Below are positions 1 through 32,620 of a DNA stretch of 32,620 nucleotides, piece after piece. The position numbers and the translations under genes were made by a program. The DNA is from Geobacteraceae bacterium GWC2_53_11 (lineage in GTDB: Bacteria; Desulfobacterota; Desulfuromonadia; Geobacterales; Pseudopelobacteraceae): positions 17,286 to 49,905 of the forward strand of contig MGZJ01000011.1 in NCBI GenBank assembly GCA_001802645.1. The letters run 5' to 3'. The first letter of the stretch is position 1. Each line of letters begins with the position of its first letter. The notes below the pieces were generated by a model. The model did not search any database. It saw nothing but the letters and a program-made list of their open reading frames with translations, and was not told the origin of the DNA.

Positions 1-3000
1 CATCCGTACCTGTTCCTGCTCGGAGCCTACCGCCATAACGAGGTTGATCCGAGCCATCCGCTGTCCCGGCTCATCCGCACCACCAAGGAGCAATGCAGCG
101 TGTTGAAGGAAATCAGGCTGGAACCGCTGCAGCCGGAACATTGCCATGAGATGGTCTCCTACATCCTCGATTCTCCCCGTGAGCAGACCACGTCCCTGTC
201 GGACTTTATCAGCACGCTCTCCGAAGGCAACCCGCTCTTTATCAGCGAAAGCCTCTCGTACCTCCATAATGAAAAACTGCTGTTCATGGATGAGGGGAAA
301 CAGTGGCGCTGGGACATGGAAAAGATCCGGCAATCGGACATGCCGACCACCGTGGTCTCGCTGTTCGGTTCGAAGATCCGCAAGCTCTCGCCGGAATTGA
401 TCGATCTGCTTGAACAGTGTGCCTGCATGGGCAACTCCTTTTCTCCGGCTGAGCTGTCAGCTGTCAGGGGAGTGAGCTTGCGGGACATATTCCATCTTTT
501 GAAACCGGCCCTTGGCTTGGGACTATTACTAGAACAGAGAAATCGCTTGCAGTTCGTCCATGACAAGGTACAGGAAGCGGCATTAGCCGCCATACCGGCT
601 GAGCGGCGGCGGGCCATCCACCGCCAGGTGGGCAGCCATCTTCTCACGGCCGTGCCGCGGGACGCCGACCTGGAGCGGATCGAGAATCTGTTTACCATCG
701 TGTCTCACCTCAATCTGGGCCGGGAAGATGCACCAACTCCCGAGTCGGCCCATGCCCTTTCGGACATCAACTACCATGCCGGCAACAAGGCGCTCACATC
801 CCTGGCCACCGAGGCGGCCAACGAGTATTTCAGCCTCAGCCTGAGTCTCCTGCCGGACGATTGCTGGGATGCCGATCATTACGAGCGCACGTTCAGGATT
901 TTTCAGAAAGCGGCCAAGACCGAACTGATGTGCGGCAATTATGAGCGTTCCGAACGACTGCTCTCCCGATTGCTCGATCATGCCGCGAGCGATTTGGACA
1001 AGGCGGAATGCCTGGCGGAGCAGACCACCTCGCTGTCATCAATCGGCAACTTCAGCAAGGCAATCGAAACCGCCAACCGCGGGCTGGCCTATTTTCACAA
1101 GAACATCCCCGAAAGTCCGGAAGAAGCTGATGCGCGCAGAACCGAGCTGATGACGGAGATTGCCATGCAGGGCGACGTGTGGCAGACCATCCTGAATATG
1201 CCCTTTACCAGGGAGAGGCAGCGCAAGATCGAGCTGGCGTTTTACAGCGAGCTGATTCCCGACCTGTACATGTCCGGTCTGGTGCCGCAACTGTACCTCT
1301 CCGCGGCCCAGTCCACGCAGCTCTGTCTGGCCGGGGGGATGGACGAGTCGGTAATCTACTCTTTCAGCATCATGGGTCTGCAACTGGGTGAACAGGAGAA
1401 GTTTGATCTGGCTTTCAGGTATGAGGATCTTGCCCGCGGCCTTTCGGCAGCTTACCCCAATACGTTCGGCGCAACCCGCGGCATGAACGGTATTGTCTGG
1501 TGCAACATGCATTCGCGGAGTCATCCGCGCCAGATCGTTGACTATGCCCTCAAGGCGATCCAGTGCGGCAAGAGCTGCGGCGACCTGTACAACGCCGGAC
1601 TATCCTACGGCCCCCTGATGTGGAACCTCCAGATCCAGGGGGGAGACCTGGCCCTCATCGAGGAGTACACCAGAGAATGCCTGCACTTCTCCCGGCGGTA
1701 TCATCTTTCCTTTTCCGTGGGGCTTGCCGAGGCGATGCAGGCGGGGTGGGTCGCGCCCATGCAGAACGGGTACACCGTTGTGGCCATGGAAGACAGGATA
1801 CGCCAATGGGAACAGGATAACCATGTCGCTTCGGCTGGTAGTTACTTTGTCCATCTGGCCCTGACCCACTATTACTTCGGAGAACATGACCAGGCTCAGG
1901 CATCTCTGGATGAGGTACAAAAGTACCTGTCCGGTCTCACCGACAACGTGTTGAAGCGGCAGTGGTACGTTTTCAGGGTACTGAACGCACTGCGGAAGTT
2001 CACCGCTGCCGGCCGGGATTCCGAAGCCTGGGATCTCCTGATGACGCGCCTGAGACCGCTTATCGAGAAGATCGAAACCTGGGCAACCCTGGGGCCGCTG
2101 CTGAAACCATACCTTGCCCTGCTGTACGCCGAGCTGGAACGGAGCAGGGGCAATTTCAGGGAGGCCAGGGGATTGTATCTGGATGCCATTGATGCGGCCC
2201 ACAAGGAGCAGTACGTCTTTCTGGAGGGATATCTCCACGAATGTCTGGGAAACCTGCTCATTGATAGCGGGCACAGCTCCGAATATATCTATTTCGCCGA
2301 AGCGGCGCGCCTGTACCGGCAATGCGGCGCACAGCGCAAGGAACTCTCCCTCAGGGAGCAGCACCCGGAATATTTCAAGGAACGGCGAAGAGGGTATACG
2401 CACTTTGAGCCTGATTATTCCGCTGCACTGCCCAATCTGGATGTGGACTACCTGATGAAGTCCTCTCTCGCCATCTCAGCCGAGATAGTGCAGGACTCTC
2501 TCCTGGAAAAGATCATGAACGTGGTGATCGAAAGTTCAGGAGCGCAGCATGGCTACCTGCTCATGCTGGACAACGGAAGCCTGTTTGTCCGGGCCGAGAG
2601 CCATGTCACCGGTAACCTGGCAGTTCGGACAATGGACCAGCATCTGGACGACACCGAGGAAATCTGCAAGTCTATTGTCCGCTATGTTCAGCGCACCGGG
2701 GAGCGGGTCATCCTTGACAGCGCAAGCAGGGAAGGAATGTTCAAGGACAATCCGGAGGTCCAGGAGTTGTGCCTGCGCTCCGTCCTCTGCCTCCCCGTGA
2801 TCAGGCAGTCGATAATGACCGGCGTGCTATATCTGGAAAACCGGCTGTCCGAAGCGGTCTTTACGCCTGACAAAGCGCAGATGACGGAGCTTCTGACATC
2901 CCAGGCCGCTATTTCCATGGAAAACGCACGGCTGTTGGACGAGATGAAAAATGTGGAGGAAGCATTGGGCCGGGCCCGTGATGAGCTGGAACAGCGGGTT

Positions 3001-4104
3001 GCGGCGCGTACTGCCGAGTTGGAGGAACAGTCCAGAATTCTTGAGTCATTTTTCAAACACACAAAAACCGGCTTCGTCTTTCTCGATACGAACTTCAATT
3101 TTATCCGCATCAATGAGTCGTATGCCAGGTCATGTCAGCGGGGAATCGGCGATTTTACGGGCCGCAATCACTTTGAACTCTACCCCTCAGACGAGCTCAA
3201 GGGTCGTTTTCAGCATGTTGTCGAAACCGGAGAGCCGTTTTATGCCTATGAACGGCCATTTACCTTTCCCGACCACCCCGAGTGGGGAACCTCCTACTGG
3301 GATCTGGCCGTTTCCCCCATACTGAATGCACAGCAGCATATCGAATGTCTGGTATTTACGTTAAACGATGTTACGGAACGAAGGCGGGTAGCGGATGAAC
3401 TCCAGGATAAGAACCAGTTACTTTTGCAACAGAGCCGGCAGGCCGCCATGGGCGAAATGATCAACAATATCGCCCACCAGTGGCGGCAGCCGTTAAACAC
3501 ACTCGGGCTTTATACGCAAAGACTCGGACTCTTCTACGGTTCGCCCCGCTTCAGCAAGGAGTTTCTGGACATGTCGGTTGCCAAATCCATGGAAATAATC
3601 AAGCACATGTCAAAAACCATAGACGACTTCAGAAACTACTTCAAACCGGACAAGGAGATGAACACCTTTGCTGTAATTGACATGATCGAAAATACGCTAT
3701 CGCTTTTGGAGGGAAGTTTACAGAATCCGAAGATCACCATTGATATCGTTGCGCAGGATACACCGGTCATCACCGGATATCAGAATGAATTCGCCCAGGT
3801 GATCCTCAATATACTGATCAATGCCCGCGACGCTTTGATGGAAAAAAATATCGAAGATGCACGGGTTACCATCACAATATGCAGCGAAGACGGCTGTGCC
3901 GTCGTAACCATAGCCGACAACGCCGGAGGCATACCCGAACAGATCGTTGATAAGATTTTTGACCCCTACTTCACAACAAAGGGGCCTGACAAAGGGACAG
4001 GGGTGGGATTGTTCATGTCGAAGGCGATCATTGAAAAGAACATGAACGGCAGGTTGACGGTACGCAATACGGCAGAAGGGGCAGAATTCAGGATCGAGGT
4101 ATAG
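1..4104 (+). CDS. Large multidomain sensor histidine kinase (AAA-type ATPase/helical repeat/GAF/PAS/HisKA/HATPase), 5'-truncated by the window
   Basis: The frame is open from base 1 and already codes for conserved sequence there (HPYLFLLGAYR), so the gene starts upstream and the GTG at 100 is not the real start. About 1,367 residues are visible. In order they are: the end of an AAA/STAND-like ATPase region (to about residue 280), a long all-helical TPR-like region (about 280-800), a GAF domain (about 814-983), a short coiled coil, a PAS domain (about 1014-1130), then a kinase core. The core has an H-box AHQWRQPLN with the likely phosphorylated His at residue 1159 (bases 3475-3477), an N-box around NILINARDAL, and the ATP-lid motifs DNAGGI and GTGVGL. 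Such proteins are cytoplasmic signalling kinases; ligand and partner regulator are unknown. No receiver domain follows, and the next gene is convergent, 56 bp away. The kinase assignment is firm; the sensory role is inferred. Confidence 0.93.
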   Translation, partial: HPYLFLLGAYRHNEVDPSHPLSRLIRTTKEQCSVLKEIRLEPLQPEHCHEMVSYILDSPREQTTSLSDFISTLSEGNPLFISESLSYLHNEKLLFMDEGKQWRWDMEKIRQSDMPTTVVSLFGSKIRKLSPELIDLLEQCACMGNSFSPAELSAVRGVSLRDIFHLLKPALGLGLLLEQRNRLQFVHDKVQEAALAAIPAERRRAIHRQVGSHLLTAVPRDADLERIENLFTIVSHLNLGREDAPTPESAHALSDINYHAGNKALTSLATEAANEYFSLSLSLLPDDCWDADHYERTFRIFQKAAKTELMCGNYERSERLLSRLLDHAASDLDKAECLAEQTTSLSSIGNFSKAIETANRGLAYFHKNIPESPEEADARRTELMTEIAMQGDVWQTILNMPFTRERQRKIELAFYSELIPDLYMSGLVPQLYLSAAQSTQLCLAGGMDESVIYSFSIMGLQLGEQEKFDLAFRYEDLARGLSAAYPNTFGATRGMNGIVWCNMHSRSHPRQIVDYALKAIQCGKSCGDLYNAGLSYGPLMWNLQIQGGDLALIEEYTRECLHFSRRYHLSFSVGLAEAMQAGWVAPMQNGYTVVAMEDRIRQWEQDNHVASAGSYFVHLALTHYYFGEHDQAQASLDEVQKYLSGLTDNVLKRQWYVFRVLNALRKFTAAGRDSEAWDLLMTRLRPLIEKIETWATLGPLLKPYLALLYAELERSRGNFREARGLYLDAIDAAHKEQYVFLEGYLHECLGNLLIDSGHSSEYIYFAEAARLYRQCGAQRKELSLREQHPEYFKERRRGYTHFEPDYSAALPNLDVDYLMKSSLAISAEIVQDSLLEKIMNVVIESSGAQHGYLLMLDNGSLFVRAESHVTGNLAVRTMDQHLDDTEEICKSIVRYVQRTGERVILDSASREGMFKDNPEVQELCLRSVLCLPVIRQSIMTGVLYLENRLSEAVFTPDKAQMTELLTSQAAISMENARLLDEMKNVEEALGRARDELEQRVAARTAELEEQSRILESFFKHTKTGFVFLDTNFNFIRINESYARSCQRGIGDFTGRNHFELYPSDELKGRFQHVVETGEPFYAYERPFTFPDHPEWGTSYWDLAVSPILNAQQHIECLVFTLNDVTERRRVADELQDKNQLLLQQSRQAAMGEMINNIAHQWRQPLNTLGLYTQRLGLFYGSPRFSKEFLDMSVAKSMEIIKHMSKTIDDFRNYFKPDKEMNTFAVIDMIENTLSLLEGSLQNPKITIDIVAQDTPVITGYQNEFAQVILNILINARDALMEKNIEDARVTITICSEDGCAVVTIADNAGGIPEQIVDKIFDPYFTTKGPDKGTGVGLFMSKAIIEKNMNGRLTVRNTAEGAEFRIEV

Positions 4105-4160
4105 GCGGGTCAGTTACTCGCAACAGCTTTGCCACGGAGAAAACAACCAGTTGCACCGGA

Positions 4161-7100
4161 TCAAGAAATCCTGCGACACCCCGGACCGCTGAGGGTACTG
4201 CGCCCGGAACTGCCTGCTTCCACCTGAATTTGCGTACCGATGCGCTCCTTGAGCGCCGGGACATGCGAGATGATGCCGATCAGCTTGCCATCCTGCTGCA
4301 ATCCGGAAAGTGTTTCAAGGGCAGTTTCCAGGGCATCTTCATCCAGCGTACCGAATCCTTCGTCAAGAAACAGCGAATCGACACGCACGTTGCGGCTGGC
4401 CATGCTGGAAAGACCAAGGGACAGGGCCAGACTGGCGATAAAGCTCTCCCCGCCGGACAGGTTTTTGGTGGAGCGGATCTCCCCGGCCTGGTAGTTGTCG
4501 ATGACATTCAGTTCCAGAGGCTCATTGCCGTCGCGCACCAGAATATAGCGGTCACTCATTTTTTGCAGCTGCCGGTTGGCGTGGGCAACCATCAGTTCGA
4601 ACGTCAATCCCTGGGCAAAATTACGGAATTTCTTCCCGTCACCGGAGCCGATCAAGCTGTGCAAACGCTCCCAGCGGTCGCACTCCCGTTTCTGTATTTC
4701 AATCGCCTGAAGCCGCGTCCGATGACGCTGCTGCTGTTCGGACTGCTGCTGAAGCTGCTGATCAAGCGCACCAAGTCCCTTCTGTAACTCGATCAACTTC
4801 CCGGTAACAGCGGCATGCTCCTCACGAATCAGCTCAAGCGGCTTATCGGTCAGATGTTTATCCAGCTCCCCCGCGAGCGCTTCCGCGCGATCAAGGTGGC
4901 GGGTCCGGAGCGCTGTTTCTTCATTGCGCACGCTTTCTGCCACCTGCTGGAGAAGATCGAAGCGCTCCTGCGGCAGGCTTGCCTGCAATAAAGCCGTTTC
5001 ATCGGCAAATCCGGCCTCACCGAGACGCTGCCGGAAGGACGCTTCCAGCCCGCCAAGCTGCTCAGCCCGTTTGGCGATCGAGAGCGTCAGTCGTTCAATC
5101 TGCCCGTTCAACCCGCTAAGCCCGGCATGAAGAGTGTTCTGTTCCTGCAGTGCCGCTTCACGCTTTTCCGCCGCCTGGCGTACCGCTTCAGCCAAACGTT
5201 TTTCTTCCGCGTCCGGACTTCGCTCACCGTACATTTCCAGACGCTGTTCAACCAGCGCATCCCGTTGATCGATTCTTGCGCGCAGCAGCTGTTCCTTATC
5301 GCCGCGCATTTTTTCCAGCTCTGCCAGCAGCGCCTGCTGTTTTTCACGTTCCGCAGCAACAGCGGACGTCTCTTTTTCCAAACGTTCCCTGACGTGCTGC
5401 CGTTCGGCATACACGGAGCGCCGGACGGTCAGGGAGGCCAGTAACTCATCAACCTTGTCCGGAACGACCTCCGTACAGCCAAACCCTGCAACAGCACGCT
5501 CGACCTCACCCTGAACCCGTTCAAGATCCGCGTGATAACCAGCCGTTTCCCTCTCAAGACGAGTATGCTCCGAAAGAGCGTTTTCCCGTCCCAACCGGGC
5601 GGCCAGCCGCGAGTTGTCGCACCGTGCGAGTTCATCCTTGAGTCCGGCAAGCGCTGCTTCAGCTGTGCGCTCGTCCTGCTCATTCCGCTCACCCTCCTGA
5701 ATGACAGCGCGACTGTTTTTCAACGCCAGCTGACATGCGTCTGTCTCACGCCGGATAACTTCCGGCCAAGCCGCGCCATCGGCGGCCAGACCCAGTTCCG
5801 CGAAAGAAGTAGCGCAAAAGGTCTCATCATTCAGCAGACGTTCCTGAAGTTCGGCCAGGTCCCGCTCCGACTGGTGCAGATCTTTGCCGGCAGCGACCAG
5901 TTCCTGCCTGACGCCGGAAAGCTGATCCCGGACCCGTTTCGCCTCGGCGTGAGCAAGTTCCAGTTTATTCCGGGCCTCGTCCAACTGAGGGATATTTCCG
6001 GAGGCGTAGGGATGATCGCCGGCGCCGCAGAGCGGACACGGTGAACCGTCCACAAGCTGTTTGCGGTCTTCTTCAAGGCTGCGCACCCGGCCCAGCAGCA
6101 CAACGTTATCCTGCAACTGACGGGCAACCTGCTCACGCAGCTCACATTCCCCGGCAACTGTTTCCTCCTGCTGTGTGAGCCCCTGCCGTTTCTGTCCCAG
6201 AGCTTCCGTCCGCAGCAGCAACTCTGCCAGCTTCGCCTTGCCTTCTTCAATCCGCACGACGGTTTCCTGTATCGTTCCCAAACGGCTCTGTCTGGCGGCA
6301 ATTGCTTCCGCTTCAACGCGCCATACGGCCAGAGCCCGTCCCTGCAACAGTATTTCGCGAGCGGCCCGAACATCCGCCACGGTTTGTTCCGCCCCGGTTA
6401 CCGCCTGCTGCGCCGCCTGCCAAGCGGTCTCCGCCTGGGTAAGCGCGACTTCGGCAGCTGCCACCAGACCGGCCTGCCGGGCCAGCCTGGTGCCGGTCTC
6501 TCTGCAGTGATTTTCAAGCGTTTTGAACGACTTCACCTGCTGTTCAATCCCGGTAAGGGCCTCTGCCAATCCGGCATCGGCCCCGTGCCGGTCAAGAAAG
6601 ACCGCAATCTCCCGCAACTGTTCACCGGTACTGCTCAAGCGTTGATCACACGTTGTTATTGCCGTGCGATACTCACTGCTCTGGCGGCCCGCTGTTTCAA
6701 TCTCGGCAGTTAATGCGTGTATCTGGGCATGGGCCTCACCGAGTTTGACGTCAAGCTCCCGCGTTCCGCGGATCAGTTCGGCCTCTTCCGCCTGCCCGGC
6801 CCGGGCGCCGGCAAGTCCGGCTTCGGCACATTCCAGCGCATCAAAAGCGGCCTGCCAGTTGAGCTGAAGCGGGGGAAGACGTTCCAGCGAGACCGTCAGT
6901 TCATCCTGTTCCTTCTCCTGCTGCACCCGCATTGAACAGAGAGTGGCATGGTCACCACCAAGTTTCATGGCACGGCCGGCCTGTTCCAGGAGTTCCAGCT
7001 CCGGGGCTGCCACTGCCTTGCGCGCTTCAAAGGCATGCAGGTCCAGATCAAGCTGCCGAAGTTCACCTTCAAGGGTCGCTATCCGTTCCAACCAAAGCTG

Positions 7101-7835
7101 GGTTTCGCGAAGCATCCCCGCATCGGCGCTCAGAACGCTTTCCGCTTGTTGCAGGCCGGACTTTTCAAGAAGGAGTGTTTCAAGTTCCGCAGGAGACAGC
7201 AGCTGGATGCCATCCAGCTCGGCACGCATCTCTCCCAGCCTCTTGCGCTCTTCCGTGGTACGTTCATGGACCTTGATGGAAATCCGGCTGTAGACCGCAG
7301 TGCCGGTGATCTGCTCCAGAATCGGGGCACGCTCGTCGGGCTGGGCCTGCAAAAAGGCGGCAAAGCCCCCCTGTGCCAGCAGCATCGAACGGGTAAAACG
7401 CTCAAAGTCCATGCCGGTGACTTCCACAACCTTGTCGGCCACGGCTCTCAGCTTTGATTCGAGGATCAGCCCGCTTTCAGCCTCGCATATCTCATGTTTG
7501 GGCGACTGCAATTGGCCGTCGGCCAGTTTGCGCGAGCGGTGCTGACTCCAGTGGCAGCGGAAACGCCCCTTGGCGGTTTCAAATTCAACCTCGGCAAAGC
7601 ATTCCCCGGTCTGGCGGGACATGATTTCGTTTTCGCTCTGGGTGATCCTGTTAAGACGGGGAGTCTGACCGTACAGGGCAAGGCAGATGGCATCGAGAAT
7701 AGTTGTCTTCCCCGCGCCGGTTGGCCCGGTGATGGCAAAGATACCGCTGGAAACATAGTCGGGGTGCGTGAAGTTGATGTCCCACACACCGGCCAGGGAA
7801 TTCAGATTTTTAAAAGAGAGGCGAATGATTTTCAT
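4161..7835 (-). CDS. sbcC: SbcCD nuclease, ATPase subunit SbcC
   Basis: This 1,224-residue protein is the SMC/Rad50-like ATPase partner of SbcD. The complex processes DNA ends, hairpins and palindromes at stalled forks and breaks. Visible parts are: Walker A GPTGAGKT (residues 37-44); a long Glu/Gln/Ala-rich coiled coil; the zinc-hook CPLCG near residue 599, almost exactly mid-protein; the second coiled-coil arm; the ABC signature LSGGES from residue 1126; and Walker B FLDEGFGTLD from about 1156. Length and order fit SbcC well. The ATG overlaps the sbcD stop as ATGA (bases 7832-7835), which indicates translational coupling and equal expression. The last 15-20 residues (Ser/Gly/Arg-rich) look non-conserved. 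The gene converges on the kinase gene to its left, and no strong terminator is seen in the short gap. Confidence 0.97.
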   Translation of the reverse strand: MKIIRLSFKNLNSLAGVWDINFTHPDYVSSGIFAITGPTGAGKTTILDAICLALYGQTPRLNRITQSENEIMSRQTGECFAEVEFETAKGRFRCHWSQHRSRKLADGQLQSPKHEICEAESGLILESKLRAVADKVVEVTGMDFERFTRSMLLAQGGFAAFLQAQPDERAPILEQITGTAVYSRISIKVHERTTEERKRLGEMRAELDGIQLLSPAELETLLLEKSGLQQAESVLSADAGMLRETQLWLERIATLEGELRQLDLDLHAFEARKAVAAPELELLEQAGRAMKLGGDHATLCSMRVQQEKEQDELTVSLERLPPLQLNWQAAFDALECAEAGLAGARAGQAEEAELIRGTRELDVKLGEAHAQIHALTAEIETAGRQSSEYRTAITTCDQRLSSTGEQLREIAVFLDRHGADAGLAEALTGIEQQVKSFKTLENHCRETGTRLARQAGLVAAAEVALTQAETAWQAAQQAVTGAEQTVADVRAAREILLQGRALAVWRVEAEAIAARQSRLGTIQETVVRIEEGKAKLAELLLRTEALGQKRQGLTQQEETVAGECELREQVARQLQDNVVLLGRVRSLEEDRKQLVDGSPCPLCGAGDHPYASGNIPQLDEARNKLELAHAEAKRVRDQLSGVRQELVAAGKDLHQSERDLAELQERLLNDETFCATSFAELGLAADGAAWPEVIRRETDACQLALKNSRAVIQEGERNEQDERTAEAALAGLKDELARCDNSRLAARLGRENALSEHTRLERETAGYHADLERVQGEVERAVAGFGCTEVVPDKVDELLASLTVRRSVYAERQHVRERLEKETSAVAAEREKQQALLAELEKMRGDKEQLLRARIDQRDALVEQRLEMYGERSPDAEEKRLAEAVRQAAEKREAALQEQNTLHAGLSGLNGQIERLTLSIAKRAEQLGGLEASFRQRLGEAGFADETALLQASLPQERFDLLQQVAESVRNEETALRTRHLDRAEALAGELDKHLTDKPLELIREEHAAVTGKLIELQKGLGALDQQLQQQSEQQQRHRTRLQAIEIQKRECDRWERLHSLIGSGDGKKFRNFAQGLTFELMVAHANRQLQKMSDRYILVRDGNEPLELNVIDNYQAGEIRSTKNLSGGESFIASLALSLGLSSMASRNVRVDSLFLDEGFGTLDEDALETALETLSGLQQDGKLIGIISHVPALKERIGTQIQVEAGSSGRSTLSGPGCRRIS

Positions 7836-9064
7836 ACGTCACCCTGGCTGGTGTCTTCGTGCAGAGCAGCAACAGCCTCATGAAAAGCCGTGACCAGGTC
7901 GGCCTGCTGCTCCTGCGGCACTTCATGGGCAGCAAGACAGCGGGCAAACACATCGTCAACGGTGAGATCGTCCAGGGTCTCTTCGGTCGCCATCCGGCTC
8001 ATGGTTCGCTCGACCAGGCGCATATTCTTTGCCCGAAGAATTTCCAGTACCGTGCCGTCAACCAGTTCACGCAGCCGCTCCTGAAGATCGCCAACGACCT
8101 CTTCCCCTTCGTAGATAACTTCCAGCCACACCGGAACGTTATCTTTTTTCAGCTCAACAATCCGCTCCGAAATACGTTTCCAGTCACCGCGCACCGTTGC
8201 CAGTTTTTGAAAAACCGGTACAGGAAGTTCCTGTACCGTTATGCCTTCACAATCCATTGCGAGCGCTACAACCACCTTGCGCTGCGCGGCCTCGCCAAAA
8301 CTCATCGGGAGCGGCGCGCCGGAATAACGACGCACATCCGAGCCGCCCACCCGCTGCGCCCCATGCAAATGCCCCAGCGCCAGGTAATCGAAGCAATCGG
8401 GGAAGATATCGGCTTGTACCTGGCCAAGCGTGCCCACGTACAGTTCCCGTACCCCATCACCTTCCGTGGTCCGGCAACCGCTGGTAAACAGGTGTCCCAT
8501 GGCGACAATGGGAAGATCCTCCCCCAGTTGAACACGCCGGGCAACAGCCGCTACACCAATCTGCCGATAGTGATCGCGAATTCCATCCACCAGCTTACGG
8601 CCTTTGTCCTCAAATGTTTCTCCGGCCTCGGCGCGGCGGATATCGCGATCACGCAGATAGGGAACTGCGCAAACGATCAACTCGGGTTTACCATTGCTAT
8701 CGTTCAGCACCACCACTTCATCTTCCATGAACTCAGCCATGCTTCCGACCACATGGACGTCCAGAAAGCGCAGCACCTCGCGGGGAGCATTGAGAAGAGA
8801 GGGAGAATCGTGGTTGCCTGCCGTTACGACGACATGACGGCACCCTGCCCCCGCAACGCGGCACAGAAAACTGTAGTACAGTTCCAGCGCACGATTGCTG
8901 GGCGTGCCGTTGTCAAAGACATCCCCCGCCACCAGCAACACCTCGACCTTTTCAGTCGCAATGCAGCCGATCAGCCAGTCAAGAAATTGCCCGAACTCCT
9001 CGTAGCGTTTGCGCCCATACAGCGCCCGCCCTATGTGCCAATCGGATGTATGCAGAATTTTCAT
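7832..9064 (-). CDS. sbcD: SbcCD nuclease, Mre11-like subunit SbcD
   Basis: This is a 410-residue metallophosphoesterase-type nuclease and the catalytic partner of SbcC. The metal-binding motifs appear in order: SDWHIG (residues 7-12), GDVFD, GNHD, the histidine in GHLF, and GHLH. The C-terminal part carries the SbcD capping and SbcC-binding region. The reading frame stays open up to 9202, but that extension crosses a perfect hairpin and codes for non-conserved sequence. The ATG at 9064 begins the canonical MKILHTSDWHIG start and has an AAGGA ribosome-binding site about 10 bases upstream, so it was chosen. The stop codon overlaps the sbcC start. There is little room for a promoter between the hairpin (9096-9136) and the start, so the hairpin may lie in the sbcDC leader RNA. 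Confidence 0.96.
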   Translation of the reverse strand: MKILHTSDWHIGRALYGRKRYEEFGQFLDWLIGCIATEKVEVLLVAGDVFDNGTPSNRALELYYSFLCRVAGAGCRHVVVTAGNHDSPSLLNAPREVLRFLDVHVVGSMAEFMEDEVVVLNDSNGKPELIVCAVPYLRDRDIRRAEAGETFEDKGRKLVDGIRDHYRQIGVAAVARRVQLGEDLPIVAMGHLFTSGCRTTEGDGVRELYVGTLGQVQADIFPDCFDYLALGHLHGAQRVGGSDVRRYSGAPLPMSFGEAAQRKVVVALAMDCEGITVQELPVPVFQKLATVRGDWKRISERIVELKKDNVPVWLEVIYEGEEVVGDLQERLRELVDGTVLEILRAKNMRLVERTMSRMATEETLDDLTVDDVFARCLAAHEVPQEQQADLVTAFHEAVAALHEDTSQGDV

Positions 9065-9095
9065 AAAACCTGATCCTTTACATCTCTTCAACTTC

Positions 9096-9136
9096 GTTAC
9101 AAAGAAAGCCCGCAGTAAGCGGGCTTTCTTTGTAAC
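9096..9136. terminator. Perfect 18-bp hairpin between tRNA-Val and sbcD
   Basis: Bases 9096-9113 and 9119-9136 are exact reverse complements (GTTACAAAGAAAGCCCGC arms) around a 5-base loop, AGTAA. The GC core is flanked by A-rich and T-rich stem ends, as in a bidirectional rho-independent terminator. It lies downstream of the leftward tRNA and 31 bases before the sbcD start. It could be a second terminator for the tRNA transcript or a leader hairpin of sbcDC. Confidence 0.7.
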
Positions 9137-9190
9137 ACCAAACGGAGCTCTACGAGAATGAATATATCTCCGCTGATCTGAAACAAACAA

Positions 9191-9212
9191 AGGCCGGATC
9201 AATGACCCGGCC
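9191..9212 (-). terminator. Rho-independent terminator of tRNA-Val
   Basis: Read on the minus strand just past the tRNA, GGCCGG pairs with CCGGCC (9192-9197 with 9207-9212), with a short imperfect inner stem. It is followed by a T-rich tail (TTTGTTTGTTT). Position and orientation fit termination of the tRNA transcript. Confidence 0.75.
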
Positions 9213-9224
9213 GTAATTGTTTAT

Positions 9225-9299
9225 TGGTGGGCGTTGTAGGGATTGAACCTACGACCCCTGCCGTGTGAAGGCAGTGCTCTCCCGCTGAGCTAAACGCCC
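9225..9299 (-). tRNA. tRNA-Val(CAC) with encoded CCA
   Basis: On the minus strand the acceptor arms GGGCGTT and AACGCCC pair completely. The D-loop reads AGCTCAGCGGGAGAGC. The anticodon stem CTGCC/GGCAG encloses the loop TTCACAC, giving anticodon CAC (valine, GTG codons). The T arm contains GGTTCAATCC, and a genomic CCA follows the discriminator A (9225-9227). It is a complete, ordinary tRNA. The 3' end faces sbcD; no repeated copy of the tRNA 3' end was noticed in the window that would mark an integrated element. Confidence 0.95.
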
Positions 9300-9414
9300 C
9301 AATGACTGTAGTGATTACCAGAGCAGGCCGCTGCTGTCAAGGCATTGATGGCGTTTGTGGTCATGGGTAAGACTATTTCCGAAGATGCGCCCCCCGTCAC
9401 CCGTGTACCTTTTC

Positions 9415-9540
9415 CTGATACCTCATCAGTTTCAATTGACACCGGCTACACCATCTTGATACAAGTTGACACATCATAACACTTGATACAGCTTCTTCAT
9501 TACTCAGCAATCCAGATACATAACAATACAATCTGATACA
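9415..9540 (+). repeat. Iterated (C/T)TGATACA motif upstream of the HTH gene
   Basis: Five near-copies of one motif lie in the leader of the excisionase-like gene: CTGATACC (9415), TTGATACA (9456), TTGATACA (9483), CAGATACA (9513) and CTGATACA (9533). Three related TTGACAC/ATGACAT words are interspersed (9436, 9466, 9543). The first copy is also part of a palindrome, CTGAT-5-ATCAG (9415-9429). Start-to-start spacings are 41, 27, 30 and 20 bases, so the array is not strictly periodic. It could be an operator for the downstream DNA-binding protein; that is inference from position and repetition. Confidence 0.5.
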
Positions 9541-9573
9541 ACATGACATCAAATTATAAAGGACGTCTTCTCC

Positions 9574-10029
9574 ATGCCAACCAACACTACTGAACAACCC
9601 CTTGCAAAAACATCCAACAAGAAAACGGTTGCAACCGACATCAGCAGAATGCTGGAGGAAGCACCGTTGTTCGCCGGACTAGATGGATATGTATTGAGAC
9701 CGGCAGAGAAAGTAACAACTGGGACAAAAAAGAAGGTGGCAAAAGAAAAAAAGAAAGGTAGCGACTCAAAACAGCTGAAACCATCGCCATCAAAGAAATC
9801 CCCGCCGCACAACAGTCCCGATATTCAAAAACCATTTTCAGGCGATATGCTGCTTTCCGTGACAGAGATGTGCATACTGCTTAAGATTTCGCGGGCCACC
9901 CTGGTAAGAATGGATAAATCAGGCCAGCTGCCTGGTCGAATCAAGTTGGGCGGTTCGGTGCGTTTTCACCGTGAAACGGTTGAGGCCTGGCTGCAAAGCC
10001 TCATCTCGGCTCCCTCCACCGCACCCTAG
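9574..10029 (+). CDS. AlpA/excisionase-like helix-turn-helix DNA-binding protein
   Basis: This protein has 151 residues. Residues 92-142 form a MerR-type/excisionase-family HTH (starting LLSVTEMCILLKIS, ending VEAWLQSL), in which a phage-type Xis/AlpA fold reads DNA. Residues 1-45 are a short non-repetitive head and residues 46-90 a Lys/Ser/Pro-rich, probably disordered linker. The ATG has AAAGGA about 10 bases upstream. Isolated HTH_17 domains often occur in excisionases and in AlpA-like regulators of integrated elements. Here the gene is near a tRNA, but no integrase is in the window, so a stand-alone regulator is equally possible. Its TAG stop lies in the same CTAG tetranucleotide as the stop of the convergent neighbour. 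The repeat array in its leader suggests autoregulation. Confidence 0.85.
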   Translation: MPTNTTEQPLAKTSNKKTVATDISRMLEEAPLFAGLDGYVLRPAEKVTTGTKKKVAKEKKKGSDSKQLKPSPSKKSPPHNSPDIQKPFSGDMLLSVTEMCILLKISRATLVRMDKSGQLPGRIKLGGSVRFHRETVEAWLQSLISAPSTAP

Positions 10030-10775
10030 TACACCGCAGGATCCGGAGCATCGATCATTGGGTTGAGGCGGACCGCCAGTGAAAAGAGGTATGGATAATC
10101 CTGCTTCAAATGCCGCATATACATGACCCATTCACGGGACAGATGACCATAAACACGCTTGATATCGCCATTTATATGGTCTATATCGCTTTGCGGCATT
10201 GCTTCAAATGTTTTACGTGCTTCAAGCTCTTCTACGAGATGAAAAACGGCCCACAGCAGGTCGGTAAATTCTTCGTGTTCAAGAAGGTTCTGATTTTCCA
10301 GCAGGCTGACCAGAAACCCTCTTTTTTCCACCAGAAAGTTCTTGAGTCCAACTTTTTCGCACCGGCTCGATTCAATGACAATATCATTGCTGCCGAGAAA
10401 ATTAAGTGCTGCGGAAAATTCCTGTTCTTTCCAGCTCCCGTTAATCAACAAATGTACCTTGAGCTGATCGCAGGAAACAACAAACGTGGACAACTCTTTG
10501 AGAAGACGATTTCCCACTTCACTGAAAAACACCCCGATAACCATGTTCAATTTCCGCATGACTGACTGCCGCTCACGCTCTTTTATTACCCGCTCAATCA
10601 TCAAGGTAACAATGATGACGTAGATAGGCAGGAAGGCGAGATTGCCGAGAAACCAGACAGCAAGCTCTTTTGCACTCTCACCGAGCAGAATATAATCAAA
10701 TCCGTAGAGAGCCACTGAAATCGAAAAGAGTGCTATCACCATCAATTTTTTATTCAATAAAAACATACGGAGCAC
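10026..10775 (-). CDS. Unrecognised membrane-anchored protein downstream of pilS
   Basis: I do not recognise the family. The start chosen is GTG at 10775, because AGGAGG lies seven bases upstream (10783-10788). The ATG at 10766 is too far from that site, and the longer frame to 10835 would run into pilS. The 249-residue product begins with two hydrophobic segments (about residues 10-30 and 37-60), then a basic stretch (ERERQ) and a cytoplasmic, mostly helical domain without a catalytic motif I can name. It follows pilS by 26 bases on the same strand and is probably cotranscribed with the pil genes. It occupies the position where related genomes carry pilR. A role with the pilus or PilS is only a guess from context. 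Confidence 0.8.
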   Translation of the reverse strand: MLRMFLLNKKLMVIALFSISVALYGFDYILLGESAKELAVWFLGNLAFLPIYVIIVTLMIERVIKERERQSVMRKLNMVIGVFFSEVGNRLLKELSTFVVSCDQLKVHLLINGSWKEQEFSAALNFLGSNDIVIESSRCEKVGLKNFLVEKRGFLVSLLENQNLLEHEEFTDLLWAVFHLVEELEARKTFEAMPQSDIDHINGDIKRVYGHLSREWVMYMRHLKQDYPYLFSLAVRLNPMIDAPDPAVY

Positions 10776-10801
10776 TGTTGTGCCTCCTTGAGGAAATTTT
10801 A

Positions 10802-12409
10802 TTAAAGAACCGGCAGGGTAATGATGAAGCGGCATCCTCCTGTAGGAGGTGATTCGGCTGAAAGTGTTCCACCATGGGCATCAACGATACGGTAACAAAT
10901 TGCCAGCCCCAGTCCGGTTCCGGCAGACTTTGTTGTCCAGAACGGCTCAAAGAGGTGCTGGATGGCATCTTCCGTAATACCTGAGCCATTGTCGGTAATT
11001 TTAATGACATAGCCGGAGGAGGAGGAAGAGCATTCAATAACCACCTCTCCACCGCTTGGCAGTGCATCGGCAGCATTCTGTAATAAATTAATGATAACCT
11101 GGTTAAACTGATGTGGATCAACTGCAACCTCAATGTTGTCCGGCACGAGATTCTGTAGCGTAATACGTTCAAAACGAGGGTCGTGAGCAAGAAACAGCAA
11201 GGTTTCATCAAGATAGGAATGCAACGGAACCCGGATACATTGCGGCGGAGCCGGACGGGCATACATCAGAAATTCGGATATGAGAGCTTCCAGCCGTTCA
11301 GCCTCCCGAACGACAATTGCGAGAAGCCGTGCATCATGAGCCTGTATATCCGGTGCACTTGTCAGAAGTTGAACCGAGCCGCACAAAGCGGCCAGCGGGT
11401 TTCTGATCTCATGAGCCATTCGAGCGGAGAGTTCACCCAGCGCTGCAAGGCGATCAGCCTTTTTTAAAGCAGCCTCCATACGCCTGAGTGCGGTAATATC
11501 CCTGAAATTTACAATGAATCCGGCAAGAATTCCCTTGCTGTCACTAAACGGAGCTACCCGGTACCCCAATGTCATGGCTGTACCATCTGATGCCTGATAT
11601 TCAAACTCCTGGCTTGAGGAACAACTCTTCCGATCAAGCATTCCCGACAACTGAGGGAAGACGGATTCAATCGGATTATCATAGGCGTCGGACTGACTAA
11701 GGCCGGTAATAACTTCGGCATAGGGATTAAAAACACGAATTCTACCGGTAATCGTAGTGGTAAGAAGACCGCTTTCACTATGCGCAACGATGGCAGAATT
11801 CAACTGGGCCAGCTCAAAATAATCAATGGAAGAGCGCTGGAGAGCTTCTTCACTCAATCTGGCCCGCTCTGCCAAAAGCCCGGTAATAAAAGCGGTCAAT
11901 CCAAAAGCAATCAGATTGAATGATATGGTGTAAAAAAGTTGCAACGCTCCAAACTGGTGAGCACTCTCCTGACTCAAACCGATAAATGAAAGATAGCCGA
12001 AATATTGAAAATCAAGAATGGTACCATACAGGATACCGCACAACGAAGCGGTATAAAGTGCCTGACGCTTCCCAAGCAGCACGCCGGCAATCAAAATGGA
12101 CAATAAATAGAGAAATGAATATGGGCTGAGAATCCCCCCCGTAAAAAGGACAAGAACGGTAACAAATAACAAGTCCCAAATGACCTGAATAACGGTAAGA
12201 AACTGGGTAAACTTCAGTTTTTTGAGGAAGAGAAGAGATACTATCGAAAAAACAAAAGAAAACGCCATCAGCCTGATTACACCAGACTGATAGCGCTCTA
12301 TTGCCTCAGAGGAGTCCTGATAATTTAGAATGATTGTTGAAGCCAGAAAAAGAAAAGAAACAATTATTCTGGCATAAATAAAGAGCCTGAGCCTCCGTTC
12401 AGAGCCCAT
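10802..12409 (-). CDS. pilS: PilS-type sensor histidine kinase of the type IV pilus cluster
   Basis: The protein has 535 residues. The N-terminal third holds about six membrane segments (residues 10-180), as in PilS proteins. A PAS domain follows (about 195-310), then a NtrB-class kinase core with H-box MAHEIRNPL (likely phosphorylated His333), an N-box LINLLQNAADAL, and ATP-lid motifs DNGSGI and GTGLGL. In known systems PilS phosphorylates the sigma54 activator PilR to drive pilA transcription. The gene sits six bases after pilC on the same strand, with the start codon very close to the pilC stop, so coupled expression is likely. The Shine-Dalgarno sequence is weak. No pilR or pilA is in the window. 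Confidence 0.92.
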   Translation of the reverse strand: MGSERRLRLFIYARIIVSFLFLASTIILNYQDSSEAIERYQSGVIRLMAFSFVFSIVSLLFLKKLKFTQFLTVIQVIWDLLFVTVLVLFTGGILSPYSFLYLLSILIAGVLLGKRQALYTASLCGILYGTILDFQYFGYLSFIGLSQESAHQFGALQLFYTISFNLIAFGLTAFITGLLAERARLSEEALQRSSIDYFELAQLNSAIVAHSESGLLTTTITGRIRVFNPYAEVITGLSQSDAYDNPIESVFPQLSGMLDRKSCSSSQEFEYQASDGTAMTLGYRVAPFSDSKGILAGFIVNFRDITALRRMEAALKKADRLAALGELSARMAHEIRNPLAALCGSVQLLTSAPDIQAHDARLLAIVVREAERLEALISEFLMYARPAPPQCIRVPLHSYLDETLLFLAHDPRFERITLQNLVPDNIEVAVDPHQFNQVIINLLQNAADALPSGGEVVIECSSSSSGYVIKITDNGSGITEDAIQHLFEPFWTTKSAGTGLGLAICYRIVDAHGGTLSAESPPTGGCRFIITLPVL

Positions 12410-12415
12410 AAATAA

Positions 12416-13630
12416 TCAACCGACAGCTCCCGCCAGTTTAAAGATCGGCAGATACATGGCAATAACGAGTCCTCCAACTGCTGTGCCAAGAAACACCATC
12501 AAGAGTGGTTCCATCATGGCGGTCATGGCCCCAACCGCATCGTCAACTTCATCGTCATAAAAATCGGCAATCTTGTTCAACATGGCATCCATGGCTCCGG
12601 TCGCTTCACCAACAGAGATCATTTGCACCACCATCGGCGGAAAGACGCCGCACGCGGCCAAAGGTTCCGCCATGGTCTTACCTTCCGAGATCGCCTGCCG
12701 GACAGCATAGATAGCTTCTTCAACTATTTTGTTACCTGCCGTTTTGGCGACAATTTCAAGACCATCCATAATCGGAACGCCTGAACTGACCATGGTACCC
12801 AGGGTTCTCGTAAATTTAGCAACCGCTACCTTTCTGATGAGTGGCCCTGCGATTGGCGCCTTGAGGGCCATCCTGTCGATATTTTTCTGGCCCACCGGGG
12901 TCGCATAATATTTTTTTATCGCCCAGACAATTGCATAAAAACCACCGATTAAAACTACCAGATATTTGGTCAGAAAGTTACTAAGAGCTATGACAAATTT
13001 GGTTGGCATAGGTAACTCACCTCCAAAATCAGCAAACATCTTGGCAAACGTTGGAATAACAAAAACAAGGATAACACCAACAACCACGACTGCAATAGAC
13101 ATAATCGTTATTGGATAAACCATGGCCCCTTTAATCTGCTTCTTCAGCTTCATGGACTTTTCTATGTATGCTGCCAAACGCGTTAAAATGGTATCAAGAA
13201 TACCGCCTATTTCACCGGCAGCCACAAGGTTGACAAACAGTTGGTCAAATGCTTTCGGGTGCTTACCCAGAGCATCGGCAAACGTAGAGCCACTCTCAAC
13301 ACTTTCCTTAACTTTGTACAGAATATCCTGAAAAGCCTTGTTTTCCTGCTGACTTGCCAGAATTTCGAGACACTGGACGAGCGGCAATCCGGAGTCAATC
13401 ATGGTAGAAAACTGACGGGTAAAAATAACAAGATCTTTTTCATCGATCTTGCCCCCGCCACCGAATTTGGGCAACTTGAAGCCCAATCCCTTGGATTCGC
13501 CTTTAATTACTATATTGCTGAAACCGTATTTTTTCAGCTGAGCCTCGACAACGTCTACCGTTGCCGCTTCGATAACACCCTTTTGAGTACCACCGGTTCT
13601 CGTACGAGCTTCCCAGTTAAATTTAGGCAT
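12416..13630 (-). CDS. pilC: Type IV pilus inner-membrane platform protein PilC
   Basis: This is a 404-residue GspF/PilC-family protein that anchors the assembly and retraction ATPases at the inner membrane. It starts with the family-typical MPKFNWEARTRTG. It has two repeated GspF domains: one with FTRQFSTMIDSGLPL near residue 90, the other with FTRTLGTMVSSGVPI near residue 290. Membrane segments lie near 170-195, 220-240 and at the C-terminus (about 370-395). Length is normal. AAGGAG precedes the ATG by seven bases. It is 21 bases downstream of pilT and 6 bases upstream of pilS. Confidence 0.97.
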   Translation of the reverse strand: MPKFNWEARTRTGGTQKGVIEAATVDVVEAQLKKYGFSNIVIKGESKGLGFKLPKFGGGGKIDEKDLVIFTRQFSTMIDSGLPLVQCLEILASQQENKAFQDILYKVKESVESGSTFADALGKHPKAFDQLFVNLVAAGEIGGILDTILTRLAAYIEKSMKLKKQIKGAMVYPITIMSIAVVVVGVILVFVIPTFAKMFADFGGELPMPTKFVIALSNFLTKYLVVLIGGFYAIVWAIKKYYATPVGQKNIDRMALKAPIAGPLIRKVAVAKFTRTLGTMVSSGVPIMDGLEIVAKTAGNKIVEEAIYAVRQAISEGKTMAEPLAACGVFPPMVVQMISVGEATGAMDAMLNKIADFYDDEVDDAVGAMTAMMEPLLMVFLGTAVGGLVIAMYLPIFKLAGAVG

Positions 13631-13651
13631 TATGATACTCCTTCATAAAAA

Positions 13652-14749
13652 TCAGTGCATCTGAGGGCGACGTTGCATCCCTGCGGACGGATTGTTAATC
13701 ATCTGTTTCAGTTCCTCAGGGTCTTGTGATCGTCCCAGTGCTTCCTCAAGAGAAATCATCCTCTTGTGAAACAGTGAAAACAGAGATTGATTCATGGTCT
13801 GCATGCCAAACTTTTCCTGGCCGATCTGCATCTGGGAATAAATTTGATGGACCTTGTCCTCACGAATCAAATTCCGGATTGCAGCATTCGGAACCATGAT
13901 TTCAAGTGCCAGAGCACGACCTTTTGATCCCATCTTGGGAATCAGGGTTTGGGACATAACTCCTTCGAGGACAAATGAAAGCTGTGCCCTGATCTGGGTC
14001 TGCTGGTACGGAGGGAATACGTCTACTATACGGTTTATCGTCTGGGCACAGGAATTCGTGTGGAGCGTTGCAAGACAAAGGTGGCCGGTTTCGGCAAGAG
14101 TCAGGGCCGCTTCAATGGTTTCCAGATCACGAAGTTCCCCAACCAGAACAACATCAGGATCCTGTCTCAAAACGTACTTAAGCGCGTTTTTAAAACCTTT
14201 GGTGTCAGCGCCGACTTCACGTTGATTGACGAGGCACCCCTTATGAGGGTGAAGATATTCAATCGGATCCTCAATGGTGACAATGTGTTCACGTCTGTTA
14301 ATGTTAATGTAGTCCACTATCGAAGCCAATGTCGTAGACTTGCCACTACCGGTTGGCCCCGTCACGAGAATAAGCCCGCGTGGCCGTGCTGCAAGCTCCG
14401 GCACCACAGGAGGCAGATTCAGCTCTTCAAACGTCATGATTTTATACGGAATAACCCTGAAAACGCCTGCTACCGCGCCCCGTTGGATAAACATGTTACC
14501 CCTGAATCGTGAAAGTCCCTTGACCCCGAACGAAAGATCGAGTTCGTTTTCTTCCTCAAATTTATGTTTTTGGGCATCGGTGAGAACGCTGTAACAAAGC
14601 TGCTTGGTTTCCACCTGATTCATGGGGGGAAAATCCATGGGCGTCAGGTGACCATCTACCCTCATTTGCGGAGGCGAGTTGGTCGTAATATGAAGGTCGG
14701 AACCATTTGATTCCACAAGTATTTTTAACAGCTGATGTAAATTGAGCAT
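13652..14749 (-). CDS. pilT: Type IV pilus retraction ATPase PilT
   Basis: The 365-residue protein belongs to the PilT group of secretion ATPases, which power pilus retraction. It has the N-terminal SDLHIT motif, Walker A GPTGSGKST (131-139), an Asp box around IEDPIEYLHPHKG, a Walker B-like VLVGELRD and the His-box GHLCLATLHTN. The C-terminal tail is Gln/Arg/Met-rich and probably flexible. It begins 13 bases after the pilB stop. Geobacter genomes often carry several pilT paralogues; this is the one encoded in the pilB-pilC-pilS cluster. Confidence 0.96.
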   Translation of the reverse strand: MLNLHQLLKILVESNGSDLHITTNSPPQMRVDGHLTPMDFPPMNQVETKQLCYSVLTDAQKHKFEEENELDLSFGVKGLSRFRGNMFIQRGAVAGVFRVIPYKIMTFEELNLPPVVPELAARPRGLILVTGPTGSGKSTTLASIVDYININRREHIVTIEDPIEYLHPHKGCLVNQREVGADTKGFKNALKYVLRQDPDVVLVGELRDLETIEAALTLAETGHLCLATLHTNSCAQTINRIVDVFPPYQQTQIRAQLSFVLEGVMSQTLIPKMGSKGRALALEIMVPNAAIRNLIREDKVHQIYSQMQIGQEKFGMQTMNQSLFSLFHKRMISLEEALGRSQDPEELKQMINNPSAGMQRRPQMH

Positions 14750-14762
14750 TCAAAAGCCCCCG

Positions 14763-16469
14763 TTAGTCGTCAGAAACAGTAATTCTCAATACTTCTTCGA
14801 AAGAGGTTACCCCCTCCTTAAGCTTTGTCAATCCTGACTGGCGCATTGTCTTGATACCAATCCGCATGGATTCACGTTTAATTTCAGCGGTATTGGCACC
14901 GTTCAAAATCAATTCCTTGATTTCTTCCTTCATCGGCATAACCTGATAGAAACCGACACGCCCCTTATACCCGGTGTTGTTACAGACCGGGCACCCCTTA
15001 CCGCGCATGCAGACAAAGGATGGTGCCTCAGCCGGAGAAACACCGGCATCTATAAGAGCCTGAACAGGAATTTCTTCAGGCTCCTTACATTCTCCACAGA
15101 CTCGACGTGCTAATCGTTGGGCGGTAATTAAGTTTACCGCGGAAGCGACCAGAAACGGCTCGATACCCATGTTGAGCAAGCGGTTGATAGTGGCAGGAGC
15201 GTCATTGGTATGCAGGGTTGACAGCACCATATGCCCTGTCAAAGCAGCCTTGATAGCAATCTCTGCTGTTTCAAAATCTCGAATTTCTCCGATCATGATT
15301 ATGTCGGGATCCTGACGCAAAAAAGAGCGCAACGCCGCCGAGAAGTTGAGACCGATATCTTCGTGCATTTGAACCTGATTGATCCCCGCAAAGTTGAACT
15401 CGACAGGATCCTCGGCAGTGGAAATATTCTCGGAAACCTTGTTGAGTTCAGACAAGGCTGAGTACAGCGAAACAGTCTTACCGCTCCCGGTAGGACCGGT
15501 AACGAGAACCATTCCGAAGGGTTTATGAATTTCATGCATAAAATGCTTGAGGGCATCCGGTTCATAGCCAAGCTTGGTCAGATCGGTCTGAAGGTTGCTC
15601 TTGTCAAGCAGTCGCATGACAATCTTCTCGCCAAACAAAGTCGGCAGTACGGAGACGCGGAAGTCCATGTCCTTGCCGCCGCCAAGTTTAATTTTAATAC
15701 GTCCGTCTTGAGGAAGGCGCCGTTCGGCGATATCAAGCTCGGCCATGATCTTGATACGCGACGTAATCGCATTTTTCAGTTTTAAAGGCGGTTTCATTAC
15801 TTCATAAAGAACGCCGTCAATGCGGTAGCGAACCCTGAACAGCTTTTCGTACGGCTCAATATGAATATCACTGGCTTTTTTCCGGATTGCATCCTGCAAA
15901 ATGGCGTTAACCATCTTGACGACCGGGGCATCCTCTGTGGCCCGCTCAAGAGATCCGACGTCAACCTGCTCCTCATCTCCGATGATTTCCAGATCCTCAA
16001 CGTCCAGGTCGCTCATGACGTCAGCCAATGATGCTGACTGGTCATAGTACTTGTCGATCGAGGCTTTAATATCCCGCTCGGACGCTACAACCATTTCAAT
16101 GTTGTAGCCGGTCATGAACTTTATGTCTTCTATGGCAAAGAGGTTGGAAGGGTCGCTTACCGCGATTATCAAGGTTGCCCCGGCCCGATTGACAGGCAGG
16201 AGCTGGTATTTTTGAACAACTTCGGGGGGAATTATTTTAATGACTGCGGGATCAATTTCGTAATCGGAAAGATTGACACTCGGCACGCCATACTGTTTGG
16301 ATAAAAAGGAGGTCAGCTGCTCTTCCGTTAAGAGCTTCTGGTTAATCAGAATAGAACCGAGACGCAGCTGGTTTCCGGAAAGCTTTTGCTCCTCTAACGC
16401 CTTACCTAACTGATCACGGGAGATCAGGTTGTTTTTTACAAGTATTTCTCCCAGTCTGTTTGACTGCAT
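14763..16469 (-). CDS. pilB: Type IV pilus assembly ATPase PilB
   Basis: This 568-residue GspE/PilB ATPase powers pilus extension. The N-terminal MshEN-type region (about residues 1-150) begins with RLGEILVKNNLIS. Then come Walker A GPTGSGKT (325-332), an Asp box near AEDPVEF, Walker B MIGEIRDFETAEIA (about 392-405), and the His box GHMVLSTLHTND. A tetracysteine zinc site follows (C458, C461, C493, C496), with an extra C487. All catalytic features are intact. The ATG is preceded by GGAGAG. A good sigma70-like promoter lies just upstream, so pilB is probably the first gene of its own transcript as well as part of the longer block. Confidence 0.97.
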   Translation of the reverse strand: MQSNRLGEILVKNNLISRDQLGKALEEQKLSGNQLRLGSILINQKLLTEEQLTSFLSKQYGVPSVNLSDYEIDPAVIKIIPPEVVQKYQLLPVNRAGATLIIAVSDPSNLFAIEDIKFMTGYNIEMVVASERDIKASIDKYYDQSASLADVMSDLDVEDLEIIGDEEQVDVGSLERATEDAPVVKMVNAILQDAIRKKASDIHIEPYEKLFRVRYRIDGVLYEVMKPPLKLKNAITSRIKIMAELDIAERRLPQDGRIKIKLGGGKDMDFRVSVLPTLFGEKIVMRLLDKSNLQTDLTKLGYEPDALKHFMHEIHKPFGMVLVTGPTGSGKTVSLYSALSELNKVSENISTAEDPVEFNFAGINQVQMHEDIGLNFSAALRSFLRQDPDIIMIGEIRDFETAEIAIKAALTGHMVLSTLHTNDAPATINRLLNMGIEPFLVASAVNLITAQRLARRVCGECKEPEEIPVQALIDAGVSPAEAPSFVCMRGKGCPVCNNTGYKGRVGFYQVMPMKEEIKELILNGANTAEIKRESMRIGIKTMRQSGLTKLKEGVTSFEEVLRITVSDD

Positions 16470-16498
16470 GATCTCTCCGTTAACGTATCTGAATCGCC

Positions 16499-16527
16499 AT
16501 ACTAGGAAGAATGCCGTTTATTGTCAA
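16499..16527 (-). promoter_or_regulatory. Sigma70-like promoter for pilB-pilT-pilC-pilS
   Basis: On the minus strand TTGACA (16527-16522) is followed by a 17-base spacer and TAGTAT (16504-16499), 29 bases before the pilB ATG. The aroE stop codon TGA (16526-16524) is inside the -35 box. The match is near consensus; use in vivo is inferred. Confidence 0.7.
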
Positions 16528-17405
16528 GCTGTAGATGCCATATCCAAAGCCCGCCGCATTACCCCTTCCGGCGGATTCCGCCCCGTCCAGATGGTAAAAG
16601 CGCGTTCACCTTGCGCTACAAGCATGCCCAAACCATTAACCGCCTGTATACCGGAAGCACGAGCCTCCATCACAAGCGGAGTGCCTGAATTACTATACAC
16701 CATGTCATATACCTTAGCATATTCCGGTAGATGAACAAGATCCACCCCTGCAATCCGCTCGCCTTTCATTCCCAGCGAAGTGGTGTTAAGCAGCAAGGAA
16801 GTCATGGCCAGACATTGTTCGCTTACCGTCTCGGCTTCAACGACTTCAATACAGGTTTCCGGATATCGTACCTTCATATCCCGTGCTATCGCACGCGCAC
16901 TTTCTCTTGTGCGATTAAAGATATGAATTTTTTTCGCACCAGACCGGCACAGTGCCGCTATTGCCCCTCTGGCAGCGCCTCCAGCTCCTACCACGAGAAT
17001 CTGCTCCTCACCGGGCCGGAAGGCGAGGTCAAAAGCAAGAGAATCGACCAATCCATCACCATCGGTGTTATAACCAACCAGACGATTTTCACACAGCTTC
17101 ACCGTATTGACCGCTCCCGCAGATTCAGCACTTTCATCAAGATTGTCAAGAAAAGGGATTATTGTTGATTTGTGCGGAATGGTAACGTTAAACCCGCATA
17201 CTCCGAGGACCTTCAGTCCGATAACCGCCTGTTCCAGATTGTCAGGCCTGACTGCAAAAGGCACGTAGATGTAATTCAGATTACCAGCTGCAAATGCTGC
17301 GTTCTGCATAACAGGCGACCGTGAATGCCCGATAGGATCGCCAATGATACCAACAACACGCGTCTTCCCTTCAACAACCGGCATTTGTTTAACGTCCCAA
17401 GGCAT
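16524..17405 (-). CDS. aroE: Shikimate dehydrogenase (NADP+)
   Basis: The 293-residue protein reduces 3-dehydroshikimate to shikimate in aromatic amino acid synthesis. It shows the substrate serine motif GHSRSPVMQNAAF, the catalytic lysine in NVTIPHK, NTDGDG, the nucleotide-binding GAGGAARG, the basic NRTRES after it, NTTSLGM, and the C-terminal GLGMLVAQGERAF. The ATG at 17405 has AAGGA six bases upstream and overlaps the end of the DUF2723 gene by 17 bases; a second ATG seven codons later (17384) is a weaker alternative. It is a housekeeping gene placed directly before the pil cluster. Confidence 0.96.
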   Translation of the reverse strand: MPWDVKQMPVVEGKTRVVGIIGDPIGHSRSPVMQNAAFAAGNLNYIYVPFAVRPDNLEQAVIGLKVLGVCGFNVTIPHKSTIIPFLDNLDESAESAGAVNTVKLCENRLVGYNTDGDGLVDSLAFDLAFRPGEEQILVVGAGGAARGAIAALCRSGAKKIHIFNRTRESARAIARDMKVRYPETCIEVVEAETVSEQCLAMTSLLLNTTSLGMKGERIAGVDLVHLPEYAKVYDMVYSNSGTPLVMEARASGIQAVNGLGMLVAQGERAFTIWTGRNPPEGVMRRALDMASTA

Positions 17406-19257
17406 AACGCATCCTTATCAGGTCGACATTGGATTTCATTTCCGGAGAAATACGTACAGCTTTATCCAGCATCATAACCGCCTCCTGATACCTGGTAATT
17501 CCGGCAAGAAACTCTCCCGCTTCCAGATAACTATTTGCATAAATCAGGATTGCTTTTCCGGTATCAAGATCAAGAAATGACTGTTTTTCCAGGATTCCGC
17601 GGCTATTATAGTTATCCCATACTGAAATATCAGGCAGTCCAAGCGGCTCGCTATTTTTCCTAATGCAGTAGACAATTCCACGTTGAATCGGTTGGTACTC
17701 CTTAAACTCGACTGAATACCGGGTTGAAAAATCAACATAAACCGGCCTGCTGCTAAGATTCTCAGTTACCGCAATACGCAACGCTGTTTCCGGGCCAAAT
17801 GAGGTTGTGTCAAACTTTCTCAGATTGCTCTCTTTGAAGATGCGCGGCATGGAATCAAGATACCAGTCAAAAACCAGATGAGGGGTGTGAGGCAGATCAA
17901 TGTCTTCACGCATCCGTTCGACACCCTGCAGGTACCAGAGAGGGAACGCGCCGCTGTCACCCCAGGTAAACATGATGGCATTCTGCGGCAAAGACCGAAG
18001 CGAATTGGAAGCGTAATCAAAAGCGATATAATTTTTGTGCTGATCATTTTCGAAATAATTTACGGCACACAAAGCCGAAGGAAGCGAGAAAAACAACAGC
18101 GTAACAACTCCGTAAACCTTCGCATCAATACGCTCCGGCAAACGTGCTGTGCGCACCGCATAGCCGAGCAGACAAAAGAGTCCGATGCCGATCATGACAG
18201 ATGTCAGCAAATAAAGCGGCGTGAAGAATTCTTCCGTTAAAAAGATTACTTCTCTTGGTGTGTTCAAATAACCGGCAATCACAAGCAGAAAGACGATGAC
18301 AGACGCGAAATAGGCAATAAGAACGGTCCGGTTCTTCCTCCAGAGGTATACGAGACCGAGCAGCGTCAAAACGACACCGAGCCAGGTAAACTCCCGTGAA
18401 ACATTAAATGCTCTGATTTGTGCCCACAAAAGCGAGAGATCCCGCACAGGGGGGTCGGTCGGATACCCCTTGCGGAGAAAATGCCACAAAAAATTACCAA
18501 CCGTTTTGGGGTCACCCCAGTTAAGCAGAGGGTTAGTCAAAGCCCGGAGCGGCAGATACAGGTGAACCAGAAACCCGAGCAGGGCAAAAGCCGTAGCGAG
18601 AACAAGCTCCTTGACGCGCGTTATCATGCGCCAGTCGGTCAGCACGATGATGAGAAACCAGGCCGGTAACAGCAGCACGATAGTTTGATGCACCGCCATG
18701 GACAGGCCGGCAAGAAACGTACAGACATAGACATAAGAAGGACGTTCATTTCCTTCCCGGTACTGTTCCTGCCACTTCAGCAAAAGATAAAAAATTATCG
18801 CTGAAATGAATGCCAGCAATGGGTAGGGTTTGTCATGATTCGATTGCAGCCACAAACGGGGCGTAACGGCAAACGAAAGAGCTGCAGCCAGACCAGCAAA
18901 ATTGACCGCAATCCGGTTAAAGCGTTCATCTTCAAGCAACGATTCTTTAGCCAGCAGCACGGTCGTTAAGATGTACACCATCAGACATGCCAGGGAGGAG
19001 GAGACAGCCGTTGCAACATTCACCCGGAACGCTATGTTGCCGAGCGGCAGCCAGGTAAAAGGTTTGGCGTACATCAGGAACAGCGGATAACCGGGAGAAT
19101 GGGCTGAACCGAGCGAAGCGGTCGCTGTCAGAAATTCTCCACTGTCAAAGAATGTTACCGATGGCGCCAGCGTGGCCATGTACAGGCCAAACGGGACGAT
19201 GAATGACAGAATAAGAAAAATATTCAGTTTGTTTTTTTTGAATCCGGGTAAACTCAT
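17389..19257 (-). CDS. DUF2723-family multispanning membrane protein with TPR-like tail
   Basis: This 622-residue protein starts with a membrane segment followed by the DUF2723 hallmark PSVTFFDSGEFLTA and GSAHSPGYPLF. It continues with about ten further hydrophobic helices up to about residue 400. This family is related to GT-C-fold protein O-mannosyl- and oligosaccharyl-transferases that use lipid-linked sugars at the outer face of the membrane, the DSGEF acidic residues being typical. The C-terminal 200 residues are soluble and end in a TPR-like helix pair. Its start overlaps the stop of the upstream flippase-like gene as ATGA (19254-19257). The pairing with a flippase-like protein suggests a role in glycan or lipid modification, which is inference. 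No substrate can be read from sequence. Confidence 0.85.
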   Translation of the reverse strand: MSLPGFKKNKLNIFLILSFIVPFGLYMATLAPSVTFFDSGEFLTATASLGSAHSPGYPLFLMYAKPFTWLPLGNIAFRVNVATAVSSSLACLMVYILTTVLLAKESLLEDERFNRIAVNFAGLAAALSFAVTPRLWLQSNHDKPYPLLAFISAIIFYLLLKWQEQYREGNERPSYVYVCTFLAGLSMAVHQTIVLLLPAWFLIIVLTDWRMITRVKELVLATAFALLGFLVHLYLPLRALTNPLLNWGDPKTVGNFLWHFLRKGYPTDPPVRDLSLLWAQIRAFNVSREFTWLGVVLTLLGLVYLWRKNRTVLIAYFASVIVFLLVIAGYLNTPREVIFLTEEFFTPLYLLTSVMIGIGLFCLLGYAVRTARLPERIDAKVYGVVTLLFFSLPSALCAVNYFENDQHKNYIAFDYASNSLRSLPQNAIMFTWGDSGAFPLWYLQGVERMREDIDLPHTPHLVFDWYLDSMPRIFKESNLRKFDTTSFGPETALRIAVTENLSSRPVYVDFSTRYSVEFKEYQPIQRGIVYCIRKNSEPLGLPDISVWDNYNSRGILEKQSFLDLDTGKAILIYANSYLEAGEFLAGITRYQEAVMMLDKAVRISPEMKSNVDLIRMRYALGR

Positions 19258-20264
19258 CTGGCTTTTTCCACCCTTTGAAGTTCGTTAAGTGAAAGCTTGT
19301 TTTTCCAGAGGTAATACAATCCGGCGATTATGACGGGGAAAAAACCTGTACCGTGCATAATCAACGCAATACTGACGGATGTGGTTTCAGGGACGCCGAA
19401 TACGGCGAGCCCCTTGTAACAGGCATAATGGTAGGTTCCGATATAACCCGGAGAAGCAGGTACCATGACCGCAAAAACGAGCATAACCAAAATAAATATT
19501 GATGCAGTCACCGGCAGATGGACATTAAACGAACGGAGCGTCATATCAACCGGAAGTATGCAAAACAACCAGATTCCGCCCGATGTCAGAAGAAGCGCGG
19601 CAATATGCTGCCCTCGTGATGACAGCCTGATTCCCCCGATGAAAGAACCAAGAAGAGGGATAAGTTTTTCGGAAAAACTTTGGGGAAATGGCTTCAACAC
19701 ATAGCGAACTGCAGACAATGTTCGCATTGTCTGCTGCTTTAACAGATACAAAAACAGAACAATACCGCAATACAGGAAAAACATAATCGCCCCGCCAGCC
19801 CTGAGTGCGCCGGCAGCATCTTCCATCCCGGACGGCAGTTGAATAGTAAACAGCGCTATCAGAAGCAGTATCAACACGGTAAAACCGTCAAAGAGACGAT
19901 CAATTACCAGTGAGGCAAACACCTCAGGAGCTTCAAGATTTTCTCGCTGGGCTAACGTATAAGCGCGAACAAACTCACCCAAACGGGCCGGTAAGAGATT
20001 ATTGGCCATATAACCGATTATCGTTGCCGGAAAGAGTGAAGAAAGCGGAATGGATTTGCACGAGATCAGCAGATAATGCCAGCGGACAGCACGTAGAAAA
20101 AAGCTTATGAACGTAAAACAGATTGCCAGAAATACATAGCGATAATCTGCGGAGCGAAGAGCGCCGCCAAGCAATGTAAAATCTATTTTTCTGAACAGCA
20201 GTGCCATAAAAAACAGACTGACAGCGATTCCAAGCCAGAACTTCATATCAATTTTAGGACGCAC
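19254..20264 (-). CDS. Lysylphosphatidylglycerol synthetase TM-region / UPF0104 flippase-like membrane protein
   Basis: The 336-residue integral membrane protein has about eight hydrophobic helices and typical family motifs: a conserved RAVRWHYLL after the second helix, NNLLPARLGEFVRAY, and a late PASPGYIGTYHY. This architecture matches the LPG_synthase_TM/AglD-like family, often called flippase-like domain proteins. The catalytic aminoacyl-transfer domain of MprF is absent, so it is not an LPG synthase. It overlaps ribF by 11 bases upstream and the DUF2723 gene by 4 bases downstream, so the three are tightly coupled. Function is inferred to be lipid-linked precursor transport, with low certainty. 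Confidence 0.85.
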   Translation of the reverse strand: MRPKIDMKFWLGIAVSLFFMALLFRKIDFTLLGGALRSADYRYVFLAICFTFISFFLRAVRWHYLLISCKSIPLSSLFPATIIGYMANNLLPARLGEFVRAYTLAQRENLEAPEVFASLVIDRLFDGFTVLILLLIALFTIQLPSGMEDAAGALRAGGAIMFFLYCGIVLFLYLLKQQTMRTLSAVRYVLKPFPQSFSEKLIPLLGSFIGGIRLSSRGQHIAALLLTSGGIWLFCILPVDMTLRSFNVHLPVTASIFILVMLVFAVMVPASPGYIGTYHYACYKGLAVFGVPETTSVSIALIMHGTGFFPVIIAGLYYLWKNKLSLNELQRVEKAR

Positions 20265-21228
20265 GGGTTTCCGATCTCTTGGTAAACTTCAGATAGTCTT
20301 TATTCAGGCTTTCCAGCACGATTCGAGTGTTTGCCACATCCTGGCCGATTGCGGTCTTCAGAGCAGCGGCGTCAGGAAACTTTTGTTCCGGGCGCAACCT
20401 GTGCACAAAGTGAACCGTAATCTCATGATCGTAAATGATGCCGGAATAATCAAGCAGGAACACTTCAACTGTCCTGGAGTTTGCGCCGAAAGTCGGATTG
20501 CAACCGATATTGCAGGCACCTTTGACACACTGCCCGTCAACCATGGCCATTACGGCATAAACGCCATCAGGCGGCAAGAGTTCGTTGGGGGTGGCCAGAT
20601 TAGCTGTAGGAAAGCCGAGTGAATGGCCAATGTCACGGCCATGCACAACGGTCCCGGAGATCTGGTAATAGCGGCCGAGAATTTGAGAAGCGGCCTCCAT
20701 GTCTCCCTCAACGACCGCCGACCTTACAAGGCTGCTGCTGAAGACAACACCGTCCTCTCCAATCGGAGGGAGATCTTCCAGGGTGAACCCATGCAGCGCG
20801 CCGAGATGCTCCAGTGTCTGGTAATTTCCTTCCCGGTTCCTGCCAAATGCATAATCATGCCCGATAATAATATGCTTCATACCCAGAGGAGTGCAGAGAA
20901 CGTTGACGACAAAGTCGTTGGCTGACAGCAGGGAGAATTCCTTGGAAAATGGCACCACGATCAGATAATCAATTCCGGACTCCTCGATTAAGTCGACCTT
21001 TTGTTCAAATGTCGTAATCATGAAAGGAGCTGCATCAGGAGCAAGTATTTTTAAGGGGTGCGGCTCAAACGTAACCACGACCGAAGGGAGGCCGCGCTCT
21101 TCACTCGTGCGTTTCAAATGGGCAAAGATTTCGGCATGGCCGCGATGGACACCGTCAAAATTGCCAATGGTGACAATGGAAGCAGTGAGAATAGTACTGT
21201 ATATATTTGTTCCCGTTACAATCTGCAT
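20254..21228 (-). CDS. ribF: Bifunctional riboflavin kinase / FAD synthetase RibF
   Basis: This 324-residue enzyme makes FMN and then FAD. The N-terminal nucleotidyltransferase domain has TIGNFDGVHRGH and the later GHDYAFGRNREGN. The C-terminal riboflavin kinase domain begins near GRYYQISGTVVHGRD and contains GFPTANL and the substrate-binding TFG near NPTFG. Both domains look complete. It starts 7 bases after recG ends and is clearly cotranscribed with it. Confidence 0.97.
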   Translation of the reverse strand: MQIVTGTNIYSTILTASIVTIGNFDGVHRGHAEIFAHLKRTSEERGLPSVVVTFEPHPLKILAPDAAPFMITTFEQKVDLIEESGIDYLIVVPFSKEFSLLSANDFVVNVLCTPLGMKHIIIGHDYAFGRNREGNYQTLEHLGALHGFTLEDLPPIGEDGVVFSSSLVRSAVVEGDMEAASQILGRYYQISGTVVHGRDIGHSLGFPTANLATPNELLPPDGVYAVMAMVDGQCVKGACNIGCNPTFGANSRTVEVFLLDYSGIIYDHEITVHFVHRLRPEQKFPDAAALKTAIGQDVANTRIVLESLNKDYLKFTKRSETRAS

Positions 21229-21235
21229 CAGGTTC

Positions 21236-23554
21236 CTATCCTATTGTCGCAAGTTCCAAACGTTTGCCCCAGCGACGCAGCAGTTCATCATGGAGCGGAG
21301 CATGGGCCGGTCCGTTCAGTTCCGCATCGTGCTCCAGCAGATCAAACGCAGCCCGGCGGGCTTTTTCCAGCAGAGTGCCGTCCCTCAGTATGTTGGCGAC
21401 CCGAAAATCAGGCATGCCTGCCTGGCGGGTACCAAGGAAATCGCCCGGCCCCCTGATTTCCAGGTCAGCCTCGGCTATCCGGAAACCGTCACCGGTTGAC
21501 TCCATCACCCGTAGCCGTTTTTCACCGTCTTCCGACAATTTTCCGGTGGTCATCAGAATACAGTATGACTTCTCCCTGCCGCGCCCTACCCTGCCCCGCA
21601 ACTGATGCAGCTGGGAAAGTCCAAACCGTTCGGCGTGTTCAATCACCATCACCGTCGCATTCGGCACGTCAATGCCGACCTCTATGACGGTGGTCGAAAC
21701 AAGAATATCGAATTCCCGCGACGTAAAGGAAGCCATGACCGCTTCCTTCTCCACCGGGCTTAACCGGCCATGCAGGAGCCCTACCCGTAAACCGGGAAAT
21801 ATATCGGCCTGCAGATGTTCCGCCATCTGGCTGGCAGCCTTGAGGTCGGTCTTTTCCGACTCTTCCACCAACGGGTAAATAACGTAGACCTGCCGCCCCT
21901 TGCCCACTTCGTCGCGGATCATACCATAGAGTTGTGGCCGCCGGGACTCAAAATATATTTTTGTCTCAACCGGAATTCGGCCGGGAGGCATTTCGTCAAT
22001 GACCGAGAGGTCAAGGTCGCCAAACAGTGTCATGGCCAGAGTACGCGGGATCGGAGTTGCGGTCATGACCAGGATATCAGGATTGGTCCCCTTCTTTTTA
22101 AGCACTCCCCGCTGGAGAACGCCAAAACGGTGCTGTTCGTCAATGACGCCCAGTCCCAGCCTGGCAAATTCCACTTTTTCCTGAATGACCGCATGAGTGC
22201 CGATGACAATCCGCGCAGTACCATTGGCAACCCGCTCAAGAGCCTCTTTCTTGGCCTTACCCTTGAGGCCGGCCGTAATCAGGGTAACTTCAATGCCCAT
22301 CTGACCGCACCAGCGGTGCATAGTATGCCAGTGCTGCTCAGCAAGTATTTCGGTGGGTGCCATAATGGCCACCTGGTAGTCGTTCTCAACTGCGATCAGT
22401 GCCGCCATCAAGGCAACGAGGGTCTTGCCGCTTCCCACATCTCCCTGAACCAGACGGTGCATCGGATGCGGAGCCATCATATCGGTCTTTATCTCCGCCA
22501 GCACTCTCCGCTGCGCAGCTGTCAGTTCAAAGGGAAGCAGCCGGGCCAATTCTTTGGTGTAGCGGTGCGTAACGTGAAAGGCGATCCCCTCTTCCAGCAC
22601 CACCCCACGCTTTTTCAGGGCAAGCCCCAACTCCCAAAAGAAGAATTCATCAAACGCCAGCGCCTGATGCGCCGGTGTGGCACCGTCATTGAGTCCGGAC
22701 AGATCGGCTTCGGGAGGCGGTGCATGCACTTGACCAAGCGCCTCACGGAGCGAGGGAAACCCCGGAGGGCAGAGTTCAGCCGGCACAACGCTGTCAATAT
22801 TGGACAGAAAATTATCGACAACTTCGCGCATCACCCGGCGCATCGTTTTCTGATGAATCCCCTCTGACAGCGGATAAACGGGAACGATCCGTCCGAAATT
22901 GGCCGGATCAGCGTCAATAACCGATTGGATGCCCCCACCTTCGGGCAGCCACTCCGCATCGGGATGATGCACTTCACGCTGATAACCGAACTGGTGCACC
23001 TCTCCGCTGAAAACGCCGACGCGCCCGATCTTCCAGGTCCGCTTCATCCAGGTCGCGTTGGCATGAAACCACTTGCAGGCAATCGTGCCGGAATCATCAC
23101 GCACCAGTACTTCAAAAACGCGCCGTCCACCCTTGGTTGTTGTCGCATCGGCAGAGAGTACCGTTCCTGAAAAAACGGCGCTCTGCCCGGGGGCGAGTGA
23201 AGCGACCGGCATCAGGTTACGGCGATCTTCGTAGCGTAGCGGCAGCAGATAGAGGAGATCTTCAACCGTGCGGATATCCCGTTTTTCGAGAAGAGCGGCC
23301 AGCTTCGGGCCAATGCCCTTGATGAACTGGATGCCGATTTGCAGGTTCTTACGGGAAATGGAAGCTTTCAGGCTTTTGCCGTCAGCTGCTGCAGGTAGTG
23401 CCGGCGATGCAACGACAACTCGGACAGGACGGAGAACCAGTTCACCGTTCACCTCTTCAACGGCAAGAGAATCGCCCGGTGTGAGACCAAGTTTTTTCAG
23501 GATTTCAATAGGGAGGGCAATGGAATTGTGTTCGGAAAGTTTAACTGTGGACAT
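21236..23554 (-). CDS. recG: ATP-dependent DNA helicase RecG with an N-terminal AbrB-like domain
   Basis: This superfamily 2 helicase remodels stalled forks and branched DNA. From ATG 23554 it has 772 residues, about 80 more than common RecG. The ATG six bases further upstream (23560) is in frame, but AGGA is better spaced for 23554. Residues 3-44 match a SpoVT/AbrB swapped-hairpin domain (VKLSEHNSIALPIEILKKLGL, then PGDSLAVEE and ELVLRP). A helix-hairpin-helix follows (IKGIGPKLAALLE), then the wedge/OB domain, Walker A GDVGSGKT (about 371-378), DEQHRFG, MTATPIPRT and QLRGRVGRG, and the C-terminal DFLGTRQAG. All helicase motifs are intact. The AbrB-like part is unusual; it could bind DNA or be a structural add-on. 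Confidence 0.95.
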   Translation of the reverse strand: MSTVKLSEHNSIALPIEILKKLGLTPGDSLAVEEVNGELVLRPVRVVVASPALPAAADGKSLKASISRKNLQIGIQFIKGIGPKLAALLEKRDIRTVEDLLYLLPLRYEDRRNLMPVASLAPGQSAVFSGTVLSADATTTKGGRRVFEVLVRDDSGTIACKWFHANATWMKRTWKIGRVGVFSGEVHQFGYQREVHHPDAEWLPEGGGIQSVIDADPANFGRIVPVYPLSEGIHQKTMRRVMREVVDNFLSNIDSVVPAELCPPGFPSLREALGQVHAPPPEADLSGLNDGATPAHQALAFDEFFFWELGLALKKRGVVLEEGIAFHVTHRYTKELARLLPFELTAAQRRVLAEIKTDMMAPHPMHRLVQGDVGSGKTLVALMAALIAVENDYQVAIMAPTEILAEQHWHTMHRWCGQMGIEVTLITAGLKGKAKKEALERVANGTARIVIGTHAVIQEKVEFARLGLGVIDEQHRFGVLQRGVLKKKGTNPDILVMTATPIPRTLAMTLFGDLDLSVIDEMPPGRIPVETKIYFESRRPQLYGMIRDEVGKGRQVYVIYPLVEESEKTDLKAASQMAEHLQADIFPGLRVGLLHGRLSPVEKEAVMASFTSREFDILVSTTVIEVGIDVPNATVMVIEHAERFGLSQLHQLRGRVGRGREKSYCILMTTGKLSEDGEKRLRVMESTGDGFRIAEADLEIRGPGDFLGTRQAGMPDFRVANILRDGTLLEKARRAAFDLLEHDAELNGPAHAPLHDELLRRWGKRLELATIG

Positions 23555-23596
23555 GCACATTCCTGCACCGTAACAAAGTGGGCTTCTGCGGCGGTA

Positions 23597-23625
23597 AACA
23601 TAATATTCTTACCGGTTATTGTCCA
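23597..23625 (-). promoter_or_regulatory. Possible promoter of the recG operon
   Basis: On the minus strand TGGACA (23625-23620), a 17-base spacer and TATGTT (23602-23597) lie about 40 bases upstream of the recG start. The match is moderate. It lies in the divergent gap between recG and the toxin-antitoxin genes. Confidence 0.35.
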
Positions 23626-23752
23626 CATAATTTCAGCCAGCTAATTCTCTTGTTGAGTAGGTCACGGATGTTTTATGGCTGAAGACTACAAACAGAAGAC
23701 AAAGACTGCATTACTCGATTGATGGGCGGCTTTTTCAAAGGATAAATCAACC

Positions 23753-23785
23753 TTGACATAAATATGGTATCACCTATACTACCAT
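23753..23785 (+). promoter_or_regulatory. Promoter and candidate operator of the PIN/RHH toxin-antitoxin pair
   Basis: TTGACA (23753-23758), a 16-base spacer and TATACT (23775-23780) form a near-consensus promoter. The toxin ATG at 23787 begins only six bases after the -10 box, so transcription should start at or next to the start codon. An inverted repeat ATGGTA (23764-23769) / TACCAT (23780-23785) covers the spacer and the -10, a natural site for the ribbon-helix-helix antitoxin to repress. Confidence 0.65.
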
Positions 23786-23786
23786 C

Positions 23787-24203
23787 ATGAAAGCAGATAT
23801 CGTTCTGGATACCAATGTTCTCGTAGCCGCGCTCAAATCGTCGCGTGGCGCCTCCTTTCGTCTGCTTTCGCAGGTTGAACTTGACCGTTTCACCCTGCAT
23901 GTATCCACTCCGCTCGTCACAGAATATGAGGCGGTTCTGAAACGTGGCATTACTTCACTGTCGGCTGAAGAGATCGACGATGTTATAGATTTTATCTGTT
24001 CGAGAGCAGTACTGAATAAAATCTTTTATCTTTGGCGACCGGTATTGAAAGACCCTGATGACGATTTTGTTCTGGAGCTTGCTGTCAAAGCCAATGCGGC
24101 AATTGTCACCTGGAACGTAGCCGACTTTAAACGCGCCGCGCGGTTTGGCATTGCCGTGATAACCCCGCGCGAATTTCTTGCATCACTGGAGGTACAACCA
24201 TGA
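23787..24203 (+). CDS. PIN-domain toxin of a type II toxin-antitoxin pair
   Basis: The 138-residue protein is a PIN-family RNase-like toxin of the 'putative toxin component, PIN family' type. Acidic active-site positions are visible: the Asp in VLDTNVLVAAL (residue 7), the Glu in LVTEYEAVL, the Asp cluster in DPDDDFVLELA, and a late Asp in TWNVADF. It is full length and intact. No ribosome-binding site precedes the ATG, and the promoter position predicts a leaderless mRNA. It overlaps the antitoxin start by four bases (ATGA, 24200-24203). The toxin-first order is the reverse of many toxin-antitoxin operons. The target RNA cannot be read from sequence. Confidence 0.9.
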   Translation: MKADIVLDTNVLVAALKSSRGASFRLLSQVELDRFTLHVSTPLVTEYEAVLKRGITSLSAEEIDDVIDFICSRAVLNKIFYLWRPVLKDPDDDFVLELAVKANAAIVTWNVADFKRAARFGIAVITPREFLASLEVQP

Positions 24204-24436
24204 GCGCAATCAGTGTTCGTCTTCCCGATTCGATCCATAAAATGGCCCGAGAAGTTGCCAGCGAGGATCATATTTCCCTTAATCAATTCATCGCCTCAGC
24301 GGTGGCTGAAAAGCTCTCCGCCCTGACAACAGAAACTTACCTTGCCGGTCGTGCTTCTCGTGGTTCTGCTGACAAGTTCCGTGCGGCTCTGGCCAAAGTA
24401 CCTGCGGTAGAGCCGGATGAATTTGACCGGTTGTGA
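24200..24436 (+). CDS. Ribbon-helix-helix antitoxin
   Basis: The 78-residue protein has an N-terminal Arc/CopG-like ribbon-helix-helix (SAISVRLPDSIHKMAREVA, then ISLNQFIASAVAEKL) and a C-terminal tail, residues 45-78, ending in PAVEPDEFDRL, which probably binds the toxin. GGAGG lies seven bases before the ATG, so translation should be stronger than for the leaderless toxin. That arrangement would keep antitoxin in excess. The protein most likely also binds the inverted repeat in the promoter. Confidence 0.88.
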   Translation: MSAISVRLPDSIHKMAREVASEDHISLNQFIASAVAEKLSALTTETYLAGRASRGSADKFRAALAKVPAVEPDEFDRL

Positions 24437-24626
24437 CGCATCACCTTCCTCCAGCGCTCACCACCTATCAAGAATGCCTTGAGCCAATGAACTCCGAACA
24501 CCAAACTCGACAAGAATAGATCGACCTTTAACTGGATTGCACTGGCTGGACTTTGGGAAGCAGATGGCTGGTTGATGCGGAATATGTCGCACGTAGCGAT
24601 TTCCAAGCCGCCTTGAATAAATCAGC

Positions 24627-24678
24627 TTGTCGATGCGGTGAATACCGGTTATAATCTCCGCAAGAGGTGCGGTGAATG
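24627..24678 (+). promoter_or_regulatory. Promoter of the fic gene with a 10-bp direct repeat
   Basis: TTGTCG (24627-24632), a 17-base spacer and a perfect TATAAT (24650-24655) precede the fic ATG at 24676. TGCGGTGAAT occurs twice, at 24634-24643 inside the spacer and at 24668-24677 across the start codon. This suggests a repressor site or a leftover duplication. The 190 bases before it (24437-24626) hold no gene I can support. Confidence 0.6.
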
Positions 24679-25782
24679 ACAGTATATATCCATGAATTGC
24701 CGGATTGGCCAAGGTTCCGCTGGAATCAGGACAGATTGCTGCAGCACCTTGCGGCAGTGCGTCACCGGCAGGGCCGCCTGATAGGGAGAATGGAAAGCAT
24801 CGGATTTTCTTCCCGTGCCGAAGCGGTGTTGAGCACGTTGACACAAGACGTCCTGAAATCCTGCGAGATCGAAGGCGAAATCTTAGGCAGAGATCAGGTA
24901 CGTTCTTCCATTGCAAGGCATCTGGGAATTGACATAGGAGCGCTCGCCCAAGCCGACAGAAACGTAGATGGCGTTGTTGAGATGATCCTTGACGCCACAC
25001 AGAACCACAATCAGCCGCTGACCAGGGAAAGGCTTTCTCATTGGCACTCACTGCTCTTTCCGGCACATGATCGCAGGAGCAGCAAGATCAAGGTTGGTGC
25101 CTGGCGCGATGATTCCCAGGGACCGATGCAGGTCATTTCGGGGCCATATGGCCGGGAGCGTGTTCATTTCGAAGCTCCGGCCGCTGATCGGGTCGATAAG
25201 GAGATGACTGTCTTTCTCGACTGGCTTAACAGTAACGACACCATGGATCTTGTGTTGAAAGCCGGGATTGCCCACCTCTGGTTCGTGACCATTCACCCCT
25301 TCGATGACGGCAACGGCAGGATTGCGCGCGCCATCGCCGACATGATGCTGGCACGGTCGGAGCAGAGCAGCCAGCGTTTTTACAGTATGTCATTGCAGAT
25401 ACGTCAGGAGCGAAACGCCTACTACGGTGGTCTGGAAGAGACGCAACGCGGAACGCTGGATATTTCCAATTGGCTGGAGTGGTTTCTGGATTGTCTGAGC
25501 CGGGCGATTGGAGCAGCGGAGGAGACTCTGGCAATTGTGACAGGCAAGGCCCGTTTCTGGGAGTCCTGCGCCGGAGTAGCTTTTAACGACCGGCAGCGAT
25601 TGCTCATCAACAAACTTCTGGATGGCTTTGAAGGCAAACTGACGACGTCCAAATGGGCCAAGCTGGCGAAGTGCTCGCAGGACACTGCGTTGCGCGATAT
25701 TCTCAGCCTGGTTGAGCGCGGCGTCCTTGTGAAGGATTCAGCTGGCGGTCGCAGCACCAGTTATTCTTTGCGGGAGTTTTGA
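24676..25782 (+). CDS. Fic-family AMP-transferase (DUF4172-Fic type)
   Basis: The 368-residue protein has an N-terminal DUF4172-like domain (IHELPDWPRFRWN), a Fic core with the complete catalytic motif HPFDDGNGR (His207), and a C-terminal winged-helix-like region (about residues 300-368). S62-xxx-E66-G67 in SCEIEG fits the (S/T)xxxE(G/N) inhibitory helix, placed before the core as in class II Fic proteins, so activity is probably autoinhibited. Fic enzymes usually transfer AMP to a hydroxyl of a target protein. The ATG has GAGGTG six bases upstream. Some solitary Fic proteins act in phage defence or as toxins; the location beside toxin-antitoxin genes agrees, but the target is unknown. Confidence 0.92.
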   Translation: MTVYIHELPDWPRFRWNQDRLLQHLAAVRHRQGRLIGRMESIGFSSRAEAVLSTLTQDVLKSCEIEGEILGRDQVRSSIARHLGIDIGALAQADRNVDGVVEMILDATQNHNQPLTRERLSHWHSLLFPAHDRRSSKIKVGAWRDDSQGPMQVISGPYGRERVHFEAPAADRVDKEMTVFLDWLNSNDTMDLVLKAGIAHLWFVTIHPFDDGNGRIARAIADMMLARSEQSSQRFYSMSLQIRQERNAYYGGLEETQRGTLDISNWLEWFLDCLSRAIGAAEETLAIVTGKARFWESCAGVAFNDRQRLLINKLLDGFEGKLTTSKWAKLAKCSQDTALRDILSLVERGVLVKDSAGGRSTSYSLREF

Positions 25783-26017
25783 TTTTGATGACAACAGGAG
25801 CCAGTTTTCCCTGGTATTTACATCCGGAATTCCTTGCTTTGCCCTGTATGGGAGATAGAGGTAGACCCAAAATGAGTCCTCCGGCTGTTGTTATCACACG
25901 GAGCCACGGAGCCACAGGGAAAACCAGGATAAAGGCTTTCAGATCTTTGGTAAACCAAGCCGGTTGACTTTTTGTATGTATTTCAATACTGTTGCGGCGG
26001 GCGCTAACGTGATCTTT
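25783..26017. other. Intergenic stretch with a short tandem repeat, no gene seen
   Basis: No convincing coding sequence was found between fic and the dapL relic. The 8-base unit CACGGAGC occurs in tandem about 2.4 times at 25897-25918. A 62-codon open frame from 25779 is of low complexity and has no recognised similarity, so it is not called. Confidence 0.5.
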
Positions 26018-26173
26018 TCTTTCTTCGATAATTCCCTCAACGAATGCAATGTGGTCGGGACGCCCTGCTCCGGTTTCGGCCCGAGCTGGGAAGGGTATTT
26101 CCGGTTGTCGGCTTTCGACCATCGCGGGAATGTGATTGAGGCAGTGGAGAGGATAAAGAAAAATTTGAAGTAG
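26018..26173 (+). pseudogene. dapL: 3'-terminal relic of an LL-diaminopimelate aminotransferase gene (dapL)
   Basis: About 50 codons match the C-terminus of Dap[31 protein letters not shown] and [14 protein letters not shown], ending in a proper stop. The rest of the roughly 400-residue enzyme is missing, and upstream bases in this frame show no PLP-enzyme sequence. Two substitutions at normally glycine positions (GTPC and PSWEG) indicate decay. DapL converts tetrahydrodipicolinate to LL-diaminopimelate in lysine and cell-wall synthesis; a complete copy must be expected elsewhere if the organism uses this route. The relic keeps its own terminator, which suggests it is a recombination scar at the left edge of the four-gene island. 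Confidence 0.8.
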
Positions 26174-26182
26174 ATTGAGTTG

Positions 26183-26209
26183 ATAAGGCGGCCGACGAGG
26201 CCGCCTTAT
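26183..26209 (+). terminator. Strong hairpin terminator after the dapL relic
   Basis: ATAAGGCGGCC (26183-26193) and GGCCGCCTTAT (26199-26209) are exact reverse complements around the loop GACGA, followed by GTTTA. It isolates the downstream operon from read-through. The stem is symmetrical enough to act in both directions. Confidence 0.8.
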
Positions 26210-26250
26210 GTTTAAAATTAATATGACTGCACAAGTTAGGGAGAAACATA

Positions 26251-27558
26251 TTGAGTGGTGCACTGGCCTATAATGAATATGCTGATGAGCTTGAAGAGCT
26301 TGTTAAAGCGTCAATAATTGGTCAAAAATGCGCGAAAGTCCCCGACGAGGTGGCTAAGACTCTCGCCATTCAGTCCAATATTGAACTTCGAAAACTTGTC
26401 CCAATTGAGACACTTCGCGAAATGGGCGCATTTTTTACTTCCCATGAACTTGCAGAGAGGCTTGCCTTAACTCTTGAAAAAGAGCTAAGAGATGGTGCGG
26501 AAGTTATTGACATTGCTTGCGGAACAGGTGATTTGCTTGCCGCATGTGCTAAATATCTTCCTGCTGGAAAAAATTTGGATGAAACAATAAGTATTTGGGC
26601 AACTAAATTATTCGGAGTGGATCTTGATTCTGCATTTGTTAGGACTGCACAATCTAGGTTGCTCTTGCTTGCAATTAAATATGCGACAAACAATGTGGCG
26701 TCATGCCTTGACTTAACTAATGCTTTTAGTGGCATTTGCGTGGGAAATGCACTCAAAAGTGCAGATCTTATCAAAGGCAAAAAATGTGTAATAATCAACC
26801 CACCATTTAATCAAGTACCTGATCAAGGAAGATGTAAGTGGGCAACAGGAAAAGTATCTCAAGCTGCGATTTTTCTAGATTATGTTTTAGAAAATTGTGA
26901 TCTGGGGACAAGTATTGTTGCAATATTGCCAGAAGTTCTTAGAACTGGCACTAGGTATATGAAATGGCGAGAATGCATTGAAATTAATTCAGTTATTAAT
27001 GATGTTGAAATTATCGGGCAATTTGACAATAAGACAGATATTGATGTTTTTATCCTGAGACTTCAAAAGTGCACCCCTCGACCTCTAACTGAAATAAAAG
27101 AATGGTGGACATCTAGTAAAAATCAAATCTGTGAGTATGGAAAACTTGTCTGCGATTATTTTGATGTTGCAGTTGGAACTGTTGTTCCACATAGAGATCT
27201 CGAAAACGGAGCATCTTATCCATATATCACAGCACATTTGTTGCCTAAATGGTCGATATTTGATGAGATTGTCTCGAGAAGAAATTATTCTGGCAGGACT
27301 TTTATGCCCCCCTTTGTTGTTGTTAGGCGAACATCAAGGCCGAATGATAAATTTCGTGCTGTAGCTACGATAATTGCGGGTCAAGAACCTGTTGCTGTCG
27401 AGAATCATTTGATTGTGCTTATTCCTAAAACTAAGACTCTTAATGACTGTTTGGAATTGTTGGATGTTCTTAAACGAGACGAAACGAACGACTGGTTGAA
27501 CGAACGAATCAGGTGCAGGCATTTAACAGTTAACTCACTGAAGAACATCCCATGGTAG
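26251..27558 (+). CDS. Adenine-type DNA methyltransferase, first gene of the four-gene system
   Basis: The 435-residue protein is a class I SAM-dependent DNA methyltransferase of the N6-adenine (gamma-like) layout: motif X region GAFFTSHELAERL (about 59-71), motif I DIACGTGD (87-94), acidic motif II GVDLD (122-126), and catalytic motif IV NPPF (183-186). The C-terminal half is probably the target recognition region and matches nothing I recognise. The start is TTG at 26251 with AGGGAG six to seven bases upstream; no ATG with a good site is nearby. No specificity subunit or classical restriction endonuclease adjoins it. Its stop overlaps or abuts the next gene. Codons are distinctly AT-rich compared with the recG and pil genes. 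No clear promoter was found in the 40 bases after the terminator. Confidence 0.9.
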   Translation: MSGALAYNEYADELEELVKASIIGQKCAKVPDEVAKTLAIQSNIELRKLVPIETLREMGAFFTSHELAERLALTLEKELRDGAEVIDIACGTGDLLAACAKYLPAGKNLDETISIWATKLFGVDLDSAFVRTAQSRLLLLAIKYATNNVASCLDLTNAFSGICVGNALKSADLIKGKKCVIINPPFNQVPDQGRCKWATGKVSQAAIFLDYVLENCDLGTSIVAILPEVLRTGTRYMKWRECIEINSVINDVEIIGQFDNKTDIDVFILRLQKCTPRPLTEIKEWWTSSKNQICEYGKLVCDYFDVAVGTVVPHRDLENGASYPYITAHLLPKWSIFDEIVSRRNYSGRTFMPPFVVVRRTSRPNDKFRAVATIIAGQEPVAVENHLIVLIPKTKTLNDCLELLDVLKRDETNDWLNERIRCRHLTVNSLKNIPW

Positions 27559-27566
27559 GTGGTCTT

Positions 27567-29615
27567 ATGCTAGATAAAATGTCCGGGCTCCACATGAAAG
27601 TTTCTACGGGCATTCTTGCTCGATTAGGCGAGGAATTAACTCCAGACCCTGATCAAGGAATAATGGAGTTGGTTAGGAATGCATATGATGCTGATGCTAC
27701 AGAGTGTCGAATTGAGATATTAGGTGAACAAGGCAAAACATCGGTGATTATTTCCGACAACGGTGTTGGAATGGATGTATCTGGAATAGACCTAGGTTGG
27801 TTGGTTCTCGGTAAATCAAAAAAAGCAGAACATCGCCTAACCCCGAAAGGACGTGTCGCTGTGGGTGATAAGGGGCTTGGGCGACTAGCAGCGCTACGAA
27901 TGGGAAAGGAGGCGCTGCTAGTCACAAGACCAGCCAATCAACCCGGAACGCAGTACGAAATTATGCTTGATTGGCCAAAGTTTGATGCCGCAGATTTTCT
28001 AGAGGATGTTGACCTCGATATCCAATCAAGCAAAACTACAAAAGGTCCAGGAACAGAGATATTTGTAACAGAAATAGGAAACTCTCTTTCTCGAAAAGAT
28101 ATTGAGCGGCTTGCCCGTCATATCCTATTGATGGCTGATCCTTTTGATGACTCTCTTGGTTTTCGGCCGACCTTAATAGCACCTGCTTTTACTGATTTAG
28201 AAAAAAAAGTTCAAAATGCGTACTTTGATGATGCGGAATATCACTTGGTTGCTTCACTAAATGATAAATTTTTGGCATCTGCATCTGTATTGGATTGGAA
28301 AGGAAATATCGTATGGCACACTGACAACCTTGGTGGAGAATACAAAGCTCCTCCAACGTCCTTTGATCTTTGGGTATTCTTACTTCGTGCAAAAACATTT
28401 TCGACAAGAAATGCGACTGTGAGTGAGGCAAGAGAATGGCTAAAGGTTGTGGGAGGGGTTCATCTATACCATCGTCAATTACGAGTACGACCTTACGGTG
28501 ATGCTGGGCATGATTGGTTAGAGATGAATCTCTCTAGAGCTAAAAGTCCTGAAGAACGCCCATCGACAAACACATCTATTGGGAGAATTGTAGTGAAGGA
28601 TCTGGATTCTGTTCTTATGCAGAAAACAGATCGTATGGGGTTTGTTGAGAATGAAGCGTTTCACGAGTTGAAAAGGTTTGCAAAGGACTCATTAGATTGG
28701 ATGGCAAGGATGCGTCTGAAGGATGCTGAAACTCGGAGAGAAACTGACAAACAAAATGCGAATAAAGAAGTTACAAAAGGGAAAGATCGCATAACGGAGT
28801 TTATTGATAAAGAAGTCGCCTCTGATAAGCAAGAAGTTCTTAAGCAGGCTTTTGAACAGTTTGAAAAGGCTCTTGAACGTCAGACAAAAACATTAAGAGA
28901 AGACCTGCAATTGTATAGATCTCTTGCGACGGCAGGGACTACATCTGCTGTTTTCGCGCATGAAGCCACTAAACCTGCTACTCAAATTGAAAAATTGTCT
29001 AGCCTCATTCGACGCCGTGGAACAAAAGAATTTGGGGAACCTTTCGTACGCATTTTGTCACCTCCGCTTGAACTTATATCAAAATCAGCGCAATCTCTTC
29101 GAAGCTTTGCAAGTCTACCTCTCTTTTTACTCAAACGAGAGAAGAGACGTGCTGAGATTGTCGATATTCACAAAATACTTAGCGACATCCTCACTCTGTT
29201 TGGAACGTTTTTGAGTGATTCTAAAGTTGTCATAGAGACCGACTTTGTTGATGAAACTGCAAAGATAAGAGGCAGTGTCGCGCTTGCAGAAGCAATTTTT
29301 GCGAACATCATAACTAACGCCATCAATGCTTTCAAAGTAAATGGCGCCCGAGTGCGTGGGCGTAAAATTCTTATAACAACTAGCAAGTCAGGCCCAAGAT
29401 TAGTCGTTCGATTTCTAGATAACGGTCTGGGTATAAGAGATATTGATATTGCTGAGATATGGCTGCCTGGACGGACAACATTTTCTGACGGTACAGGATT
29501 CGGACTAACAATTGTTCGTGACGCAGCTCAGGATTTAGGCGGGAAAGTTCACGCAATTGCGTGTGGAGAGCTAGGCGGTGCTGAGTTTATCGTCGAATTT
29601 CCTTTGGGAGAATAA
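27567..29615 (+). CDS. Dual-GHKL protein: Hsp90/MutL-like ATPase domain fused to a histidine kinase core
   Basis: From ATG 27567 the protein has 682 residues. AGGTGG lies just upstream; an in-frame ATG at 27552 would add five residues and overlap the methyltransferase stop. The N-terminal GHKL ATPase is complete: ELVRNAYDADA (about 34-44), SDNGVGM (about 63-69) and GDKGLGRLA (about 100-108). A middle region of about 250 residues is unrecognised, then a charged coiled coil (about 380-455). A dimerisation-helix-like motif FAHEATKPA follows, with His465 in the position of a phosphorylated histidine. The second GHKL domain has N-box NIITNAINAF, DNGLGI (about 617) and GTGFGL (about 641). It resembles no common sensor kinase: no membrane segment, PAS or GAF. 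It probably senses DNA or a phage product through the N-terminal half and phosphorylates the next gene's product. Confidence 0.9.
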   Translation: MLDKMSGLHMKVSTGILARLGEELTPDPDQGIMELVRNAYDADATECRIEILGEQGKTSVIISDNGVGMDVSGIDLGWLVLGKSKKAEHRLTPKGRVAVGDKGLGRLAALRMGKEALLVTRPANQPGTQYEIMLDWPKFDAADFLEDVDLDIQSSKTTKGPGTEIFVTEIGNSLSRKDIERLARHILLMADPFDDSLGFRPTLIAPAFTDLEKKVQNAYFDDAEYHLVASLNDKFLASASVLDWKGNIVWHTDNLGGEYKAPPTSFDLWVFLLRAKTFSTRNATVSEAREWLKVVGGVHLYHRQLRVRPYGDAGHDWLEMNLSRAKSPEERPSTNTSIGRIVVKDLDSVLMQKTDRMGFVENEAFHELKRFAKDSLDWMARMRLKDAETRRETDKQNANKEVTKGKDRITEFIDKEVASDKQEVLKQAFEQFEKALERQTKTLREDLQLYRSLATAGTTSAVFAHEATKPATQIEKLSSLIRRRGTKEFGEPFVRILSPPLELISKSAQSLRSFASLPLFLLKREKRRAEIVDIHKILSDILTLFGTFLSDSKVVIETDFVDETAKIRGSVALAEAIFANIITNAINAFKVNGARVRGRKILITTSKSGPRLVVRFLDNGLGIRDIDIAEIWLPGRTTFSDGTGFGLTIVRDAAQDLGGKVHAIACGELGGAEFIVEFPLGE

Positions 29616-29618
29616 TTT

Positions 29619-30305
29619 GTGGATTTGAATATAAAGAAAGTTGCCATTATTGATGATGACGATATGGAAATTGAGATCGCTAAGATGTATCTTGCGGAAC
29701 TTGATCTAGAGCCTGTTATTCTTGAGGGTCCGTTTGACTCTGTAGATATATTGGCGAATCTTATCAAGGAAACTGCAGATGCAGCATTATGCGATCACAG
29801 ACTTATCACTAATGCATATGCAAATTTTTCCGGGGCATCATTGGTCGCAAAGCTTTATGAGCTGAAAATCCCTGCCGTCCTCATAACCCAATTTTACGAT
29901 ATGGATACAGATTCTTCCATTCGCCAATGGCGCGAGTTCATCCCAGTGCTCCTTAGCAGGGATGAGGCTTCATCTGAGAAATACTTTGAAAGTTTTTTGG
30001 CCTGCTACAATGAACTCGAAAAACGACGCCCTCCAAGCCGGCAGTATCGTCGCGCCATCTTGAAGATAGTTGGCCTTTCTGGTTCAGGAAACGATACGGT
30101 AGTTGATGCAATAATTCCAGGATGGAACATGAAGCATGCAGTACGGTTTCCAATATCACTTATCAGTAAAGAGTTAGTCCCATTCTTAAAAGTCGATCAA
30201 CGCTTTCTGGCAAAAATGAATATTGGTACAACAAATCCCGATGAGTTGTTCTTCTCAGATTTTGAAAAGGCGCCAGAACCAGAGGATACCGATGGCTTCG
30301 CATAA
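29619..30305 (+). CDS. Receiver-like protein with unknown C-terminal domain
   Basis: The 228-residue protein starts at GTG 29619, three bases after the previous stop, with GGGAG upstream. Residues 5-120 look like a divergent response-regulator receiver: strand VAIIDDDD (acidic pocket, Asp12-15), probable phosphoacceptor Asp59 in ALCDHRL, and Thr90 in VLITQF. The usual conserved lysine after the fifth strand appears to be replaced (PVLLSRDE, Arg114). Residues 125-228 form an unrecognised domain with no helix-turn-helix, so it is unlikely to be a transcription factor. The last 14 bases overlap the start of the metallo-hydrolase gene. It probably passes the kinase signal to the effector by protein contact. 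Confidence 0.8.
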   Translation: MDLNIKKVAIIDDDDMEIEIAKMYLAELDLEPVILEGPFDSVDILANLIKETADAALCDHRLITNAYANFSGASLVAKLYELKIPAVLITQFYDMDTDSSIRQWREFIPVLLSRDEASSEKYFESFLACYNELEKRRPPSRQYRRAILKIVGLSGSGNDTVVDAIIPGWNMKHAVRFPISLISKELVPFLKVDQRFLAKMNIGTTNPDELFFSDFEKAPEPEDTDGFA

Positions 30306-31299
30306 ACTTTTTCTTCTAGATGTTGGTCATGGTAATTGTTCAATTGTTGTGAATGGCGATAAGTTGACCGTCATTGACTCACCAACAGGCGCTACCCTTT
30401 TGGAAACGCTTGAGAGTCTTGGCGCAACGGAAATTGAGAATGTCCTTATCTCACATGCGGATGCAGATCACATCGGTGGAATTACGAATCTCCTTCTTGA
30501 TAACAACATTCGCATAAAACGAGTATTCGTCAACCCAGATTCTGTCAAAGATACGGCAGTTTGGTATGATTTCCGATGTGCTGTCAAAGACGCGGCCACT
30601 CGGGGTACGACTACGACTCCAGCTCTCACCACCACTCAATCCCCTGATCTTAGTGACGATACCGTTCAATTCGAAGTTATTGCACCTACACCGGAGACTG
30701 CACTAGGAGGCGTTGGCAGCCAGGACTTGGCAGGTAGATCGATAAATAGTAACTCCATGTCGGTTGTTATTAGAGTTTTATACAAAGGTGTTCCCGTTGC
30801 TCTTCTCCCTGGCGATATTGATTCCGCTGGATTGGAAAATCTCGTAGCTGGCGGCAAATTAATTCAAGCAAAATATTTTGTTTATCCACATCATGGCGGA
30901 TTGTCGAAGGGATCTTCTGTCGCATTCACCACAGAAATTTGCAGGCTCGTTAGCCCACAAGTAGTTGTTTTATCAATTGCGAGAGGTGGCAAGTACAATA
31001 ACCCACGACCTGAGATAATATCTGCCATTTGCGAGGTATTGCCTGATGCACATATCATATGTACACAACTAGCTACTCACTGTTCTAAGGATGTACCACC
31101 TGTTACTGAGCATCACTGCAGTTTCCCAGCGCGTGGCATGTCAGATCAGTTGTGTTGCGGTGGGACTATTTCAATAGATTTTGACCGCCTCGATGAATCT
31201 CCATCTGAAATACATGCTGATCATATCGCTTTCTTGGATCAGGTGAGCACTCCTATGTGTCTGAGCAAAGGCATGAAGGCGGTTGTGCCGTCGACATGA
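30292..31299 (+). CDS. ComEC/Rec2-like metallo-beta-lactamase-fold hydrolase, likely effector
   Basis: The ATG at 30292 has AGAGG six bases upstream and gives 335 residues starting MASHKLFLLDVGHGNCS. An earlier in-frame ATG at 30223 is inside the previous gene and adds non-conserved sequence. The MBL core shows DVGHG, the metal motif SHADADHIGG (His55, Asp57, Asp59, His60), NSNSMSVVIR, LLPGDID (Asp175) and YPHHGG (His200-201). This pattern matches the soluble hydrolase domain of ComEC, which degrades DNA, without its membrane channel. The C-terminal 80 residues carry four to six cysteines (CTQLATHC, HHC, LCC), perhaps a metal site. It has no secretion signal, so it acts in the cytoplasm. A nuclease role is inferred; other phosphoester substrates such as nucleotides are possible. 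Confidence 0.88.
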   Translation: MASHKLFLLDVGHGNCSIVVNGDKLTVIDSPTGATLLETLESLGATEIENVLISHADADHIGGITNLLLDNNIRIKRVFVNPDSVKDTAVWYDFRCAVKDAATRGTTTTPALTTTQSPDLSDDTVQFEVIAPTPETALGGVGSQDLAGRSINSNSMSVVIRVLYKGVPVALLPGDIDSAGLENLVAGGKLIQAKYFVYPHHGGLSKGSSVAFTTEICRLVSPQVVVLSIARGGKYNNPRPEIISAICEVLPDAHIICTQLATHCSKDVPPVTEHHCSFPARGMSDQLCCGGTISIDFDRLDESPSEIHADHIAFLDQVSTPMCLSKGMKAVVPST

Positions 31300-31629
31300 G
31301 ACTGCGGCCCTTCTGGCAATAAAAATGCGGAGCAGTGTTCTAATACCTGTGACTTAGTTCTCTCGATTTTTTTGAGTGTCACGCCCAATTAGTAGCAATT
31401 TGATTAGCACATACCAGACCCAGCACAAGCAAATTCAAATCACCGCCGCAATTGCTGTTGCCAATTACTCCTCCTCAAAACTAATAGCTTCCATAACGAT
31501 AACGGTGTCGTGCCAAATTCTGCTCAACGAAGGTGCCGGGTCAGGCTTCCAAGTTGTTAAGTTATCGGGAGAGAGGTGCCTGACCTGCTGAAACAATTAC
31601 ATAAGAACCATATCTGAAAAGGAAAACCC
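31300..31629. other. AT-rich intergenic region with a REP-like inverted repeat
   Basis: No gene was found between the metallo-hydrolase and the next small gene. GGTCAGGC (31539-31546) and GCCTGACC (31578-31585) are inverted copies flanking 31 bases, a pattern seen in REP-like elements and old mobile-element ends. No obvious terminator for the four-gene operon was found. Confidence 0.45.
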
Positions 31630-31968
31630 ATGAAAAACAACCCCTCGCAAATTGCCGTGATGAACCTGGAGGAGGGCGAAGACATCTTTGCCGGACGAGT
31701 CACTCCGCACATCCCGCAGGTTGGCATATACAAACTTTTGGCGAAGAAAAAGATGGATGGCACGATTGAGTGGGCGCACTTCGTTCAACGAGATAATGGT
31801 CTGAAAGAAAAAGTGATACGCGGCACGGTGAATACGCTTGAAGAATTCGATATTTTAAATGATACCATAAACAACAATTTACAGAAGATCTTTGGTGTTA
31901 CCATGCAGCCTGCCGGGTACGATGTCTGCACATTGGATGGGAAGAAAGTTTCTGAGACCATACATTAA
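31630..31968 (+). CDS. Hypothetical protein, 112 residues
   Basis: I do not recognise this protein. AAAAGGA lies about six bases before the ATG, and composition is that of a folded soluble protein with mixed strands and helices: IPQVGIYKLLAKKK, then a charged segment with WAHFVQRDNG, then a helical C-terminal part containing FDILNDTINNNLQKIFG. There are no membrane segments or catalytic motifs. Its base composition is closer to the chromosomal genes than to the four-gene operon. It lies between a REP-like repeat and toxin-antitoxin remnants, so a link to them is possible but unproven. Confidence 0.65.
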   Translation: MKNNPSQIAVMNLEEGEDIFAGRVTPHIPQVGIYKLLAKKKMDGTIEWAHFVQRDNGLKEKVIRGTVNTLEEFDILNDTINNNLQKIFGVTMQPAGYDVCTLDGKKVSETIH

Positions 31969-32047
31969 TCCGATTCCGACGCCTGAATTGCTGTGGGATG
32001 AGATGTTCGCCGAATATTTCACGCCCCTGCCTTCGGAAAATAATTGA
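31937..32047 (+). CDS. Possible small ORF overlapping the previous gene
   Basis: An ATG at 31937 opens a 36-codon frame (MGRKFLRPYINPIP..., ending PLPSENN) that overlaps the end of the 112-residue gene in another frame and the end of the convergent PIN fragment. The composition looks protein-like, but there is no recognised similarity and the coding call is weak. It may be a remnant of a larger gene. Confidence 0.25.
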   Translation: MGRKFLRPYINPIPTPELLWDEMFAEYFTPLPSENN

Positions 32048-32303
32048 CGCCGGAGATCCCTTCAAAATCATTATCCTGAGTCCAAAGCACCGCAGCGTGG
32101 ATCTGTGCCGTTGCCAGGACAATGCTGTCTGTCATGGGTGTTTTCACATCCAGACTCAACTTTGCCGCCAACAGTGCGATGGAGGAGGTAAGCTCAATCA
32201 CCCTCCCCTGCTGCATCATCGCCACCGCCTGAAGCGCCGCATCCTCTCCCCGCTGACGGCAGACTATCTGGAACACCTCGTACAGAGTTATTGACGGCAC
32301 CAA
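32019..32303 (-). pseudogene. PIN-domain toxin lacking its N-terminal part
   Basis: Residues VPSITLYEVFQIVCRQRGE through LWTQDNDFEGISGVNYFPK match the middle and end of VapC-like PIN toxins of about 130 residues. The first 35-40 residues, which should carry the first catalytic Asp, are absent. The frame continues open to the right, but with sequence unrelated to a PIN domain that runs through a terminator. A palindrome CGGCACC-AA-GGTGCCG (32295-32310) sits at the break. A TTG start at 32303 is formally possible, without a convincing ribosome-binding site. It is most likely an inactive remnant left by recombination, and its usual antitoxin gene is missing. Confidence 0.75.
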
Positions 32304-32333
32304 GGTGCCGAAGAAAACAGTGAACTGGAGGTT

Positions 32334-32367
32334 GTATAAAAAAAGGCGGCCTGAATCGGTCGCCTTT
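32334..32367 (-). terminator. Terminator downstream of the antitoxin-like gene
   Basis: On the minus strand AAAGGCG and CGCCTTT (32361-32367 with 32342-32348) form a stem extended by CC/GG with one mismatch, followed by seven T residues. It fits termination of the leftward antitoxin-like gene and separates it from the PIN fragment. Confidence 0.65.
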
Positions 32368-32405
32368 GGTCTGTTCCAAAAGAGGTATATTGCGTGCTTG
32401 CCTCA

Positions 32406-32594
32406 TTACGATTTAAGATGTTTAAACATTTCAGCGGGTGTAGAGAAAGACCGGACATTTCCCCCTCTATCGGCTTCATCAAATACTTGGCGAGTTTCTT
32501 CGTTTACTTCCAGGTCATGACAAAAGCAGCGACCCTCCTTGTGTTCAGTGACAACACTTCGGAGAAAAGCCGATATTGCGCTTTTTGCCGTCAT
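32406..32594 (-). CDS. Small antitoxin-like protein
   Basis: The frame from ATG 32594 codes for 62 residues: a helical start (SAISAFLRSVVTEH), GRCFCHDLEVNEE, and a C-terminal helix AEMFKHLKS. Size and layout resemble short antitoxins, but I cannot place it in a named family. The frame stays open to the window end (reading DAFTGIRS before the ATG), and the ribosome-binding site is weak, so a longer protein starting outside the window cannot be excluded. A partner toxin would have to lie beyond the right edge. Confidence 0.55.
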   Translation of the reverse strand: MTAKSAISAFLRSVVTEHKEGRCFCHDLEVNEETRQVFDEADRGGNVRSFSTPAEMFKHLKS

Positions 32595-32620
32595 ACTGCG
32601 TATTCCGGTGAAAGCGTCCA

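Follow-up and report, generated by a model that had tools for sequence, protein, structure and literature searches.

What is the role of a small protein with an excisionase-type DNA-binding fold whose gene lies beside a tRNA gene and is preceded by a dense array of short direct repeats? The question is raised by a stretch of 32,620 nucleotides (hereafter the window) from Geobacteraceae bacterium GWC2_53_11, whose genome comprises 4.28 Mb in 91 contigs. The gene, at positions 9574-10029 of the plus strand, encodes a protein of 151 amino acids and has the array directly upstream. It is faced by the 5' end of a tRNA-Val(CAC) gene on the minus strand (9225-9299), which is a neighbor only and lies outside the system described here. 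One flank of the locus consists of this tRNA together with sbcD and sbcC (Pfam assignments), and the other of a protein without Pfam match, a PilS-like kinase, and genes of type II/IV secretion families. Relatives of the protein occur in records named Geobacter sp., Deltaproteobacteria bacterium, and Desulfuromonadales bacterium. The initial annotation had considered two origins for the arrangement, the residue of an element integrated at the tRNA or a self-contained regulator with a multi-site operator. The repeats that precede its orthologues and the arrays dispersed through its genome strongly support the latter. As judged from sequence, the protein is quite likely an autoregulator with a winged helix of the BldC/excisionase type that coats phased repeats cooperatively and serves a small, scattered regulon.

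The operator array (9415-9549, plus strand) contains eight direct repeats of the TTGAYAC type over 135 bp. The units of the first block start at 9415 (CTGATAC), 9436 (TTGACAC), 9456 (TTGATAC), and 9466 (TTGACAC), and those of the second at 9483 (TTGATAC), 9513 (CAGATAC), 9533 (CTGATAC), and 9543 (ATGACAT), the units at 9513 and 9543 having two mismatches each and being recognized by eye. Each block is mostly in a 10-bp register, and the second is 7 bp out of step with the first. The best triple-repeat match, TTGATACAAGTTGACACATCATAACAC (9456-9482, plus strand), deviates by two mismatches from three TTGAYAC units spaced by 10 bp. The original count of five YTGATACA-like and two TTGACAC words was reproduced by reading the sequence. 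Six units with at most one mismatch fall between 9400 and 9573, compared to a mean of 1.2 after dinucleotide shuffling (none of 2000 shuffles reached six), and elsewhere in the window no 150-bp stretch holds more than four on either strand. By contrast, neither exact word is enriched over the whole window, with three matches to YTGATACA (1.5 expected) and six to TTGACAC (4.3 expected), so that only the clustering and phasing of the repeats are unusual. The concern that the motif might be no more frequent than background is thus justified for whole-window word counts and unjustified for the cluster. A sigma-70 scan of 9060-9640 detected no promoter on the coding strand at the array; its sole match was on the minus strand, which leaves the promoter of the regulator gene unplaced. 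That minus-strand match (9553-9580, scoring 11/12, where shuffled sequences average 0.8 promoter-like matches) spans the start codon of the regulator and aims through the array toward tRNA-Val.

Orthologues carry the same arrangement. A pair of repeats spaced by 10 bp is present on the coding strand upstream of all eight close orthologues, that of the window included, and the possibility raised earlier that the motif would be missing there does not hold. Over these eight regions the pairs number eight, versus 0.106 expected, and none is found on the other strand. The spacing is also recovered by a motif-free test in which 22 upstream regions from 21 genomes (G124 has two copies) were matched to themselves at lags of 5-30. 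Self-matching peaked at lag 10, with a mean of 18.5/30 compared to 12.3-13.6 at the other lags from 5 to 19, and again at lag 20 (15.7), the background over lags 5-30 being 12.1-14.6. When lags 5-17 were ranked, lag 10 was best or tied for best in 16 of the 22 regions and not best in the other six; little lag-10 signal was found by this measure in G005, G095, and G107. Some distant homologues have kept the 10-bp spacing with a changed word, such as TGAAACA in G068 and G072 according to our own reading. By our own unscored reading, 17 bp separate a TTGACA unit from a -10-like hexamer in G103, G127, and G017, which would make the repeat double as a -35 box. Upstream of the repeats in distant homologues (loci L103, L107, L108, L109, and L111), a conserved stretch resembling GTAACACGGGGGCA can be seen by eye, and in some copies it is perhaps part of a hairpin.

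The genome search proposed in the initial annotation revealed further arrays scattered through the genome. A triple pattern made of three units spaced by 10 bp (TTGAYACNNNTTGAYACNNNTTGAYAC, at most three mismatches) has eight matches in the genome of the window, and the reversed pattern, used as control, has none. Among 76 genomes of the family, the 18 that are gene-positive contain 60 matches (control 4) and the 58 that are gene-negative contain 17 (control 13); four of these 17 are in G024, an assembly 66% complete in which the gene was undetected. Gene-positive is defined by a profile match at E 1e-12 and includes divergent homologues, and three genomes with the gene (G068, G072, and G095) belong outside the family covered by this search. 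Two or more matches occur in 13/18 gene-positive versus 2/58 gene-negative genomes, a comparison over related and therefore not independent genomes. When own operators are excluded, 38 of the 60 matches are left, spread over 11 of the 18 genomes. A non-operator site is absent from the other seven, and any triple is present in 13 of the 58 gene-negative genomes. Non-operator matches are concentrated in part of the gene-positive genomes (seven each in G000, G021, and G121, six in G104), and the excess is thus carried by some genomes. It vanishes at 11-bp spacing, which yields six matches in the gene-positive set of 18 (control 4) and 16 among the 58 gene-negative genomes.

The triples also extend in phase by two more units on both sides, as seen in 45 sites that include own operators and the G024 sites. 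Flanking units within three mismatches were found at 38-47% of in-phase positions versus 8-11% out of phase. The unselected positions 8-10 at these sites are 67-74% A/T, compared to 52% in DNA 40-70 bp away, and the two positions that precede each TT, likewise unselected, are 67% and 73% A/T. In several genomes, the longest arrays are those at the regulator's own gene. The original observation is thus confirmed and proves to be larger, as it did not include the 10-bp register, the conservation of this register, or the copies across the genome.

The regulator carries its winged helix at the C-terminus, at about residues 91-146. Residues 93-142 match HTH_17 (Pfam PF12728; 2e-11, 44.4 bits versus a gathering cut-off of 27) and TIGR01764 "excise" (4.6e-10), consistent with the excisionase-type domain and Lys-rich linker noted at the outset. 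The name AlpA-like given to it is loose, because HTH_17 is the sole Pfam family passing E 0.001; no AlpA family does so, and the 13 PHROGs rows up to E 0.1 do not name one either. The linker, predicted to be disordered, runs between the winged helix and a conserved PLFAGLDGY segment at residues 31-39. Structure prediction was confident for the winged helix alone (block-mean pLDDT of 86-90 over residues 91-140), and the rest of the model had low confidence and formed neither helix nor strand. When the eight orthologues from eight genomes, including that of the window, are aligned, the winged helix is nearly invariant, the linker is variable, and a second conserved block, PLFAGLD(D/G)(Y/F), appears near the N-terminus. 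By this prediction and the HTH_17 match, the protein corresponds to a winged helix without the coiled coil or effector domain of MerR. A sequence search of solved structures with E up to 1 returned BldC-DNA complexes as the sole matches (E 0.036 and 0.049). The leaders of the fold list include RdfS, BldC, GIsul2 excisionase, and Pukovnik Xis, with Foldseek E values of 0.014-0.073 and the RdfS structure 8dgl at rank 1. A second fold comparison gave Z of 7.0-8.2 over 51-56 residues with rmsd of 1.8-3.4, where a Z of about 7 may reflect only a common arrangement and the absence of a family from the fold lists excludes nothing. The resemblance to BldC is modest by both sequence and fold.

BldC from Streptomyces binds direct repeats of variable number and controls a regulon. 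According to its description, its consensus is AATTXXXX(C), Arg30 reads a C:G pair, one helical turn separates the protected tracts at the smeA-sffA promoter, and the repeats in the whiI crystal are 9 bp (PMC5859096). The system described here has in common with BldC the single winged helix and the direct repeats of variable number about one turn apart, which in our case are sequence features. AATTGAYAC fits the BldC consensus as given there, and TTGAYAC gives TTXXXXC. R112, invariant in the eight orthologues, aligns with BldC residue 30 (6amk 9-60 versus model 91-142) and R130 with Arg48; the other two wing residues reported there, His46 and Arg47, differ (S128 and V129). Unlike BldC, which has 68 residues and no long arm, the regulator has an N-terminal arm of about 90 residues bearing PLFAGLD(D/G)Y, and its repeats are spaced by 10 bp rather than the 9 bp described for the whiI crystal. 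It scored 12.5 bits with NCBIfam HTH_BldC (NF033787), below the cut-off of 77, and therefore is not filed as BldC, although it may work like BldC.

The analogy draws on the fold, R112, the unit consensus, and one unit per turn, and we infer binding, cooperativity, repression, and a role for the arm. The simplest account is head-to-tail binding on phased repeats. One protomer would occupy each TTGAYAC(A) unit, with R112 reading the C:G pair and the wing reading the A/T-rich stretch. Adjacent protomers would be separated by one helical turn (10 bp) and would bind cooperatively, resulting in a short filament of about 3-7 units. Because the array upstream of the regulator gene covers the region in which the promoter must lie, negative autoregulation is the likely result and would set the protein level. 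At other arrays, transcription of unrelated neighbors might be adjusted. The disordered basic N-terminal arm could add non-specific affinity for DNA, and the PLFAGLD(D/G)Y segment is probably a docking element for some other protein. A more elaborate proposal would take these proteins as an undescribed family of Geobacter relatives, tethered through the arm and PLFAGLD(D/G)Y to a partner, forming phased filaments on a 10-bp code, and carried with the operator in a cassette of about 0.7 kb moving as one, the arrays shaping chromosome regions in addition to switching genes; we consider this improbable as a whole.

The sites beyond the operators are mostly intergenic (27 of 33 versus 16% expected, binomial 1.6e-16; 24 of 30 if three G024 sites are excluded), in a count that omits own operators and a single G119 site and that defines coding tracts by a crude longest-ORF rule of at least 110 aa. 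They occur in both orientations and some lie between convergent genes, a poor fit to promoter control. In the genome of the window, they adjoin a SulP-type transporter together with a protein without Pfam match; a separate 178-aa protein, also without Pfam match; an exonuclease and, further on, a gene matching Asn_synthase/NAD_synthase (Pfam) that we take to be LarE-like; a pair that we read from the translation as MoaA-like/MOSC-like; a lipoprotein-like gene together with a CheX-like gene; DUF502/HSP70; and DUF2279. Neighbors in other genomes include Bax1-I, LUD/ferredoxin, a dicarboxylate symporter, a dienelactone hydrolase, a member of the old-yellow-enzyme family, FUR, rhomboid, and PelG. 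Thirty chosen neighboring proteins were compared for a function common to the targets, and none emerged. The DUF502/HSP70 locus carries an array in two gene-positive genomes, G000 and G005, in different gaps, and no array in 12 gene-negative genomes that have a DUF502 match, where the best triple in the loci compared has at least six mismatches. This locus was chosen after both sites were known, and its site occurs in only two gene-positive genomes of the 14. The remaining four genomes of the genus that carry the regulator gene gave no DUF502 match at 1e-20. Further sites are common to G011, G021, and G024, which look like close relatives.

The comparison of the tRNA locus among relatives, also proposed at the outset, showed that operator and regulator come and go together. 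In the window, the next gene has its 3' end at 10026, which is 727 bp from the 5' end of tRNA-Val. In G032, G019, and G026 the match to this gene is only 108-152 bp from the tRNA, and about 680 bp with operator and regulator are missing. Operator and regulator are absent from this spot in several relatives and orthologues lie elsewhere; the two have thus been gained, lost, or moved together. The operator and regulator are a gained or lost cassette (about 9345-10025, plus strand, with edges uncertain by tens of bases). In G015, sbcD directly adjoins the next gene, with neither tRNA nor regulator. G014 (locus L171) has a different stretch of about 680 bp in the place of the cassette, and the spot may thus be a hotspot of gain and loss. 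A tblastn search with the regulator found no copy at 28 tRNA-Val loci of relatives (flanks up to 1.5 kb). Five orthologues (G005, G011, G021, G001, and G104) have an OMP-decarboxylase neighbor in common, four of them also a SpoU-type methylase, and the orthologue of G017 has neither. No target-site duplication was seen by eye.

A segment that is present or absent beside a tRNA and encodes an excisionase-type domain, with a fold that matches RdfS and the Xis proteins of GIsul2 and Pukovnik, is what an integrative element might leave behind at tRNA-Val; the protein would then once have served as an excisionase (recombination directionality factor), with the repeats as its arm or att sites. However, a scan of 24 proteins of the window, which represent 23 genes (one of them incompletely) from a list of 147 ORFs, found no recombinase, in line with the original remark that no integrase is here. 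Nor did the search for a partial tRNA-Val copy succeed: an 18-base word with up to three mismatches hit only the tRNA itself in the window, and an 85-base query at E 0.001 hit, besides itself, only two matches of 72-76% in the genome, which look like other tRNA genes; such searches would miss very short fragments and att cores. Integrases usually use the 3' part of a tRNA, and the regulator is on its 5' side. Moreover, none of seven orthologous loci has a tRNA in flanks of 1.4-6 kb, and gene-positive genomes have the repeats at many further places, most of them intergenic. This origin, the first of the two considered originally, is thus largely refuted and highly unlikely to be correct.

The repeats could also be sites of another regulator, or several overlapping -35 boxes for sigma-70, with the gene as a target instead of the source of the binder. 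TTGACA is the sigma-70 -35 consensus, and the -10-like hexamers 17 bp from a repeat in the three genomes mentioned above are good ones by our reading. Nevertheless, array counts track the presence of the regulator gene across genomes, some distant homologues combine a shifted word such as TGAAACA with an unchanged 10-bp spacing, and -35 boxes need no 10-bp register, which makes this explanation very unlikely. We also regard it as unlikely, if less so, that the protein organizes the chromosome and that its arrays nucleate filaments which shape or anchor DNA instead of acting as operators. Such a role would agree with mostly intergenic sites in any orientation, convergent gaps included, and with a basic arm predicted to be disordered. 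It would also agree with the map of G121, the sole single-contig gene-positive genome with non-operator sites. Non-operator arrays are found there at 1.96, 2.34, 2.55, 2.90, and 4.30 Mb, four of the five no further than about 0.55 Mb from the point opposite the contig start, whose first gene we take to be dnaA. This terminus pattern, however, is a post hoc observation on few sites of one genome, and the skew sampled there was too noisy for the terminus to be located. Each genome has just a handful of sites, and in several genomes the longest arrays are at the protein's own gene, which speaks against this role.

The cooperative autoregulator that we favor can be placed among described proteins. 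RdfS, the excisionase and regulator of ICEMlSymR7A, is oligomeric and binds its own promoter region, and its report gives no consensus motif for it (PMC11963761). It shares the winged-helix fold, and unlike RdfS as described there, the present system has a clear motif and no integrase or conjugation genes were seen here. Lambda and Pukovnik Xis are winged helices as well, the former forming a filament on DNA according to the title of 2ief, and differ in that no link to recombination was found here. KfrA of plasmid RA3 is an autoregulator with five 9-bp direct repeats overlapping its own promoter (PMC7783346). It serves as a working analogy, being described there as an alpha-helical, unrelated protein with a role in plasmid maintenance. 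MAD1 of the methylation-associated defence system has a related HTH domain (NCBIfam 1.6e-8, PADLOC 1.5e-6), but the regulator reached 34.7 bits versus a cut-off of 80, and no MADS operon was seen beside it. A literature search found no description of the regulator family or its repeat. Sites of the BldC type are often hard to read from sequence, and here TTGAYACA every 10 bp is readable across a bacterial family. Predicted binding sites can be listed genome by genome, and the homologues with TGAAACA constitute a natural experiment on shifts of specificity in proteins of this type.

Several minor observations concern the surroundings. A protein of about 155-220 aa (FNPLH...), with no Pfam match in the two members that were scanned, lies beside distant regulator homologues and is present in 14 of the 76 family genomes. 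It is found at L103:6461-7024, L106:6381-6911, L107:6634-7173, L108:3891-4406, L109:4211-4864 and 5848-6501, and L112:6174-6647. As it is absent from the genome of the window, this protein (alignment A2) was rejected as a member of the system. Between sbcD and tRNA-Val in the window there is a perfect 18-bp inverted repeat (9096-9136, 5 bp between arms), perhaps a terminator. Further along, positions 23787-31299 contain PIN-domain and HicB-like genes, a Fic protein (SoFic-like in PADLOC), an N6 methylase, a GHKL-type ATPase with REase-type PADLOC matches, and a protein with a metallo-beta-lactamase fold, a gene cluster that by appearance looks like a defence island.
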